Assembly: GCA_030041475.1 (NCBI GenBank)
Contig: JASHNU010000086.1
Span: forward strand, 1 to 64,000
DNA from: Candidatus Sulfotelmatobacter sp.
GTDB taxonomy: Bacteria; Acidobacteriota; Terriglobia; Terriglobales; Acidobacteriaceae
DNA length: 64,000 nucleotides
Reading direction: 5' to 3'
In this document: positions 1 through 64,000 of the stretch, one piece after another
How the letters are laid out: each line of letters starts with the position of its first letter
How positions within the stretch are numbered: position 1 is the stretch's first letter
Notes under the pieces: generated by a model
What the model saw: only the letters and a program-made list of their open reading frames with translations
Told to the model about the DNA's origin: nothing
Databases searched by the model: none
Made by a program: the position numbers and the translations under genes

Positions 1-1
1 T

Positions 2-1627
2 TGCGATAACGAGCAGAACGCCACACTTTTGTTTAAGAGCGCGCGCAATTCGATGTCCAACCAGACGTCGCTTGCCGTCGCCGTCGTGGAAGGTCAGGCC
101 GGGGTAGCCAAAGCGTTTCGCATCGGCGCCAACCTCGGCCTGACCAAACCCATCAATATCGAGCAGGCGAAGGGAACTCTGCGTGTAGCCCGCGGGCTGT
201 TGCGCAAAGGCGAACCCGCAAAACCGGCAGCGCCCACGCCATCGGCTACAGAGTCCGCGGCGCCAGCTCCTACGGCTGCAAAGCCCGGGCCCAAACCGAC
301 CCCGCGCCCTGCACCAACCACACTTTCTGCGGCCTCGACTGCGCGTGCCGTCGTGAAGCCCACGCCGAGCACGGCACCCGCGCAATCCGCCACCGCAGCC
401 AGTTCGCTCGCTCCAGCGCGCTCCGATTTACCCGAAATCAAGAACAAGCCCGTTACGGCCCCGGCACCCAAGACGGCGATGCCAGCCGTCGCACTGAAGC
501 CCGCGGCGGCTGTGGTTCCGGCTGCCGCCGAGGCGGCGCCTGTAATCAAGTCATCGGCTCCGATTTCCGCGCCGGCATTCAGCGGAGCAGCCAGCGCGCC
601 TGCCCCGGCCCGCCAGCCGGAGACAGCCAGCGTCGCAGAAGCAGCGCCCTCCATTACCGAAACAGAAGCGCCAGCCGCGAAACATGCGGAGGCGAGTAAG
701 ACTTCCGCTCCCGTCGGAGCAGAACCGTCCTTCACGTTTGGCGGGGCGAACGTCGCCGAAGCAAGCGGCGGATCCAAGAAGATTTTTCTGGCAGTGGCCG
801 CGGCGGCGCTCGTTGCCGCCGGTCTCTACACGGGCTGGACCTACTATCAGGAACACCGCAGCCAGACCGCTAGCTCGTTTTCGGCTCGTATAGCGGCTTC
901 GCAAACGGCGAAGCCGGCCCCCGTGCCTCCAGCAACACCGGTGACGGCTCCTCCAAACCCGGCGGCTCAAACTGCTTCGCAGCCCACCGCCGATACAACT
1001 TCGCCTTCAGTAACCCCCGCGCCCTCTACGGGCTCCACTGCGGCCGCATCCACGGCCGACAGCACCGATTCGGCCGACGACGACAATTTGCCCGCACCGG
1101 CGCCCGCCAAGAAACCGACTTCGGCGCAGCCACAAAGCAGCAAGGCTGCACCGGCGGCGAAGCCCGCATCCGCTCCGGCCACCGCTCCTCTCGTCGTGAA
1201 GGGCGGCGCAGTTCCCAAGATCAAGACCAAAGTTGAAGCTGATGCCGACGCTCCCAGCCTGATGGCGACGGCTGGAGCCGGCGCACCGCCGCCCAGCATC
1301 GTGGATACGGAAGGGACCGCCCCCAAGCCGGTGCTACAGACCATGAACATCTCACAAGGGGTGTCGCAGGGATTGCTTTACAAGAAAGTTTCACCCGTGT
1401 ATCCCAGCAGCGCTCTGGGCATGCGCATTGAGGGCACGGTGGAGTTGCAGGCCACCATCTCGAAGACCGGCGACATCACCAAAGTAAAGGTCCTAAGCGG
1501 CGATCCTCAGCTCTCCAAGGCCGCCTCCGACGCCGTCAAGCAATGGAAGTACAAGCCGTATCTGCTGAACGGAGAGCCGGTCGAGATTACGACCCAGGTC
1601 ACGATCAACTTCAAGCTGCCGAAATAA
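2..1627 (+). CDS. TonB-family C-terminal protein with receiver-like N-terminus (5' end cut by window)
   Basis: The reading frame is open to the left edge, so the start lies outside; the first in-window start-like codon (TTG at 29) is probably not real. The visible N-terminus resembles the second half of a response-regulator receiver fold: an A-F-R-I-G-A-N stretch followed by a conserved Lys-Pro and a final helix. A very long Ala/Pro-rich linker follows, then one membrane helix at about nt 780-845 (FLAVAAAALVAAGLYTGW), a second Ala/Pro/Thr linker, and from about nt 1370 a TonB C-terminal domain (VYPSSALGMRIEGTVELQA, then QWKYKPYLLNGEPV). Such domains sit in the periplasm and pass inner-membrane energy or force to outer-membrane partners. 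The order suggests a cytoplasmic sensor-like module coupled to a periplasmic TonB domain. No ExbB/ExbD genes are nearby. The family is clear; the partner is unknown. Confidence 0.85.
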   Translation, partial: CDNEQNATLLFKSARNSMSNQTSLAVAVVEGQAGVAKAFRIGANLGLTKPINIEQAKGTLRVARGLLRKGEPAKPAAPTPSATESAAPAPTAAKPGPKPTPRPAPTTLSAASTARAVVKPTPSTAPAQSATAASSLAPARSDLPEIKNKPVTAPAPKTAMPAVALKPAAAVVPAAAEAAPVIKSSAPISAPAFSGAASAPAPARQPETASVAEAAPSITETEAPAAKHAEASKTSAPVGAEPSFTFGGANVAEASGGSKKIFLAVAAAALVAAGLYTGWTYYQEHRSQTASSFSARIAASQTAKPAPVPPATPVTAPPNPAAQTASQPTADTTSPSVTPAPSTGSTAAASTADSTDSADDDNLPAPAPAKKPTSAQPQSSKAAPAAKPASAPATAPLVVKGGAVPKIKTKVEADADAPSLMATAGAGAPPPSIVDTEGTAPKPVLQTMNISQGVSQGLLYKKVSPVYPSSALGMRIEGTVELQATISKTGDITKVKVLSGDPQLSKAASDAVKQWKYKPYLLNGEPVEITTQVTINFKLPK

Positions 1628-1971
1628 GGCTCCGAATTCTACACAAATCACGCGGATACGGAAGTGTCCGCATGCCCGCCTGCTTATAGTCGGTCGTCTG
1701 ACTTTCTACCTCGTGCCCGTGGTCGGGTTCCCGGAAGAGCGTACCGTTAGTCTGAATCTTCGTGAAGTTGAATATCTGCGTCAGCGGCCAGGAAAGCTGA
1801 TCGTACGAGGCCTGCCCCATGCGCTGTCCGCCCAGCCAGTCGAACTGGTGAATTGAACGTTACGCCTGAATTAGAAAAGGCCCACTTTTCCACAAAAAGG
1901 GCGAGAAGCTGAAACGCAAAGAACTTGTCTTTGCTTCGGTGGCGTCTGCTGGAACTGCGCGAGCCAGGCGT
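1628..1971. other. Intergenic region between two convergent genes
   Basis: 344 bases between the stops of the TonB-type gene and the PEGA pseudokinase gene. A minus-strand open frame of about 80 codons (roughly 1848-1611) has protein-like aromatic composition but no good ribosome site and runs into the TonB stop, so it is not called. No clear hairpin terminator was seen. Confidence 0.5.
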
Positions 1972-4572
1972 CTACTGTGGCTGCAGTACTTCGTCGACGA
2001 CCAGCTTGCTGCCCTGCCCGGCGGTGATGACCTTATGCACCGGCGCGTATCCCGTCAGCGTAATGTCGACGACGTAGTTGCCCGGGTCGAGCGCGACATC
2101 CATCGGCGAGTTCTTCTCCATCAGGTGCTGGTTGATGGCCACCTGCGCGCCCTTGGGCTGGGTGCGGATGCTGACCGTCGCCTGACCGGGCTGCGCGCCT
2201 TTGCCACCGAACAGCTTCGACATCTTGCCGACGGTATGCATGCTGTCGATGTTTCCCAGCGGCCGCAACGAAGGAGCGAAGTTGAACGTCTGTCCCAGCA
2301 CGAACTGCATGCTCATGGTCTCGTCCAGATAGCCGGCCTTGCGGACCAACACCGTGTGCTGGCCTTTGTCAACGCTGACCTGGCCGGGAGTCCTCGCGCC
2401 TGAGTCGCGACCATCCACGTAAATGTTGGCTCCGGCCGGGTCGCTCTTCACCACCAGCGTGGCCATCAGTTGCGACAGATGCACGACGATGGTGGCGCGG
2501 TTTGCGGCCGTCACGGCGACAGGGCGCGTGTCGGTGGAGTAGCCGGGCTTGCTCACCGTGATGGAGTGCTGCCCCGGCATCAGGTTATTCAGCGCGAATG
2601 GCGTCACCCAGCTCGGATCGCTCCTGCCATCGAGTTGCACCTGCGCGCCTTGCGGAGTTGAATCGACAGCAAGTGAGCCAGGAATGACGACCGGCTTCGG
2701 AGGCGCCGCCGGCGCTCTCTTGTGCGCGGGTTTCTTCGCGGTTTCGGCCGGTTCAGCTGGAGCGGGCTGCGCTTCGGTGGTCTGCTCCGGCGCGCTCTGA
2801 GCGACTGGCTTCGCCTCCTGCTGAATGGTCGGCGCCTGCTCTGCGGCACTCTGCCGCGGCGCACCGTTGTCCTCGTCGCTGTTCTGGCTGTGAACGTAGT
2901 ACGTTACGCCGATACCGATGGCGAGAATCACTACGGCTGCAGCGCCGATGGCATAGCCGTAAAGTTTGGGCGGAACGGCTGTGATCTCCTTGATGGCCTT
3001 TTCGGCCACTTCGCGCGTCTGAACCTTGGGCTTGTCCTCAGTTCTCCTGAGGTTGCCGAGGCTGCCGTTGAACATGGTCGACGTCGGTTTCTTGGGTTCT
3101 TCCGGCTCGAACACTGGTGGCGGAGGAGGCGGCGGGGGCGCAGTATAGATCTCCTTAAGTGGAGGAAGTTCGGAAATTTCCGAGAAGCTGGTCCCGGTGC
3201 TGGCGGCCGGTCCGCCGCCCTCGGCCATCATCGGATCGACGGCGATCTTAGGAGCGTCGCCCTGCGGCTCGAAGGTTTCGACCTGGGGCTCGTCAGCTAC
3301 CGCAGACGACAGGTGCGCCGATGGGGGCTCAGCCGATGTGATCGTTGCCTTCACGCTGGCACTGATGAACTGGTCGGAGAGATCGATCTCGGGAATCTCG
3401 TGGTCCGGAATCGAATGGTCAACTGGCGGCGCCGGTTGGACGTCGGAACGGCCCACCCCCGCCGCAGCCGCAGCCGCTTTCGGCGCGGAAAATGTGCTGG
3501 CCGGTTTCTCGTCGTCATGAGCAACGGCGCGAGCAAAGGTCTCGGAGCTCGCCGCTGGCTCGACTTTCTTCTGGGCCGGCTTGGCGGGCGCTGAGGCCTG
3601 TGCCATTTTCGGCGGCGCGACACTTTTAGCTGGCGCCGGCGCACTGGGCTTTGCTGGCTTCGCGCCAGCAGGAGCGATGAACTTGGCTTGCGCCGCTGCG
3701 TTTGCTTTGGCCGGCGCCATCGTCCCTTTCGGTGCAGCCGCCTTGGCCGGCATCGGCCTCGATTCCTTGCATTTTTCCAGATCGTCGAGCAGGGCGCGGC
3801 CCGTCTGATAGCGCTCTGCCGGGTCCTTTGACAGCGCCTTCATGATCAGATCGCTGAGCAAGGGATGCACCTTGGGATTCACATGTACGGGCGCAACCGG
3901 CGTGCTGCTGAGGATGCTCTGCCGCAGGTTCTCCGCATCCTCGCGATCGAACGCCTTCCGCTCCGTCACCATTTCATAGAACATGGCGCCCAACGTGAAC
4001 AGGTTCGAGCGGCCGTCCATGGGCTGGCCCAGAATCTGTTCCGGCGACATGTAATGCATGGACTCGGGAAGTCCCTCAGTAATGTATTGGAGAAAATTTC
4101 CCGCACTCGAAACGCCGAAGCCGAGAATCTTGACCGTGCCGTCCCAGCCGCACATGATCTTGGCCGGCTCCAGGCTGTAGTGAACGATATTCTGCGAAGT
4201 TGCGTGATCTAATCCGCTCGACAACTGCCGCCCGATATCGAGCAAATCCCAGATGGAAAATCCTTCTTTGCGGGCCAGCATGGTGGCGATGCTGTTGCCC
4301 TGCACATACTCCATGGCGACGCAGAACTTGCCTTCAATCTCGCCAGCGCCGAGTGCGCTGGTGATGTTCGAACTGCTCAGGACCTTGGTGCTCTCGGCTT
4401 CGGCCAGCAGCGCCTGTTCCAGAGCAGTTGCGGCCTCGCCGAACGCGCTCAATTCTATCGCTTTCAGCGCAATGGTCTGCCCGGTTTCGGGGTCGTTGGC
4501 CTTGTAGACGACTCCCGTGGGCGATTTCGCGAGTTCACTCAAGATTTCGAAAGGGCCGAGTTTGGTCGACAT
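1972..4572 (-). CDS. Membrane-anchored serine/threonine pseudokinase with three PEGA domains
   Basis: 866 residues. Residues 8-268 have the Hanks-type kinase fold: the ATP-anchoring Lys37 (in IALKAI) and a plausible helix-C Glu (58 or 60) are kept, and the SPE motif is at 176-178. The catalytic centre is lost. The HRD loop reads H131-Y-S, with the usual downstream Lys and Asn replaced by Glu135 and Lys138, and DFG is replaced by GFG (151-153). Phosphotransfer is therefore unlikely, although ATP binding or scaffolding remains possible. Residues 275-535 are an Ala/Pro-rich linker with a polyproline run near 480; a membrane helix lies at 538-559; three PEGA domains follow (about 632-695, 703-768, 797-850) and would be outside the cytoplasmic membrane. 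PEGA domains are thought to bind envelope surfaces. The gene is divergent from the ABC operon. The fold is certain; the role is inferred. Confidence 0.9.
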   Translation of the reverse strand: MSTKLGPFEILSELAKSPTGVVYKANDPETGQTIALKAIELSAFGEAATALEQALLAEAESTKVLSSSNITSALGAGEIEGKFCVAMEYVQGNSIATMLARKEGFSIWDLLDIGRQLSSGLDHATSQNIVHYSLEPAKIMCGWDGTVKILGFGVSSAGNFLQYITEGLPESMHYMSPEQILGQPMDGRSNLFTLGAMFYEMVTERKAFDREDAENLRQSILSSTPVAPVHVNPKVHPLLSDLIMKALSKDPAERYQTGRALLDDLEKCKESRPMPAKAAAPKGTMAPAKANAAAQAKFIAPAGAKPAKPSAPAPAKSVAPPKMAQASAPAKPAQKKVEPAASSETFARAVAHDDEKPASTFSAPKAAAAAAGVGRSDVQPAPPVDHSIPDHEIPEIDLSDQFISASVKATITSAEPPSAHLSSAVADEPQVETFEPQGDAPKIAVDPMMAEGGGPAASTGTSFSEISELPPLKEIYTAPPPPPPPPVFEPEEPKKPTSTMFNGSLGNLRRTEDKPKVQTREVAEKAIKEITAVPPKLYGYAIGAAAVVILAIGIGVTYYVHSQNSDEDNGAPRQSAAEQAPTIQQEAKPVAQSAPEQTTEAQPAPAEPAETAKKPAHKRAPAAPPKPVVIPGSLAVDSTPQGAQVQLDGRSDPSWVTPFALNNLMPGQHSITVSKPGYSTDTRPVAVTAANRATIVVHLSQLMATLVVKSDPAGANIYVDGRDSGARTPGQVSVDKGQHTVLVRKAGYLDETMSMQFVLGQTFNFAPSLRPLGNIDSMHTVGKMSKLFGGKGAQPGQATVSIRTQPKGAQVAINQHLMEKNSPMDVALDPGNYVVDITLTGYAPVHKVITAGQGSKLVVDEVLQPQ

Positions 4573-5094
4573 TTCTTGCTTTGCTCCATTCCTACACGAG
4601 CCCGTCCAGTGCCAGCGACCAGGCTCGGCCGGCGGAGATTCCGCGCGCGAGTATGCTTAGCATAACCCTGCTCGTTCCCGGCTTCGAGTTACCGAAGTAA
4701 GCAGCAACTCGGGCTTTCCTGGCCGCGGACGGGCGTGTTCCTTTTCGTTTTGGGTGGGGTGGGCGGAACCTGATTGCGGCCCTCTCCGCGCTGGCGTAAC
4801 CTTGCGATCCCTCCACAGGTTTAGGGATATGTGAGCCTTTCGGTCGTCTTCCCGCGTAGCCGTCTTTTTGCGGACTACCCAGGTGTGACATTTGTCATCC
4901 GGGCAGAATGACGTTGTCCACTTGTGGCCAGTGGCGATTGGCGAGAGCATCGAGGCGATGAGGGTGAGAATTTTCAACACGGCAAAGGACGAGACTGGCC
5001 GGGTTGTCTGCGGGAAGGGGCTTCGTTTATTCTGGCGGGGCTGGGGCGCGCCTCCCTGCACCGCCCGGTGTCCGCTTCTCCCTGGAGTTCACCC
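4573..5094. promoter_or_regulatory. Divergent intergenic region with two palindromes
   Basis: 522 bases between the pseudokinase start (minus) and the first FtsX gene (plus), so it should hold both promoters. Two short perfect palindromes stand out: a 13-nt one at 4652-4664 (TATGCTTAGCATA), about 80 bases upstream of the pseudokinase, and a 12-nt one at 4886-4897 (TGACATTTGTCA), about 200 bases upstream of the FtsX gene. Either could be an operator; no regulator is encoded nearby. The plus-strand frame is open from 4924, but the start used for FtsX is 5095, where the conserved N-terminal helix begins. Confidence 0.35.
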
Positions 5095-6243
5095 ATGACG
5101 TTGACCCGGTTCGTCACCAAGAACGCCTTTCGCAACAAGCGCCGCAGCATTCTCACCGTGCTGAGCATCGCTTTTTCTTTGCTGTTGCTCACGTTCATGA
5201 TGACGATCTGGCGCGGTTTCTATCTGGACGAGGGAAGCAAGGAATCGGCACAGCGGCTGGTGGTGCGGCACCGCGTTTCGCTGACGTTTTGGCTGCCCAG
5301 CTTCTACCGGGAAAAGATCAGAGCCATACCCGGAGTGGTTGCCATTGTCCCCGTTTCCTGGTTTGGCGGAATTTATAAAGATCAGAAGCCGGAGAATTTT
5401 TTCGCGCAGTTCGCTGTGGACCCGGAGGAATTCTTCAAAGTCTACCGCGACTTCCAGATGCCCGAGGACCAGATCACAGCCTGGCAGCGGGACCGCCAGG
5501 GCGTGATTGTCGAGGACGATCTGGCTCAGAAATATGGATGGAAGCTCGGTGACCGCATTGTGTTGCAGGGCACGATTTACCCGTTGAATCCTGAACTGAA
5601 CATACGCGGGATCTACCACACCGACCCAGCAGCAAAGTCGGTTTACTTCCACACCAAGTACCTGGAGGAATCGGTCGGCTTCTTCAAGGGACAAACCGGC
5701 ACTTTCAGCGTGCTGGCAGCCAATCCGTCCGACGTCAGCCAGATCACGACCACCGTCGACGACATGTTCCGCAATTCGCCGCAGCCGACCAAGGCGGAAA
5801 GTGAAAAGGCGTTCGGCCTCGAGTTCGTCGCCATGATGGGCAACGTGAAAGCGTTCATCCTGAGTATCTGTTCCGCTGTAGTTTTCGCGACACTGCTAGT
5901 ATCAGCTAACACCATGGCGATGTCGATTCGCGAGCGCACGCGTGAAGTGGCCGTGCTGAAGACTCTAGGCTTCACGCGCCGCAGCGTTCTCGGCCTGTTT
6001 GTGAGCGAGGCCGTCGCGCTGTCACTGGTCGGTGGGGTGATCGGAATTTTTCTGGGCTGGCTCATGGTGTACGGGTTGACCCATTCGCCGCAGTTCTTCA
6101 GCTTCTTCCCCTTGAAGGTGACGGGCGGCATTGGAGCTCTTTCCATGCTGACGGCCGGTCTGGTGGGACTGCTGAGCTCGGCGGTGCCGTCGTATCACGC
6201 ATCGCAGGTGAACATTGTGGACGGACTGCGGCACATCGGTTGA
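5095..6243 (+). CDS. FtsX/MacB-type ABC transporter permease, paralogue 1 of 3
   Basis: 382 residues. Membrane helix 1 at about 19-41 (SILTVLSIAFSLLLLTFMM), a large periplasmic domain at about 42-255, then three helices typical of the FtsX permease domain (residues about 260-380), including the conserved segment before NTMAMSIRERTREVAVLK. The ATG at 5095 is chosen because the protein then begins exactly like its two neighbours (MTL, then RNKRRS); a longer open frame from 4924 lacks family similarity. It is the first gene of a six-gene operon ending in an ATPase at 12233. MacB/LolCE-type permeases extract or expel substrates across the periplasm by mechanotransmission; this one has no fused ATPase. 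The substrate is unknown. Confidence 0.9.
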   Translation: MTLTRFVTKNAFRNKRRSILTVLSIAFSLLLLTFMMTIWRGFYLDEGSKESAQRLVVRHRVSLTFWLPSFYREKIRAIPGVVAIVPVSWFGGIYKDQKPENFFAQFAVDPEEFFKVYRDFQMPEDQITAWQRDRQGVIVEDDLAQKYGWKLGDRIVLQGTIYPLNPELNIRGIYHTDPAAKSVYFHTKYLEESVGFFKGQTGTFSVLAANPSDVSQITTTVDDMFRNSPQPTKAESEKAFGLEFVAMMGNVKAFILSICSAVVFATLLVSANTMAMSIRERTREVAVLKTLGFTRRSVLGLFVSEAVALSLVGGVIGIFLGWLMVYGLTHSPQFFSFFPLKVTGGIGALSMLTAGLVGLLSSAVPSYHASQVNIVDGLRHIG

Positions 6244-6305
6244 TCAGGGGCCATTTTTCGGCCGTTCGAGGTAAGTTCGTGGGGTTCGGGAAGCGGGTTT
6301 GATTT

Positions 6306-7460
6306 ATGACGCTGGGAGGTTTTGTGGTTCGCGGCATGTATCGTCGGAACTTGCGGCGCAGCCTGCTGACCATGATCAGCATCAGCTTCTCGCTGCTGTT
6401 GCTGACGCTCATGATCTGCATCTGGCGCTCGTTTTACGTGGATCAGGTCGCACCCGAGGCCTCGCGGCGGCTGATCATTCGCGATCGCGTTTCGCTGGCG
6501 TTCCTTCTGCCGGCCTATTATCGCGAAAAGATTCGGGCTGTGCCTGGCATAACCGCGGTGGCGCCGATAACCTGGTTTCAAGGCCGCTACATTGACGACC
6601 GCGCCGAACATTTCTTCGCTCGGGTCGCTACCGATCCCGACGAATACCTGAAAGTCGCATCGGACAAAATCACGCCGCCGGATCAGGTCAAGGCCTGGCA
6701 GCAGGATCGTGCTGGGGCGCTCGTCGACGTCACGCTGATGAACAAGTATGGCTGGAAGATCGGCGACCACATCCACATTCAGGGCACCATCTTCCCGGTT
6801 GATCTCGACCTCAACATTCGAGCGGTATATCACCGTGATCCTCCGCAAAACGCGCTTTACTTCAATACGAAGTACCTGGAAGAGGCATGGCCTGAATTCA
6901 AAGGACAAGCCATGTGGTACAGCGCACAGATCGATTCAGCGGATCACGTGGCTTCGGCCTCCAAGCAGATTGATGACATGTTTCGCAATTCGCCTTGGCA
7001 GACAAAAACCGAGAGCGAGAAAGCGTTTCAGCTCGGCTTTGTCGCCTCGCTCGGGAACGTGAAGGCATTCATTCTCGGGATCTGCGGCGCCGTGATGTTC
7101 GCCATCATGCTGGTGTCCGCCAATACGATGGCGATGTCGGTGCGCAGCCGCACCCGCGAAGTTGCTGTGCTGAAGACGCTCGGCTTCACGAGACAGCGCG
7201 TGCTCTCGATTTTCGTGAGCGAGGCGATCGCTTTGTCGGTAGCCGGAGGAGTGCTGGGAGTTCTGGTGGCGATTCCGGTGATCACGGGGATGACCCATCG
7301 CTTCATCGGCCTTGGCATTCCGCTCGACATGAAAGTGAAAGCGCCTACGGCAGGCCTGGCCTTGCTGGTCGCGTTGGTTCTGGGAATAGTGAGCGGCTAT
7401 CTTCCGGCGTATCGCGCGTCGCGCATGAATATTGTGGAGGGACTGCGGCACATTGGGTAA
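6306..7460 (+). CDS. FtsX/MacB-type ABC transporter permease, paralogue 2 of 3
   Basis: 384 residues, the same four-helix plan as the genes on each side: helix 1 at about 19-41, a periplasmic domain to about 255, then three C-terminal helices. It is closer to paralogue 3 than to paralogue 1: the first-helix coding stretch (6370-6425 versus 7579-7634) and the last 50 bases are almost identical at DNA level, pointing to recent duplication or gene conversion. It starts 62 bases after the previous stop. It probably pairs with another permease and the ATPase encoded at 11520-12233. Confidence 0.9.
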   Translation: MTLGGFVVRGMYRRNLRRSLLTMISISFSLLLLTLMICIWRSFYVDQVAPEASRRLIIRDRVSLAFLLPAYYREKIRAVPGITAVAPITWFQGRYIDDRAEHFFARVATDPDEYLKVASDKITPPDQVKAWQQDRAGALVDVTLMNKYGWKIGDHIHIQGTIFPVDLDLNIRAVYHRDPPQNALYFNTKYLEEAWPEFKGQAMWYSAQIDSADHVASASKQIDDMFRNSPWQTKTESEKAFQLGFVASLGNVKAFILGICGAVMFAIMLVSANTMAMSVRSRTREVAVLKTLGFTRQRVLSIFVSEAIALSVAGGVLGVLVAIPVITGMTHRFIGLGIPLDMKVKAPTAGLALLVALVLGIVSGYLPAYRASRMNIVEGLRHIG

Positions 7461-7518
7461 GCCGGCGCTTCTCGCAAAGGCAGCAAAAAAGCACCGGCTC
7501 CTGTGGTCTGACGAACCT

Positions 7519-8670
7519 ATGACGCTAGGCAGCTTCATCGTGCGCAATACGTTTCGCAACAAGCGCCGGAGTGTACTGACCATGATCAGCATCAGCTTGT
7601 CGCTGCTGTTGCTGACGCTCATGATCTGCATCTGGCGCACTTTATATATCGACCAGTTCGCGCCCCAGGCTTCGCGGCGCCTGATCGTTCGCGATCGCGT
7701 CTCACTGGCGGTTTCCCTGCCAACCTACTATCGCGACAAGATTCGCAGCATTCCTGGCGTGACGGCAATTGTGCCGTATGTGTGGTTTGACGGCCGTTAT
7801 ATTGACGGCCGCCCGGAGCATTATTTCGCACGTATGCCCACCGATCCGGATGAATATCCGAACGTTGCTGTGGACAAGATCATTCCGCCGGATGAGTTGA
7901 AGGCCTGGCAGCAGGATCGGGCCGGGGCGTTGGTTGATGTCTCCCTGATGAAGAAGTATGGATGGAAGCTGAGAGACCGCGTTCACATCGACGGCACCAT
8001 TTTCCCGATCGATCTGGACTTGACGATTCGAGCCACGTATCGCCGCGATCCGCCGCAGGATACTCTCTTCTTCAACATGAAATACCTCGAGGAAGCCGTG
8101 CCGCAGATCAAAGGGCAGGCCGGATGGTTTGCCGCGATGATCGATTCGCCGGAGCATATAGTGCCGGCAGCTGCTCAAATCGACCAGATGTTTCATAACG
8201 CGCCGTTCCCCACCAAAACGGAGACCGAGAAGGCGTTCCAACTGGGTTTTGTGGCGACTTTGGGCAATGTTAAGGCATTCATTCTGGCAATCTGCGGCGC
8301 GGTCGTGTTTGCCATCCTGTTGGTTTCGGCCAATACCATGGCAATGTCCATTCGAAGCCGGACGCGTGAAGTGGCTGTGCTGAAGACGCTCGGCTTCACG
8401 CAGCAGAAACTGCTTTCCATCTTCGTGAGCGAAGCGGTTGCGCTGGCTCTCGTCGGCGGAGTGCTGGGCGTGCTTGTGGCCATCCCTCTCATCACTGCGC
8501 TGACGCATGGATTTATCGGGATCGGCATTCCGCTTGATATGAAAGTAAAATGGCCGACGGCCGCGCTGGCGATGCTGGTGGCGTTGATTTTGGGCCTGAT
8601 CAGCGGCTACTTGCCGGCGTATCGCGCGTCGCGCATGAATATTGTGGAGGGACTGCGGCATATTGGGTGA
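7519..8670 (+). CDS. FtsX/MacB-type ABC transporter permease, paralogue 3 of 3
   Basis: 383 residues. The frame is open from 7432, inside the end of the previous gene, but ATG 7519 gives the family N-terminus MTLGSFIVRNTFRNKRRS. Architecture: one N-terminal helix, a periplasmic domain, three C-terminal FtsX helices with NTMAMSIRSRTREVAVLK and the terminal INIVEGLRHIG-like end shared by all three paralogues. It is followed after 70 bases by a fourth, more divergent permease; two small hairpins lie in that gap. Function as part of the tripartite ABC exporter is inferred from the operon. Confidence 0.9.
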   Translation: MTLGSFIVRNTFRNKRRSVLTMISISLSLLLLTLMICIWRTLYIDQFAPQASRRLIVRDRVSLAVSLPTYYRDKIRSIPGVTAIVPYVWFDGRYIDGRPEHYFARMPTDPDEYPNVAVDKIIPPDELKAWQQDRAGALVDVSLMKKYGWKLRDRVHIDGTIFPIDLDLTIRATYRRDPPQDTLFFNMKYLEEAVPQIKGQAGWFAAMIDSPEHIVPAAAQIDQMFHNAPFPTKTETEKAFQLGFVATLGNVKAFILAICGAVVFAILLVSANTMAMSIRSRTREVAVLKTLGFTQQKLLSIFVSEAVALALVGGVLGVLVAIPLITALTHGFIGIGIPLDMKVKWPTAALAMLVALILGLISGYLPAYRASRMNIVEGLRHIG

Positions 8671-8680
8671 GTTTATGTAG

Positions 8681-8720
8681 GGACAGCCGCCCTCGGCTGT
8701 CCGGTCGAGCGAAGCTCGAC
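8681..8720. repeat. Two adjacent short hairpins between permease genes
   Basis: GGACAGCC/GGCTGTCC (8681-8702, 8-bp stem, 6-nt loop) is followed by GTCGAGC/GCTCGAC (8704-8720, 7-bp stem, 3-nt loop). There is no T-run, so this is not a classic terminator. It could be a small dispersed palindromic repeat or an mRNA-stability element inside the operon. Confidence 0.7.
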
Positions 8721-8740
8721 TGCGATTGAGAGTTCAATTT

Positions 8741-9928
8741 ATGGCAATACCGATCAGTTACAACATTCGCAATTTGAAGCTGCGCAAAGGTCTCACCATC
8801 ATGACCGCGCTGGGTATCGCGCTCACGGTAACGACCGCCATTTTCTTGATGGCGCTGGTGGCCGGGCTGAACCGCGCGTTCGTGTCGAGCGGCAGCAAGT
8901 TGAATGTGCTAGTGCTGCGCAAAGGATCGGAGTCGGAACTAACCGGCGGATTCGATGCGGCGCTCTTCCCCACGCTGAAGGTGCTGCCGGGAATCGCCAG
9001 AGACAGTCATGGCGAGCCGATGGCTTCTGGCGAGTGGAATGTGGTGATCGTGCTGCCGCGGAAAGACGGCACGGGCGAAGTGAACGTAACCGTGCGCGGG
9101 ATGATGCCCGACGGGCTTGAGATGCGTGAGTTGCCAGGGGCAGACGGCAAGCCCAGCGTGAAACTGGTCGAGGGGCGCTGGTTCGAGACCGGGCAGCGCG
9201 AGGTCGTGGTGAGCAAGTCTATTCGCGAGCGCTTCGCACATGCCAACATCGGCGACAGCATTGAATTCGGCAAAGGATCGTGGAGAGTCGTCGGCGTGTT
9301 CGACGCTGGCGGCTCGGCCTACGAGTCGGAAATCTGGGGCGACGTGAATCAGATGGCTTCGGACTTCGACCGCCAGGGAGGATTTTCGTCGGCGTATTTG
9401 CGGGCAAGCGATCCGATCGCCGCCGAGGCGCTGAAGAATCGCGTGAGCGACGATCAGCGGCTGAAGCTCGACGGATTGATCGAGACCGACTATTACGCCA
9501 AGCAGACCAGTTCCGGCACGCCGATTAAAATCATCGGGATTGTGGTTGCGATCATCATGGCAATCGGCTCGATTTTCGCCGCTATGAACACCATGTACGC
9601 GGCGGTGGCGTATCGCGGGCGCGAAATCGCGACCTTGCGCGTGATCGGATTCTCGCGGCCAGCGATTCTCACTTCGTTCGTCCTGGAGTCGCTGATTCTG
9701 GCGCTGCTAGGCGCGATTCTAGGCATTGTGCTCATGCTGCCCTTCAACGGCATGCAGACCGGGACCTCGAACCAAGTCACGTTCAGCGAGGTCGTGTTCG
9801 CCCTGCGCATTACGTGGTCAGTAGCATTCGTGGCGGTGTGTTTTGCTCTGGTCATGGGATTTTTCGGCGGGCTCGCTCCCGCGTGGCATGCAGCGCGGCA
9901 GAACATTTTGAACGCCCTGCGCGGATAG
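8741..9928 (+). CDS. FtsX/MacB-type ABC transporter permease (divergent fourth copy)
   Basis: 395 residues. ATG 8741 is chosen over TTG 8726, since MAIPISYNIRNLKLRKG is the usual MacB-like beginning. Helix 1 at about 18-40, a MacB-like periplasmic core at about 45-270 (with a VEGRWFETGQREVVVSKS segment), then three C-terminal helices with the NTMYAAVAYRGREIATLRV signature of DevC/MacB permeases and a terminal LNALRG. It is followed 33 bases later by a HlyD-type adaptor, the classic arrangement of a DevBCA-like or MacAB-like exporter, so this permease is the likeliest direct partner of the adaptor and ATPase. Confidence 0.9.
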   Translation: MAIPISYNIRNLKLRKGLTIMTALGIALTVTTAIFLMALVAGLNRAFVSSGSKLNVLVLRKGSESELTGGFDAALFPTLKVLPGIARDSHGEPMASGEWNVVIVLPRKDGTGEVNVTVRGMMPDGLEMRELPGADGKPSVKLVEGRWFETGQREVVVSKSIRERFAHANIGDSIEFGKGSWRVVGVFDAGGSAYESEIWGDVNQMASDFDRQGGFSSAYLRASDPIAAEALKNRVSDDQRLKLDGLIETDYYAKQTSSGTPIKIIGIVVAIIMAIGSIFAAMNTMYAAVAYRGREIATLRVIGFSRPAILTSFVLESLILALLGAILGIVLMLPFNGMQTGTSNQVTFSEVVFALRITWSVAFVAVCFALVMGFFGGLAPAWHAARQNILNALRG

Positions 9929-9961
9929 TTGAATCCAACGTTGGAAGCAAGATGAATTCGT

Positions 9962-11338
9962 ATGGCGATTGACACCAAACACGAAGATCTGCAAAGCCTG
10001 CGCATCGACCGCTCGCAGCGCGACAATGGCGGCGAGCCGCCGGCCTGGGCGCGGCGCTACATCATCGTTGGAATCGCGGTAGTTGTGCTGCTCGGCCTGA
10101 TCACGGTCGCTTACCGCGCGTTTTCTGCGAATGTGCCGCAGGTCGAAGTCGCACGCGCCGCGGCCGAATCGAGCGACGTGGGCGGAACGGTGTTGTCTGC
10201 GACCGGCTACATCGTGGCCCATCACACTATCAACGTGAACTCCAAAGTTACTGGCCGGCTGGCGTGGATCGGCGTGGAGAAGGGCGACAAGGTGAAAGAA
10301 GGCCAGGTGCTGGTCCGCCTGGAGGACCAGGAATTTCGCGCCGCGTACGAGCAGGCGGAAGGTGCTGTAGCGAACGCCCGCTCCTATCTCGAAGAGTTGC
10401 AGCACGGGTCGCGGCCCGAAGAAATTCAGCAGGCGCAGCATAATCTCGACGAAGCCCGCGCCACGCTGGTCAACGACAAGCTGACACTCGATCGCACCAA
10501 AGAGCTAGCCTCGGCGGGCGTGGTTTCGCGTCAGCAACTCGACGACGCTACCGCCAAGTTCGAAGCTGATCAGCAGCGTGTCAATTCGTTGCAGAAAGCG
10601 TTTGAGCTGACACATATCGGTCCGCGGCAAGAGGAAATCGCCCGCGCCCAGGGCGCTCTTGTACAGGCTCAGGGGCAGCTCGATTATGCCAAGTCTCAGC
10701 TCGATGCCACGATCATTCGAGCGCCCGTTACCGGGACGATCCTCGACCGCACGGCGGAAAAGGGCGAGCTGATCACGGCACAGTTTGCCAGTGGATCGGC
10801 AGGTGGGCCTCAGGGATCGGTTGTGTCGCTCGCGGACCTCAATGATCTGCAGGTTGAGCTCGACATTGCACAGGCTGATTTCGCGCGGCTGAGTCCGGCG
10901 CAAAAAGCGAAAGTCACGACGGATACGTATCCCGACAAGGAATACGACGGCGAGATCGCGCAGATTTCTCCCGAGGCGAACCGGCAGAAAGCGACGGTGC
11001 AGGTCAAGGTTCAGGTGCTGAACCCGGACAAGTATCCCGAGATCCAGCTGCGGCCGGAGATGAACGCCACTGTAAAATTCCTGGCCAATGAAACGCGGAA
11101 AGATGCCAAAGGACCGCAGGGCGTTTTCGTACCGGCGACGGCGATTCGCGATCGCGACGGCAAAAAAATTGTTCTGATTGCGTTCAACGGAAAGGCAGTC
11201 GCGCGAGAGATTCACATGCTAGGCCAGCGCAGCGACGGTGCGCTGGTGGACGGATTGGTGGGCGGCGAGAGCGTCATCACCAGCGCGCCGGCTACTTTGA
11301 AAGACGGGGACAGAGTCAAGATCAAAGGTCAATCGTAA
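9962..11338 (+). CDS. HlyD/MacA-family periplasmic adaptor (membrane fusion protein)
   Basis: 458 residues. One N-terminal membrane helix at about 33-53 (YIIVGIAVVVLLGLITVAY), a lipoyl/biotinyl-like half-motif (GRLAWIGVEKGDKVKEGQVL), a long alpha-helical hairpin at about 125-240 rich in Ala, Glu and Gln, the second lipoyl half (ATIIRAPVTGTILDRTAEKG), then beta-barrel and membrane-proximal domains. It would link the inner-membrane permease to an outer-membrane channel; no TolC-like gene is in the window, so the channel must be encoded elsewhere. It sits between the fourth permease and the ATPase of the same operon. Confidence 0.92.
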   Translation: MAIDTKHEDLQSLRIDRSQRDNGGEPPAWARRYIIVGIAVVVLLGLITVAYRAFSANVPQVEVARAAAESSDVGGTVLSATGYIVAHHTINVNSKVTGRLAWIGVEKGDKVKEGQVLVRLEDQEFRAAYEQAEGAVANARSYLEELQHGSRPEEIQQAQHNLDEARATLVNDKLTLDRTKELASAGVVSRQQLDDATAKFEADQQRVNSLQKAFELTHIGPRQEEIARAQGALVQAQGQLDYAKSQLDATIIRAPVTGTILDRTAEKGELITAQFASGSAGGPQGSVVSLADLNDLQVELDIAQADFARLSPAQKAKVTTDTYPDKEYDGEIAQISPEANRQKATVQVKVQVLNPDKYPEIQLRPEMNATVKFLANETRKDAKGPQGVFVPATAIRDRDGKKIVLIAFNGKAVAREIHMLGQRSDGALVDGLVGGESVITSAPATLKDGDRVKIKGQS

Positions 11339-11519
11339 CTATGCAGTCAGGGTTTGAGAAAAGGAAGCGAGCCAAGCGCGCGGGTTTTGCGGCGCGGCAT
11401 TTCTTAATAAAAGCCCCGCGCCACATCGCGCGGCTCGCCCACATCCTTCACTCAGGAGGCTTCGCTTGACAAAAGCTGGCCTCGTTCAGGATGACAAACA
11501 TTACTCACGAGGGAGAATC

Positions 11520-12233
11520 ATGAGCACAGTCGCACAAACCAACGTTGCCACCAGCACCAAAGTTGTGCAGGCGCGGGGCGTCACGAAAATCTTCAAACGC
11601 GATGCCTTCGAAGTGAAGGCGCTTGATGATGTTTCGATCGACATCGCCAAGGGAGAATTCCTTGCGCTCATGGGTCCTTCGGGCTCGGGCAAAACCACGC
11701 TGCTGAACATGATTGCGGCCATCGATCGCCCGACGGGCGGCGAACTGCTGGTGCGGGGGGAGGATATTTTTCGCTTCAGCGACGGTCAGATTGCCCGCTG
11801 GCGCAACGAGCACATTGGTTATGTGTTTCAGACGTTCAATCTGATTCCCGTGCTCACTGCCTTTGAGAACGTGGAGTTGCCGCTGCTGCTGACCAAACTG
11901 AATGCACAGCAACGCCGGGACCACGTGATGACCGCGCTGAAACTGGTGGGACTGGAAGATCGCGTCAGCCACCTGCCCAAGCAGCTTTCTGGCGGACAGG
12001 AGCAGCGCGTGGCCATTGCGCGGGCCATTGTCAGCGATCCGACTTTAGTGCTGGCAGACGAGCCTACAGGCGATCTCGACAGCCATTCGGCCACGGAGGT
12101 TTTGGAGATTCTGAAGCGGTTGAATGAGGACTTTCATAAGACGATTGTGATGGTCACGCACGACCCGCACGCTGCTTCCTACGCGCACGTGACCCGGCAC
12201 CTGGAAAAAGGAATGCTGCTGCCCCCGGCGTAG
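11520..12233 (+). CDS. LolD/MacB-type ABC transporter ATPase
   Basis: 237 residues. Start ATG 11520 has a purine-rich ribosome site (GAGGGAGAA) just upstream; the frame is open from 11466. Walker [14 protein letters not shown]-loop in [18 protein letters not shown], signature [14 protein letters not shown] (Gln-Glu instead of the usual Gln-Gln), Walker [13 protein letters not shown] and the switch His in VMVTHDPH are all present, so it should hydrolyse ATP. It closes the operon and is the only ATPase for the four permeases upstream. A gap of 181 bases separates it from the adaptor gene. Confidence 0.93.
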
Positions 12234-12260
12234 CCGAGTCTTCACTGACGGACTTAGGGT

Positions 12261-12812
12261 TTAGTGGTCGACCGCGAGCGTCTGCTCCTGCACCTGTGTG
12301 AAGTTCGCGATGGCCGCGGTTGATTCCATCGCCGGGGCGGCATCTGCCACCCAACGCCAGGCACGCTTGCCATTGTCAGCGTGGACTGCTTCGGCCTCGC
12401 CATATTCCACCAGGCGGTTCAGGACCGTCGTCACTGAGGCCATCGGGTCCTTGTGCCGCACCAGCATGGCGGGCAGCTTCTGCTCGAAATATTCGCAGAT
12501 GTCGCGCGCGCTCAAAGCGCGTCCGGATTCCATCAGAATCATGCGGCAGGCTTTGGTAAATCCGGGCTGGCGGCCATTGGTCTTACGGTCGACCAACTCC
12601 AACAGTTCATCGTTCAGCACGCCATCGCCAAACAGATTCGCCAGACCACTGATCGTTTGCTTTACAGTGCCGATGCGCTTGACCACTTCGGCGCGCTGCT
12701 GCATCAGTTGGCGCAGTTCCTCGTGTGCCTGACGAATGACCTCCTGCACGTGCGCCATGTCATATTTGTCTGTTGAGTGGAGCGAACCGTTCGTCTTGTA
12801 CGCGTTTTCCAT
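12261..12812 (-). CDS. Coiled-coil plus winged-helix-like protein of unknown function
   Basis: 183 residues, no signal peptide or membrane helix. Residues about 20-55 form a predicted coiled coil (HVQEVIRQAHEELRQLMQQR), and about 85-155 look like a winged helix: RALSARDICEYFEQKL, then ASVTTVLNRLVEYGEAEAV, ending in a short wing. This suggests a DNA-binding or protein-protein interaction role. The stop is 27 bases from the stop of the convergent ATPase gene. The start ATG at 12812 has GGGGGA six bases upstream. No specific family recognised; a regulator is a guess. Confidence 0.75.
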   Translation of the reverse strand: MENAYKTNGSLHSTDKYDMAHVQEVIRQAHEELRQLMQQRAEVVKRIGTVKQTISGLANLFGDGVLNDELLELVDRKTNGRQPGFTKACRMILMESGRALSARDICEYFEQKLPAMLVRHKDPMASVTTVLNRLVEYGEAEAVHADNGKRAWRWVADAAPAMESTAAIANFTQVQEQTLAVDH

Positions 12813-13164
12813 GACATCCCCCAGCTGTGGCCGACTCGAATCTCACTGCACCGCGGCTTCCGCGTTGCAGACGCAAACATCCCAGTGACCGCATGTGCGG
12901 TCCTGCGTAGGGCGGGGTCCCGCTTGAGTGTCTATACGATGGACACCCTTTCGCAGTTCCCTTGAACATTTGAATGCGGAAACCAGGCCGCCAAACAGCA
13001 ACTGTTTGATTAGACGCAGGTATGGCCGATTGGTTAACCGGCAAGAATGCAAAAGTGACGAGTCCACATGGCCCAACTATGAACGTCCAGCCTCAAGGGA
13101 TGATCGCTCCGGAATCGTTGCAGCGCCTGTTCCCCGACTTCCCGTGAATGGAGTCGCCGTGAAA
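12813..13164. other. Intergenic region, nothing definite seen
   Basis: 352 bases between two minus-strand genes. It should carry the promoter of the coiled-coil/winged-helix gene on the minus strand. No tRNA, hairpin terminator, convincing -10/-35 pair or additional gene was recognised. Confidence 0.4.
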
Positions 13165-14403
13165 TCAGTGCAAGAAGATGACCAGCAACCGGCCGTCCGA
13201 GTGGTAGCCGTCGCCGGTGGCGTTCTTGGCGTCCTGGACCGGATTCGGCGGCAAGTAGTAGCTCATCGCTTTGACCTGACTCGCCTTCTGCAGACTGCTG
13301 CCGATGTTGTCGCGTTCGCCGTCGACGGCGGGATCGATTTTGTGGGTGACGCTATTGTTCCGCTTATCTTTGGCGAAGCCGATGTCGTGCGTGCCCGCGC
13401 CCACCCAGACTTCCTGTCCTTTCCAAGTGAATGGCGCCTTCCAGATGCGAAAGTGGTGACGGCTGGCGACCATGGCGATGGGCTCGGCCATCTCGTAGCC
13501 GAAATCCTGCTTGCGCCCGAACAGGTACAGCGTGCTCATGGGCATCTGCAGGTAGTCTTTGTTTTGGTAGGTCTCTTCAATGGCACTCAGGACGGCCTTC
13601 TTGTTTTCGGTATCGGCCACATGCCAGGTGGCGGCGTCGAGGGCGGCTTGCACGTCCTTCTGCTGGCCGACGATTACGAAATTCACCATATCGCCGAGAT
13701 TCTGAAACTGGTCGTTGACGCGGCGGGGCAGACTATCCAGATCCCTGCGCAGATCCCCGTCGAGCGCCGCACTGGACACCTGGAGCGGGGTGGTCGATGT
13801 GGCAGCGCCCGAGCCTGATTCGGACTTGCCCATTCCGAATTGCCCCGCCATGAAAATCTGCGCGGCACCGGCCAATTCGGACTTGAGTTGCTGGCCTCGG
13901 TTCTGCTCGCTGCTGGAGGTACTGGGAGGCGCGGAAGTACTATCGGTTCCACCGGCCGGGATTCTGTGCACTGTGACATTGAATCCAGCGATACAACTCG
14001 CTCCACCAGCGACGTTCAATCCGAGAAACAGATGAGAAGGCTCTTCAATGTGCAGCGTGGCTTGCTTTCCTACCAGGATGGGAGAGGCTCCCTGCGCGTG
14101 CAATCGTGCGATCAAGGCAACGGCAGGCGCCGAGGGCAACGGCAGGGTGCTCGTATCGGCCGGGGTGCACGGGCCTGGCGCAGACGATTCTCCAGGGGAT
14201 GAAGGCGAGACTCTTTCTGCGACGAGCTCCTTGATTTCTACGGCGTCTCCGGCCTGCAGATCGAGACCGGTATCGGTCCAGGGTTGCGCCGCTGAAACCT
14301 GAAAGTTGAAATATTGCGCGGACGAACTCGCCTGTGCGTGAAGAAGCTGGGAAACACCCAGTAAAAACATGGCGAGGAGCGGGAAAGTCCAATGTCTGAC
14401 CAT
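13165..14403 (-). CDS. Secreted protein with lectin-like N-terminal fold and LssY_C domain
   Basis: 412 residues from ATG 14403, preceded by GGAAG; this start gives a clean signal peptide (WTFPLLAMFLLGVSQLLHAQA). A GTG 27 bases further upstream is the alternative. Residues about 30-165 resemble the PA-IL/LecA-like beta-sandwich often found in exported proteins (QPWTDTGLDLQAGDAVEI, later LFLGLNVAGGASCIAGF). Residues about 215-395 match the LssY C-terminal domain: VNFVIVGQQKDVQAALDAAT, STLYLFGRKQDFGYE, HHFRIWKAPF, WVGAGTHDIGF, THKIDPAVDGERD. The linker is Ser/Gly-rich. LssY_C is usually fused to membrane phosphatase-like proteins; here it is a stand-alone periplasmic protein. The biochemical role of the domain is unknown. 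Confidence 0.8.
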   Translation of the reverse strand: MVRHWTFPLLAMFLLGVSQLLHAQASSSAQYFNFQVSAAQPWTDTGLDLQAGDAVEIKELVAERVSPSSPGESSAPGPCTPADTSTLPLPSAPAVALIARLHAQGASPILVGKQATLHIEEPSHLFLGLNVAGGASCIAGFNVTVHRIPAGGTDSTSAPPSTSSSEQNRGQQLKSELAGAAQIFMAGQFGMGKSESGSGAATSTTPLQVSSAALDGDLRRDLDSLPRRVNDQFQNLGDMVNFVIVGQQKDVQAALDAATWHVADTENKKAVLSAIEETYQNKDYLQMPMSTLYLFGRKQDFGYEMAEPIAMVASRHHFRIWKAPFTWKGQEVWVGAGTHDIGFAKDKRNNSVTHKIDPAVDGERDNIGSSLQKASQVKAMSYYLPPNPVQDAKNATGDGYHSDGRLLVIFLH

Positions 14404-14604
14404 ATCGCACTTCCAAAGATGAATGTTCACTAATGTTAATTATCGTCCTGGGCGATCCTCCAGCGCCAGCCCCTCGTACCGGTTCGTCCCGAAAAAGGTT
14501 CGATCCCCGAATTGGGAGCCTAGCCTATCCGAGCACCATGAACAAATTCGCGCCAGCCAACCCGTTTGCTCTGGGTCTCCGATGGTATCCAAAAAGGAGC
14601 CCCA

Positions 14605-16578
14605 GTGCTTACGGCTGCAAAACCCGCAGTTGCCGCCACGCCCTTGTCGGTATTGCTGGTGGGCGCAAGAGAAGAAGATTTCTTCCTGGTCCGCGAAATT
14701 CTGGAGCGGAACCGCCACACGCTTGCGGCGGATCTGGATCACGCGCACACGCTCGAAGAGGCCAGGGCGATGCTGCAACGGAAAGCGTACAGCTTGCTGC
14801 TGTTTCAGCATGACACCGACAACACCGAGGCAGTTCAACTCCTTGCCCAGATTCAGCACACGCGGGTCACCATCCCTTTCATTCTGCTGACGGAAGACGC
14901 GGATGAAACAACAGTTGCAGAGATCATTGAGGCAGGAGCGTGGAATTGCGTGCCCCGCTCGCAACTGGACGGGGCAACCCTGGTCCGAACTATCCATAGC
15001 ACGCTCGCCCTGCACTCGCTGCAGCAGGAACAGCAAATGGCCGAAGAATCGCTGCGGAAACTTTCGCGCGCCGTCGAGCAGTCGCCGGACGCGGTCTTGA
15101 TCACCGACCGGCATGGAATCATTGAATACGTCAATCCTGCCTTCGAGGCCCTGACCGGCTACAGCCGCGAGGAAGCCTACGGCACGACTCCGGCCATCCT
15201 CAAGTCGGCCGACGTTTACCGCGAACTGTGGCAGACCATCCTGGCCGGCAACGTGTATCGCGGCATTCTGGTCAATCGCAAAAAGAATGGCGAAAAGTAC
15301 TGTGTGGAGGAAAGCATCAGCCCGGTGCGCGACGCCGAAGGGCAGATCACGCATTTCGTCTCCAACGGGCGCGATCTGACGGAGCGGCATCGGCTGGAGG
15401 CCGAACTCCAGCAAGCAAAAAAGATGGACGCCATCGGGAACCTGGCTGGCGGCGTGGCTCACGACTTCAACAATCTGCTCACCATCATTACCAGCTACGC
15501 GGAGCTTGCCCTCGACAATGCGGTCCCCAACAGTCCACTGCAGGCCAAGATTCAGGAGATTCTGTCGGCAGCGCGCCGGGCCGCGGAACTCACCCGGCAA
15601 CTGCTGGCCTTCAGCCGCAAACAGCCGCAGATCCTGCGCGTGGTGGACCTCAATGCCGTGATCGCGAGCATTGCCAAAACGCTTCCCCGCCTCATCGGGG
15701 AAGACATTGAGTTGAGTTTCCGGGCGGATGAACAAATCGGGCGCGTGCGAGTCGACCCGGTTCAGATCGAACAGATTCTGATGAACCTCGCCGCCAACGC
15801 GCGCGATGCCATGCCCCAAGGCGGGCGCTTTGAGATCGAGACCAGTGCCGTGACGCTCGATGACGCCTACATCCACGGCAAACAGGCCGCGATTCCAGTT
15901 GGCCAATACGTTCTGATCACGGTGAGCGACAACGGAGCGGGGATCTCTGCACATCAGTTGCCCCATATCTTCGAGCCCTTCTACACGACCAAGGTGCCGG
16001 GAGAAGGAACGGGGTTAGGACTCGCCACGGTCTACGGAATCGTAAAGCAGAACAAGGGGTTCATTTGGGCTTATAGCGAACCCAACATGGGTACCCTGTT
16101 CAAGATTTACCTGCCCTGCGTGGCAGAGCGCAACCAGAGCGAAGCAAGAGCGGAGGGTGCTCCCGCCGCTTTGCCCCGCGGCTGGGAGACCATACTTCTG
16201 GTGGAGGATGAGCCTGCAGTCCGACGCGCCGCAGCCGAATTTCTGACTCTGCAAGGCTACACGGTGTTGGAAGCGAAAGATGGTGTCGATGCACTCTCCA
16301 TCGCTGACCGGCACGGTTCGCCGATCCACCTGGCGGTCACCGACGTGGTGATGCCTCAGATGAGCGGCGGCCAGTTGGCCAAAGAACTGGGTTGTCTGCG
16401 TCCGGAAACCAGGTTGTTGTTTGTTTCGGGCTATGCCGGCAAGACCGTACTTGACCACAACGTTGCCGGACTTGGCTCAAACTTTCTGCAAAAACCCTTC
16501 ACCTTGAAGCAGCTGTCCGGCAAAATCCGAGAAGCCCTTGATCACAAAGATGCGTCGGCGGCGTGCGCCCGGCAATAG
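14605..16578 (+). CDS. Hybrid sensor histidine kinase (pseudo-receiver, PAS, HisKA, HATPase, receiver)
   Basis: 657 residues from GTG 14605, which has AAGGAG five bases upstream. Residues 10-130 form a receiver-like fold whose phosphate-accepting Asp position is Gln (SLLLFQHD). A PAS domain is at about 145-265 (ITDRHGIIEYVNPAF, GYSREEAYG). The HisKA box contains His286 (GGVAHDFNNLL). The ATPase domain has an N box with NARDAMPQGG, G1 DNGAGIS and G2 EGTGLGLATVYG. A C-terminal receiver at about 528-650 has acceptor Asp580 (VTDVVMPQMSGG) and the conserved Lys (LQKPF). There are no membrane helices, so it is a cytoplasmic sensor that autophosphorylates and can pass phosphate to its own receiver. 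There is no adjacent response regulator; the signal is unknown. Confidence 0.92.
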   Translation: MLTAAKPAVAATPLSVLLVGAREEDFFLVREILERNRHTLAADLDHAHTLEEARAMLQRKAYSLLLFQHDTDNTEAVQLLAQIQHTRVTIPFILLTEDADETTVAEIIEAGAWNCVPRSQLDGATLVRTIHSTLALHSLQQEQQMAEESLRKLSRAVEQSPDAVLITDRHGIIEYVNPAFEALTGYSREEAYGTTPAILKSADVYRELWQTILAGNVYRGILVNRKKNGEKYCVEESISPVRDAEGQITHFVSNGRDLTERHRLEAELQQAKKMDAIGNLAGGVAHDFNNLLTIITSYAELALDNAVPNSPLQAKIQEILSAARRAAELTRQLLAFSRKQPQILRVVDLNAVIASIAKTLPRLIGEDIELSFRADEQIGRVRVDPVQIEQILMNLAANARDAMPQGGRFEIETSAVTLDDAYIHGKQAAIPVGQYVLITVSDNGAGISAHQLPHIFEPFYTTKVPGEGTGLGLATVYGIVKQNKGFIWAYSEPNMGTLFKIYLPCVAERNQSEARAEGAPAALPRGWETILLVEDEPAVRRAAAEFLTLQGYTVLEAKDGVDALSIADRHGSPIHLAVTDVVMPQMSGGQLAKELGCLRPETRLLFVSGYAGKTVLDHNVAGLGSNFLQKPFTLKQLSGKIREALDHKDASAACARQ

Positions 16579-16615
16579 TGGCCCAGTACTCACCCTGAAA
16601 CCTCATCGCTCCGGT

Positions 16616-16645
16616 TTGATCGTCTAACCGGCGAGTCCCTATAAT
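16616..16645 (+). promoter_or_regulatory. Sigma-70-type promoter of the ArnT-like gene
   Basis: TTGATC (16616-16621) and TATAAT (16640-16645) with an 18-base spacer. Transcription would begin near 16652, about a dozen bases before the ATG at 16665, giving a very short leader. Confidence 0.6.
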
Positions 16646-16664
16646 CAGCCTGCGCGGAGTCTGC

Positions 16665-18539
16665 ATGAACCTTCCCACAGGCCTTCAGTCCAAACTGATT
16701 CAGCGCGCCTTTTCCTCGACACCCTCTTCCTCGTCAGTCTCTCCGTCGTCATGGTCGTCGTCATTAGTGCTATCGCTGCTGGTTCTGGTTGCGCTGTGGC
16801 TCGCCATTTACGTTGCGGGAATGTTCACGCCGCCGCTGCTCGACGATGTCGACACCGTCCACGCCGAGGCCGCGCGCGAAATGCTGTTGCGCCATGATTG
16901 GGTGACGCTCCATGTCAACGGTCTGCGCTACCTCGAGAAGGCGCCGCTGATGTACTGGGGCCTGGCTATTAGCTACAAAGTCTTCGGCATCAGCGACTGG
17001 AGTTCGCGCTTGCCGCTCATGCTGGGCGTTCTCGCCATAGTTCTGGCCACTTACAGACTAGGGCGTTTCGCCTTCGGCGCGCGCGGTGGATTTTATTCAG
17101 GAGTGGCGCTGGTCACCTCGATTGGTCCATACATCTTTACGCGCTTCATGATTCCCGATGTTCTGGTCGGGCTGTGGCTGACGATTTCGTATTTCTTCTT
17201 TCTGCGCTCGCTCGAAGAAGACCCTCCGTCGCGCGCTACTTGTTGGGGATTTGCCGCAGCGTGCGCACTGAACGTTCTCACCAAGGGCCTGATTGGGCTG
17301 GTGTTTCCCATTGGCACCATCGGCATCTATCTGCTTCTCACCCGCAATCTGCGACACCTTTTCAAGCTGCGCGTAGTTTCGAGCACGTTGGTTTTCCTCG
17401 CCCTGGCTGCTCCGTGGCACATCCTTGCGGCGATCCGCAATCCAGCGCAAGGGCAAGCGCGGGGATTTCTGTGGTTCTACTTCGTGAATGAGCATTTCCG
17501 GCGTTTCATCGGCACGCGTGTGCCGCCCGGGTACGACACCGTTCCGTTGTTGCTGTTCTGGGCGTTTCTGGTTCTCTGGCTCGTGCCGTGGGCGGTGTTT
17601 CTGCCGCAAGCGATAAAGAGTGTTCCCTGGCGATGGCAGGATCTCGCCGCGGCCTTATCTCGGGTGCAGCGGGCGAACTTGCTGTTTTTCCTTTGGCCGC
17701 TGGTGATTTTGCTCTTTTTCAGCTTTTCGACGCGACAGGAGTACTACACGATTCCGGCGCTGCCCGGAGTAGCATTGCTCGCCGGAAACTGGCTAGCTCG
17801 CGAATTGTCAGCAGAAGCGACGGAAAACGATCGACGCGCTGGACGTGTGTCTTCGCTGGTTCTGATGATCGTTGGTGTCATCGGAGCGGCTGTGGGGCTG
17901 GCGCTGTTCTCGATGACGCGGCAGCCACCCGCTGGAGCCGACCTTGCGGAATTGCTGAAGAAGAATCCGCAGGATTACGATCTCTCGCTCGGGCATGTGC
18001 TCGATTTCACGCCGCAGGCTTTGGGAATGTTTCGCGGCCCGCTGCTGGGCGCGTGCCTGGCCCTGCTGTTCGGGACGGTGCTGAACTGGTGGCTGCGCCG
18101 CAAACGTAAGCCGGCTCTCGGCAATATTGCGTTATCTCTGATGATGACCGGCCTGCTCGCGTGCGTGCACGTATCATTCGCCAGGTTCTCGCCGATTCTT
18201 TCGTCTCACGATCTCGCGGTCGCGATTCAGAAGGTATATCGCCCCGGGGATCTCATCGTCATCGACGGTGAATACCACGAAGCATCCACTCTGAACTTTT
18301 ATCTTCGCACTCCGGTACGCGTGCTGCACACACCGACCGGAGTGCTATGGTACGGCGAGAAATTTCCCGACGCGCCACACGTATTCGAGACGGTGCAATC
18401 TCTGGCTGCACTCTGGACGGGACCTGCGCGTATTTTTGTCTGGACCGACCAAGACGATCCCAAGGAGTTGGCTCGCTTACCCCATTTTCTGCTGGCCCGC
18501 AGTGGCGGCAAGGCTATCTTCACGAACCGACCGGATTGA
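16665..18539 (+). CDS. ArnT/PMT-like membrane glycosyltransferase
   Basis: 624 residues with about 11-13 membrane helices. After a Ser-rich N-terminus and helix 1 comes the GT-C signature region: PPLLDDVDTVHAEAAREML has the catalytic Asp-containing loop, then LRYLEKAPLMYWGLAISYKV, typical of the GT83/GT39 family that moves sugars from polyprenyl-phosphate carriers onto lipid A, proteins or glycolipids on the periplasmic face. The C-terminal 130 residues form a periplasmic domain. It has its own promoter just upstream. Lying next to two HpnI-like glycosyltransferases suggests an envelope-glycolipid locus, but the acceptor is not known. Confidence 0.85.
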   Translation: MNLPTGLQSKLIQRAFSSTPSSSSVSPSSWSSSLVLSLLVLVALWLAIYVAGMFTPPLLDDVDTVHAEAAREMLLRHDWVTLHVNGLRYLEKAPLMYWGLAISYKVFGISDWSSRLPLMLGVLAIVLATYRLGRFAFGARGGFYSGVALVTSIGPYIFTRFMIPDVLVGLWLTISYFFFLRSLEEDPPSRATCWGFAAACALNVLTKGLIGLVFPIGTIGIYLLLTRNLRHLFKLRVVSSTLVFLALAAPWHILAAIRNPAQGQARGFLWFYFVNEHFRRFIGTRVPPGYDTVPLLLFWAFLVLWLVPWAVFLPQAIKSVPWRWQDLAAALSRVQRANLLFFLWPLVILLFFSFSTRQEYYTIPALPGVALLAGNWLARELSAEATENDRRAGRVSSLVLMIVGVIGAAVGLALFSMTRQPPAGADLAELLKKNPQDYDLSLGHVLDFTPQALGMFRGPLLGACLALLFGTVLNWWLRRKRKPALGNIALSLMMTGLLACVHVSFARFSPILSSHDLAVAIQKVYRPGDLIVIDGEYHEASTLNFYLRTPVRVLHTPTGVLWYGEKFPDAPHVFETVQSLAALWTGPARIFVWTDQDDPKELARLPHFLLARSGGKAIFTNRPD

Positions 18540-18575
18540 TTCGGAGCTTCTTAGAATCTCCTTTCTCTTTTGCGA

Positions 18576-19796
18576 TCAACTCACGCGAGCACGGTCATCC
18601 ATAACGCCGCGATTGTGGTGTTTCAATCGAATCTTGCCATCGCCATAGAGCGTATAGATCTCGCCGCGAAAGCGCACGTCGTTCGACAAGTAGCTCCATA
18701 ACCAGAACAGAAATCCCATCAAGTCGCGCACGGGGTAAACGAGACTCCAGGCCCGTGATTCGCGATCTTTGACAATGCCCCAGCCCACTGCGAGCGCCTG
18801 CACGATGCGGTTCACGATTCCCCATGCCAGCACGCCGAGGCCGAGCCGCCAGTTTCCGAGCAGGCTCTCGGAAACACAACCGAGGATTGCAAACGGCATC
18901 GCAAACGTGAGCACCGACCCGAGATGGCCCATGGGCCGCGAGAATCGCGTGCTGCGCGCCCAGCCCACCTGGTGCCGCATGGAAGGAAGAAAAGCGCCGT
19001 TGGTTACGACGTGGTCGATGATCTCGGTCGCCAGCACGACTTTCAGTCCGGCCCGGCTGATCCAGTTGCCCAGCACGAAATCATCAGCGAGATAATCGGC
19101 AAGTTCAGAAAACCCGCCAATAGCCGCAACCGCCGCCTTCTTCGTCGCCATGCACGGTCCGAGGGCAAACTGCATGCCCTCCATCATGTCGGCGACCAGT
19201 ACTCCCGAACTCATCTCGACCGACATGCCAATCGCTTCCAGCCGAGACCATGGACCGCCGGTAGGCACGCCGCGGTAGAGGCAGGTGACGATTCCGATCG
19301 ACGGGTCTCGAAGAGGCATTGCGACATTGCACAGAAAATTCTCGCCGACTCTGACGTCGGAGTCGGTAATGACGATGCAGGGATGAACCGCAGCATAAAG
19401 CAATGCGTCGAGCGACCAGATTTTCGGATTCACCCACGGTGGCTCGCCACATTCGATTTTTCGGGCCTGCACGCGGCTCCGCGTCGAGACCTGCACCTGA
19501 TCGACAACTTTCATCGCCGGATCCGTGAGGTGGCGGGCGCAGAAAATGAGTTCATAGTCCGGGTAGGATTGCGAAAAAAAGCTCGCGATATTCTGGTCCA
19601 GCCGAGGCTCTGCCCCGTGAACCGGTTTGAGCACGCTTAGCGGAGGCAGTTCTGCCGGATTGACCGGCGATTCGGCGCGCCGCGAACGAAGATGAAAGCG
19701 CAGCGCCGCAGCCAGAACCAGAAATAGATAAACCGTCGAGGTGAGCGTTCCCAGCAGGGCGATGGACAGTAATGCGATGCGCAGCGCGTGAACCAT
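18576..19796 (-). CDS. HpnI-like (ceramide glucosyltransferase-type) glycosyltransferase, copy A
   Basis: 406 residues from ATG 19796; a longer frame to 19877 has no family similarity. N-terminal membrane helix (LRIALLSIALLGTLTSTVYLF), a GT2/GT21 catalytic domain beginning PPLSVLKPVHGAEPRLDQN, the metal-binding D-x-D-like VITDSDVRVGENF, the acceptor-site LADDFVLG motif and a QxxRW-like region that here reads HQVGWARS, with Gly in place of the usual Arg. About three C-terminal helices follow. The family includes HpnI, which adds N-acetylglucosamine to bacteriohopanetetrol, and glucosylceramide synthase. Copy B lies directly upstream; no hopanoid cyclase gene is visible here. Confidence 0.85.
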   Translation of the reverse strand: MVHALRIALLSIALLGTLTSTVYLFLVLAAALRFHLRSRRAESPVNPAELPPLSVLKPVHGAEPRLDQNIASFFSQSYPDYELIFCARHLTDPAMKVVDQVQVSTRSRVQARKIECGEPPWVNPKIWSLDALLYAAVHPCIVITDSDVRVGENFLCNVAMPLRDPSIGIVTCLYRGVPTGGPWSRLEAIGMSVEMSSGVLVADMMEGMQFALGPCMATKKAAVAAIGGFSELADYLADDFVLGNWISRAGLKVVLATEIIDHVVTNGAFLPSMRHQVGWARSTRFSRPMGHLGSVLTFAMPFAILGCVSESLLGNWRLGLGVLAWGIVNRIVQALAVGWGIVKDRESRAWSLVYPVRDLMGFLFWLWSYLSNDVRFRGEIYTLYGDGKIRLKHHNRGVMDDRARVS

Positions 19797-19884
19797 AGTC
19801 CGAGCGAAGCGTAAGTATAGCGAACGGAGCAAATATCGCGGAGAGTATTCTGCGCACCGGACTGGGCCGCTGCTCAAAGGGAAG

Positions 19885-21072
19885 CTAAGGTGCCAGGCGG
19901 ATCAGGCGGCCATTCTTCAGGCGAAAACGATCCCCGCGCCAGGTGACGGTATGGCCGAAAAAACTCGCGACCCATACTGCGACAGCGACAAGATCCCGCA
20001 ATGGAAGCAGCCAGAGATGCTTATGCAGGCCTCCGTCGCACAGCACCGATTTACCCACAAGCAGCGCGACAGCGAGGCGCAACAGCGCAACAAGTCCAAG
20101 TACCGCCCACGACCACACCGCGAAATCCGCGGCAATCAGGTTTAGAAAAGCCCACATCAGGCCAAAGGTGGAGACCAGGCCGATGTAGCCTCCGAGGCGG
20201 GCATCGCGTACGCCGCGCGCCCACCGCATTTGGTGCGACAAAAATGCTTGCAGCGTATACACCGGAAGGTGCGTCTCGACGAGCACATCGGAAAGCTGCA
20301 CCTCGAGGCCGAGGTCCGCGATGCGGCGCCCGAGTTCGTAATCGTCGGCAAGAAAATCGACCACGGATTTGAATCCGCCGATGCGGTCCAGGTCCGAACG
20401 GCGGAAAGCCAAGGTTGAGCCAAGGGCGAAGTGCAGTCCGCCTTCTAGTTGCCGCGCCACAAGCACGCTGGGGCAGAAATCCGTGCTGATGCCCAACGAT
20501 TCCAACCGCGAGCCGAGCGTCGGAGCGGCAACGCCGCGGTAAAGGCTCGTAACCATGCCGACTTTTTTGTCGGCGAGTGGCGAGACCACACGCCGCAGAT
20601 AATCGTGCTCGACGCGAATGTCGCCGTCGTTGACAACAAGGAAGTCGTAACGGGCACGCTTCACCATTTGTTCCAGATTGCTGACCTTGACGTTGGGGCC
20701 TAGAATTTCGTCGCAGACAACCAGCCCTATGCCGCGATCCGGAAATTCCTGCTGCAATTGCCGGACAGCCGCCACCGCAGGGTCGGCAGGATCACTAACA
20801 CCGAAAATGATTTCATAGTTGGAATAATCCTGCAGGCAGTGGCTGCGAAAACTTTCATAGATATCGGGGTCTGTCCCTTTCAGCGGCTTCAGAATTGAGA
20901 CTGGAGGCACCGTTTGTGTGGGGACGGCACTCCTGCCCGCCGCGCCCCTCCAGCGAAGAAAAGCCCCGGCGCTCCACAGACAGACCAGGTAGTAGACGGA
21001 ACTGGAGAGACAGCCGACGAAGGCAAGCAACTCAAGAATGGAGCGGGGATTCCAGATGGTTGAGGAGATCAT
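19885..21072 (-). CDS. HpnI-like (ceramide glucosyltransferase-type) glycosyltransferase, copy B
   Basis: 395 residues from ATG 21072, chosen because the N-terminal helix (ILELLAFVGCLSSSVYYLV) starts there; the open frame goes on to 21324 through the neighbouring gene. Catalytic motifs are complete: PVSILKPLKGTDPDIYESF, VVNDGDIRVEHDYL (metal site), LADDYELGRR, and HQMRWARGVRDARLGGY, which keeps the QxxRW form missing from copy A. C-terminal helices anchor it in the membrane. The gap of 88 bases to copy A suggests one transcript and an old tandem duplication. Substrate inferred only from the family: a lipid acceptor and a nucleotide sugar. Confidence 0.87.
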   Translation of the reverse strand: MISSTIWNPRSILELLAFVGCLSSSVYYLVCLWSAGAFLRWRGAAGRSAVPTQTVPPVSILKPLKGTDPDIYESFRSHCLQDYSNYEIIFGVSDPADPAVAAVRQLQQEFPDRGIGLVVCDEILGPNVKVSNLEQMVKRARYDFLVVNDGDIRVEHDYLRRVVSPLADKKVGMVTSLYRGVAAPTLGSRLESLGISTDFCPSVLVARQLEGGLHFALGSTLAFRRSDLDRIGGFKSVVDFLADDYELGRRIADLGLEVQLSDVLVETHLPVYTLQAFLSHQMRWARGVRDARLGGYIGLVSTFGLMWAFLNLIAADFAVWSWAVLGLVALLRLAVALLVGKSVLCDGGLHKHLWLLPLRDLVAVAVWVASFFGHTVTWRGDRFRLKNGRLIRLAP

Positions 21073-21101
21073 GCGGTGAAGAAGACATTGTATCTTCAGC
21101 C

Positions 21102-22343
21102 TCAAGGAAAACTGATCTCCGACACGACTGGAATCGAGCCCTTGTACTTCCTGCTCGGCGCGTATGGATCGGCGAAAAGACCGGCTTCCACCAGATGGCG
21201 ATTGGCGATGCCGAAAATATAGTGCCAGATCATGGTAAAGCCGTCCTCGAACGGCACGCCGGAGCGAGTGAAGCTGAGATCGCGGAGCTCCCCCTTCATT
21301 TTCGTATAGTTCACTGCCAGCCATTGGTCCATCACCTTGTTGCCAATGGAGAGTAGTTGCCGGACCATGGCTTCGTCGCGTTCCGTGAATACCGGGATGG
21401 CCACCTGGTAGCGGTCGTTATGAACGGAGACAAATTCGAGCGCTGCCAGCATTCTCACGAGAGTTTCCGCATCCTCGGCGCGCATTTTGGCCGCCTGGGC
21501 AAGCTCAGGAAGCGTTTTCTCTCCCTCGCGCAGCGACACCAACATGCGGCTTACAAATACGCCAGTCTGTTTCAGCGACGCGTCAAGCATTGATTCAATG
21601 GCAGGCCTCAGCTCGTCGGGATAGTCGGTCTTCTCGATACGACCGGGCAGCCGCCAGAAGAGGTCTGGCAGGGTGTAGCGCTTTGAAAAATGGTCTCCAA
21701 ACGAGGTCATAGTGATGCCATCGTATTCGGAATTGTGGCTGCCCCAATAAACACGCTCGAGGGAGAGAGAGTTCGTCTCCTCTGCGTCGGGCACGTATTT
21801 TCCATCTGGCCTGTCTTCGCTGGTTTTTCTGTACCCCTTCGCCTCAGTCAGATTGAGACCGTCCCAGTCGAACGAGGCGCATCCGAGAACGAAGTACGCA
21901 ACAGCTTTACGATCCACGCTGGGAAGGTCGTAGCGCTGCAAAGCGGCCTCAATCTCTTGTCGGTGAGTCAGCATGGCCCTGGCAAGCGAGTCCGCGTAGA
22001 CCTCACTGGACTCGCGAATACGCTTCACATCGGCCGCCGTGAAAAGGGGGAAATTGAGAAAGTAACGGTCGCCCTCACGGCGGATCAGCTTCAACTGCAA
22101 CAAAGCGTTCACTGGCACCGCCGAACTTTTCAGCGCGGCCTCGACATCGCTGATCGGACGAGGGCCCGCAGCAAGGCCCAGCAACATTTTTTGTACGGCA
22201 AGATCGCTCATTGTCTCGGTATAGCAAGGCTTCGTAGCGCAGGAACTATCTCCGACGATGCTGTAGTGCAGCGGCGGCTGGTCCTGCGCCAGCAGTGCAC
22301 ACGCAAAAAACATGATAAGCACACATACTTGCAGTGTCTTCAT
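21102..22343 (-). CDS. Exported protein with two apparent winged-helix-like repeats
   Basis: 413 residues. ATG 22343 has GGATAAGG upstream. Residues 1-19 form a signal peptide (VCVLIMFFACALLA then QDQ). The mature part carries two similar modules: about 45-120 (LAVQKMLLGLAAGPRPISDV, ending YFLNFPLFTAADVKRI) and about 270-360 (RMLVSLREGEKTLPELAQAA, ending YQVAIPVFTERDEAMVRQLL), each shaped like a helix-turn-helix with a wing. Winged helices in an exported protein are odd; they may serve protein contacts. Two cysteines follow the signal (CATKPC). No family recognised. It lies upstream of the HpnI-like pair on the same strand. Confidence 0.75.
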   Translation of the reverse strand: MKTLQVCVLIMFFACALLAQDQPPLHYSIVGDSSCATKPCYTETMSDLAVQKMLLGLAAGPRPISDVEAALKSSAVPVNALLQLKLIRREGDRYFLNFPLFTAADVKRIRESSEVYADSLARAMLTHRQEIEAALQRYDLPSVDRKAVAYFVLGCASFDWDGLNLTEAKGYRKTSEDRPDGKYVPDAEETNSLSLERVYWGSHNSEYDGITMTSFGDHFSKRYTLPDLFWRLPGRIEKTDYPDELRPAIESMLDASLKQTGVFVSRMLVSLREGEKTLPELAQAAKMRAEDAETLVRMLAALEFVSVHNDRYQVAIPVFTERDEAMVRQLLSIGNKVMDQWLAVNYTKMKGELRDLSFTRSGVPFEDGFTMIWHYIFGIANRHLVEAGLFADPYAPSRKYKGSIPVVSEISFP

Positions 22344-22441
22344 CGCCTTATCCTCATATGGGAGATGACGACCGCCCGAAGAAACGGTTAGCAGGCGAGA
22401 TGCGGAAGGCCCAGCCGTGCTGCCATTCCAAACCAGTCCTT

Positions 22442-23701
22442 CTATTCATACCGCAGTGACTCGATCGGATCGAGATTTGCAGCTTTCCACGCCGGATAAA
22501 TTCCGAAGACCAGGCCGACTCCGGCGGCGGCGCTGAAGCCGAAGGTGGTCCAGAACATCGACATATGCGCCGGCAGCGACGGCCACAATTCGGGGATGAG
22601 CCACACCAGAATCGCCCCGGTCAGAATACCGATCACTCCACCGACGGCGGTCAGCATGATCGCCTCAAGTGTGAACTGCAGAAGAATGTCGCGCTTGCGC
22701 GCGCCAATGGCCTTGCGCACTCCAATCTCCCGCGTGCGCTCGGTGACGCTCACCAGCATAATATTCATCACCCCAACGCCACCAACGATCAGCGCCACGC
22801 TCGAAATGGCGAACATGCCGATAAACAGCGCGCCGGTCAACTGATTCCAGACATCGGTGAGAGCGGTGGAAGTGAAGATCGCGAAGTTATCTGGCTGGTT
22901 AAAGGCAACTTTTCGTCTGCGCCGTAAGAGTTCGCGCATTTCGTCCATCGCTTTCGGCAAGTCGTCCTGCGATGTAGCCCGGGCCATAATCCAATATTGT
23001 TTGAGTTCGGGATGCAGTTTGTGCATCGTGCTTAAGGGAAAGACCACCTTGTTGTCATCGGGATTCTTGCCGCCCCCAAACACAGATTTTGCCCTCTGCA
23101 CGGTTCCCACTACCGTAAAAAGCTGGCCCTCCACGTTGATTTCCTTCCCGATTGGGTCTTCCGTGCCAAAGAGTTCTTCGGTCGTGTCGGCGCAAAGCAC
23201 GACGACTGGGGAACGGTGCTCCTCGTCGGTTTCGCTGATCCACCGGCCCAAGGCGATCGGTAAGTCAACCACATACTGGGCCGAGGCCTGATCGCCCTCG
23301 AGAATCGTATTCTTTGCCTTCCGGTCGCGATACTTCACTGCGAATGTTCCCACCCCGAGTTCCGGCCGTACATGTTGCAGAATCGCACTCACTGCCTTGA
23401 CGTGGGGCAGGTCGCGCACCGCCACGGCGTCCTCATAGGTAAGTTCCCGGCGCTTGCGCATTTCTTCAGTGGGACGGCTGAAGGAAAACGGCTCCATGTG
23501 GAAGGCGAAGATGACATCAGAGCCAACGCTGCTAACGATGGCGCGCACGTTGTCGTCAAGCCCGCGACCGATGGACGAGACGCCGATGACGACCGACACT
23601 CCGATGACGATGCCGAGGACCGTCAGGGCCGAACGCAGCTTGTTGCTGCGGATCGTGTCCGTCGCCATCTGCACGATCTCGCCGAATTCGGATTTACGCA
23701 T
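22442..23701 (-). CDS. MacB-type ABC transporter permease (no ATPase domain), copy A
   Basis: 419 residues. N-terminal helix ([20 protein letters not shown]), a MacB periplasmic core at about 50-270, then three helices with [25 protein letters not shown], the defining MacB/FtsX segment, and a terminal [13 protein letters not shown]. MacB proper has an N-terminal ATPase, absent here, so it needs a partner; the only LolD-like ATPase in the window is at 11520-12233. The next gene on the strand (23830-25062) encodes a related permease. Confidence 0.9.
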
Positions 23702-23716
23702 GATAAAGAACTCATC

Positions 23717-23812
23717 TTGTCATTCCGCCCCTGAGCGAAGCCGAAGGGGAGGAATCTGCTTTTCGAAAGGCGCATGCAAGAAGCAGGTTCCTCGCTGCGC
23801 TCGGAATGACAA
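23717..23812. repeat. Dispersed palindromic repeat (TTGTCATTCCG ends), copy 1
   Basis: The element begins TTGTCATTCCG at 23717 and ends CGGAATGACAA at 23812, so its termini are inverted repeats; inner arms GGAATCTGCT and AGCAGGTTCC also pair imperfectly. It lies between the two MacB-type permease genes. Related copies are at 37805-37887 and, in part, at 54076-54125. Confidence 0.75.
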
Positions 23813-23829
23813 CAGCTGTTAATGTACCG

Positions 23830-25062
23830 TCACATTTCAAACCGCAGCGCCACGATCGGATCGAGCCGCGCCGCCTTGCGCGCCGGGTACACTCCGAAAA
23901 ACACACCCACGCTGGCCGCGACGACCAACCCGGCCGCGACCGCCCACAGCTTGATCGCCGAGGGCATTCCGATCAAAGCCGTGACTCCTTCGGCCACGAT
24001 TACTCCGGAGAGAACTCCCAGGATTCCGCCGATCAGCGCCAGAATGACGGCTTCGATGAGAAACTGCAGCAGCACGTCGCCCCGGCGCGCGCCCAGCGCC
24101 TTGCGAATGCCGATCTCGCGGGTCCGCTCGGTCACCGACACCAGCATAATGTTCATGATGACGATCCCGCCCACGACGAGCGAAACCGACGCGATGCCGA
24201 TCGTGGCCATGAAGAAGGTGTTGCTCAACCCGCTCCAGATGCCGAGCAGACTCGCGTTCGTCTCAATGTCAAAACTGTCGTCCATCCTAAGCAGGTCGTG
24301 GCGGCGGGCGCGCAGTGCGACGCGCGATTCGTCCACGGCCTCGCTAAGCGGTGCGCCGGTGCTGGCGGCCTTGCCGGCGATGCGCAGATTACTGTTGTGC
24401 GATCCATACTGCTTCAGGCAGGTCGTGATCGGGATCATCACAAAATTGTCGGCGCTCTGCCCCAGCGTCGTGCCCTTCTTCTTCGCCACGCCGATCACCA
24501 CGTAGCTCCAGCCATCGATTCGGACCTCTTTGCCCAAGGGATCCATCCCCGGCATCACGTGTTCGAGAATATCGTTGCCGATCACGACGACCATCGAGTG
24601 ATTGTCCAGGTCGGTCTCGTTGAGCATGCGGCCACTGGCCAGGTCGGTGTCGAGAATGACGTCCATGCCCGGGGTAACGCCGCGCACCAGTGTGTCGCTG
24701 ATGGACTGCCCGCCATACTTCACGTGCCCGGTTTCGTTGCGCGTCGAGGCCGCAACCAGCACACAGTGGCGGCACGCTTCCGCGACCGCGCGGTAATCGT
24801 CGAGGGTGAGGTCCTTGCGCTTTTCGGCCTCCAGGAAGTGATCGATATTCGTGACTGCGGGAGAGACCTTGAAGATCAGAAAAACGTCGGCACCCAGGTT
24901 GAATACCTTAGTGGCTACGTAGTCGTTGACACCAGAAACGAACGTCACAACGGCGATCACGGCGGCCACGCCAATGACCACGCCGAGCAGCGTCAGCACA
25001 GAGCGCAACTTGTTCGCCCACAGCGAACGCAACGCGATGCGGATGGATTCGGCGAGATGCAT
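23830..25062 (-). CDS. MacB-type ABC transporter permease (no ATPase domain), copy B
   Basis: 410 residues. Helix 1 (LRSVLTLLGVVIGVAAVIAVV), a periplasmic MacB core, and a C-terminal three-helix domain with [20 protein letters not shown] and a terminal ARLDPIVALRFEM. It is similar in plan to copy A but diverged in the periplasmic part. The two genes likely share a transcript and may form a heterodimer, but no ATPase or adaptor adjoins them. Substrate unknown. Confidence 0.9.
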   Translation of the reverse strand: MHLAESIRIALRSLWANKLRSVLTLLGVVIGVAAVIAVVTFVSGVNDYVATKVFNLGADVFLIFKVSPAVTNIDHFLEAEKRKDLTLDDYRAVAEACRHCVLVAASTRNETGHVKYGGQSISDTLVRGVTPGMDVILDTDLASGRMLNETDLDNHSMVVVIGNDILEHVMPGMDPLGKEVRIDGWSYVVIGVAKKKGTTLGQSADNFVMIPITTCLKQYGSHNSNLRIAGKAASTGAPLSEAVDESRVALRARRHDLLRMDDSFDIETNASLLGIWSGLSNTFFMATIGIASVSLVVGGIVIMNIMLVSVTERTREIGIRKALGARRGDVLLQFLIEAVILALIGGILGVLSGVIVAEGVTALIGMPSAIKLWAVAAGLVVAASVGVFFGVYPARKAARLDPIVALRFEM

Positions 25063-25147
25063 AGGACCTGACGCCGGTCCTCGGACCTTTGACCGCTGGC
25101 TTAGGGGTGCAGCCCTGCTCCAGTTTATCAGCGGTTTACGGGGCGCG

Positions 25148-25198
25148 CACCGCGAGGGTCTTGTCCTAAAAGCGTTTTAGGACAAGACCCACCGCGAG
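25148..25198. mobile_element. 33-bp perfect palindrome flanked by 9-bp direct repeats
   Basis: A 15-bp perfect inverted repeat with a 3-nt centre occupies 25157-25189 (arm GGTCTTGTCCTAAAA). It is bordered on both sides by CACCGCGAG (25148-25156 and 25190-25198), as expected of a target-site duplication. It looks like a minimal non-autonomous insertion or the remnant of a larger element. It lies between the MacB-type permease start and rnpB. No other copy was noticed in this window. Confidence 0.6.
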
Positions 25199-25273
25199 CG
25201 GGGTTAGCGTCGCCCGATGCTGATGCCAAAGAATCCTAGGTCCGAAGCCTGCGGTCCGACGCATGACCTTCGT

Positions 25274-25279
25274 TATAAT
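25274..25279 (+). promoter_or_regulatory. Probable -10 box of rnpB
   Basis: A perfect TATAAT ends eight bases before the presumed RNA 5' end near 25288. No good -35 match is seen at the right spacing. Confidence 0.5.
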
Positions 25280-25287
25280 AATGTCGT

Positions 25288-25762
25288 AGGCAGCCGGACC
25301 GGACGGCCGCTCCGCTCATTTGAGCGGGGAGGAAAGTCCGAACTCCGCAGAGCAGTGTGCCGGATAACGTCCGGGACAGCCGGTTCAAGCCGGCTGGACG
25401 GAAAGTGCCACAGAAAACATACCGCCCCGCCCATTCGGCGCGTCTCGACTGAAGTTCAAAGTGACGTACGGAATGGGCGGGGTAAGGGTGAAAAGGTGCG
25501 GTAAGAGCGCACCGCAGCGCCAGCGATGGCGCGGGCAGGGCAAACCCCACACGGAGCAAGACCAAATAGGGAGGAAGTTCCCGCCCGTTCGGTGGGTCCC
25601 GTTGCAATGGAGAAGGGACTTACGGAATGGGCGGGACCCGTGCCGGCTCGGTGCGTCAAACCTCCGGGTAGGTCGCTAGAGCCGCGCAGCAATGCGCGGC
25701 CCAGAGGAATGGTCGTCCCGTCGCGAGACGGACAGAATTCGGCTTACAGGTCCGGCTGCCTT
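25288..25762 (+). ncRNA. rnpB: RNase P RNA, bacterial type A
   Basis: Catalytic RNA of ribonuclease P, which removes 5' leaders from tRNA precursors. The closing helix P1 pairs 25290-25300 with 25749-25759 perfectly. Conserved elements are in order: GAGGAAAGTCC near 25329, ACAGAAAACATACCGCC near 25410, GGTAAGGGTGAAAAGGTGCGGTAAGAGC-type core from about 25481 (written here in part), GGCAAACCCCAC with GGAGCAAGACCAAATAGG near 25538-25570, the GGGTAGG element near 25666 and CCAGAGGAATGG near 25700. At about 475 nt it is longer than many type A RNAs because of two extended arms (25425-25482 and 25577-25637) whose 3' strands share an exact 15-nt sequence. The small protein gene downstream may be separately transcribed. 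Confidence 0.97.
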
Positions 25763-25885
25763 AGATTGGTTCCGAACCGAGTCCTTCGCTCCGCTTAGGA
25801 TTTCGGCGGCGGGGCTCAAACGCCCGCCAGGCACCTCGACTTACAGGTTCGGCTGCTTTCAAAATCAATCGTTCAGGAGCACTTC

Positions 25886-26059
25886 ATGTCCGCACCCAGC
25901 CGCCGGCCCGAGATACGCCGGCGCCGCACTCGCAAAGAGAAAATCGCCCAACTGCGCAAGCGCCTGGCCGCCGCCAAAACCGACGCCGATCGGTCCCGCC
26001 TCACCGCCAAGCTGCACAAGCTGTCGGTCGCGTCTCCGGGCCAGCCGCTGCTGAAGTAG
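25886..26059 (+). CDS. Small basic conserved-type protein
   Basis: 57 residues with CAGGAGC as a ribosome site seven bases upstream. The sequence is very rich in Arg and Lys (EIRRRRTRKEKIAQLRKRL) followed by an Ala/Lys helix and a short hydrophobic tail, suggesting a nucleic-acid- or ribosome-binding helical protein. It lies 124 bases after rnpB and converges on the GT4 gene. I recognise the general RRRR-x-R-K-E-K pattern from small bacterial proteins of unknown function but cannot name a function. Confidence 0.6.
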   Translation: MSAPSRRPEIRRRRTRKEKIAQLRKRLAAAKTDADRSRLTAKLHKLSVASPGQPLLK

Positions 26060-26079
26060 AGATCGCCGAGCCCGCAGCT

Positions 26080-27258
26080 TCAGTCGGCGGCAGGCTGTTG
26101 GCCCGCGTGCGCTGGACCGTCGCCCGCTTGCTCCCGGTAGACCTCCAGAATTCTGCGTACGGAAGCGTCCCAGGAGAACCTCGTCACCTGCTGGTAGCCG
26201 ACTTCCTTCATGCGGTTGCGCAAGGCCTGGTCGGTCAACACGCGATGCAGCGCGCGCATGATTTCGAAGACGTTTTCCGGATTTACCAGCACCGCCGCCT
26301 TGCCCACAACCTCGGGTAACGACGAAACATTTGACGTTACCACCGGCGTGCCGTGCGCCATTGCCTCGAGCGGCGGCAGCCCGAAGCCCTCATAGAGCGA
26401 CGGAAACACAAAAACTTTGGCGACGTCGTAGAAAATCCGCAGGACTTCGATGGGCACAAATCCCAGGAAGCGCACGTCATTCTGAACGCCGCTGCGCACG
26501 ACCGTCCGCCGCAAGTCAGGATTGCCCGACAGATCGTCTCCAATAATGATGAGCTTCAAGTCGGGCAGCGTCTGGTCCCGCTCAAGTTCTGTTTTCAGTG
26601 CGGAGAAAGCTTCGATCATGCGCACAACATTCTTGTGCGGGCTGACGCGGCCGGCGTAGAGCAGGAAAGGATACGTCACCTGGTAACGCTTCGCGATCAG
26701 CTCACGGTCGGCTTCGGTCGCGTGTCCGTGGAGGAACCGCTCGTCAATGGCGTTGTAAACCACCTCGATGCGGTCGGAGGGAATTTCGAATAGCTTCTCA
26801 ATCTCTGATTTTGTGAACTGGGACACGGCAAAAATACGGGATGCGCCCCTCAGCACGTGCCGGGTCAACTGGAAGTGCAGCGAGCGCCAGAAGCCACTCC
26901 GCTCGCGGGCCCGCGACATGTGCTCGAGCATGTCGTGTACCGTCATGACATAAGGACACGGCATCGCCCGCGGCACGGAAAACAGATTCGGGATATGCAC
27001 CAGGTCGCAATTCAGCCGCGTCAGGGCGGTGCGGAATTCACGATAACCCTGCACGGTGCGCTCGGGCGCGCGCAACGGAACCGTTTGAAAGTTGGGCGGG
27101 AGGGCGCCGATTTCCTGGACTTTCTCCGGCGCGCCGATCAGAAGGTACTTGTTCTCGCGGTCGAGCCGGCCCAGGGTTCGAACCACGTTGCGAATGTACG
27201 TGCCGACGCCAAATTCGCTCATCCGCCGGATGTCGATGGCGATCTTCACCGATGGCAT
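26080..27258 (-). CDS. GT4-family glycosyltransferase
   Basis: 392 residues, cytoplasmic, two Rossmann-like halves (GT-B fold). N-terminal half begins [20 protein letters not shown]; the C-terminal half has [20 protein letters not shown] and the donor-site E-x7-E motif in [20 protein letters not shown]. Such retaining enzymes transfer a sugar from a nucleotide-sugar donor to lipid- or saccharide acceptors in envelope polysaccharide synthesis. It starts 34 bases upstream of the stop side of glyA's neighbour region and is probably transcribed after glyA, with which it shares strand. The acceptor is unknown. Confidence 0.9.
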
Positions 27259-27292
27259 TTAACCACAGAGGGCACGGAAGAACACAGGAGAT

Positions 27293-28582
27293 TTATGCGC
27301 GCACTTCCGCCTGCGCCTTTGCCCTGCGCTCTGCATACAGCGGGAACGCCTCGCACATACCGAGCACCTGCTTGCGGACTTTCGCCAGCAGCGCCGCGTC
27401 GGTCCGATTGTGCAGCACCTCGGAAATCCACTTTCCGATCTGGCGCATCTCGGTTTCTTTCATGCCGCGCGTAGTCAGCGCCGGCGTGCCGATGCGGATG
27501 CCGCTCGGTTTCAGCGGCGGATTCGTGTCGAAAGGAATGGCGTTCTTGTTAACCGTGATGCCGGCCTGGTCGAGCGCTTTTTCGGCTTCGCTGCCCAGCA
27601 TGCCTTTGGAAAATACGTCGACCAACATGAGATGCGTATCGGTGCCTCCGGAAATGATGTGGAAGCCCTCACTGGCCAGGGTCTGCGCCAGTTCCTTCGC
27701 GTTCGCCACGATTTGCCGAGCGTAGTCGCGGAATTCTGGCTGCATGGCCTCGTGGAGACAAACCGCCTTGGCTGCCATGATGTGCACCAGCGGCCCTCCC
27801 TGCATGCCGGGGAAAACGGTCTTGTCGATCGCCGCCGCAAACTCGGCCTTGGAAAGAATCATCCCCGATCGCGGCCCGCGCAGAGTTTTGTGGGTTGTCG
27901 AGGTAACGATCTGCGCGTGCGGCACGGGCGATGGATGCACGCCTCCCGCCACCAGTCCGGCGAAATGCGCCATGTCCACCAGGTAGAGCGCGCCCACTTT
28001 GTCAGCGATCTGCCGCATGCGGGCAAAATCAATGATGCGCGGATACGCACTGCCGCCGCCGATGATCAGCTTTGGGCGCTCCCTCTCGGCAAGCTTTTCC
28101 AGTTCGTCGTAATCGATGGTCTCGCTTTCTTTCGTGACGCCGTAGGGGATGATCTTGTACGTCTTGCCCGAAAAGTTCAAATGGTGGCCGTGCGTCAGGT
28201 GTCCGCCGTGCGCCAGGTTCAGGCCGAGAATCGTGTCGCCCGGCTGAAGAACGGCGGCGTAGGCCGCCATGTTCGCCTGCGATCCGGCGTGGGGCTGGAC
28301 ATTCGCATGCTCTGCCCCAAAGAGCGCCTTGGCACGGTCGCGCGCGAGATTCTCGACAACATCGGTGAATTCGCAGCCGCCGTAGTAGCGCTTGCCGGGA
28401 TATCCCTCGGCATACTTGTTGGTGAACACTGAACCGGCAGCCTCGAGCACGGCTTCGCTGACAAAATTCTCGGATGCAATCAGTTCCAGGCCTTCGTGCT
28501 GGCGGCGGGTTTCGTTGTCAATAGCAGCCGCAATTTGCGGATCGGTTTCAAACAGCGGGCGGGACATTCCAGAGTTTTTCAT
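27293..28582 (-). CDS. glyA: Serine hydroxymethyltransferase
   Basis: 429 residues, of usual length. Interconverts serine plus tetrahydrofolate with glycine plus 5,10-methylene-tetrahydrofolate, the main one-carbon entry point, using pyridoxal phosphate. The PLP-binding Lys lies in [18 protein letters not shown]-terminal [18 protein letters not shown] and [18 protein letters not shown] are signature stretches. The start at 28582 overlaps the stop of the upstream acetyltransferase gene (ATGA), with AGGAAGA as ribosome site inside that gene, indicating translational coupling. An alternative start is Met6 at 28567. Confidence 0.97.
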
Positions 28583-29094
28583 GTTGTCTTCCTGAATTCT
28601 GATTCTGATGATGACGATAACGATGTCTTGTATACATCAGCCCGGTGCAGTTCCATGAAGCGCTCGGGTGACTCCAGCGATGTAAATCCAAACTGCGAGT
28701 ACAACCCGTGCGCGTCGCGGGTCACCAGCATCCAGCGCCTCAAGCCTTGCAGTGCCGGATGTTGCGTAATGCATTCCATCATCCACTTGGCCAGCCCATG
28801 GCCGCGATGCGGCTCCAAAATGAAAACATCGCCTAAGTACGCGACAGTGGCGAAATCGCTCACCACGCGGGCAAAGCCCACTTGCTTGCCACTCCTATCA
28901 TAAACGCCAAAGCACAGGGAATGCTCAATCGATCGTGCGACCACGTCACGCGGAATGCCCTTGGCCCAATAGCAGTTGGTCAGGAATTCATGGATCAGGG
29001 CAAGGTCCAGACGGTCCGGATCGGTGCTGATCACGTAGTCGCCGCGGCGATACTCGAAAATCCTGAGATCGCTTCCCGCGTGATCGTCCTGCAT
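28579..29094 (-). CDS. GNAT-family N-acetyltransferase
   Basis: 171 residues, single GNAT domain. The acetyl-CoA-binding region is [19 protein letters not shown] (Arg-Gly-His-Gly-Leu-Ala form of the Q/RxxGxG/A motif) and the C-terminal strand is [15 protein letters not shown]. The family pattern ([17 protein letters not shown]) is that of small stand-alone acetyltransferases of the ArgA-like type with unknown substrates. It overlaps the start of glyA by four bases, so the two are co-translated. Confidence 0.9.
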
Positions 29095-29152
29095 CAGCCT
29101 ATTTTACGCCCGCGAAAATTCGCCAGTGGACAGTTCCCCCGACAGCGTGCGC

Positions 29153-29965
29153 TCACCATAAGTGGTAGTGCCCATCGCGGCGCGCCATCTCCACCCGAAC
29201 ACCGAACAGAGACGCCAGCCGCTCGACCTCGAGTATCTCTTCTTTCGGGCCGTCGGCTACCACGCGGCCGCGGTCCATCAGCACGACGCGCTGAATCTCC
29301 GGAACGATGTCCGCCAGTTCATGCGTCACCAAAATGATCGCCGTACCCGAGTTGGCCAGAGCGCTCATCGTTTGCCGCAGGCTCTGCTGGGCCGCGAGAT
29401 CGAGCGAATTGCAGGGTTCGTCAAAAAGCAAGGCTCGCGGCTTGTGCACCAGGGCGCGCGCAATCAGGACGCGCCGGGCCTCGCCCGATGACATTTCGCA
29501 AACAGCACGATCGGCTAAGTGCGAAATCTTGAGTTCGGAGAGCGCCGCATCGGCCCGCTCGCTCTGTTGCGGATCGACGGCATGATTCGGATAAATCGCC
29601 GTGCTGCTGAAGAACCCCGACAGCACGACATCCCGCCCGCTGGCGTCTCCGGTGCAGGAAAGCATCAGATCGTTAGAAACGATGCCCAAACGTGTGCGCA
29701 GGTCGAACACATCCCAGCGCTCTTCGCCGAGAATCGCGAGCGACGACTCCGGCTGGACATTCTCGCGTACGACGGGATAACACTCCCGCGTAATGGTCTT
29801 GATGAGCGTGGACTTCCCGCAGCCGTTGGGGCCCAGAATAGCAACGTGTTCGTCGGCGCCGATGCGCAGAGTGAAGTCGTCGAGCGCGATCTTCTGACTG
29901 CGCATCACCCGCAGGTTGCGAAAATCGAGGAGCGGCGTTGTAGCGTCCCGTTTCATCGCATCCAA
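29153..29965 (-). CDS. ABC transporter ATPase subunit
   Basis: 270 residues. Walker A GPNGCGKSTLIKT, signature MSSGEARRVLIARAL (Ser-Ser-Gly-Glu rather than Ser-Gly-Gly), Walker B ALLFDEPCNSLD and switch His in ILVTHELAD. The overall form resembles ModF/YhbG-type or metal-type ATPases without a fused membrane domain. No permease gene adjoins it, so it may work with a distant transporter or in a non-transport role. It is divergent from lptCA, 77 bases away. Confidence 0.88.
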   Translation of the reverse strand: MDAMKRDATTPLLDFRNLRVMRSQKIALDDFTLRIGADEHVAILGPNGCGKSTLIKTITRECYPVVRENVQPESSLAILGEERWDVFDLRTRLGIVSNDLMLSCTGDASGRDVVLSGFFSSTAIYPNHAVDPQQSERADAALSELKISHLADRAVCEMSSGEARRVLIARALVHKPRALLFDEPCNSLDLAAQQSLRQTMSALANSGTAIILVTHELADIVPEIQRVVLMDRGRVVADGPKEEILEVERLASLFGVRVEMARRDGHYHLW

Positions 29966-30042
29966 AGTGTAGTCGAGACCCCCATGACAGAAAACCGGGT
30001 ACCGCGTACCGGATACGGATAACTGTTTTACACTGAACCCAG

Positions 30043-32565
30043 ATGCCGCTTCCCATCTACCGTCTGCGACGCCTGCTGGCAGCCACTGCCATCGTCCTAT
30101 CGCTGGTGGTGTCGGCGATGTATTTCTACGCCCGGATGCGGACGCGCAACGTGCTCAAGGAAGTCCCCAATAAGATCGGGTACGACATCAAACAGACGGC
30201 CAGCGGATTCCAATTCTCCAAGTCCGACGGCCAGCGCACACTATTTACCGTGCAGGCCACACACGTCAAGGAATTCAAGGTGAACGGGCGGGCCGAGCTG
30301 CACGGAGTCAGCATCCTGCTGTATGGCCGCGACTCCTCGCGCTACGACCAGATTTACGGTGACAATTTTGTCTATGACCCGCAAACCGGCGACGTCACAG
30401 CCACGGGCGACGTGCAGATCGATCTGATGGCGAATCCTTCGGGCCTGGCGAGTCCCGATCAGTCCACGCCAAGAGTGATGAAAAATCCGATCCACCTGAA
30501 AACGCGCGATCTGGTGTTCAACAAGGACAGCGGCAACGCCACTACCGACGCGCGCGTCGATTTCCGTACCGCGCAGGCCTCCGGATGGGCGGTGGGCGTG
30601 AAGTACGCCGGCAAATCCAACACGCTTACGCTGTCGTCGAGCGTCCATGTGCAAATGGCTGGGGCCAACAACGCCCTCCTTCAGGCCGAGCATGGGATTG
30701 TTACCAACGATCCCCGCCAAGTCATATTGGACCACGCACGGCTGGATCGTAATGGAATCACGGCTTTCGCGGACCGCGTTGTGTTCGATCTGGGTGCAGA
30801 AAATCAGGTGCAGCATGCGCTGGCGACGGGCAATGTGAATGCGGAAACGCACGCTTCGGCAAAGGCACCAGACCAGCTCGCATCGGAGGTGCGAGGGCGC
30901 GCCGACCAGGCAGAGTTTCTGCTGACCGAGTCCGGAAATATCCTGCGCAACGTGATTCTGACCGGCAATGTTCACGCCGAGCAAGGGGGACCACAACCCA
31001 TTCAGGGCGACGCGGGACGGGCAGTCCTAGAATTTACGGCGAACAGCTCTGCGCATAAGCCCCCGGCGAAGCAGGCTGCCGTGCACAAGCGTGGGAATCC
31101 AAATCTGCTCGAGAAAGTACGCGCCCTCGACGGCGCCCGCCTGGAGCAGAAAGGAGCAAAAACGACGGGCAGCAATTCGGCTCAGGATGTCACACTGACG
31201 GCGCCGGTCATCGATTTCACGCTGGCGCAAGGGCGTCTTCTGCAGCGGGCTGTAACCTCCGGGGCGGCCCAGATCACGATTACGCCGATGCCGGCGGATG
31301 CAGCCCCGGGTTCTGCTGCGCCGGCAAGTCAGCAAACGGCGAGTCAGACCGTAGTTACAGCCAGCCAGTTCGAGGCGAAGTTCACCGCGACTGAATCCGC
31401 TAACGGGTCAACGCAGAGCCGCATCACCACCATCCACGGCGCGCCCGACGCGCGCATCGTGAATTCGAATCCGAGCGAGCCCGACCGCGTCAGCACTAGT
31501 GAATCGGTGGATGCGGCCTTCCTTAATCCGGGCGATCAAAACGGCGGCCACGGCGGAATCGAGTCGGTGACGCAAAGCGGAAACGTCGTCTACGCCGACA
31601 ACCTGGCTCCCGACAAGCGAACACAGGCCTGGGCTGACAACGCACGCTACACGCCCGCGGATCAGATGCTGGTGTTGACCGGCAGTCCGCGAGTGGCGAC
31701 CGGCGGCACGGCCACGACTGCCAGGACCATCCGCATCAACCGGGCCACCGGCGACGTGCTGGCTGAGAATAACGTTAAGACAACCTACAGCGAACTCAAG
31801 GAGCAACCGGGAGGCGCCCTTCTGGCATCCTCCTCGCCCATCCACGTTACAGCACGTAGCATGACGGCTCATCGCGACCTCGGCGTAGCGCTTTACATAG
31901 GGAACGCACGGTTATGGCAGGACGCAAACATTATCGAAGCCCCGTCGATCCAGTTCGACCGCAACCAGCGGTCAGTGCTGGCGCAAGGCACTGAGGCGCA
32001 GCCGGTTCAGACGATCCTAGTGCAGACCGAGAAGGGGGCCGCGGAGAAAGTCCCGTTGGAGGAGAAGTCAGAGAAGAAACCAGCAAACGCGCAACGAGCT
32101 GACCAGAGTCCACTAGGCCAATCGAGCCCCATCGCCATCACATCCGCGAAACTGACCTACACCGATTTGGAGCGCAAGGCCCACTATGAAGGAGGCGTCA
32201 CAGCCAGGGGTGTGGATTTCACGGCCACCTCTAAGCTGGCTGATGCCTACCTCCTGCCCCGCAGCCAGACCGCGACCAATCAGCAAGCTGCCGGTCAGCT
32301 CCCAGGTCCAAGTCAACTGGATCACATGGTGGCGCAACAGGATGTGGTAATCCAGCAATCCGGTCGGCAAGCCACCGGCCAACAACTCGTCTACACGGCG
32401 GCGGATGACAAATTCGTCCTGACCGGTGGGCCGCCTAGCATTTTTGATGCCGAACAGGGCAAGATTACCGGGGTTTCGTTGACTTTCTTTAGACGCGATG
32501 ATAGGGTGCTCGTAGAAGGCGGTTCATCTACTCCTGTGGTAACCACGACGCGAGTGGCCCATTAA
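30043..32565 (+). CDS. lptC: LptC-LptA (OstA-like) lipopolysaccharide transport protein
   Basis: 840 residues. One N-terminal membrane helix (LLAATAIVLSLVVSAMYFYA), then an LptC-like beta-jellyroll (residues about 35-145, including the turn YDPQTGDVTATGDVQIDL), and several further OstA/LptA-type beta-jellyroll segments, for example ARYTPADQMLVLTGSPRVA and RINRATGDVLAENNVKT, up to the C-terminus. It would be an inner-membrane-anchored part of the periplasmic bridge that carries LPS from LptB2FG to LptD. The combined length suggests a fusion of LptC and LptA, common outside Proteobacteria. It is followed 12 bases later by lptB. The gene symbol is by analogy. Confidence 0.87.
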   Translation: MPLPIYRLRRLLAATAIVLSLVVSAMYFYARMRTRNVLKEVPNKIGYDIKQTASGFQFSKSDGQRTLFTVQATHVKEFKVNGRAELHGVSILLYGRDSSRYDQIYGDNFVYDPQTGDVTATGDVQIDLMANPSGLASPDQSTPRVMKNPIHLKTRDLVFNKDSGNATTDARVDFRTAQASGWAVGVKYAGKSNTLTLSSSVHVQMAGANNALLQAEHGIVTNDPRQVILDHARLDRNGITAFADRVVFDLGAENQVQHALATGNVNAETHASAKAPDQLASEVRGRADQAEFLLTESGNILRNVILTGNVHAEQGGPQPIQGDAGRAVLEFTANSSAHKPPAKQAAVHKRGNPNLLEKVRALDGARLEQKGAKTTGSNSAQDVTLTAPVIDFTLAQGRLLQRAVTSGAAQITITPMPADAAPGSAAPASQQTASQTVVTASQFEAKFTATESANGSTQSRITTIHGAPDARIVNSNPSEPDRVSTSESVDAAFLNPGDQNGGHGGIESVTQSGNVVYADNLAPDKRTQAWADNARYTPADQMLVLTGSPRVATGGTATTARTIRINRATGDVLAENNVKTTYSELKEQPGGALLASSSPIHVTARSMTAHRDLGVALYIGNARLWQDANIIEAPSIQFDRNQRSVLAQGTEAQPVQTILVQTEKGAAEKVPLEEKSEKKPANAQRADQSPLGQSSPIAITSAKLTYTDLERKAHYEGGVTARGVDFTATSKLADAYLLPRSQTATNQQAAGQLPGPSQLDHMVAQQDVVIQQSGRQATGQQLVYTAADDKFVLTGGPPSIFDAEQGKITGVSLTFFRRDDRVLVEGGSSTPVVTTTRVAH

Positions 32566-32577
32566 TTGCGAACATAA

Positions 32578-33306
32578 ATGCATACTCTGGCCACAGAAGA
32601 GATCGGCAAGTCCTACCGTGGCCGGCGCGTTGTAAACGGTGTCAGCCTGAACGTCGAGCAGGGCGAAGTTGTTGGATTATTAGGCCCTAACGGCGCAGGC
32701 AAGACCACAACTTTCTACGCCATCGTTGGTTTGATCCCTCCTGACACTGGCCGCGTGCTGTACGACGGTCAGGACATCACTGACGTTCCTATGTATCTGC
32801 GGGCGCGCCAGTATGGCATCGGCTATCTCCCGCAAGAAGCTTCGGTCTTCCGCAAACTCACGGTGGAGGAAAACATCCTCGCCGTGCTTGAGGCGCAGCC
32901 GATTTCCTGGCACGAGCGCCGCGAGAAGATGGAAAAGTTTATTGACGAACTGGGACTGGAACACATCCGCCAGAATCGCGGGTATGCGCTGTCAGGCGGC
33001 GAGCGCAGGCGTGTGGAGATCGCCCGCTGCCTGTGCATCAGCCCGACATTCATTTTGCTTGACGAACCTTTTTCTGGAATCGACCCGATTGCCGTACTCG
33101 ACCTGCAGAAAATCATTAGCAGCCTGCGGGCCAGCGGCATCGGAGTTCTGATTACTGATCACAACGTGCGCGAAACGCTTTCGGTCACCGACCGGGCGTA
33201 CATCATCGACGACGGCAGAATCTTCCGTCACGGCGAACCCGGGCAATTGGCCGGCGATCCGGAAGTCAGAAGGGTGTATCTGGGCGAGAGCTTCTCGCTG
33301 GTGTGA
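32578..33306 (+). CDS. lptB: LPS export ABC transporter ATPase LptB
   Basis: 242 residues, standard length. Walker [17 protein letters not shown], signature [16 protein letters not shown], Walker [17 protein letters not shown] and switch His in [12 protein letters not shown] are typical of LptB, which drives extraction of lipopolysaccharide with LptFG. It directly follows the LptC-LptA gene (12-base gap) and comes before rpoN, the order kept in many gram-negative genomes. LptFG are not in the window. Confidence 0.97.
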
Positions 33307-33393
33307 ATTGGGCATAAGAGGTTTGAAAGGGGGCAGTTTCACCTGCGCCACCAATGATCAAAATCGGCGACCGCCTTTAGGCGCTGAGGCTTT

Positions 33394-33693
33394 ATGACGA
33401 CGGCACACCGCGGCTGGATTCCCGGTATTGTGTTCTGGGTTTTGTTCCTGGGATCGCTCGCCCTGGGCAGGCGTTACTGGTGGGTAGACGCTGTCTGGAA
33501 CGTAGCCTGGCTTTTGTTTCTCGCCGCGGTGGCGATCTGCGCAGCGGTTGGAATTTTTCGCAATCGAGACAAATCCGGGAGCTATATGGGATATCGGGGC
33601 GTGCCGCGCTGGGCGGCGACGCTATTTGGAGGCGAAGTGGATCAGCAGTGCGAGAAAGCTAAAACACAGCCGAATACAACGATGAATGGCTAA
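33394..33693 (+). CDS. Small membrane protein of unknown function
   Basis: 99 residues with two predicted membrane helices: IPGIVFWVLFLGSLALG and VAWLLFLAAVAICAAVGIF, separated by a short WW-containing loop, and a hydrophilic tail of about 45 residues. It lies between lptB and rpoN, 87 bases after the former and 21 before the latter, so it is probably co-transcribed. No recognised family. Confidence 0.7.
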   Translation: MTTAHRGWIPGIVFWVLFLGSLALGRRYWWVDAVWNVAWLLFLAAVAICAAVGIFRNRDKSGSYMGYRGVPRWAATLFGGEVDQQCEKAKTQPNTTMNG

Positions 33694-33714
33694 CGACTAA
33701 CGACCGACGACGAC

Positions 33715-35529
33715 ATGGTTCTTCTTCAGCACAAACTCAGCGTCAAGCTCGCGCAGCGCCAGATCCTCACGCCTGGCCTGGTGCAGATGGTCTCCGTCCT
33801 TGCGCTCAACAAACTCGAGCTCAAGGACATGATCAACGCTGAGATGGTCGAGAATCCGGTCCTCGAGGAACTGGAAGACGCGGTTCCGCTGCTCGATGAA
33901 GTTGGCAAGAAAGAAGAAGACCGCGACCGGGCCGCCACGGCCACGACCGAAGAAAATCCCATTACCGCCGTCGAAAAGAAGGATCCTTTCGAAGAGATCG
34001 ATTTCGGCTCGTTCTTTCAGGACTATCTCGATCCGGGCTATCGCACGCACAGCGAAATGGAAGACATCGAGCGGCCGTCGTTCGAGAACTTCCTGTCCAA
34101 GCCGTCGAATCTCACCGACCACCTCGCCTGGCAGCTGGGTGCTTTGAGCTTGCGGCCGCAGGTGCACGAAGCCGCCGAACTGATCATCGGCAACCTGAAT
34201 GAAGACGGATACCTGATCGCGAGCGATGACGAGTTGCTCGGCGTGGCTCCGCCGGCATCGCCCGAGGCCGACGCCGAGGCCGCGAAGAACATTGTCAGTG
34301 AAGCGCAGGCGCTGGGGTTGCACGAAAACGCCGACGCAGACGCAGACTCGTACGACTCGGAATCGTCGGGCGTGGTGGAGCTGGCGGCCTCTGCCGGTGT
34401 GGCCGAGGATGAGGCCGAGGCCACGGAACCTACGGCGCACGGAATTGCGAATCCCCCGCTGAGTGGATCTTCGAGAGAGTCTTTTTCTTCAGGAGATTCT
34501 GCCGCTGGGGTTGCCCCCGCGCCCGAGCCCGTTGAGCGAAATGCCACTCCAGCGTATAAACCCGGATTTTCCGCCGCTGACTTGCTGGAGGCGCTAGAAG
34601 TCGTTCGGCAGCTCGATCCGCCGGGCGTGGGATGTCGTGATCTACGCGAGTGCCTGCTGGCACAGCTTCGCTATCATCAGGCGCAACTCGCCCTGCACAA
34701 AAACGGCAACGGCACAGCGCAAGTCCTGCAGGACGCCATCGCCGTGGTCGACCAGCACCTGCGCGACCTGCAGAACAAGCGGCACAAGGAGATTGCCAAG
34801 GCCATCGGCCGTCCCGTCGAAGCCGTCGAGCAGGCGCTCAACTACATCCGGACGCTCGATCCCCGGCCAGGACTGCGATACAACAAAGTGACTGCACGGC
34901 TCATCGAGCCCGATGTCGCATTCGTCAAGCACGGCGACGAGTGGCTGGTCATCATGAACGATGAAGATCTGCCGCAGCTTCGCCTGAACCCTGCCTACCG
35001 CAAGCTGGTCACGCGCGACGGCTCGAATGACAAGTCGACGCGCGACTACGTCAAAGAGCGCTACAAGAGCGCCATCCAGCTGATCAAGAACATCGAACAA
35101 CGCAAGCAGACCATCACCAAAGTCTGCTATTCCATCGTCGCTCGCCAGCAGGAATTCCTGGAACGCGGAATCGACTTCCTCAAACCCATGATGATCAAGG
35201 AGGTGGCCGAAGAAATCGGCGTGCATCCTTCGACGGTAAGCCGCGCGGTCGCCAACAAATACGCTCACACACCGCAGGGCGTGTTCGAACTGCGGTACTT
35301 CTTTAGCGAGAGCGTGCAAGGCCCGGAGGGCGGCGGCACGTCCCTGCTCATCCTCAAGCGCCGGGTCAAGAAGCTCATCGAGGAAGAGGACCCCAGCCGT
35401 CCGCTGACCGACGAGCAGATCACCCGCATCCTGCAATCGCAGGGCATTCAGGTGACCCGCCGCACGGTGGCCAAGTACCGCGAAGACATGCGCATCCCGA
35501 GCACACACCAGCGTCGGGTAAAGAAATAG
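33715..35529 (+). CDS. rpoN: RNA polymerase sigma-54 factor
   Basis: 604 residues, about 120 more than usual. Region I at the N-terminus (LSVKLAQRQILTPGLVQMVS) interacts with enhancer-binding activators; the core-binding region begins near 100; region III has the helix-turn-helix VAEEIGVHPSTVSRAVANKY and the RpoN box ends the protein (VTRRTVAKYREDM). Between about 170 and 280 is an insertion rich in Ala, Glu, Asp and Ser that breaks the core-binding part; its role is unknown and it is probably disordered. Location between lptB and hpf is the classical one. No activator gene is in the window. Confidence 0.96.
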   Translation: MVLLQHKLSVKLAQRQILTPGLVQMVSVLALNKLELKDMINAEMVENPVLEELEDAVPLLDEVGKKEEDRDRAATATTEENPITAVEKKDPFEEIDFGSFFQDYLDPGYRTHSEMEDIERPSFENFLSKPSNLTDHLAWQLGALSLRPQVHEAAELIIGNLNEDGYLIASDDELLGVAPPASPEADAEAAKNIVSEAQALGLHENADADADSYDSESSGVVELAASAGVAEDEAEATEPTAHGIANPPLSGSSRESFSSGDSAAGVAPAPEPVERNATPAYKPGFSAADLLEALEVVRQLDPPGVGCRDLRECLLAQLRYHQAQLALHKNGNGTAQVLQDAIAVVDQHLRDLQNKRHKEIAKAIGRPVEAVEQALNYIRTLDPRPGLRYNKVTARLIEPDVAFVKHGDEWLVIMNDEDLPQLRLNPAYRKLVTRDGSNDKSTRDYVKERYKSAIQLIKNIEQRKQTITKVCYSIVARQQEFLERGIDFLKPMMIKEVAEEIGVHPSTVSRAVANKYAHTPQGVFELRYFFSESVQGPEGGGTSLLILKRRVKKLIEEEDPSRPLTDEQITRILQSQGIQVTRRTVAKYREDMRIPSTHQRRVKK

Positions 35530-35532
35530 ATT

Positions 35533-35616
35533 TGGTAATTGGGCAATCGGTAATTTGGTAATTGAAATCCCCCGATCCCGACCTCAAATTACCAAATTAC
35601 AAAGTTACCCAATTAC
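35533..35616. repeat. AT-rich inverted repeat between rpoN and hpf
   Basis: Left arm 35533-35564 and right arm 35585-35616 are near-perfect inverted copies built of repeated GGTAATT/AATTACC units. The predicted stem is long and AT-rich. It could end rpoN transcription or adjust hpf expression; the sequence is much less GC-rich than its surroundings. Confidence 0.75.
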
Positions 35617-35679
35617 AAAATAGAGGTTCCAAATGCAGTGCCCAATTTCACTCATGCACGAATTAAAGGAGGGGCGCTC

Positions 35680-36303
35680 ATGAATGTGGAGTACACGGGA
35701 AGACAGTACGAAGTCACCAACGCCATCCGCAAAGAAGTAGAAACCGGCCTCGCGAAAATCCGCAAAATTCTGGGCGACAGATTTGAAACCAAAGTTATCC
35801 TCACCGTTGAGAAGCACCGCCATAAAGCCGAAATTACCATCAGCCCGCGTAACGGCCCGCTGGTCGGTCTGGCGCAAGCCAAGGACATGACCATTGCCGT
35901 CAACGAGGCGCTCGAGCATCTCGAAAAACAGGCGATCAAATACAAAACGCGCTGGCAAGCGAAGAAGCGCTCAGCGCGCAAGGCCGAGGAAGTGAAGAAG
36001 TGGAATGGCCATCCGGCGCCACCGCTGGAACCGGAAGACGACATACGGACTGCCGTCGGCTCGTCGGAGAAGACGGCCGTCCCGGTCGTGGTGCATCGGT
36101 ATCCCGCGGTGGCGAAGACCACGGAAGTGCACCTGGTTCGCTCCGACGATGCCGTCGCCCTGCGCCCCATGACTCTGGAGGAAGCGATCAAGGAAGCGCA
36201 CTTCAAGGATCGCGACGTCTTCGTTTTCCGCGATCCCAAAGGCAAAGTGATGGTGCTCCACCGCGCCCGCGATGGCAAAATGCAGCTGATCGAAGTGCCG
36301 TAG
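35680..36303 (+). CDS. hpf: Ribosome hibernation promoting factor, long form
   Basis: 207 residues from ATG 35680, with a strong AAAGGAGG eight bases before it. Residues 1-100 are the S30AE fold that binds the 30S decoding site (VEYTGRQYEVTNAIRKEVE, RHKAEITISPRNGPLVG), and residues about 145-207 are the C-terminal dimerisation domain of long HPF (VVHRYPAVAKTTEVHLVRS, MTLEEAIKEAHFKDRD). Long forms dimerise 70S ribosomes into inactive 100S particles in stationary phase. Its position after rpoN is typical. Confidence 0.96.
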   Translation: MNVEYTGRQYEVTNAIRKEVETGLAKIRKILGDRFETKVILTVEKHRHKAEITISPRNGPLVGLAQAKDMTIAVNEALEHLEKQAIKYKTRWQAKKRSARKAEEVKKWNGHPAPPLEPEDDIRTAVGSSEKTAVPVVVHRYPAVAKTTEVHLVRSDDAVALRPMTLEEAIKEAHFKDRDVFVFRDPKGKVMVLHRARDGKMQLIEVP

Positions 36304-36349
36304 AGAAGTGCCGTAGAGCCGGGGATAATACGAGGTAATGAGTGCCGCG

Positions 36350-36399
36350 CCCGTAGCATGCCCTGAGCGAAGCCGAAGGGCGGTTTTCGTAGGGTGGGG
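36350..36399. repeat. Dispersed repeat (TGCCCTGAGCGAAGC type), intergenic copy
   Basis: CCGTAGCATGCCCTGAGCGA to GCGGTTTTCGTAGGGTGGGG. The same sequence with small changes lies inside the alaS coding region (59211-59272), and a partial relative lies at 54867-54907. The element lies 47 bases after the hpf stop. Confidence 0.7.
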
Positions 36400-36432
36400 A
36401 TTTGACTTTAGAAAGCCCTGCGCGCTCCTGAG

Positions 36433-36813
36433 GTGAATGCCATACCGAACGTAATAAGAACCCGTTTCGTCATCGCGGTTCACGATCTCGAGAAATCTGC
36501 AGCCTTCTACCGCGACGTCCTCGGCTTTCAGATACACACGATCCCCGATCCCGGCTTCCTTTTCTACACAAATGGCAATTGCACAATTTCCGCCGGCCTC
36601 TGTCCCGGATCGCTACCTCCTTCCGAACTCGGAGACCATTCCTATTTCGCCTATCTCGAGGTCAATGAGATCGATGCCTTTTACAGCTTCGTTCGCCTTA
36701 AAGGTGCGACCATCTCCAAGACGCTCCGCGATGAGCCATGGGGCATGCGGGAGTTCGGGCTGGTCACAGCCGACGGGCACCGCATCATGTTCGCTTCGCA
36801 AATGGCGAAATAA
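36433..36813 (+). CDS. VOC-superfamily (glyoxalase/bleomycin-resistance-like) protein
   Basis: 126 residues from GTG 36433. One VOC domain made of two beta-alpha-beta-beta-beta modules: RFVIAVHDLEKSAAFYRDVL and the C-terminal GATISKTLRDEPWGMREF with the final TADGHRIMFASQ strand. Members use a metal to open, isomerise or conjugate small molecules, or simply bind drugs. The substrate cannot be told from sequence. It lies in the same direction as hpf and the hydrolase gene downstream. Confidence 0.87.
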   Translation: MNAIPNVIRTRFVIAVHDLEKSAAFYRDVLGFQIHTIPDPGFLFYTNGNCTISAGLCPGSLPPSELGDHSYFAYLEVNEIDAFYSFVRLKGATISKTLRDEPWGMREFGLVTADGHRIMFASQMAK

Positions 36814-36877
36814 GGCCTATTGATACGTTTTAGCTCGGCTCGATCGGTGCTAGAATTCGCGCCGGGAGTTCCCTCAC

Positions 36878-37783
36878 ATGCTGATTCGTCCTCACCTCAC
36901 GACTGCGTTCTTGGTTCTCTCCCTCGTCCTCGTGTTCGCACCATCCAGCCCTGGTCAACAACAGCCTCCGGCGAAGCTATCCGTTCATTGGGAGGAGCTC
37001 ACCGCCGCCGATTTTCGCGAAGGCATTCATCGCTCGCAAGGAACCTGCCTCTTGCCCTTCGGCATTCTGGAGAAGCACGGTCCGCATCTGCCCCTCGGCA
37101 CCGATCTGCTCGACGTCCGCTACGCCGCGCTGCATGCGGCCGAACAGGAATATGCAGTCGTCTTCCCGGAATACTATTTCGGCCAGATTGCCGAAGCGAA
37201 GCACGAACCCGGCACCATCGCCTATAGCCGCAGTCTGCAACTTGCCTTACTGCAGGAAACCACCGACGAGATGGCGCGCAACGGCTGCAAGAAAGTCCTG
37301 ATCGTGAACGGCCACGGCGGCAACGAACACCTGCTGCCCTACTTCGCCCAGACGCAGCTCGACACGCGGCACGACTATGTGGTCTACATCCTCGACGAGC
37401 GCGCACCCACTAGCGGCGGTCCCCCACACAGATCGAAAGAGAAAATCGACTGGCACGCGGGTGAGGACGAGACCTCGAAGATGATGGTCTCGCGGCCGGA
37501 CACCGTACATCTTGATCGTGCTAACCAGGAATCCGGAGCGGATCAGGCACGGCAGAAAATTCCGGATGATGTTTACACCGGAATTTGGTGGTATACGCGA
37601 TTTCCGTACCACTATTCGGGCGATGGGTCTGCTGCTACGAAGGAATTGGGCGAATTTCAAATGAATTGGTGGATTGACGCGCTGGTAAAGACGATCCGCG
37701 CAATCAAGGCCGACGACGTCAGCCTCAAGCTGCAAAACGAGTTCTACGAGAAGACCACCCACCCGCTGGAGACGCAGCCATGA
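36878..37783 (+). CDS. Exported creatininase-family hydrolase
   Basis: 301 residues. N-terminal signal peptide (TAFLVLSLVLVFAPSSPGQ). The creatininase-family metal motifs are present: ILEKHGPHLPLGTDLLDV (Glu, His and Asp ligands), VNGHGGNEHLL, and DWHAGEDETSKMMV, which contains the conserved Glu. Family enzymes cleave cyclic or linear amides using two metal ions; most are cytoplasmic, so export is less usual, though acidobacterial genomes carry such forms. The substrate is unknown. Possible -10 TAGAAT at 36851 lies upstream. Confidence 0.87.
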   Translation: MLIRPHLTTAFLVLSLVLVFAPSSPGQQQPPAKLSVHWEELTAADFREGIHRSQGTCLLPFGILEKHGPHLPLGTDLLDVRYAALHAAEQEYAVVFPEYYFGQIAEAKHEPGTIAYSRSLQLALLQETTDEMARNGCKKVLIVNGHGGNEHLLPYFAQTQLDTRHDYVVYILDERAPTSGGPPHRSKEKIDWHAGEDETSKMMVSRPDTVHLDRANQESGADQARQKIPDDVYTGIWWYTRFPYHYSGDGSAATKELGEFQMNWWIDALVKTIRAIKADDVSLKLQNEFYEKTTHPLETQP

Positions 37784-37804
37784 TGGAACGGCTTCCTAGT
37801 TCTT

Positions 37805-37887
37805 TGTCATCCCGAGCGGAGCGAGGGATCTGGGGTTCTGTCGACGGAAACAAGAACCCAGATTCCTCGCGTTGCTCGGAATGACAA
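37805..37887. repeat. Dispersed palindromic repeat (TTGTCATCCCGAG ends), copy 2
   Basis: Left arm begins TTGTCATCCCGAGCGGAGCG at 37805; right arm ends GCTCGGAATGACAA at 37887; inner arms GATCTGGG and CCCAGATT also pair. It lies between the convergent creatininase and MbfA-like genes and could serve as a two-way terminator. It is related to the element at 23717-23812. Confidence 0.8.
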
Positions 37888-37905
37888 TCGTTTAGAGCCG
37901 TGTTG

Positions 37906-38862
37906 CTACGAGCTCCCAATCAGCACGCCGGTAATAAACACGAGCACGCCGCCCAGCCCAACTTGCAGCGCCGCCGTGACCCAGGGAGTATCCATGAAGC
38001 GCCTGCGGACCCAGGTGATGACACCGAGTTCGCCGAGCACCACAGCGCCTGCCGCCCACAGCGCCAGCCGGAAGTCGCGAATCAGAAAAGGTAGGGTGTG
38101 GCCGATGCCGCCCACCGCGGTCATTGCCCCGCAAATCAACCCGCGTACCCAGGGATGCCCGCGGCCCGTCAGGCTGCCGTCATCCGACAAGGCCTCAGCA
38201 AAGCCCATGCTGATGCCCGCCCCGGCCGACGCGGCCAGACCCACCAGAAACGCGTCCCAGCTCTTTTGCGTCGCGAGCGCGGCCGCGAACACCGGCGCCA
38301 GCGTCGAAACCGAACCGTCCATCAGCCCCGCCAGTCCCGGCTGCACGATTTGCAATACGAACAACCGCCGCTGAGCTTGCTCTTCCGTGGCCTTGACGGT
38401 GTCCGGCAGCCTCTCTTTATCCAATTCCTGAGCGCGTACTTCATGCGACCGCTCTTCATTCGCCAAGTCGTCCAGAAGCTGCCGGATGCGGGCGTCCTGC
38501 GTGCGCGCCGCAGCCTTTTCATAAAATCGGCGAGTCTCAACCTCCATCGCGCTGGCTTCTTTGCGCACGGCCTCGATGCGCAACGGACGAACCAGCCACA
38601 AGGCCGGGCGCTCGACAAAACCGCGCACATCCTGCCGGCGGATCAGCGGAATGTGCTCACCGAATTTTTTCTGGAAGAGTTCCAGTAGCCGGCGCCGGTG
38701 ACCCGATTCCTCTTCGCGCATGCCCTCAAACATGGACGCAGTCGCCGGGTAGTCCTGCCGCAAGCCTTCGGCAAAGTCGGAATACACGCGTTCGTCTTCT
38801 TCTTCCAGGCCAATGGCGAGAGCCAACACTTCACGTTCGGAGAGCTCTTCGAATTTTTTCAT
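37906..38862 (-). CDS. mbfA: MbfA-like iron exporter (rubrerythrin domain fused to VIT1/CCC1 domain)
   Basis: 318 residues. Residues 1-150 form a rubrerythrin/ferritin-like four-helix bundle with the iron-binding ExxH elements EEESGH and EERSHE. Residues about 170-318 have five membrane helices of the VIT1/CCC1 transporter fold (GLAGLMDGSVSTLAPVFAAA, SAGAGISMGFAEALSDDG). Membrane-bound ferritin A proteins of this plan export iron and protect against iron and peroxide stress. The gene converges on the creatininase gene and is divergent from rapZ; 145 bases separate it from the rapZ start. Confidence 0.92.
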   Translation of the reverse strand: MKKFEELSEREVLALAIGLEEEDERVYSDFAEGLRQDYPATASMFEGMREEESGHRRRLLELFQKKFGEHIPLIRRQDVRGFVERPALWLVRPLRIEAVRKEASAMEVETRRFYEKAAARTQDARIRQLLDDLANEERSHEVRAQELDKERLPDTVKATEEQAQRRLFVLQIVQPGLAGLMDGSVSTLAPVFAAALATQKSWDAFLVGLAASAGAGISMGFAEALSDDGSLTGRGHPWVRGLICGAMTAVGGIGHTLPFLIRDFRLALWAAGAVVLGELGVITWVRRRFMDTPWVTAALQVGLGGVLVFITGVLIGSS

Positions 38863-39007
38863 GACGCCATAGATTACCTGCAGGCTGGGGCGGAAACAAT
38901 CTGCATTTCAGTGAGATTTCCTGCTGTCTCGGTCGACTGCAGCGGTATCTCAGTTGCTAATCATGGCCGGAGGGCATCCGCGGTCCTTCGATGCTACTAT
39001 CCACTTC

Positions 39008-39958
39008 ATGAAGCCCAGGAAGTCCGCCGGCCCTGCTCAGAAAACGCGCAGGATCCATTCGAGAAAGACCGACGGGAAGAAAACACCCTCCCACGACGGG
39101 CGCCATTCGCCCGAACTCGTGATCATCACGGGTATGAGTGGCTCGGGGAAGGCTTCCGTGCTGAAGGCGTTTGAAGACCTCGGCTATTACTGCGTCGATA
39201 ATCTTCCGGTCGAATTGATCCCGCAATTTGCCGACCTGGCGCTGCAGTCGCGAGAGATTCGCCGCACCGCGCTGGTTGTGGACGTACGCGAAGGCTCGAA
39301 GCTGGAAAAGCTGCCGGGAATCCTGAAGTCCGTGCGCCGCATCATTCCCACGAAGGTCGTCTTCCTGGAAGCTTCCGACGCCGTTCTCCTGCGGCGTTTT
39401 AGCGAAACTCGCCGGCCTCATCCGCTCGGCACCGACGAGCCCGTCAAGGCAGCTCTTAAATCGGAGCGTCGGCGCCTCGGCGCGATCCGACGCCTCGCCG
39501 ATCTAGTTATCGACACTTCCAAGTTCAACGTGCACGAATTGCGCGCCCATATCAACCAGCGCTTCCACGAAAAATCCGCGGAGCAGAGCATTCTGGTATC
39601 GAGCGTCAGCTTCGGATTCCGGCAAGGCGTGCCGGAAGACGCCGACCTCGTTTTCGATGTGCGTTTCCTGCCCAATCCCCATTTCGTGCCCGAGTTTCGC
39701 CCGCTGACCGGGCGGCATCCGCGCGTCGCCAAGTACATCCGCTCATTTCCGCAGACACGGGAATTCATTTCGCGCATCTCCGATCTGCTGATTTACCTCT
39801 TGCCGCACTACATTCGTGAAGGAAAGAGTTACCTTACGATCGCCTTCGGCTGCACCGGAGGGCAGCACCGTTCCGTCATGATTGCCGAGGAGGTCGGCAA
39901 GCATCTTCGCCGCGCTGGGTACCGCGTAAAGGTGGTTCATCGCGACAGTCCGAAGTAA
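39008..39958 (+). CDS. rapZ: RNase adapter protein RapZ / nucleotide-binding protein
   Basis: 316 residues from ATG 39008 (a longer frame starts at 38954). N-terminal P-loop domain ELVIITGMSGSGKASVLKAF, with Ala after the Lys of Walker A, then GYYCVDNLPVELIPQF and the Walker B-like ALVVDVREGS; C-terminal domain with VSFGFRQGVPEDADLVFDVR, DVRFLPNPHFVPE and the GCTGGQHRSV phosphate-binding loop. In enterobacteria RapZ binds GlcN6P and directs RNase E to the GlmZ sRNA; in other phyla the role is less clear. The first 50 residues are Lys/Arg-rich and not conserved. Nearby rpoN and hpf fit the classic cluster. Confidence 0.95.
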   Translation: MKPRKSAGPAQKTRRIHSRKTDGKKTPSHDGRHSPELVIITGMSGSGKASVLKAFEDLGYYCVDNLPVELIPQFADLALQSREIRRTALVVDVREGSKLEKLPGILKSVRRIIPTKVVFLEASDAVLLRRFSETRRPHPLGTDEPVKAALKSERRRLGAIRRLADLVIDTSKFNVHELRAHINQRFHEKSAEQSILVSSVSFGFRQGVPEDADLVFDVRFLPNPHFVPEFRPLTGRHPRVAKYIRSFPQTREFISRISDLLIYLLPHYIREGKSYLTIAFGCTGGQHRSVMIAEEVGKHLRRAGYRVKVVHRDSPK

Positions 39959-40075
39959 CAGTCCATGCGGCCGAGACCGCGGTATCCGGCGCGTAACTCA
40001 AGTAGAATAAGGCTTGCACCTCATGTCCATTCAACCGGCAGCCAGGCTTTGCGGCCCGTTGCGCCAGGGAGCCTC

Positions 40076-41920
40076 ATGCGCCAACTGACGCGCCTCATCC
40101 GCTACGTGCTTCCCTTCCTTGTGCAACTGCTGCCCGGGGTGTTTTTGCTGGCGGGAGTGGGGCTACTCGAGGCGTTCCGCCTGATGCTGCTGAAGCCAGT
40201 GTTCGACCGCGTGCTGAATCCGGCATCGGGTTCGGAGAACATCGTTCTTTTCACGATTCCAAAGATCGGCAAATCCGTTTATCTGCAGTCTTTCGTTCCT
40301 GCGCATTTCCACAATGCGTGGACCATTGTGGCCTATGCCCTAGTCGCATCGACTGTGGTCAAGGGCATTTTCGACTATACCGGCACGTACTTGGTGAACC
40401 ACGCCGGCTTTGGCATGATCACGAACTTGCGCAACGACCTGTACAACTCTGTCCTGCGGCGTTCGACTGCGTTCTTTTCCCAGCACACGACCGGAACTCT
40501 GATTTCGACCATCATTAACGACATTGAACGTGTGCAGTTTGCGATGTCGAGCGTTCTGTCTGAGTTTCTGCAGCAGGTGTTCACATTCGTTTTCATCGCG
40601 GCCGCGATCGTGATCATGGGCCGAGACCTGGCTTGGGTCCTGCTGCTGTTTATCCCTTTCATTATTTATTCGGCGGTGCGAATTGGCCGCAAAGTCCGAA
40701 CGACCACCCGGCGCGGGCAGGACCAGTTGGCAGACGTCCAGAACATTCTGCATGAAACCATCACCGGCAACCGGATTGTCAAGGCGTTCGGGATGGAGTC
40801 CTGGGAGGTCGCGCGGTTCCGCAAGGCGGCGCAGCGCTTGTTTCAGGCCAATCTGCGCTCGGTTGCGGCAACCGCCGTCAGCTCGCCCCTGATGGACTTC
40901 TTCGGAGCGGTTGCGATTGCCATGTTGCTGCTGCTGGGGCGCAACGAAATTATCCGCGGTGATCTCAACCTGGGCGATTTCGTCGCTTTTTTCGCGTTGG
41001 TCCTCGCCATGTACAACCCGGTGCGCAAGTTCGCCGTGTTTAACAACAGTTTTCAGCAGGCGCTGGGCGCTTCTTCGCAGCTGTTCAAGTTCATGGACAC
41101 TGAGGACGAGGTTCGCGAAAAACCAGGCGCGAAGCGCCTTCCGCGGTTCGCCGAGAACATCAGGTTCGAAGGAGTCTGCTTTTCGTACGAGGGAACTTGC
41201 GACGATGCCCGCGAAATACTGCGTGCCATTGATCTCGAGGTCAGGCGCGGCGAGGTCCTCGCCATTGTGGGTTCGAGCGGCGCCGGCAAAAGCACGCTTG
41301 TGCATCTGATTCCGCGTTTCTTCGACGTAACTGCCGGTCGCATCCTGATTGATGGCCACGACGTCCGCAACATCACGCTGGCTTCCCTGCGCTCGCAGGT
41401 CGGCATCGTGACGCAGGAAACGGTTCTGTTCAACGACACTGTGCGCAACAACATCGCCTACGGCCAGCCTCACGTCCCGCAGAAAGAAGTCGAGGCGGCG
41501 GCCCGCGCCGCTCTGGCCCACGAATTCATTCTTGCCCTGCCTTCGGCTTACGATACCGTCATCGGAGAAAGGGGCGTGCGGCTCTCCGGCGGCGAACGCC
41601 AGCGGCTGGCCATTGCGCGGGCGCTGCTGAAAAATGCGCCCATTTTGATTCTCGATGAAGCCACGTCGGCACTCGACAGCGAATCGGAGTCGCTCGTACA
41701 ATCCGCGCTGCACAATCTGATGGCCGGCCGCACCGTGTTTGTCATTGCGCACCGGCTTTCGACCGTGCGCCGCGCCGACCGCATCGTGGTGATCGAGAAC
41801 GGAACCATCGCCGACGTCGGCGCGCATGAAGATCTCATGCAAAAGTTCGGAACTTACCGGCGCCTGTACGAGTTGCAGTTTGCCAATATGGAAGGTTCGA
41901 AAGCAGTGGCTGAAACTTAA
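40076..41920 (+). CDS. MsbA-like lipid flippase (ABC half-transporter)
   Basis: 614 residues from ATG 40076, with AGGGA upstream; the frame is open from 39965. Six membrane helices in the first 330 residues (ABC type I exporter), with HETITGNRIVKAFGMESWE in the coupling region. The ATPase domain at about 370-605 has Walker A GSSGAGKSTLVHLIPRF, signature LSGGERQRLAIARALL, Walker B ILILDEATSALD and switch His in VIAHRLSTV. This is the MsbA/LipidA-exporter or multidrug type; proximity to lpt genes and conserved family motifs favour lipid A flipping, which is an inference. Confidence 0.92.
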   Translation: MRQLTRLIRYVLPFLVQLLPGVFLLAGVGLLEAFRLMLLKPVFDRVLNPASGSENIVLFTIPKIGKSVYLQSFVPAHFHNAWTIVAYALVASTVVKGIFDYTGTYLVNHAGFGMITNLRNDLYNSVLRRSTAFFSQHTTGTLISTIINDIERVQFAMSSVLSEFLQQVFTFVFIAAAIVIMGRDLAWVLLLFIPFIIYSAVRIGRKVRTTTRRGQDQLADVQNILHETITGNRIVKAFGMESWEVARFRKAAQRLFQANLRSVAATAVSSPLMDFFGAVAIAMLLLLGRNEIIRGDLNLGDFVAFFALVLAMYNPVRKFAVFNNSFQQALGASSQLFKFMDTEDEVREKPGAKRLPRFAENIRFEGVCFSYEGTCDDAREILRAIDLEVRRGEVLAIVGSSGAGKSTLVHLIPRFFDVTAGRILIDGHDVRNITLASLRSQVGIVTQETVLFNDTVRNNIAYGQPHVPQKEVEAAARAALAHEFILALPSAYDTVIGERGVRLSGGERQRLAIARALLKNAPILILDEATSALDSESESLVQSALHNLMAGRTVFVIAHRLSTVRRADRIVVIENGTIADVGAHEDLMQKFGTYRRLYELQFANMEGSKAVAET

Positions 41921-41940
41921 CTGGCGCGACGGTTCGATCT

Positions 41941-42864
41941 ATGCCTGTACGATCCATGACTGGCTTTGCTCAGGTGAAAGGCGAAGTGCAGCGCCCACCT
42001 GCGCCCGGCTCCAAGCAATCAGCCAATGGCCGACTGGCCTTCGCTCTTTCCCTCAAATCGGTGAACCACCGCTTTCTCGACTTGCACTTTCGCCTTCCTT
42101 CTGGCACCGATTCGCTTGAGATGCAGCTGCGGCGACTGCTGAAAGAAAAAATGGCCCGCGGACACGTCGAAGTTACGCTGAGCCTAGAGCGCGCCGGCAG
42201 CGAAACGTTCTCGCTCAACCGTGAAATCATCGGCGGATACATCGCTGCCTTCCGCGCCGCCGCCGCCGAGTTCTCCCTCGCCGCAGAACCCGACCTCAAC
42301 GCCGTGCTGCGTATTCCGGGCGCGCTGGATTCGGCCACTGACATTGCGGATGGAGAGATCGAGGCCGCAGTGATGGCCCGCGTCGGTGAGGCTCTGGAAA
42401 AGCTGAACCACATGCGCGAGGAGGAAGGCCGCGGCATCGCCAACGAACTTCACGAGCGCATGGACCACCTGTTGGCCGCCGCAAAGAGCATGCAACAGCA
42501 TCGTCGCGCTGTCTTGCACAACTACACCGAACGTTTGCAGACGCGGCTTCAGGAACTGCTGGGTGCTACCGCGGACAAAGAGCGAGTTCTGCAAGAGGCC
42601 GCGCTTCTCGTGGATCGCAGCGACATTCAGGAAGAGATTGTGCGGCTGGAAACGCACGTGCGCCACTTCCTGGCGCTGCTCGACCAGGGTGGCGAGATCG
42701 GCAAGAAGCTGGACTTTCTGCTGCAGGAGATGAACCGCGAGGCCAACACTTTACTTTCGAAGACTTCAGGCCTGGCCGGTGAAGCGCTCAAAATCACGGA
42801 AGCGGGCCTGGCTATGAAAGCGGAAATTGAAAAGGCGCGCGAGCAGGTGCAGAACCTGGAATGA
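41941..42864 (+). CDS. yicC: YicC-family endoribonuclease-like protein
   Basis: 307 residues. The N-terminal YicC domain begins RSMTGFAQVKGEV and contains LKSVNHRFLDLHFRLPSG; the C-terminal DUF1732-type domain ends with DFLLQEMNREANTLLSKTSG, a nearly invariant stretch. YicC/YloC proteins are hexameric RNA-cleaving enzymes in other bacteria. It overlaps gmk by four bases (ATGA), an arrangement also known in other phyla, implying coupled translation. Confidence 0.95.
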   Translation: MPVRSMTGFAQVKGEVQRPPAPGSKQSANGRLAFALSLKSVNHRFLDLHFRLPSGTDSLEMQLRRLLKEKMARGHVEVTLSLERAGSETFSLNREIIGGYIAAFRAAAAEFSLAAEPDLNAVLRIPGALDSATDIADGEIEAAVMARVGEALEKLNHMREEEGRGIANELHERMDHLLAAAKSMQQHRRAVLHNYTERLQTRLQELLGATADKERVLQEAALLVDRSDIQEEIVRLETHVRHFLALLDQGGEIGKKLDFLLQEMNREANTLLSKTSGLAGEALKITEAGLAMKAEIEKAREQVQNLE

Positions 42865-43556
42865 GCCAGCTTCGCCAGTCCATCGTTTTCATCATCTCGG
42901 CCCCGTCCGGCTCGGGAAAGTCGACTCTCGTCAACAAACTCCTCAAGCTCGTTCCCAACCTCAATTTTTCGATTTCCTACACCACCCGCGCGGCGCGCGG
43001 CAAAGAGCAGAACGGCAAGCAGTACCATTTCGTGTCCCGCGAGCAGTTCGAGCAGATGATCCGCGCTGACGAGTTCCTGGAACACGCCAATGTTTTCGGC
43101 AACTACTACGGCACAGCGCGGCGGTTCCTGACGCAGGCGCAGGATGAACAACACGACCTGCTGCTCGATATTGATGTACAAGGCGCGGAGCAGATCAAAC
43201 GAAAACTGCCCGATGCAGCGAGCATCTTCATTCTGCCGCCCAACCGCAGCACTCTCGAGAAGCGCCTTCGCGAACGAGCAGAAGACGCCGAACAGGTCAT
43301 TCAGCGCCGGTTGATCACCGCCAGTCGTGAGATTGAGAACTACAACAAGTACAACTATATTTTGATCAACGACGTGCTCGAGGATTCCGTCGCGAGTTTG
43401 CAGAGTATCGTGCTGTCGGAGCGCCTGCGGCGTTCACTGCCAACTGAGCAAAGACGGGCCGTCGAACTGGCCGATCGCTGCCGGCTCACCGACATCGCGA
43501 AGCGATTGCGGCCGATTCTGGACTCGTTTCAGCAGCCGCCCGACTCAGCGCGTTAA
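42861..43556 (+). CDS. gmk: Guanylate kinase
   Basis: 231 residues, slightly longer than the usual 200-210 owing to a C-terminal tail. Converts GMP plus ATP to GDP plus ADP. P-loop SAPSGSGKSTLVNKLL, GMP-binding SYTTRAARGKEQNGKQYHFV, DIDVQGAEQIKRK and the lid region RLRERAEDAEQVIQRRL are all present. Start overlaps the stop of yicC. Confidence 0.97.
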   Translation: MSQLRQSIVFIISAPSGSGKSTLVNKLLKLVPNLNFSISYTTRAARGKEQNGKQYHFVSREQFEQMIRADEFLEHANVFGNYYGTARRFLTQAQDEQHDLLLDIDVQGAEQIKRKLPDAASIFILPPNRSTLEKRLRERAEDAEQVIQRRLITASREIENYNKYNYILINDVLEDSVASLQSIVLSERLRRSLPTEQRRAVELADRCRLTDIAKRLRPILDSFQQPPDSAR

Positions 43557-43742
43557 TCATTTTCGCGGTATCATCATATGGCGCCCAGTTGTCGACATAA
43601 GACGGGGCGCGGGGAACGGGAAGTTTGGAGCGGGACAAACCTGAAAGCTGGTCGTGTTCTGCCGACAACGTTTGACAGACATGCTTTTGACGAACACGTT
43701 CGAGGTTCTGATTAGACTTCACATTTTCAAGGGAGAGTCCCC

Positions 43743-43976
43743 ATGAAGTTGATGGACGGTTTTGACAGCAATTACCGCTACATTCTTGTAGCGGCACGGC
43801 GTGCTCGGCAACTGCAGTCCGGTGCACCTCCGGTGGTCGACACAACCTCCCGCAAGCCCTGCCGCATCGCGCAAGATGAGATTCGTGCCGGAAAGGTGAA
43901 GTGGGAGATTCCTGAGACTCGCTCCGCCACCGAGCAGGCTGCGGAAACATTCGACAAGGCGCTTGGGCAAGATTAG
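43743..43976 (+). CDS. rpoZ: RNA polymerase omega subunit
   Basis: 77 residues, with GGGAGAG upstream of ATG 43743. Typical omega features: N-terminal NYRYILVAARRARQLQSGAP, KWEIPETRSATEQAAETF near the middle. It binds the beta-prime C-terminus and aids polymerase assembly and, with ppGpp in some bacteria, the stringent response. The position between gmk and coaBC is conserved in many bacteria. A leader of 186 bases after gmk may hold its own promoter. Confidence 0.93.
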   Translation: MKLMDGFDSNYRYILVAARRARQLQSGAPPVVDTTSRKPCRIAQDEIRAGKVKWEIPETRSATEQAAETFDKALGQD

Positions 43977-43986
43977 AGAACATTGT

Positions 43987-44040
43987 TGATTGTCGATTGT
44001 TGCGTTGAAACGCATTGGATTGCGTTTCGGTCGACAATCA
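43987..44040. repeat. Nested inverted repeats between rpoZ and coaBC
   Basis: Outer arms TGATTGTCGA (43987-43996) and TCGACAATCA (44031-44040) enclose a perfect inner hairpin GAAACGCA (44007-44014) / TGCGTTTC (44021-44028). No T-run follows on either strand. It could slow or attenuate transcription just before coaBC (start 44054). Confidence 0.7.
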
Positions 44041-44053
44041 GGGATCAGCAATT

Positions 44054-45271
44054 ATGAAGATCGCCCTTGGGGTCACTGGCGGAATCGCAGCTTACAAAGC
44101 GGCGGAAATCATCCGCCTGCTGCAAGACCGTGGTATCCGCGTGCAGGTCGTCATGACCCGTGCCGCCCAGGAATTCGTACGGCCCCTCACCTTTGCGGCC
44201 CTCTCCGGAGAAAAAGTCATTACCGGCATGTTCGCGCCCGGAGAAGAACAATCGCCCAACATCGATTCCGCCATCGAGCACATCGCCGTTGCGCAATCGA
44301 TCGACGCGTTGCTTGTCGCCCCGGCTACGGCCGACGTTCTCGCACACTTCGCGCAGGGAATCGCTACGGACTTTCTGACCACCTTGTATCTCGCAACGAC
44401 TGCCCCGGTGGTTGTGGCTCCGGCCATGAACGTCAATATGTGGAACCACCCTGCCACACAGTCGAATCTCGAAATTCTCCGCAAGCGGGGCATCCAGATC
44501 GTCGAACCGGGCCAAGGCTATCTGGCCTGCGGCATGACCGGAGCGGGAAGGCTCGTGGAAAACGAAAAAATTGTCGCCGCTGTGCTGGCGGCACTTGGCA
44601 CATCCCAAGACTTGAGCGGCGAGACGGTATTGATTACGGCCGGCCCGACTCGCGAAAAAATCGATCCAGTACGTTACCTCACCAACCGCTCCAGCGGACG
44701 CATGGGCTACGCTCTGGCCGAAGCTGCGCTGCGTCGCGGCGCTCGCGTTTTGTTGGTCAGCGGGCCCACCTCCCTGACGCCTCCTGGAGCCGCCGAGATC
44801 ACGCGAGTTGAATCCACGGAACAAATGCGCGATGCAGTGCTCCAACTCTTGCCTCAAGCAAGCATTGTGATCAAGACCGCGGCCGTCGCCGACTATCGCC
44901 CGAAAGTTGCGTCTGGACAGAAGATCAAGCACAAGGGCGCCATGACTCTGGAACTTGAAGCCACTCCCGACATTTTGCAGGAGCTGGCGCTCAGGAAAAG
45001 TTCGCAGATCATCATAGGCTTTGCGGCCGAGACCGAGAACGTCCTCGAAAACGCCCGCGAGAAACTGGTGGCCAAGAATCTCGATGCCATCGTGGTCAAC
45101 GACGTCTCGCGCGAAGGAGTGGGTTTCGATTCCGACCGCAACGCCGTGAATATCATTACGCGCGACGAAGTGGTCACCATTCCTGAAACCACGAAGTGGG
45201 ACGTGGCCCAGCGCGTCCTCGATCAGGTCGTGCATCTGCGCCAGCAACGCAAAGCCACCGTCAAAATCTAG
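44054..45271 (+). CDS. coaBC: Bifunctional phosphopantothenoylcysteine decarboxylase / phosphopantothenate-cysteine ligase
   Basis: 405 residues from ATG 44054 (frame open from 44015). The CoaC half (1-185) is a flavin-dependent decarboxylase: KIALGVTGGIAAYKAAEI, APAMNVNMWNHPATQSNL with the active His-adjacent Asn, and GYLACGMTGAGRL containing the catalytic Cys. The CoaB half (about 190-405) is a ligase with LITAGPTREKIDPVRYLTNR and SSGRMGYALAEAALRRGA. It carries out two steps of coenzyme A synthesis. Conserved neighbours gmk-rpoZ upstream and priA downstream. Confidence 0.97.
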   Translation: MKIALGVTGGIAAYKAAEIIRLLQDRGIRVQVVMTRAAQEFVRPLTFAALSGEKVITGMFAPGEEQSPNIDSAIEHIAVAQSIDALLVAPATADVLAHFAQGIATDFLTTLYLATTAPVVVAPAMNVNMWNHPATQSNLEILRKRGIQIVEPGQGYLACGMTGAGRLVENEKIVAAVLAALGTSQDLSGETVLITAGPTREKIDPVRYLTNRSSGRMGYALAEAALRRGARVLLVSGPTSLTPPGAAEITRVESTEQMRDAVLQLLPQASIVIKTAAVADYRPKVASGQKIKHKGAMTLELEATPDILQELALRKSSQIIIGFAAETENVLENAREKLVAKNLDAIVVNDVSREGVGFDSDRNAVNIITRDEVVTIPETTKWDVAQRVLDQVVHLRQQRKATVKI

Positions 45272-45313
45272 CCCCGGTTTTCCTCACCTGTCTGCATTAC
45301 AATCGACACGCTC

Positions 45314-46234
45314 ATGCCCAACGCTCTCGACCCCGACTTGCGCCACGCCCTCGCCGAGCGCCTGCGCTACTACACCGAACTGGGCATTTACGACTTTTAT
45401 CGCCGGGACAAAATGAACGCGGTGCAGGCTGACGCACAAAACGAAGCCGCCGCAATTGCGGGTGTTGTGGAAGCAGAAACATCGTCAGCTCCCCAGCCAG
45501 AACTGCGAGAGGAAATGTCGCCTAGAAGATCTGCCGTTGTTGCAATCGTCCGGGAAGAAAGCATTTTTGAAGTGCTCACACCGAAACCAGAGCAGGGCGT
45601 GGTCGATCCTGTCGCCGCGCTCAAGTTGATCCGCGAAGACTTGGGCGACTGCACCCGCTGCAAGCTGCATAAGCTCGGACGCAAGCAGATCGTCTTTGGC
45701 GTGGGCAACCCACGCGCCGAACTCATGTTCGTGGGCGAAGGCCCCGGCGCCGATGAAGATGCGCAAGGCGAACCCTTCGTCGGCCGCGCCGGGCAGCTGC
45801 TTAACAACATGATCAAGGCGATGGGACTCCGCCGCGAAGACGTCTACATCGCGAATGTAGTCAAATGCCGCCCGCCCGGGAATCGCACGCCCGAACGCGA
45901 TGAATGCGACACCTGCTCGCCTTTTCTGATGCGGCAAATCGCGGTGATCAAGCCGAAAGTTGTGGTCGCTCTCGGCGCCGTGGCAGCCAGAAATCTTCTC
46001 GCCATCAACGCGCCCATGGCGGAGCTGCGCGGCCGCTTCTACGATTTCATGCCAGCCGGTGTGCGCAGCAGCGATCCCTCTTTTCCAGAGAAACCCTGGC
46101 CAGGAGCGAAACTGGCCGTTACGTACCATCCTGCGTTTCTTCTGCGCGATCCCCGCCAGAAGGGCGAAGCGTGGAAGGATCTGCAGATGGTGATGAAGTA
46201 CATCGGGTTGAAACCACTCCAGAAGGCAGAGTAA
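45314..46234 (+). CDS. Uracil-DNA glycosylase, family 4 (iron-sulfur type)
   Basis: 306 residues. Residues about 100-300 carry the family 4 pattern: the Fe-S cysteines in [11 protein letters not shown] and CDTC, the catalytic loop [20 protein letters not shown], and the C-terminal [14 protein letters not shown] motif with the catalytic His region. Removes uracil from DNA after cytosine deamination. The first 100 residues are a poorly conserved, acidic-to-Ala-rich extension, like those in phage SPO1-type members; some of these proteins act as polymerase fusions. It precedes priA by 117 bases. Confidence 0.95.
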
Positions 46235-46351
46235 GCATGGGATGCTGAGCCGAAGTGGTAATCGGCGAAAGTGATGATCACTGAGTCGAAGCATCCCTGC
46301 CCCGCTGGGACCACCCGCGTTCCACAGCGTCCTGGTTTATCCTTCCAACCA

Positions 46352-48907
46352 ATGCCCCAATTCTGCGACGTCGCCTTGCCCGTCCCGCTGGACATGGCGT
46401 TCACCTATCGCGTCCCGGTGGAAGCGACTCCTGTTGTCGGCGGGCGCGTGCTGGTGCCCTTCCGCCAGAAGCGCATGACGGGTATCGTCGTCGAATTGCA
46501 CGACCGCAAGCCCTCGGTCGCAACCAAAGATGTTCTCAGTGTGCTCGACGCGGCGCCCGTGCTCGACGACCAACTTCTACGGCTCGGACGCTGGATCTCC
46601 GATTACTATCTCGCTCCCGTCGGCGAAGTCTTCCGCACCATGTTGCCGCTCAGCGCCGAATTCAAGCGCTCGATGGGATATCGCATCACCGATGCCGGCC
46701 TCATGGCGCTGCATCTTGCCGGAATGTCAGGATCATCAGCCCGTTCGCGGCGCCCTCCGGAAGAACAAGCCGCCGAATTCCGAGTGTTGGACTATTTGGC
46801 GGCCAGCCAGCCGATGGTCGATCTCGCCCCACAAGAGATGATCGAAAGCGTCACGAACGGGAAGGGCACGGCTTCAGCAGTGCCGTTAGACGCTGAAAGT
46901 GAGGTGGCTTTAGCCGCCGAGGGCCGGACGGCTGCCCGCGAGCAAAGTCTTCGTTCGGCTATGCGTGTCTCCCGCAAAATCCTCGACGGGATGGCGCGAA
47001 AAAAATGGATCACCCGCGAAGACCTCTCTGCCGTTCAAGATGCCACTCGCACCGTGAAGATCGCAGTCCTCAACTCCGCAGAAGGCAAATTGAACGACAA
47101 CCAGCGAAAGCTCATCGACACGCTGGCCGCGTCCGGCGGCAAAGTTCCCGTCGCAGCTCTGCAATCTCTCGACGTCCCCTGCACCACACTCAACACCCTC
47201 GTTCGCAGGGGTCTGGTTGCAATCCGGGAAGAACGGGCAGACTTTGCGGTCTCGCGCGCGAAGCCCCGTCCTTCGCCGTTCGATTTCGACTTCAACGCCG
47301 CGCAGCAGATGGCTCTGGCTCGCGTGCGCGAAGGCGTCGCGAGTCGGCAGTTTACGGGCATGCTGCTGCACGGCGTCACCGGCTCGGGAAAAACTGCCGT
47401 TTATCTCGCCAGCATGCGTGCCGTCCTCGACGCCGCGCGCTCAGCCATCCTGCTGGTACCGGAAATCGGACTCACGCCAGCCGTGGCCGCGGATCTGCAT
47501 GAAGTCTTCGGCGACGAAGTTGCCATTTTGCACTCCGCGCTCTCCCACAAAGAGCGCGCTGAGCAGTGGCATCGCATCAAGCGCGGCGAGGCACGCATGG
47601 TCGTGGGCACGCGCTCCGCCGTCTTCGCTCCAGTCGCCGACCTGGCGCTGATCATCGTCGATGAAGAACATGACGCCTCCTACAAACAGGAGGAGACGCC
47701 CCGCTATCACGCGCGCGACGTCGCCGTCATGCGCGCCAAGATGGCCGATGCCGTCGTCGTGCTCGGTTCGGCCACGCCATCGCTCGAATCCTATTTCAAT
47801 GCTACGAAAAATAAATATGCGCTGGTCGAACTCCCCGATCGTGTGGAGCAGCGTCCGCTGCCGGAAGTCGAAATTGTCGACATGCGCCAGGAATTTCAGG
47901 AAACCGGCCAGGAGCAGGTGATTTCACGAAAACTCGCTAGTGAAATCAAGACACGCCTCGAACGGAAAGAGCAGGTCATGGTGCTGCTTAACCGCCGCGG
48001 ATACTCGCCCGTCGTGCTTTGCCGCACCTGTGGCAAGAAGCTCGAGTGCGCGAACTGCGCCATCGCCCTCACTCACCACAAACGCGAGCATAAGATGGTC
48101 TGCCACTACTGCGGCTTTATGGCGCCCGTGCCCAAGTCGTGCGTGCACTGCGGCAGCGAGTACGTCTATTTTCTCGGAACGGGATCCGAGAAGCTGGAAG
48201 AGTTGCTGCACGGCCAGTTCCCGCAGGCGCGCATCGCACGGCTTGACCGCGACACGGTTCGCAGCTACGAAGATTTCGAACGTACGCTCAACGCACTGAA
48301 TGAGAGCGAGCTCGACATCGTCGTCGGCACGCAGATGATCGCCAAGGGCCACGACATTCACGGCGTTACTCTCGTGGGCGTGGTCGGTGCCGACGTTGCG
48401 CTTGGCCTGCCCGACTTCCGCGCCGCCGAACGCACTTTTCAATTGCTGACCCAGGTTGCTGGCCGCGCCGGACGCGGCCAAGCTCCCGGCAAAGTCATTC
48501 TGCAGACTTATTTTCAGGATCACTACGCCGTGCAGTATGCCGCCCGCCACGACTTCGCCGGCTTCTACGAAAAAGAACTTCGCTTTCGCAGCTGGATGCA
48601 CTACCCGCCGTATTCTGCCCTCGCCAATGTGCTGGTGCGCAGCGACAAGCTAGATGAGGCTCTCGAATTTTCAGGAATGTTGGGGAAGTGGTTCGAATCG
48701 ACCCGCCACGAAGGAGTACGCGTGCTCGGTCCGGCCGCCGCGCCCATTCTCAAGTTGAAGCGCGACTACCGTTATCACTTTGTTCTGAAGTCACCAAGCC
48801 GGGAAAAGCTGAACACGACGTTGCGCACCATGCTCGCGCACGCGACACAGCAAAAGATCCCGCGCACGCAGATCATTGCCGACGTCGATGCGCTGTGGCT
48901 GATGTGA
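46352..48907 (+). CDS. priA: Primosomal protein N' (replication-restart helicase)
   Basis: 851 residues from ATG 46352 (frame open from 46271). N-terminal DNA-binding domain CDVALPVPLDMAFTYRVPVE; helicase motifs Walker A GVTGSGKTAVYLASM, DEEH box IIVDEEHDASYKQEETPRYH, GSATPSLESY; eight cysteines of the zinc-binding insert in CRTCGKKLECANCAIALTHH and CHYCGFM, CVHCGS; C-terminal VAGRAGRGQAPGKVILQTYF. PriA reloads the replisome at stalled forks. About 100 residues near 130-230 look like an extra, poorly conserved insert compared with E. coli PriA. Conserved cluster with coaBC. Confidence 0.97.
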   Translation: MPQFCDVALPVPLDMAFTYRVPVEATPVVGGRVLVPFRQKRMTGIVVELHDRKPSVATKDVLSVLDAAPVLDDQLLRLGRWISDYYLAPVGEVFRTMLPLSAEFKRSMGYRITDAGLMALHLAGMSGSSARSRRPPEEQAAEFRVLDYLAASQPMVDLAPQEMIESVTNGKGTASAVPLDAESEVALAAEGRTAAREQSLRSAMRVSRKILDGMARKKWITREDLSAVQDATRTVKIAVLNSAEGKLNDNQRKLIDTLAASGGKVPVAALQSLDVPCTTLNTLVRRGLVAIREERADFAVSRAKPRPSPFDFDFNAAQQMALARVREGVASRQFTGMLLHGVTGSGKTAVYLASMRAVLDAARSAILLVPEIGLTPAVAADLHEVFGDEVAILHSALSHKERAEQWHRIKRGEARMVVGTRSAVFAPVADLALIIVDEEHDASYKQEETPRYHARDVAVMRAKMADAVVVLGSATPSLESYFNATKNKYALVELPDRVEQRPLPEVEIVDMRQEFQETGQEQVISRKLASEIKTRLERKEQVMVLLNRRGYSPVVLCRTCGKKLECANCAIALTHHKREHKMVCHYCGFMAPVPKSCVHCGSEYVYFLGTGSEKLEELLHGQFPQARIARLDRDTVRSYEDFERTLNALNESELDIVVGTQMIAKGHDIHGVTLVGVVGADVALGLPDFRAAERTFQLLTQVAGRAGRGQAPGKVILQTYFQDHYAVQYAARHDFAGFYEKELRFRSWMHYPPYSALANVLVRSDKLDEALEFSGMLGKWFESTRHEGVRVLGPAAAPILKLKRDYRYHFVLKSPSREKLNTTLRTMLAHATQQKIPRTQIIADVDALWLM

Positions 48908-48972
48908 AAACTGCTCTCATTTCGGCTCCGCAGCTCTAAGCTGAGCGGTGTGAGCACAGAGGCGTCTCCCGC

Positions 48973-51165
48973 CTACTTAGAACTCACCGCACCGCGAATC
49001 ACTGTGACCGACGCCGCGGGCAATTCATAGGTCGTATCTTTTCCCGCATTCTCTTTGGCGCGCGCAATCGGCCCATCCGGGTCGGCCCAGCCTTTTGTGT
49101 AAGCGACCACCGTATTTTCGGCGGCATGCTCGGCGTGCGCTTCAAATCGCGTGCGCGCCGGATGCCACTGATACTGAGCACTTCCGAATGTGCTGATCTC
49201 CACCGGTCCCGCAAACGTGCTGTGCTGCCCGTTCTCCCCATGGAATGCAATTCGCACCTTGTGCGCGGTTTGCTGATCCCGGTTCACAATCATCAGCGCC
49301 CACTTCCCATCCGGACGCTTCACCGCATACGCCGTCACCAGCTCGTGACCGGCGCCGTCTTCCGCGTCACCCTTCGCCGAATACACCTGATGTTCGCCCC
49401 CGTCCGGCTGCACCCACTCCAGATTGATCAGCTGCGCCACAAAGAATTGCGCCAGTTGCTGCTGAATTTCGTAATTGCCATTGATCGTGAACATGCCGAA
49501 GGTGCCCGGTGATCCGTTGCAGCCGGGTTCCATGTGCAGTGGCAGGTAATGAAAAAAGTAAACGCCCTTGCCCCCATCATTCAGAAACGAGCCGACGTAG
49601 TCCGCCAGCCATACGCCGGCGAAAATGTCCTGATAGGTTTCGCTCGCGCCCGAAGACAAGTTGCCCTCAGTGATGAACATCGGCACATCCGCCGGGATGC
49701 CGTCATCCCGCCATGTTTGCATGATGTGGCTGACTAGCTCCGGCTCCTCGTAAAGCATCCCCCACGGGGTGCGGCAGGGATCATACGGATAATGCTCGAA
49801 GGAAAAGAACGATAAATCTCCCAACCGTCCATGCTGCTTCAAGTAGTCGACGAAACGCCCGGTCCAGGAAACCTTGCCATTCACATCAGGCCAGACTTCA
49901 ATGTCGCGGTTCTCACCCGTAAACGACGGCCCGCCCAGTCTCAGCCCAGGATCGACCCTGTGCAGCGCCGTCGCCCACTGTACATACAGAGCGGCGTAGT
50001 CTTCGGGCAGCATGTATTGTCCGTCGGCTTCTTCGCCCATCTCCACGTAAGAAATCGGATAGCCGCGTTTCTCGATATAGGCAATCTCGGCGGCGGCGTT
50101 CTCCGGCGTATCGTAGAGCATCGCGACTGGAATCATCGCGGGCAATCCCCGCGTCACACCACTGGTGAAGAACAGATCAAAACCCATCTGTGCCTGTTTG
50201 GTTGAACCAATGTCAGAAGGCTGATGCCAGGGATCCACCGAAGAGCAATACGTCGTAGTCTGCTCCTGATCGGGCGTGTGTCGCACGATGTCGTGGAACC
50301 CGCCGTCGGCAGTCGTTGTGCCGAGAAAAATCTCGCGGATGGCGTAGCCCACGCAATTGCGCGGGTCGGCTGGCCCGTCGGAGTCGCACGTGTTTGACGA
50401 TTCCGTCATCCAGATGCGAACGAAATGCACGCCAATGGCGTTGTTCGCCAGGCGAAGCGTTTCCGTTCCGCCCTTTCCGCTCGTCACCGTCCCTTGCAGG
50501 AACGTCTGCCACACGCCGCGCGTCGGCGCATGGATTGGATCGTCTCCCGTGAAATACTGCACCACATAGCGCCGGGCGTAGGGTTCGCCCCATGCGATGC
50601 GAATGCTATTCACCAGTTGCGTCTGCGCCAGGTCGAGCACCACCCACTGCGGGTGCAGGGCATCGCTCTCGCCTGTGAAGCGCTGCGTAAGGTAAGGATT
50701 GCTCTTCCAGAACGTGTTGAGATCGCCGTCGGTGAGGCGCGAAAAGCCGACGTTCTCCGTACCATCGTTGCGGGTGAATCCACGCCGTGGCAGGCCGTAC
50801 CCGTAGGAATAACGAAGCATTTCGGTCGGCGTCGACGCGCCGGTGAAGTAGCCTTTGCCGCTCGCATCGCTCCACGTTCCTTGCGGATTCCAGTGCCAGG
50901 CCTCGACCGCAAGCTCCGTATTCTGACGATACGTCACGGGCTGCCATCCCGAGGCCTGCGTCTGTCCCAGCGTAGGCTGGAGCAAGTCTTTATCGATGGC
51001 CTCGACGGAAATGCGGTCCACGCCCGCGCCAAGAGTTTCCTTCGGCACAAAGTGATTGGTCGCGTGCGTTACATCCACTTCGATGGTTTGCGCGGCCGCC
51101 GAGCCGAGCAGAAGAGTTGCGAACATTATGACGGAGGTCCGACTTCTCGCGATCATGGGAATCAC
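48973..51165 (-). CDS. Secreted clan-A glycoside-hydrolase-like protein with discoidin-like insert
   Basis: 730 residues with an N-terminal signal sequence (VIMFATLLLGSAAAQ). Residues about 130-300 look like an F5/8-type C (discoidin) carbohydrate-binding domain (LTDGDLNTFWKSNPYLTQRF, WVVLDLAQTQLVNSIRIAWG, GVHFVRIWM). The barrel from about 330 has two acidic motifs at the ends of strands: ISYVEMGEEADG, where the acid/base Glu is expected, and VPMFITEGNLSSGASE with the nucleophile Glu, a GH39/GH51-like layout. The final 150 residues form a beta-sandwich. Likely a plant- or microbial-polysaccharide degrader; the exact family is not sure. Stand-alone gene converging on priA. Confidence 0.75.
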   Translation of the reverse strand: MIPMIARSRTSVIMFATLLLGSAAAQTIEVDVTHATNHFVPKETLGAGVDRISVEAIDKDLLQPTLGQTQASGWQPVTYRQNTELAVEAWHWNPQGTWSDASGKGYFTGASTPTEMLRYSYGYGLPRRGFTRNDGTENVGFSRLTDGDLNTFWKSNPYLTQRFTGESDALHPQWVVLDLAQTQLVNSIRIAWGEPYARRYVVQYFTGDDPIHAPTRGVWQTFLQGTVTSGKGGTETLRLANNAIGVHFVRIWMTESSNTCDSDGPADPRNCVGYAIREIFLGTTTADGGFHDIVRHTPDQEQTTTYCSSVDPWHQPSDIGSTKQAQMGFDLFFTSGVTRGLPAMIPVAMLYDTPENAAAEIAYIEKRGYPISYVEMGEEADGQYMLPEDYAALYVQWATALHRVDPGLRLGGPSFTGENRDIEVWPDVNGKVSWTGRFVDYLKQHGRLGDLSFFSFEHYPYDPCRTPWGMLYEEPELVSHIMQTWRDDGIPADVPMFITEGNLSSGASETYQDIFAGVWLADYVGSFLNDGGKGVYFFHYLPLHMEPGCNGSPGTFGMFTINGNYEIQQQLAQFFVAQLINLEWVQPDGGEHQVYSAKGDAEDGAGHELVTAYAVKRPDGKWALMIVNRDQQTAHKVRIAFHGENGQHSTFAGPVEISTFGSAQYQWHPARTRFEAHAEHAAENTVVAYTKGWADPDGPIARAKENAGKDTTYELPAASVTVIRGAVSSK

Positions 51166-51224
51166 CTCGTATTAAAACGATTCAGTATACGAGAGGATCG
51201 CGAGCGCCGCCACATCGACGCAGT

Positions 51225-52226
51225 TTATTTCCAGAGTAGCCGGAAGGGCGAAACGGTAAACGTCAGCCACAGCAGAATCAGCGCCACCAGCGCCAGCCCC
51301 CAGCGGCTGGAAGGAAGCACGGGATAGTCCGGTGCCTGCTGCTGTCTGTAGGTCAGAACATTCATCACGACGAGCAGCGCGGCCCAGAATCGCCACCCCA
51401 TATACGCGCGGCCGAGGTAAGCGAGCACAATCACCGTGAGCCACGACACAACGCGATGCGCCCGCGGCGCCAGCGCGTAAACAATGTGTCCCCCATCCAA
51501 CTGGCTGGCTGGCAGCAGATTCAGCGCCGTGGCGAACATTCCCACCCATGCGGCCACCGCCGTAGGATGCAAATACACACGCGCAAGCGGAACTCCGGCA
51601 ATGGCGTGGCCGGGCGCGACGGCGGACAGCAATCCGCGCATCAGCACGAAGATCGGCGGAAATCCCAACTGTAAATCCGAAGCCGTGCCGTATGGAAGTT
51701 GCTTCGAAAGACCCAGCGCAATCGCGAGCGTCGCGGTCGCCACCACGAATCCCGCAATCGGCCCCGCAATGCCAATATCAAATAAGGCGGCGCGCGATCG
51801 AATCGGCGCCTTGATGCGAATCACCGCTCCCAGCGTTCCGATCAGCGTCGGTGCCGGAATGAAAAATGGCAGCGTCGCCCGCACTCCGTAGTAACGGCAC
51901 ATCAGGTAGTGTCCCATCTCATGCGCCAGCAGGATCGTCAGCAGTGTCGCGGAGAACGGAATGCCCAGCAGCAGGCGCGACGGCCGCTCCAGAACCCAAC
52001 TCAGCTTGAAAAACGGGAGATACTCGTCTCCCGCCACAAACGGCGGCAGGTTGCGCAGAAAGCAATACTCCATGCGCGCCCCGACGACCAGCGTCGTGAA
52101 GATCGTGGCTACGAGCAGCAGCGCATGCAGCCAATAGCGATCGCGCGGCCGCCGACCTGTCGGCCTCGGCAGCGCGTGGTAGTACTCAAGTGTGGAGGTT
52201 GGAATCGGTGAATCAGGTTCCGACAT
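51225..52226 (-). CDS. Site-2 protease-like (M50) membrane metalloprotease
   Basis: 333 residues, about seven membrane helices. The zinc motif HEMGHYLMCRYYGV and the second catalytic element LNLLPASQLDGGHIVYAL are both intact. The PDZ domain typical of RseP is missing; this is the shorter group seen in many bacteria and in plant EGY proteases. Such enzymes cut membrane-embedded substrates such as anti-sigma factors. It begins 60 bases before the upstream stop of the glycoside-hydrolase-like gene side, on the same strand; the FemAB-like gene is divergent. Substrate unknown. Confidence 0.93.
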   Translation of the reverse strand: MSEPDSPIPTSTLEYYHALPRPTGRRPRDRYWLHALLLVATIFTTLVVGARMEYCFLRNLPPFVAGDEYLPFFKLSWVLERPSRLLLGIPFSATLLTILLAHEMGHYLMCRYYGVRATLPFFIPAPTLIGTLGAVIRIKAPIRSRAALFDIGIAGPIAGFVVATATLAIALGLSKQLPYGTASDLQLGFPPIFVLMRGLLSAVAPGHAIAGVPLARVYLHPTAVAAWVGMFATALNLLPASQLDGGHIVYALAPRAHRVVSWLTVIVLAYLGRAYMGWRFWAALLVVMNVLTYRQQQAPDYPVLPSSRWGLALVALILLWLTFTVSPFRLLWK

Positions 52227-52535
52227 GCGAGTGTTCGGCCGGGATCAGAATCGAGCCCGTTCTTTGATGCTACTACGAGCGAAGAAAACAGGGGGGCGCG
52301 AGAACGGCTCTCACTCTCCGCACTCTTCGACATGGCACTTTCGAGCTATTACAAAACAACTATTCTGACCCCGCGACATTGCGCCTAACATGGTTTGGTA
52401 GCTTCGGGAATGCCTATCCGGGCCCTCGTTGGCACCGTGCCCGGAGTAAGCCCAGCTGTACCTGAAGCTGAAACTAACAAAAACGTTGAATAGTCTGCTC
52501 GCGACGAACCCCTCCCCCTTGGAACGGCTTCTCTC
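52227..52535. other. Divergent intergenic region, no clear elements
   Basis: 309 bases between the site-2 protease start (minus) and the FemAB-like start (plus). It should hold both promoters; no convincing -10/-35 pair, palindrome or RNA gene was recognised. A long minus-strand open frame that covers it and runs on to 53255 is an antisense artefact of high GC. Confidence 0.4.
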
Positions 52536-53630
52536 ATGGGTGTGGGTACTGCGATTTCTGCGATCGAGGTCCGGTCTTCCAATGCGGCCGCCACGGCGAG
52601 CTGGTTCGAAGTGCGCCGGCAGGACCTCGATGTCTGGAATGGCATTCTGCTCGACACTGGCACGTCGCTCTACCAGTATCCCTTCTGGAATGAACCCTAT
52701 CGTCGGCTGTGGATTACACCGCGCTACCTGGCTTGGGGTACGCAAGACCGGCCGCTTGCATTTGTAAGTATTCTTACCATGGGATTTGGTCCGGCGAAGA
52801 TCGGACTGGTTTTCCGCGGGCCAACCTGCATCCAGTCCAGATGCGCGCATTGCCACGTGGCGATCGCGGAGTTGCTCGATTGGGCGCGTGCGCAAGGCTA
52901 CATCTTCATTCGCTTTACGCACTCCGATCCGCAGGTCCTGACCCAGCTTGCCGCGTCCGGCCACGCGGAAGACTCCGACGCGTTCCCCTGCTTCCAGGAT
53001 TATCCGGTGCTGTCTCCGGATTACGTTGTCGATCAATTTGATGATGACGATCAGACTCTGGCCAGTTTTGACCGCGAGGTGCGCCGCAAGCTTCGTCGGG
53101 CCAGTGAAGTGGGATACGAGTTTCGCAGCGACCATTCTCCCGACGCCCTGGCCCAGGCGTGGCCGCTTTATCAGGAATGCTCCCGGCGCAAGCAGTTCAG
53201 TCTTGAGCGGCCGCTTTCTTTCTACATGGAGACGATGCGGCGGGCTCAGCCTCACAATTGCGTTCGTCTTTATTCCGTACTCTTACACGGCCGGTTGGTG
53301 GGGAGCGCGCTGATTTTTCGCGATGGGACCACGGCACACTGCCAGCTGGCTGCACTCGAGGCGCAACACCGGCAGGCAGCGGTGTATCTGCACTGGCACG
53401 CCATGCGCGAGATGCATCGCATCGGCGTACGCCGCTACAACCTGGGCCCGGGACCGGGCTCCTTGGCGCGTTTCAAACGGCAGTTCTGCGAACATCCGGT
53501 GAGCTACCCCAGTCCGCTGACTGTGGTTTTGCAAGAAGGCTGGTTTCGGATCTGGTGGAAGTCGCTGTTTCCCATGGCCAAACGCCTGCGGCCCACACTG
53601 CGGCGAATTGTGTCCAGCGTGCAACGCTAG
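52536..53630 (+). CDS. FemAB/GNAT-like peptidyl- or acyl-transferase
   Basis: 364 residues. ATG 52536 follows GGAACGG. The first half is a degenerate GNAT fold (EVRRQDLDVWNGILLD, FWNEPYRRLWITPRYL), and the second half has the FemAB/BioF2-type transferase core: VRRKLRRASEVGYEFRS, LVGSALIFRDGTTAHCQLAA and HWHAMREMHRIGVRRYNLGP, which is the helix-strand signature of the family. These proteins transfer amino acids or acyl groups to peptidoglycan or exopolysaccharide precursors. No polysaccharide genes directly adjoin. Function as an envelope transferase is inferred. Confidence 0.8.
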   Translation: MGVGTAISAIEVRSSNAAATASWFEVRRQDLDVWNGILLDTGTSLYQYPFWNEPYRRLWITPRYLAWGTQDRPLAFVSILTMGFGPAKIGLVFRGPTCIQSRCAHCHVAIAELLDWARAQGYIFIRFTHSDPQVLTQLAASGHAEDSDAFPCFQDYPVLSPDYVVDQFDDDDQTLASFDREVRRKLRRASEVGYEFRSDHSPDALAQAWPLYQECSRRKQFSLERPLSFYMETMRRAQPHNCVRLYSVLLHGRLVGSALIFRDGTTAHCQLAALEAQHRQAAVYLHWHAMREMHRIGVRRYNLGPGPGSLARFKRQFCEHPVSYPSPLTVVLQEGWFRIWWKSLFPMAKRLRPTLRRIVSSVQR

Positions 53631-53655
53631 GCCAAGCCGCACAAGAGGTTGGTTC

Positions 53656-53925
53656 TTAGTCGATCGACTGCAGTTCCTTGCCCGGCTTGAAGCGCACCGC
53701 TCTGCCTGGAGGGATTGAGACTTCCGCACCGGTGCGCGGATTGCGCCCGATGCCGGTCTTGCGCGGGCGCACATTGAACACGCCAAATCCCCGCAGCTCA
53801 ATGCGATTGCCGGCGGCCAGCGCCTTCTTCATGCTTTCAAAGACGGTTTCAACGGCCAGCTCAGCCTTGGTCTTAGTGATGCCGGTCTTGGCCACCACTT
53901 CGTTAATGATGTCGAGCTTGATCAC
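53656..53925 (-). CDS. hup: HU/IHF-family DNA-binding protein
   Basis: 89 residues, the full length of an HU monomer. Dimerising helices VVAKTGITKTKAELAVETVF then the beta-arms RIELRGFGVFNVRPRKTGI, GRNPRTGAEVSIPPGRAV and FKPGK are all typical; the arm-tip Pro is conserved (NPRTG). It compacts and bends DNA without much sequence preference. It lies 25 bases after the FemAB-like stop, converging on it. Whether it is HU or IHF-like cannot be told from sequence alone. Confidence 0.95.
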   Translation of the reverse strand: MIKLDIINEVVAKTGITKTKAELAVETVFESMKKALAAGNRIELRGFGVFNVRPRKTGIGRNPRTGAEVSIPPGRAVRFKPGKELQSID

Positions 53926-54047
53926 AGCGCGCTCCCGGTTGCAGGGGTCAAAGATAAAGCCTCAAGTTATTGATGCTATGGGAGATAACTGAGATTGTCA
54001 ACGGGAGCATCTATCCCGTAAACTGACAGGCACGCCAGCCCTAACAG

Positions 54048-54230
54048 ATTGAGTGATTGGGCTATCGGGGAACTGATTGTCATCCTGAGGCGGGCGCGTT
54101 TTGCCCGGCGAAGGATCTGAGCGAGCCGCGCGCTGCGTCGCGTTCTCTGAGACGCATAAAACGCGCGTTTGGCTCGCATCCCTATTCCATGACTCAATCA
54201 CAAAATCATTCAATGACTCAATTTCCCCAA
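54048..54230. repeat. Inverted-repeat tracts flanking a partial dispersed repeat, upstream of dcd
   Basis: ATTGAGTGATTGGG (54048-54061) on the left is answered by CAATGACTCAAT-type tracts at about 54187-54223. Between them, from 54076, is TTGTCATCCTGAGG followed by GAAGGATCTGAGCGAGCC, a relative of the elements at 23717 and 37805 with only one clear end. The block forms the leader of dcd. Confidence 0.55.
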
Positions 54231-54238
54231 GGAGTTCC

Positions 54239-54790
54239 ATGCTGAAGAGTGACCGCTGGATTCGCAAGATGGCTCTCGAGCACGACATGATCAATCCCTT
54301 CTCCGAGAAGCAGGTGCGAGAGGGTGTGATTTCCTACGGGCTGTCTTCCTACGGCTACGACCTGCGCGTGGCCGACGAGTTCAAGATTTTTACCAACGTG
54401 AATTCCTCCATCGTCGACCCAAAGCATTTCGATGAGAAATCCTTCGTCACCGTGCAGACCGACATCTGCATTGTCCCGCCCAATTCCTTCGCTCTGGCGC
54501 GCTCGGTCGAATATTTCAAGATTCCGCGCAGCGTGCTCACCATCTGCGTCGGCAAAAGCACGTACGCCCGCTGCGGCATCATCGTCAACGTAACGCCGTT
54601 CGAGCCGGAGTGGGAAGGCTTCGTCACGCTCGAAATTTCCAACACCACGCCGCTGCCGGCGCGCATTTACGCCAACGAAGGCCTTTGCCAGATCATCTTC
54701 TTTCAGTCGGATGAAATCTGCGAAACCAGCTATGCCGACCGCAAGGGCAAATACCAGGCGCAGAAAGGAATCGTGCTGCCGAAGCTCTAG
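54239..54790 (+). CDS. dcd: dCTP deaminase
   Basis: 183 residues from ATG 54239, with AAGGAG five bases before it; the frame is open from 54101 but the earlier part is repeat sequence. Converts dCTP to dUTP plus ammonia. Active-site features: [15 protein letters not shown] (equivalent to the R/K-S-S/T-x-A-R motif), [15 protein letters not shown] containing the catalytic Glu, and the C-terminal [19 protein letters not shown]. Supplies dUTP for thymidylate; together with the upstream uracil-DNA glycosylase it fits uracil metabolism, though they are not adjacent. Confidence 0.96.
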
Positions 54791-54866
54791 GGCCGTCGTT
54801 GGTCGCTAGTCGTTGGCGACGAGGTTGTTGATAAAGACAGCGGGAAGGGCACGGCGTCCAGCTTTT

Positions 54867-54907
54867 GAGCCTGCTCTGAGCGAGCGCAGCGAGTCGAAGG
54901 GTGCCAC
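54867..54907. repeat. Partial relative of the TGCCCTGAGCGAAGC-type repeat
   Basis: GAGCCTGCTCTGAGCGAGCG, then CAGCGAGTCGAAGGGTGCCACC. It matches the core of the elements at 36350-36399 and 59211-59272. It lies in the 199-base gap after dcd, before the convergent Hfq-like gene. Confidence 0.5.
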
Positions 54908-54989
54908 CAGAAGCCGCACAGAACCTGGGCTCTAGCCGCTGAGGTTTTGACTTCCGCTCGTGGTGCGGGCGAGTGCAGGAATATGACCG

Positions 54990-55448
54990 CTACCGCCCGT
55001 TCTCGTTTTCCTTGTACATGTATTTGATCGCGGGCTTGTAGATCATCAGGTTGGGCTCACCCGAATCGCGGTTCACCTTGAGGCAACTCTTGTCGTACCA
55101 CTCAATCACGCCGCGAATTTCCTCGCCATCCTGCAGCACGATCACCATCGACGTCCGCGCCTGCATTTGCTTCTGGTAGTAAAAATTCTCGGCGTTGGTC
55201 TGCTCCGGAGGCGCCGTCCGCTTGCCCCCGTTCATAGCCGGACGCTCGCCACGCTCTCCTCCTCGGTCTCCTCCACGATCATGAGAGCGCTCGGGGCGGT
55301 CGCGCCGTTCCTGCGCCGGCACCGGCACCGGATGGTGGTTGCCGTGATTCTCCATTCGCGGCAGAGTCGGCCGGATCAGCTTGCGGTTGGCGAAGCTTTC
55401 CTTTTCGCCTACGTCACCGGCCCGTACAGGTTCCATGGTTTCCTTCAT
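54990..55448 (-). CDS. Hfq-like RNA chaperone with long charged linker
   Basis: 152 residues from ATG 55448, which has GAGGGG about ten bases before it. The C-terminal half (about 85-150) is an Sm/Hfq-like fold: [52 protein letters not shown], which corresponds to the Sm1 and Sm2 motifs including the final Tyr-x-His/Lys region. The N-terminal half has [13 protein letters not shown] then an Arg/Asp/Glu/Gly-rich unordered segment. Such proteins replace Hfq in acidobacteria and probably bind small RNAs. The open frame extends to 55910 but overlaps the MFS gene; see findings. Confidence 0.88.
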
Positions 55449-55651
55449 CGTGGCGCCCCTCGCGTACACGCATTCGTGCAAGACCACACTCGTTGCTTTG
55501 GGATGCGAAATCAACGAAGGCGTGAAATTTCCCTTACCGTACCACAGGATTCTGCCCCTGACAATCCTCCCATCGTGCCACAGTGCCACGAGTGTGCCGA
55601 AACTTGCATACCCCCGCAAGATACCGATTAAGTTGTACTTATCTCGCGAAC

Positions 55652-56893
55652 TTAGCCCGTGCGCGACAGGTCGACGCCCCTCCGCTCCCCGCCGAGCCAT
55701 GTGACGATCGCCACCAGGCTCGCGACAATCACCACGGTCCAACCGAGCACCGGCGCGTAGCCGCCGCCATAGTAGGCCTCCGCCGACTTCGCCTGGATCA
55801 CCGAGTTGCGCGAAGAAAGCAGGTTGCCCAGTTGATACGCCAGGCCCGGGAGCGTTCCGCGAACCGCCGGTGGCGACAGCTCGTTCAAGTGCGCCGGAAT
55901 CACTCCCCACGCTCCCTGCACCAGGAACTGCATGGCAAACCCGCCCATCGCCAGCATTGGCACACTATGGGAAAACGCCCATAGCGGAATCACGGGGATG
56001 GTCAACAGAGCCGCGATAACAATGGTCCGCCTCCGCCCCAGTCGCTCCGACCATGCTCCAAACAGAACTCCACCCAGCAGCGCGCCCAGGTTGTAAACGA
56101 TGGCCACAAAGCCCACCGTCCGCGGCGTGAATTGCAGATTCTTCTGCAGGAATGTCGGATACACATCCTGTGTTCCATGGCTCAGCGAGGTAAAGGCGAA
56201 CATCAGCGCCACCAGGAATAGAAACAGTCCGGCGTTGGACAGAATGTCTCTCCAGAGACGGCCTTCTGTTTTCCGCGGCCGTTGCCCCTGCAGCCAGGCA
56301 GGAGACTCCTCCACCTTGCTACGAATGTAGATCACCAGAAATGCCGGCATGGCACCAATCACGAACATGCCGCGCCATCCGACAAAGGTGAAAAGCGTGC
56401 CATAGATTGCGGCCGCGATCAGATACCCCAGCGCGTAGCCTTCCTGCAGCAACCCTGAGAAAAAGCCGCGGCCCTCGGCCGGCAGCGTCTCAAAGGCCAG
56501 AGCCGCGCCCACGCCCCATTCGCCGCCCATGGCAATGCCAAAAAGCGCCCGCATGAGGAGGAACACTTTAAACGATGGCGCGAACGCTGACCCCAGCTCA
56601 AACACCGAATACGCGATGATGTCGACCATCAGCGTTGGCCTCCGCCCGAACTTGTCCGCCATCAGTCCAAACAAAAATGCGCCCACCGGCCGCATCGCCA
56701 GCGTCAGAAAATTCGCCTCCAGAACTTCTGAAGCCTTCAGGTGAAACTGCGCCGCCAGTGCGCTGACACAGAAAACCAGAATGAAAAAATCGAATGCATC
56801 CAGCGTCCAGCCCAGAAAGCAGGCGACGAACGTATTCCGTTGCACCGGCGTCAAACGGCGAAAGTGCTGCACAAATTCCATGTTTGCCACCAT
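55652..56893 (-). CDS. Major facilitator superfamily transporter (sugar/acid:H+ symporter type)
   Basis: 413 residues, twelve membrane helices in two halves. MFS signature [15 protein letters not shown] after helix 2, [15 protein letters not shown] after helix 8, and [14 protein letters not shown] in helix 1, which with the Asp-x-x-Asp pattern marks the metabolite:H+ symporter (SHS/lactate or sialate type) group. The loop [14 protein letters not shown] after helix 6 is typical too. Start ATG 56893; ATG 56881 is an alternative. Neighbouring Rieske oxygenase (divergent) suggests shared aromatic-acid metabolism, a guess. Confidence 0.9.
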
Positions 56894-56968
56894 CTACCAG
56901 GTACAAGGCCTCGCTCGCGCCGTGGAAGAGCGGCGCTTCAGCGCCCCGTCATGCGACAGAAAAATCCC

Positions 56969-56984
56969 AGCGGCTTCAGCCGCT
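56969..56984. repeat. Short perfect hairpin between MFS and Rieske genes
   Basis: AGCGGCTTCAGCCGCT: 7-bp arms around TC. It lies in the 160-base divergent region and resembles the short hairpins at 8681-8720 in style. A similar GGCGCTTCAGCGCC stands 30 bases earlier. Confidence 0.6.
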
Positions 56985-57053
56985 GACGTTTGCCCCTCCC
57001 ACAGCCCCGCAGATGCTATAGCATAAGCTGTTCTATCAACAATCAAATTCCCC

Positions 57054-58169
57054 ATGCCCGAGGTCGATTTCCCACAACGCCAGGCCACCGACACGCTGAT
57101 GCTCACCGGCTTCTGGTATCGAGCTCTGCCCGCCGATCGCGTCCATCGCAATCGGCTGTACAAAACCACCTTGCTCGAGATTCCTCTGGTCATCGGCCGC
57201 GACCGGCTCGGCCAACCCTTCGCCCTGCATGACGCCTGCCCGCACCGCGGCATGCCGCTCAACGGCGGTAAGTTCGACGGAGAAAATCTCGAGTGTCCTT
57301 ACCACGGCTGGCAATTCGACGTGCACAACGGCCAGTGTCAGCTCATCCCCTCCCTCACCTCCGACCAGACTCTCAAGGTTGATCGCATTTATGCCGGCAG
57401 TTATCCCTGTGAGGAACAGGACGGATTCATCTGGGTCTACATTCCTGATCCCGGGCCGCCGGGCGCCGGTTTTACGGAACCTGCCGAGGCTCCCGACGCC
57501 GCTCCGCAAATCGAAAAGTTCAGCGACAAATACAAGCTCGCTTACCTGCAGGCGGAAATGGCTGTCAGCATCGACCACGGCATCATCGGTTTGATGGATC
57601 CGGCACACGGCCCGTTCGTGCACCAGGCCTGGTGGTGGCGCACGCAACATAGCATTCACGAGAAGAAGAAAAACTTCGAGCCCATCCCCAACGGCTTCCG
57701 CATGAGCGCGCACAGGCCCAGCTCAAACTCCGCTCCCTACAAGTTGTTGCGCCTCTATGCCGACGCCGACTCCATCACCACCACCATCGATTTCGTGCTG
57801 CCCAACGTGCGCACCGAAACCATCCGTGCCGGCAAATACTGGTTCTCGAGCCTGACCACCGTCACCCCAGTCACGCGCAATCAATGCCGCATTGACGTTG
57901 TCGCCGCGTGGAACATCTTCCGCTGGATGCCCTTCGGTCCGGAACTGCTGAAATTTGTTTTTGCGAAATTCGTCGAGCAGGATCGCCGCACCATGGAACT
58001 CCAGTCCGAAGGGCTGATGCACAATCCGCATCTTATGCTCATCGACGACGCCGATCGCCCCGCGAAGTGGTACTTCCAGTTGAAAGCCGCTCATCTCGAG
58101 GCCAAGCGCACCGGCATGCCGATGACGCACCCGATGTCGCGCCCGGTCACGCTGAAGTGGAGAAGTTGA
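57054..58169 (+). CDS. Rieske [2Fe-2S] ring-hydroxylating-type oxygenase
   Basis: 371 residues. Rieske cluster motif near the N-terminus: CPHRGMPLNGG at about 62 and CPYHGWQFD about 20 residues later (Cys-x-His and Cys-x2-His). The mononuclear iron region lies in VSIDHGIIGLMDPAHGPFVH, where His and Asp ligands are expected. The catalytic part is a helix-grip fold, like vanillate O-demethylase or cholesterol-type oxygenases. It needs a reductase, which is not adjacent. Divergent from the MFS gene. Substrate unknown. Confidence 0.9.
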   Translation: MPEVDFPQRQATDTLMLTGFWYRALPADRVHRNRLYKTTLLEIPLVIGRDRLGQPFALHDACPHRGMPLNGGKFDGENLECPYHGWQFDVHNGQCQLIPSLTSDQTLKVDRIYAGSYPCEEQDGFIWVYIPDPGPPGAGFTEPAEAPDAAPQIEKFSDKYKLAYLQAEMAVSIDHGIIGLMDPAHGPFVHQAWWWRTQHSIHEKKKNFEPIPNGFRMSAHRPSSNSAPYKLLRLYADADSITTTIDFVLPNVRTETIRAGKYWFSSLTTVTPVTRNQCRIDVVAAWNIFRWMPFGPELLKFVFAKFVEQDRRTMELQSEGLMHNPHLMLIDDADRPAKWYFQLKAAHLEAKRTGMPMTHPMSRPVTLKWRS

Positions 58170-58311
58170 GGCGTTTTGCGGGCGTGAGCGAAGCCGGGGG
58201 CCCCCGGCACGCGCGATTTTTCCGTGACGGGGTGGAGGAGCGGGAGCCCGCGGCCGAAATGCCGAGCGAAGCTTGCTAGTGATCTCACTGTCGCGGACCG
58301 CGACTCGCTAT

Positions 58312-58704
58312 CTACTCCGCCACCAGCCAATCCATCGCCTCTTCTCGCGTCTTAAAGGAGGGAATTTCCCGCTGGGAGAAGCTTTTGATATTGTCCTGAA
58401 ACACATGCGGCACGCTCTCCGCCCCCACCCACGCCGACCGCTTCACGTAGGGACGATCTAGCGTCAGCACTTCCTTCATCCGGGTTGCGACTTTCTTGTC
58501 CACCTCCGCTCCCGTAAAGTCGCCAAGGGTCAGCATGGAGCCGGGAGCGTGCCGGGCAACGATGATCTTGACTTGCTCCATCAGAAACAGCATGTCCTTC
58601 GCAGCACAGTGGCTGAAGTCCGCCACAAAGATGACCTGCCCTTTATGTTTCACAAATCGCAACCGCTCTGCCGTGATGTCGGAACTCGTATCGTCCGAAC
58701 TCAT
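58312..58704 (-). CDS. Small STAS/SpoIIAA-like protein coupled to alaS
   Basis: 130 residues, no signal or membrane helix. The pattern of alternating strands and helices ([56 protein letters not shown], then REEAMDWLV) resembles SpoIIAA/STAS-like domains, but this is an impression without a decisive motif. Its start overlaps the stop of alaS by four bases (ATGA), so it is translated after alaS. Function unknown. Confidence 0.75.
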
Positions 58705-61637
58705 GCCAGCAATCCCTCCACCACGCCGTAGGATGAGTCGAGCGCGGAATCCAGGGCGCTCGCATCCTTTCCTCCGGCTTCGGCCAGGTCCGGACGCCCG
58801 CCGCCCTTGCCGCCAACTTTCTGAGCCACCGCGCCGATCACCTTGCCCGCCTGCACACGATTCGTCAAGTCCTTCGTCACGCCCACAATCAGCGCCACAT
58901 TCCCATTCGACGCCGATCCCAGCACCACCACGCCCGAGCCGATCTTGTCGCGCAACTGATCGACCAGTGTGCGCATCTGCGCCCGCTCGAGATTGTCTAC
59001 CCGATGCGCCAGCACCTTCACGCCCTTTACTTCTCGTACCTTCTCGCCGATGTTCGCCGTCGAGGATGACGCCGACTTCATCCGCGCCTGGTCGAGTTCC
59101 CGCGTCAGCCGTTTGATCTCCGCGTCTTTTTTTTCGAGCTCTAGTTTCAATGCTTCAGCCGGGGACATCGAGGCCTCGCCGCCGTGTGCATCATCACCGG
59201 TCGTGGGTGCCCCACCCGTAGCCTGCCCTGAGAGAGCGGAAGCGACCGAATGGGCGGTTTTCGTTGGGTGGGAACCAACGATGCCCGACACTACATGTTC
59301 CAGTTCGTGGTCCTTCCGGAAATGCTGCACCGATCCCTCTCCGGTAATCGCCTCGACCCTCCGCACACCCGACGACACGCTGCCTTCCTTCAGAATCTTG
59401 ATTAGCCCAATCTCTCCAGTCTGCCCCGTATGTGTGCCACCGCAAAGCTCCGTCGAAAAATCTCCGATCCGGATCACGCGCACCTTGTCGCCGTATTTCT
59501 CTCCGAACAGCGCCATCGCATGATACTCATTGATGGCCACATCAATCGGCACGTCGTTGATCACTTCGATCTTCGTGTTGCGCAGCACCTGCTTGTTGAT
59601 GATGTCTTCAATGTCCTGCAGTTCCTCATCTTCCACCGCGGCAAAGTGCGAAAAATCAAAGCGCAGATGATTCGGCGCCACCAGCGATCCCGCCTGCTTC
59701 ACATGCTTGCCCAAAACCTCGCGCAGCCCCGCATGCAGAAGATGCGTCGCCGTGTGATTGCGCATTGTCGCCTCGCGAATCTCGGTGTTCACAACGGCGT
59801 CAACTTTATCGCCCACGCGGATCGCCTGTTTCGCAAACACCTGATGCGCCCGCACGCCCTGCACCGGGTAATAGCATCCCTTCACCTCGGCCACCACGGT
59901 GTTGTGATCGTCCGAATAAAACCATCCCCGGTCGCCCACCTGCCCGCCGGATTCGGCGTAAAACGGCGTGTGGTCGAGAATGATCTCGCCCTCGTATCCA
60001 GCCTCGAGCCGCCGCGCACCCTGTCCATTATGAATGATCGCCAGCACCTCGCAGCTCTCCGACCGCGTCTGCCGATAGCCATCAAATTCCGACTTAGGCA
60101 GCTGCTGATAAGCGGGATTGGCTGTCTGCTTCGCCGCGCCTTTCCAGGAAGCACGCGCGCGCTCCCGTTCGGCCTGCATTGCCCGGTCAAATCCCTCCGA
60201 GTCAAAATCGATACCTTGGTCACGGCATGCGTCCGCAATAAAGTCTTTTGGCAAGCCGTAGGTCTCATAGAGACGAAAAGCCTCGTGACCGTAATAGACT
60301 GGACGAGCTCCAAGAAAGACCGCTCCAGGCTCCGCTTGCTTAGCCGCCCACTTGTTGATTTCAGCTGTTTCCTCACGTCTTCTGTGCAGATCCCGCTGCA
60401 GAGCCTGCTTGCCCTGCTCTGCCAGGATCCGTTTGAGATCATCTTCCAACTTGCTGAACCCAATTGCGAGCGTGTGGCCGAAGCGACTCTCCTCTGCGTA
60501 TATGACCTTGCTGATCCGCTCCGCCGTCTCATCCAATTCCGGATACGCATCCTGCATTAAATCGCGGACAGCAAACGCCATTTGATACAGAAACGGTTTC
60601 GTCTGCCCGAGCAATCGCCCGTGCGTGATCGCCCGCCGGATAATTTTCCGCAGCACGTATCCGCGTCCTTCATTCGACGGCACCACGCCATCAGAAATCA
60701 GAAACGTCGCCGCCCGAGAGTGATCCGCAATTACACGTAGAGACGCAGCACCATGCTGGATGGTCTTACCATCGAAGACCTTCTCAAAGGCCGAAGCAGC
60801 AGTGAGCTCTTTCGCTTTTCTGATCAGCGGCGTGAACAAATCTGTCTCGTAATTCGAAATCACGCCCTGCAGGACCGCCGCCACCCGTTCCAGGCCCATG
60901 CCGGTATCAATCGACGGTTTCGGTAGCAGCTTTGTGCCCCCCGGCTGCCGGTCGTACTGCATGAACACCAGATTCCAGATCTCGACATAGCGACCGCAGT
61001 CGCAGGGGAACTTGCAATCCGCGTGTCCCTGATCTGATGCTGCCGGACCCATATCGTAATGAATCTCGCTGCACGGCCCGCACGGGCCCGTATCGCCCAT
61101 CTGCCAGAAGTTGTCTTTCCTATCGCCTGGGAGAATACGCTCCTTAGGAACTCCCACCTCGAGCCAATATCTTTCCGCCTCAGTGTCGCGCTCAACGTCG
61201 AAGCCTAGCTCGCGAGAAGCCGATGCTTTGTCGGGATCATCGAAAATCGTCACGTACAACTTGTCCTTCGGAATCCCAAACCAATCCTGTGATGTAATCA
61301 GCCCCCACGCATAGGCAATCGCATTTTTCTTGAAGTAATCGCCGAAGGAAAAATTACCCAGCATCTCGAAAAACGTGTGATGCCGGTTCGTGAACCCGAC
61401 ATTTTCCAGATCGTTATGCTTGCCTCCGGCGCGCACGCACTTCTGCGAGGTCGTCGCCCGCGAGTAATCGCGTTTCTCCAAGCCAAGAAACACGTCCTTG
61501 AACTGATTCATCCCCGCATTGGTGAACAGCAGCGTCGGATCATTCGCCGGGACGAGCGACGACGAATGCACTTCCCTGTGCCCCTTCTGCACAAAGAAAT
61601 CGAGGAATTTACGCCGAATTTCGGAACCAGTCAGCAT
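58701..61637 (-). CDS. alaS: Alanyl-tRNA synthetase with a repeat-derived linker
   Basis: 978 residues from ATG 61637, about 100 more than usual; GTG 61658 is an alternative start. Catalytic domain [39 protein letters not shown]; editing domain with [19 protein letters not shown] and [13 protein letters not shown] (zinc site); C-Ala domain ending [14 protein letters not shown]. Two additions are visible: about 60 residues near 430-490 ([20 protein letters not shown]) and a stretch at about 785-815 between the editing domain and the C-terminal coiled coil, encoded by a dispersed DNA repeat (59211-59272). It charges tRNA-Ala. Followed by a coupled small gene. Confidence 0.96.
59211..59272. repeat. 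Dispersed repeat inside alaS coding sequence
   Basis: The plus strand reads CCCACCCGTAGCCTGCCCTG onward to GGGCGGTTTTCGTTGGGTGG; termini CCCACCC (59211-59217) and GGGTGGG (59266-59272) are inverted. It matches the intergenic repeat at 36350-36399 over most of its length. On the minus strand it encodes about twenty residues of the alaS linker without breaking the frame. Confidence 0.7.
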
Positions 61638-61686
61638 GCCAGTCAGAATCCCAGTCACAATCGATGCTCAATTTTAAATGAAAAGA

Positions 61687-61750
61687 AACCACAGAGGGCA
61701 AAGGGAGCACAGAGGCTGCCTCTTCCGTGCTCCCTTTGTCCTCTGTGGTT
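61687..61750. terminator. Long inverted repeat between alaS and the LEA-like gene
   Basis: 24-base arms at 61687-61710 (AACCACAGAGGGCAAAGGGA, ending GCAC) and 61727-61750 with one mismatch, loop of 16. On RNA it would make a strong stem. It lies downstream of the minus-strand LEA-like gene and upstream of alaS. A single arm of related sequence is at 27261-27290. A terminator role is likely but unproven; there is no clean T-run. Confidence 0.55.
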
Positions 61751-61760
61751 CGGTCGCGCC

Positions 61761-62138
61761 TTAGTTCTTGGGAGTTTCCGCCGGCTTGTCGGCCGGCTTT
61801 TCGGTGCTCTTCTTGCCTTCCAGTTTCTTCACGCCTTTCTTCATCTCGCTTCCCGTTTTCTCGGCGGCTTTCTCCGTGTCCTTCCCAGCCACTTTCGCAC
61901 CCTTTTCCGTGTCCTTTGCCGCGACCTTGGCACCTTTTTCTGTGTCTTTCGCCGCCGTCTTCGTGCCTTTCTCGGTGTCTTTCGCGGCGGTCTTGGTCGC
62001 GTCCTTCATTTTCGTTCCGGCGCTCTCGGATTTCTTCTCTGTACTGCCGGCGGCGGCTGTTCCGGTATTTTGCGCAAGCACAAACGGCGCGCACGCCATC
62101 AACGCTCCTACAAGTATTGCCGCAAATTTCGTCTTCAT
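61761..62138 (-). CDS. Exported LEA-like protein with 11-residue tandem repeats
   Basis: 125 residues. Signal peptide at 1-22 (FAAILVGALMACAPFVLAQ). Residues about 46-93 are four tandem 11-mers, with forms such as TKTAAKDTEKG, AKVAAKDTEKG and AKVAGKDTEKA; each has an Ala-Ala-Lys-Asp-Thr-Glu-Lys core. This is the pattern of group 3 LEA proteins, which fold into amphipathic helices on drying. The C-terminus is Lys/Pro-rich (EKPADKPAETPKN). Location in the periplasm is predicted, unlike most LEA proteins. Probable role: protection of envelope components from desiccation or stress, an inference. Confidence 0.8.
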   Translation of the reverse strand: MKTKFAAILVGALMACAPFVLAQNTGTAAAGSTEKKSESAGTKMKDATKTAAKDTEKGTKTAAKDTEKGAKVAAKDTEKGAKVAGKDTEKAAEKTGSEMKKGVKKLEGKKSTEKPADKPAETPKN

Positions 62139-62222
62139 AGTTCCTCCTCAGGGATTGCTACGTGTGTGATGCGAGTATGCAACATACCTCGCCCCAGCGC
62201 AAATCTCTGCCTCACGCTGAAC

Positions 62223-62759
62223 TCAGCTCTCGTTCTCCAGCGCGCCCAGCGTCTCTTCATCCACCTCCCACTTTTTCAGGATCGTCAGGATGGTTTTCGT
62301 GCCGAACCCGGCCCGCACCAGCTGACGGAATATGCGCGCCGCCTGCTTCCGATCCTTCGGCTTCTCCAGCCGCTTCCGCCGCAGATATTCTCGCGCCTGC
62401 TTCTCCTCATTCACGCCCTGAAAAGCCGCGACCACCGCCTTTTCGATAACCTCGCCGTGCACGCCCTTGGCCTTCAGGTCGGTGATCACCCGCATGCGAC
62501 CGTAACGCTGATTGTCGCGCCGCAACGAAGAATAAGCCGCCGCGTACTGCGAATCGTTCAAGTACCCGTGGTCTTTCAGACGACGGATGACCAGTTCCAG
62601 AAGCGTCTGCCCATATTCCGACTCAGCATCTTCCACCCGCGCCCGCATCATGCGCTTCAATTCCGCCACCGTTCGCATGCGCCGCGCCAGCGCGTCTACG
62701 GCATACTCATACAACTCGTCTTCGGAGTAGGGCTTTTTCTTTGGACGCGAAAACGCCAT
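62223..62759 (-). CDS. recX: RecX regulatory protein
   Basis: 178 residues, all alpha. Three-helix repeats typical of RecX: YEYAVDALARRMRTVAELKR, VIRRLKDHGYLNDSQYAAAY and the middle RRDNQRYGRMRVITDLKAKG, then a Lys-rich C-terminal repeat. RecX binds RecA filaments and limits recombinase activity. recA is not adjacent in this window. The gene lies between the LEA-like gene and pilT on the same strand; a terminator separates it from pilT. Confidence 0.93.
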   Translation of the reverse strand: MAFSRPKKKPYSEDELYEYAVDALARRMRTVAELKRMMRARVEDAESEYGQTLLELVIRRLKDHGYLNDSQYAAAYSSLRRDNQRYGRMRVITDLKAKGVHGEVIEKAVVAAFQGVNEEKQAREYLRRKRLEKPKDRKQAARIFRQLVRAGFGTKTILTILKKWEVDEETLGALENES

Positions 62760-62841
62760 GCGCTAAAGATAGCGCACAGAAGTCCCGAGTTGCGAGTCCC
62801 GAGCGGCGAGGAAATCAAGAACAAGACGGCGACTCACGCCC

Positions 62842-62872
62842 AAAAAAAAGAGGGCGCGCTGCGAGCGCGCCC
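62842..62872 (-). terminator. Rho-independent terminator after pilT
   Basis: On the minus strand a 9-bp stem GGGCGCGCT/AGCGCGCCC (62872-62852) with a 3-base loop is followed by TCTTTTTTTT (62851-62842). It lies 80 bases after the pilT stop and ends its transcript before recX. Confidence 0.9.
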
Positions 62873-62951
62873 ATTGCAAGGAGGACAACACTTTGAAGGC
62901 GAATCTAAACTTTACTGCCGAATCCCGGCCTAGGGCCTTGATCTTTGATCC

Positions 62952-64000
62952 CTACCGTCCGCCAAAACCGGCCGACTGCATCGACTGCCGCGAAATGTCC
63001 GATGTCGACGCGATACCCTGCATACGCAGCTTGAAGTCGTCGGCGTTCGACGCGTTTTCGAGAGCGGTTTCGTAATTGACCAGGCCGGCCTGGAACAAAT
63101 CCCACAACGACTGGTCGAACGTCTGCATGCCGTATTGCGAAGTGCCGGCCGCAATCGCATCGCGGATCGACCGCGTTTTTTCCGGCACCAGCACGCATTC
63201 GCGGATGTAAGCGGTATTGATCATCACTTCTACAGCTGGCACGCGCCCCTCAGTATCGCAGCGCCGGACTAATCTTTGGCTAATGATGGCTCTCATCACT
63301 GCCGCCAGCTGCATGCGAATCTGCTTCTGTTCCGGCGGAGGGAAAATCGAAATCACGCGGTTGATGGTTTCCACCGCATCCAGCGTATGCAGTGTCGAGA
63401 ACACCATGTGGCCGGTTTCGGCCGCATGCAGTGCCGTCTGAATCGTTTCCAGATCTCGCATTTCGCCCACCAGAATCACGTCCGGATCCTGACGCAGCGA
63501 GGCGCGGAGCGCAGTCGCAAACGAGGGTGTATCCACGCCCACCTCGCGCTGGTTCACGTATCCCTTTTTATCGCGGTGCAGAAATTCGATCGGATCTTCG
63601 ATCGTAATGATGTGTTCGGCGCGCGACGCATTCACGCGGTCCACCATCGCAGCCAGCGTCGTCGACTTGCCGGATCCGGTCACGCCCGTCACCAGCACCA
63701 GCCCGCGCGGCATGTCGCAAATCTGCTCCACCACTTTGGGCAGGAACAATTCGTCGAGCGCGCGAATCTTGGTCGGAATGACGCGCAGCACCAACCCCAC
63801 GTTTCCGCGTTGCTGGAAAATGTTCACACGGAAGCGGCCCAGGCCGGCCACGCCGTACGCCATGTCGATTTCGGTAGTCTCTTTGAATTTCTGCTTCTGC
63901 CGCGCCGACATCATGCTGAACGCCATGTTCAGCATGTCTTCGGCCGAGATGCGCGGTTGGTCGGTCAGCGGCACCAGATCGCCGTCAATGCGCAGGTGCG
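62952..64000 (-). CDS. pilT: Type IV pilus retraction ATPase PilT (5' end cut by window)
   Basis: About 349 residues visible; the frame is open to the right edge, where it reads HLRIDGDLVPLTDQPRI, the usual PilT N-terminal region. Walker A VTGVTGSGKSTTLAAM, Asp box EDPIEFLHRDKKGYVNQREV, Walker B RQDPDVILVGEMRDLETIQT, His box GHMVFSTLHTLDAVETINRV, and AIRA-like motif region at the C-terminus. PilT is a cytoplasmic hexamer that retracts type IV pili for twitching. Ends in GFGGR. Other pilus genes are not in the window. Confidence 0.95.
   Translation of the reverse strand, partial: HLRIDGDLVPLTDQPRISAEDMLNMAFSMMSARQKQKFKETTEIDMAYGVAGLGRFRVNIFQQRGNVGLVLRVIPTKIRALDELFLPKVVEQICDMPRGLVLVTGVTGSGKSTTLAAMVDRVNASRAEHIITIEDPIEFLHRDKKGYVNQREVGVDTPSFATALRASLRQDPDVILVGEMRDLETIQTALHAAETGHMVFSTLHTLDAVETINRVISIFPPPEQKQIRMQLAAVMRAIISQRLVRRCDTEGRVPAVEVMINTAYIRECVLVPEKTRSIRDAIAAGTSQYGMQTFDQSLWDLFQAGLVNYETALENASNADDFKLRMQGIASTSDISRQSMQSAGFGGR

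Follow-up and report, generated by a model that had tools for sequence, protein, structure and literature searches.

A conserved transmembrane pseudokinase family with PEGA domains in one family of Terriglobales (Acidobacteria)

The locus described here raises the question of what is done by a membrane protein that joins three PEGA domains to a kinase domain stripped of its key catalytic residues. Bacterial pseudokinases have been little studied. The gene lies in a window of 64,000 nucleotides, which is the whole stretch of DNA analysed (contig JASHNU010000086.1, positions 1 to 64,000, Candidatus Sulfotelmatobacter sp.). The open reading frame at 1972-4572, listed in a preliminary description of this DNA, was found to be a real minus-strand gene with a product of 866 residues, and the kinase fold, membrane helix and three PEGA domains proposed in the same description were seen by Pfam and hydropathy analysis, as follows.

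1972..4572, minus strand: whole gene for the 866-residue PEGA pseudokinase (open reading frame with ATG start)
3763..4572, minus strand: pseudokinase domain, residues 1-270 (Pfam Pkinase at 18-258; AlphaFold2 model of residues 1-280)
2968..3762, minus strand: Pro/Ala-rich cytosolic linker, residues 271-535 (low pLDDT at 281-470, low conservation)
2893..2961, minus strand: membrane helix, about residues 538-560 (hydropathy; conserved in alignment A1 of relatives)
2473..2679, minus strand: PEGA domain 1 (47.1 bits)
2263..2463, minus strand: PEGA domain 2 (54.8 bits)
1978..2178, minus strand: PEGA domain 3 (41.5 bits)

The three PEGA stretches, which identify a PEGA-domain protein, scored 128.6 bits against a Pfam cut-off of 20.8. 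Over the whole protein, Kyte-Doolittle windows above 1.6 were confined to residues 536-562, and a second Pro/Ala-rich spacer separates the membrane helix from the PEGA domains. The AlphaFold2 model of residues 1-280, built on 56 aligned sequences, had a pLDDT of 92.9 and a pTM of 0.90, and the kinase fold is intact in this model, with a helix at residues 155-163 in an activation loop that is present. The best matches among solved structures were PknB, Stk1 and PknA (best Foldseek E 3.4e-19), the closest being PknB (Z 30.3, rmsd 2.8 over 255 residues), and this fold, together with the Pkinase match (E 1.1e-30), places the domain in the Hanks-type (PknB-like) Ser/Thr kinase superfamily. The kinase domains of Mycobacterium tuberculosis PknB and Staphylococcus aureus Stk1 share the fold (Z about 30) and are catalytically active; Stk1 differs in having canonical HRD and DFG motifs in the alignment. 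Structural comparison of a model of residues 1-500 re-found nothing beyond the kinase domain.

The residues on which kinase activity depends were located in the translation and counted in relatives, mostly in a set of 78 genomes of one GTDB family, each represented by one copy.

4513..4533, minus strand: degenerate Gly-rich loop LAKSPTG, residues 14-20 (first two Gly gone, third kept)
4462..4464, minus strand: retained beta3 Lys, K37 (K in 75/76 rows)
4399..4401, minus strand: retained alphaC Glu, E58 (E in 75/76 rows)
4159..4182, minus strand: dead catalytic loop HYSLEPAK, residues 131-138 (S133 in 73/78, E135 in 75/78, K138 in 75/78)
4114..4122, minus strand: GFG replacing DFG, residues 151-153 (position 151: G in 53, S in 23 and D in 2 of 78)
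4039..4047, minus strand: retained SPE, residues 176-178 (P in 77/78, E in 78/78)
4003..4005, minus strand: N190 replacing the alphaF Asp (N in 74/78; D in 16/16 active rows)

Thus, H131-Y-S-L-E135-P-A-K138 stands where HRDxKxxN is expected, and the HRD Asp, the catalytic Lys and Asn and the DFG Asp that mark an active Hanks-type kinase are all missing, while the beta3 motif is IALK, with K37. The changes of HRD to HYS, of Lys and Asn to Glu and Lys and of DFG to GFG, and the retention of the beta3 Lys and of SPE, had all been described correctly; losses absent from that account are those of the first two loop glycines, replaced by A15 and S17 ahead of the retained G20, and of the alphaF Asp. 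Its statement that all catalytic residues are lost is right for HRD, Lys, Asn and DFG but slightly too strong overall, since K37 and E58, which are residues of the ATP site, remain. In the 78-genome set, the catalytic Asp occurred in none, position 133 being acidic in 0/78 and position 151 in 2/78; Gly was found at position 15 in 5/76, at position 17 in 0/76 and at position 20 in 46/76, and A35 was kept in 76/76. In a further alignment of 91 rows, including 80 loci from named records, the HRD Asp was again found in none and the DFG Asp in four (L116, L160, L208 and L053). Since all 16 rows of active relatives had canonical loop glycines, HRDxKxxN, DFG and alphaF Asp, the changes are systematic and not due to chance.

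The samples behind these counts were assembled in several ways. A whole-protein search of 81 genomes, that of the window included, found an orthologue in 44 of 45 genomes of the same genus, the one without a match being 85% complete (G027). In a profile search of 298 genomes of the order, with up to eight candidates scored per genome, 89 had a match at E <= 1e-70, of which 54 scored at least 353 bits and the rest at most 285. The latter comprised two genomes with pieces of main-group copies (G333 and G329), four with dead copies of other patterns (G047, G208, G128 and G144), 27 that showed canonical copies only and two with one canonical and one dead copy (G236 and G296). Among 28 lower-scoring rows, 22 were canonical, and G329 held a main-group copy that is split over two open reading frames. 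The remaining copies, those of G128 and G144 and a second copy each in G236 and G296, show another dead pattern, with HPE or HPN for HRD, Arg for the beta3 Lys and DFG kept.

The 78-genome set was drawn from the whole-protein and profile searches, the profile itself having been built from loci picked by peptide; score or genus decided the choice of 76 of its genomes, G333 among them as a contig-end piece only. The other two, G047 and G208, were chosen for motifs already recognised as dead, and G027 was left out. The 80 loci from named records, which are Candidatus Sulfotelmatobacter and other acidobacterial metagenome-assembled genomes, were picked by the exact peptides M[ED]Y[VI]QGNS or EGFSIWDL, so that conservation within those peptides is inflated; 55 of these loci and the window sequence make up alignments A2 and A3. 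A phylum-wide profile search of 396 genomes, a sample that is thin within the family, gave matches at E <= 1e-85, a cut-off that would miss deep branches, in G000 and G013 only. The same substitutions recur in orthologues, as the preliminary description had asked to be checked (E135 and K138 in 75 of 78 genomes each), and a same-locus orthologue with normal HRD and DFG, which it had named as the sign of local decay, was found among none of the copies read.

Phylogenetic trees supported a single branch of dead kinases. In a tree of 75 rows, 39 dead rows formed one side of a branch with support of 100/99, and in a tree of 66 rows, with new dead and more active copies, the 33 dead rows were again on one side (100/99); all sampled dead kinases thus lie on one branch. 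Their position relative to active kinases differed, the first tree having an open fork in which the dead rows stood among 12 active rows from their own bacterial family (84/85) and the second having them beside all 27 active rows (88/84). The lower-scoring matches and this second tree overturned an initial reading in which the dead form is nested among active kinases and takes their place. By parsimony it follows that the ancestor was active, although the two trees differ on whether the dead branch arose inside the active group or beside it. Because the dead kinases are on one branch and the surrounding active lineages are canonical, the family probably descends from an active receptor kinase that already had a cytosolic kinase, linker, membrane helix and three PEGA domains. 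Close relatives of the dead group in both trees are active PEGA receptor kinases from the same bacterial family (L054, L207, L209, L213 and others), which have the same order of kinase, linker and three PEGA domains but canonical loop glycines, HRDxKxxN, DFG and alphaF Asp; three PEGA domains were found in 4/4 active and 5/5 dead relatives scanned (the latter L208, L199, L130, L241 and L264). Deep dead members vary in what they have lost, L208 having HRN with Lys and Asn kept and DYG, L053 having HRR, DFA, a beta3 Arg and one in-frame stop, L199 having HKR with Asn kept and GFG, and L240, L241, L263 and L264 having HPE or HPN, a beta3 Arg and DFG. Dead and active kinases of PEGA or related type co-occur in five genomes (G037, G208, G236, G286 and G296).

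The view that the fold is retained under selection without phosphorylating anything, as had been proposed, is supported by the single dead branch, the recurrent substitutions, the confident fold model and evidence of purifying selection. Of nine pairs, eight gave a kinase-domain dN/dS (NG86) of 0.04-0.11 and one, with a dS of 0.06, gave 0.35. Local decay is ruled out by these values, by the retention of the new residues across 78 genomes and by the presence of the gene in 44/45 genomes of the genus. An in-frame TAA in the G047 copy and the split copy in G329 might be cited for a redundant kinase decaying under relaxed selection, a reading that is scarcely tenable against the same dN/dS values and the same retention.

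Comparison with active relatives showed where new constraint had been gained.

4246..4272, minus strand: near-invariant block RKEGFSIWD, residues 101-109, in the alphaD-alphaE linker (conservation compared with active relatives)
4141..4146, minus strand: W143-D144 of the beta7-beta8 turn (78/78; W143 newly constrained compared with active relatives)
3151..3237, minus strand: linker motif DPMM...SFSEISELPPLKE, residues 446-474 (8 positions invariant in 56 sequences)

New constraint was defined as one residue in at least 95% of 90 pseudokinase rows and at most 20% of 16 active rows, and the list was built on the 80 peptide-picked loci. The 19 positions that qualified, counting the start Met, which is trivial, included eight in the block (R101 and E103-D109), W143, and the two catalytic-loop residues E135 and K138. 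Since the peptides used to pick the 80 loci fall in this region, the block was re-counted in the 78-genome set, where F105 was found in 77/78, W108 in 76/78, D109 in 77/78 and both W143 and D144 in 78/78. The deep copies in G208 and G047 lack 6 and 5 of 8 block residues, respectively, and the four dead copies of other pattern (G128, G144, G236 and G296) are without block, linker motif and E135/K138, so that the docking features are characteristic of the main group but not of all dead members. In MAP kinases, the alphaD-alphaE linker, alphaE and the beta7-beta8 loop form the edges of the groove that binds D-peptides (PMC4370755). The likeness to MAP kinases with a D-motif groove, as described there, is in the place of special conservation alone; these are active enzymes, no special kinship with them is claimed, and groove binding in the present protein is putative.

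The linker, although otherwise poorly conserved, carries a motif of the pattern DPMM...SFSExxELPPLKE in 69 of 72 long copies, with a one-residue variant in G322 (L157) and no motif in G047 and G208. No variation was seen in 56 sequences at D446, P447, S462, F463, S464, P470, P471 and E474, and mean top-residue frequency was 0.80 at 441-450 and 0.79 at 461-476, compared with 0.74 for the kinase domain and 0.34 for linker residues 271-420. Among 1658 open reading frames of loci drawn from the G-numbered genomes, the motif was found elsewhere in four further pseudokinase reading frames only, and no linker motif was found in the active PEGA receptor kinases. In the model of residues 1-500, pLDDT was 36-59 at 281-470 and rose to 75 at 471-480, 78 at 481-490 and 68 at 491-500, an increase that proline runs can cause without docking.

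Upstream of the gene and divergent from it is a cluster that might supply a partner.

4924..12233, plus strand: divergent cluster of four FtsX/MacB-type permeases, an HlyD-type adaptor and an ABC ATPase

Upstream sequence reached 1.5 kb or more in 72 of the 80 loci, of which 48 had a permease upstream and 32 had one within 1.5 kb. Six same-genus genomes (G003, G005, G008, G024, G032 and G035, 80-98% complete) have no exporter at the locus, and a close homologue of the adaptor was found among them in G005 only (80%). Homologues of the exporter genes of the window were also absent from 11 active loci (L054, L205-L207 and L209-L215). Since 24/72 loci lack a permease upstream, close coupling of function with the MacB-type operon stands as a candidate only, and the exporter, which is often but not always adjacent, is an unproven part of the pseudokinase system. 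Downstream, a convergent gene codes for a TonB_C protein, present in 31 of the 52 loci that extend 5 kb downstream; Pfam matches of ten nearby reading frames included no family of type VII secretion systems.

A 2025 review describes seven families with pseudokinases (PMC12599244), and comparison by the traits it gives sets the present protein apart from six of them. ActPs3/MviN has VALT for VAIK and a deletion in the activation loop, as opposed to IALK and a loop that is present; ActPs2 and DYD have Arg for the beta3 Lys, which is Lys here in 75/76; GLW has GLW for HRD and Leu or Trp for the beta3 Lys, as opposed to HYS and K37; DLHK keeps the HRD Asp, in place of which HYS is found here, and, like CP1, has no membrane region, unlike the present protein with its hydropathy peak at 536-562. 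CP1 is also fused to COG3899, and no ATPase domain of this kind was among the Pfam matches of the 866-residue protein. ActPs1 is described as having lost alphaG in about 60% of members and as carrying a PQQ-type domain in many, compared with which an alphaG-like helix is present at 213-222 in the model. PASTA kinases (NF033483) are likewise distinct, the protein scoring 164.9 bits against a cut-off of 450 and having no PASTA among its Pfam matches. In the proposed manner of working, the nearest are MviN of M. tuberculosis, a membrane adaptor with a dead kinase domain and a role in envelope control, and EssB/YukC of type VII secretion, a membrane protein with a cytosolic pseudokinase scaffold (PMC12599244). 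MviN differs in the VALT and loop deletion of its family and in its other parts, as opposed to the beta3 Lys, loop and PEGA domains seen here, and EssB/YukC, by description, in its LDMR, attenuated activation loop, lack of PEGA and different locus. Neither PEGA nor Acidobacteria is mentioned in the main text of the review, no paper was found on a PEGA domain with a pseudokinase, and none of the papers listed for PEGA domain and kinase concerned such a protein. The protein belongs to a transmembrane pseudokinase family within one GTDB family of Terriglobales (Acidobacteria), a real and conserved family that is unnamed in the literature searched and may be binned inside the bSTK atlas cited by the review. 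A beta3 Arg does occur in the four dead copies of other pattern.

The protein is probably a non-catalytic docking adaptor between the envelope and a cytosolic partner, and not an enzyme. Its periplasmic PEGA domains would engage an envelope component, position or clustering would be relayed through the membrane helix, and the cytosolic pseudokinase would bind a protein partner by the conserved alphaD-alphaE linker and beta7-beta8 turn. The linker motif may either act as a switch by filling this groove in cis or itself recruit the partner, for which the neighbouring MacB-type exporter and an active Ser/Thr kinase are candidates. A more elaborate form of docking is conceivable but doubtful, in which a receptor kinase gave up catalysis and acquired both a docking groove like that of MAP kinases and a tethered peptide of its own to fit it; the linker motif would occupy the groove and leave it once the envelope is sensed by the PEGA domains, after which a partner such as the adjacent exporter would bind, making a phosphorylation-free membrane-spanning switch. 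K37, E58, A35 and often G20 are kept, though a pure scaffold need not keep them.

These same residues are what a non-hydrolysing sensor would use, in which ATP or another nucleotide, held by K37 and E58 and perhaps by K138 in place of Mg2+, toggles the module. The conservation of K37 and E58 (75/76 each), A35 (76/76) and the third loop Gly (46/76) and of Lys at the old Asn position (75/78) is consistent with such a sensor, as are ActPs2 and DYD pseudokinases modelled with ATP, but families with all three motifs degraded are nearly always without ATP binding, according to the review (PMC12599244). The K-E pair may, moreover, be structural, and the sensor is made unlikely by loss of the Mg-binding Asp/Asn and the HRD Asp, the DFG Asp being gone in 76/78, and by loop glycines found at position 15 in 5/76 and at 17 in 0/76. 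Since the newest constraints are mostly outside the ATP site, docking is favoured over nucleotide sensing. Regulation of an active Ser/Thr kinase by heterodimerisation, or service as its phosphorylated adaptor, is slightly less likely still. The genome of the window contains another 31 Pkinase matches, fragments among them, Ser462 and Ser464 of the linker are invariant in 56 sequences and dead and active kinases occur together in the five genomes named above; however, an active kinase reading frame adjoined the gene in L122 (1/80 loci) and, outside that set, in L208 in an unsystematic look at flanks, and 2/54 genomes with high-scoring dead copies had an active relative at E <= 1e-70 among at most eight candidates scored in each. 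PknB dimers use the back of the N-lobe, and the new constraints at alphaD-alphaE are away from it. The precedent for the adaptor version is MviN with FhaA (PMC12599244). The same review provides SelO and SidJ as precedents for a new chemistry in the old active site, here by way of the nearly invariant E135 and K138, which is very unlikely given that the metal ligands are replaced by Gly or Ser and by Lys, with an acidic residue at position 133 in 0/78 and at 151 in 2/78. Canonical, partly degraded and fixed dead forms can be aligned within this one receptor family, so that gain of a docking surface after loss of catalysis is directly testable; partly degraded members are those of G208, G047 and G247 and those with the pattern of G128, G144, G236 and G296.

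Dead PEGA kinases of a second pattern were encoded at four loci of relatives (L240, L241, L263 and L264), in which HRD was replaced by HPE or HPN and the beta3 residue was Arg while DFG was retained; the conserved motif of the pseudokinase's Pro/Ala-rich linker was absent from all of these proteins. In genomes G236 and G296, a second-pattern dead kinase coexisted with an active copy, and genome G136 carried two copies of the pseudokinase itself, on contigs C8 and C34. The pseudokinase gene of locus L053 (genome G047) contained an in-frame TAA at codon 193 (relative's numbering) in a reading frame that was otherwise open, indicating either an assembly error or a pseudogene.

Other genes considered here from the window were as follows.
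29-1627, + strand, TonB C-terminal domain protein (truncated by the contig start)
4924-12233, + strand, exporter genes (four consecutive FtsX/MacB-type permeases, one adaptor and one ATPase)
12261-12812, - strand, conserved gene encoding 183 aa

The product of the 183-aa gene had no match in Pfam, and the gene remained close to that of the pseudokinase at loci without the exporter operon (L107, L140, L141, L144, L146 and L148). At one of 80 loci (L122), an active Ser/Thr kinase ORF (approximately 5195-7786) was seen between the pseudokinase and exporter genes. Two more Ser/Thr kinase genes were noted at 64456 and 67196 of the window's own contig (C57 of G000), shortly beyond the window end.

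More complete copies of the truncated TonB C-terminal domain protein were present at L092 and L109. Its parts formed an uncommon combination, in which a putative N-terminal receiver domain (recognized by eye) was connected by a long Pro/Ala linker to a hydrophobic helix, followed by the TonB C-terminal domain.
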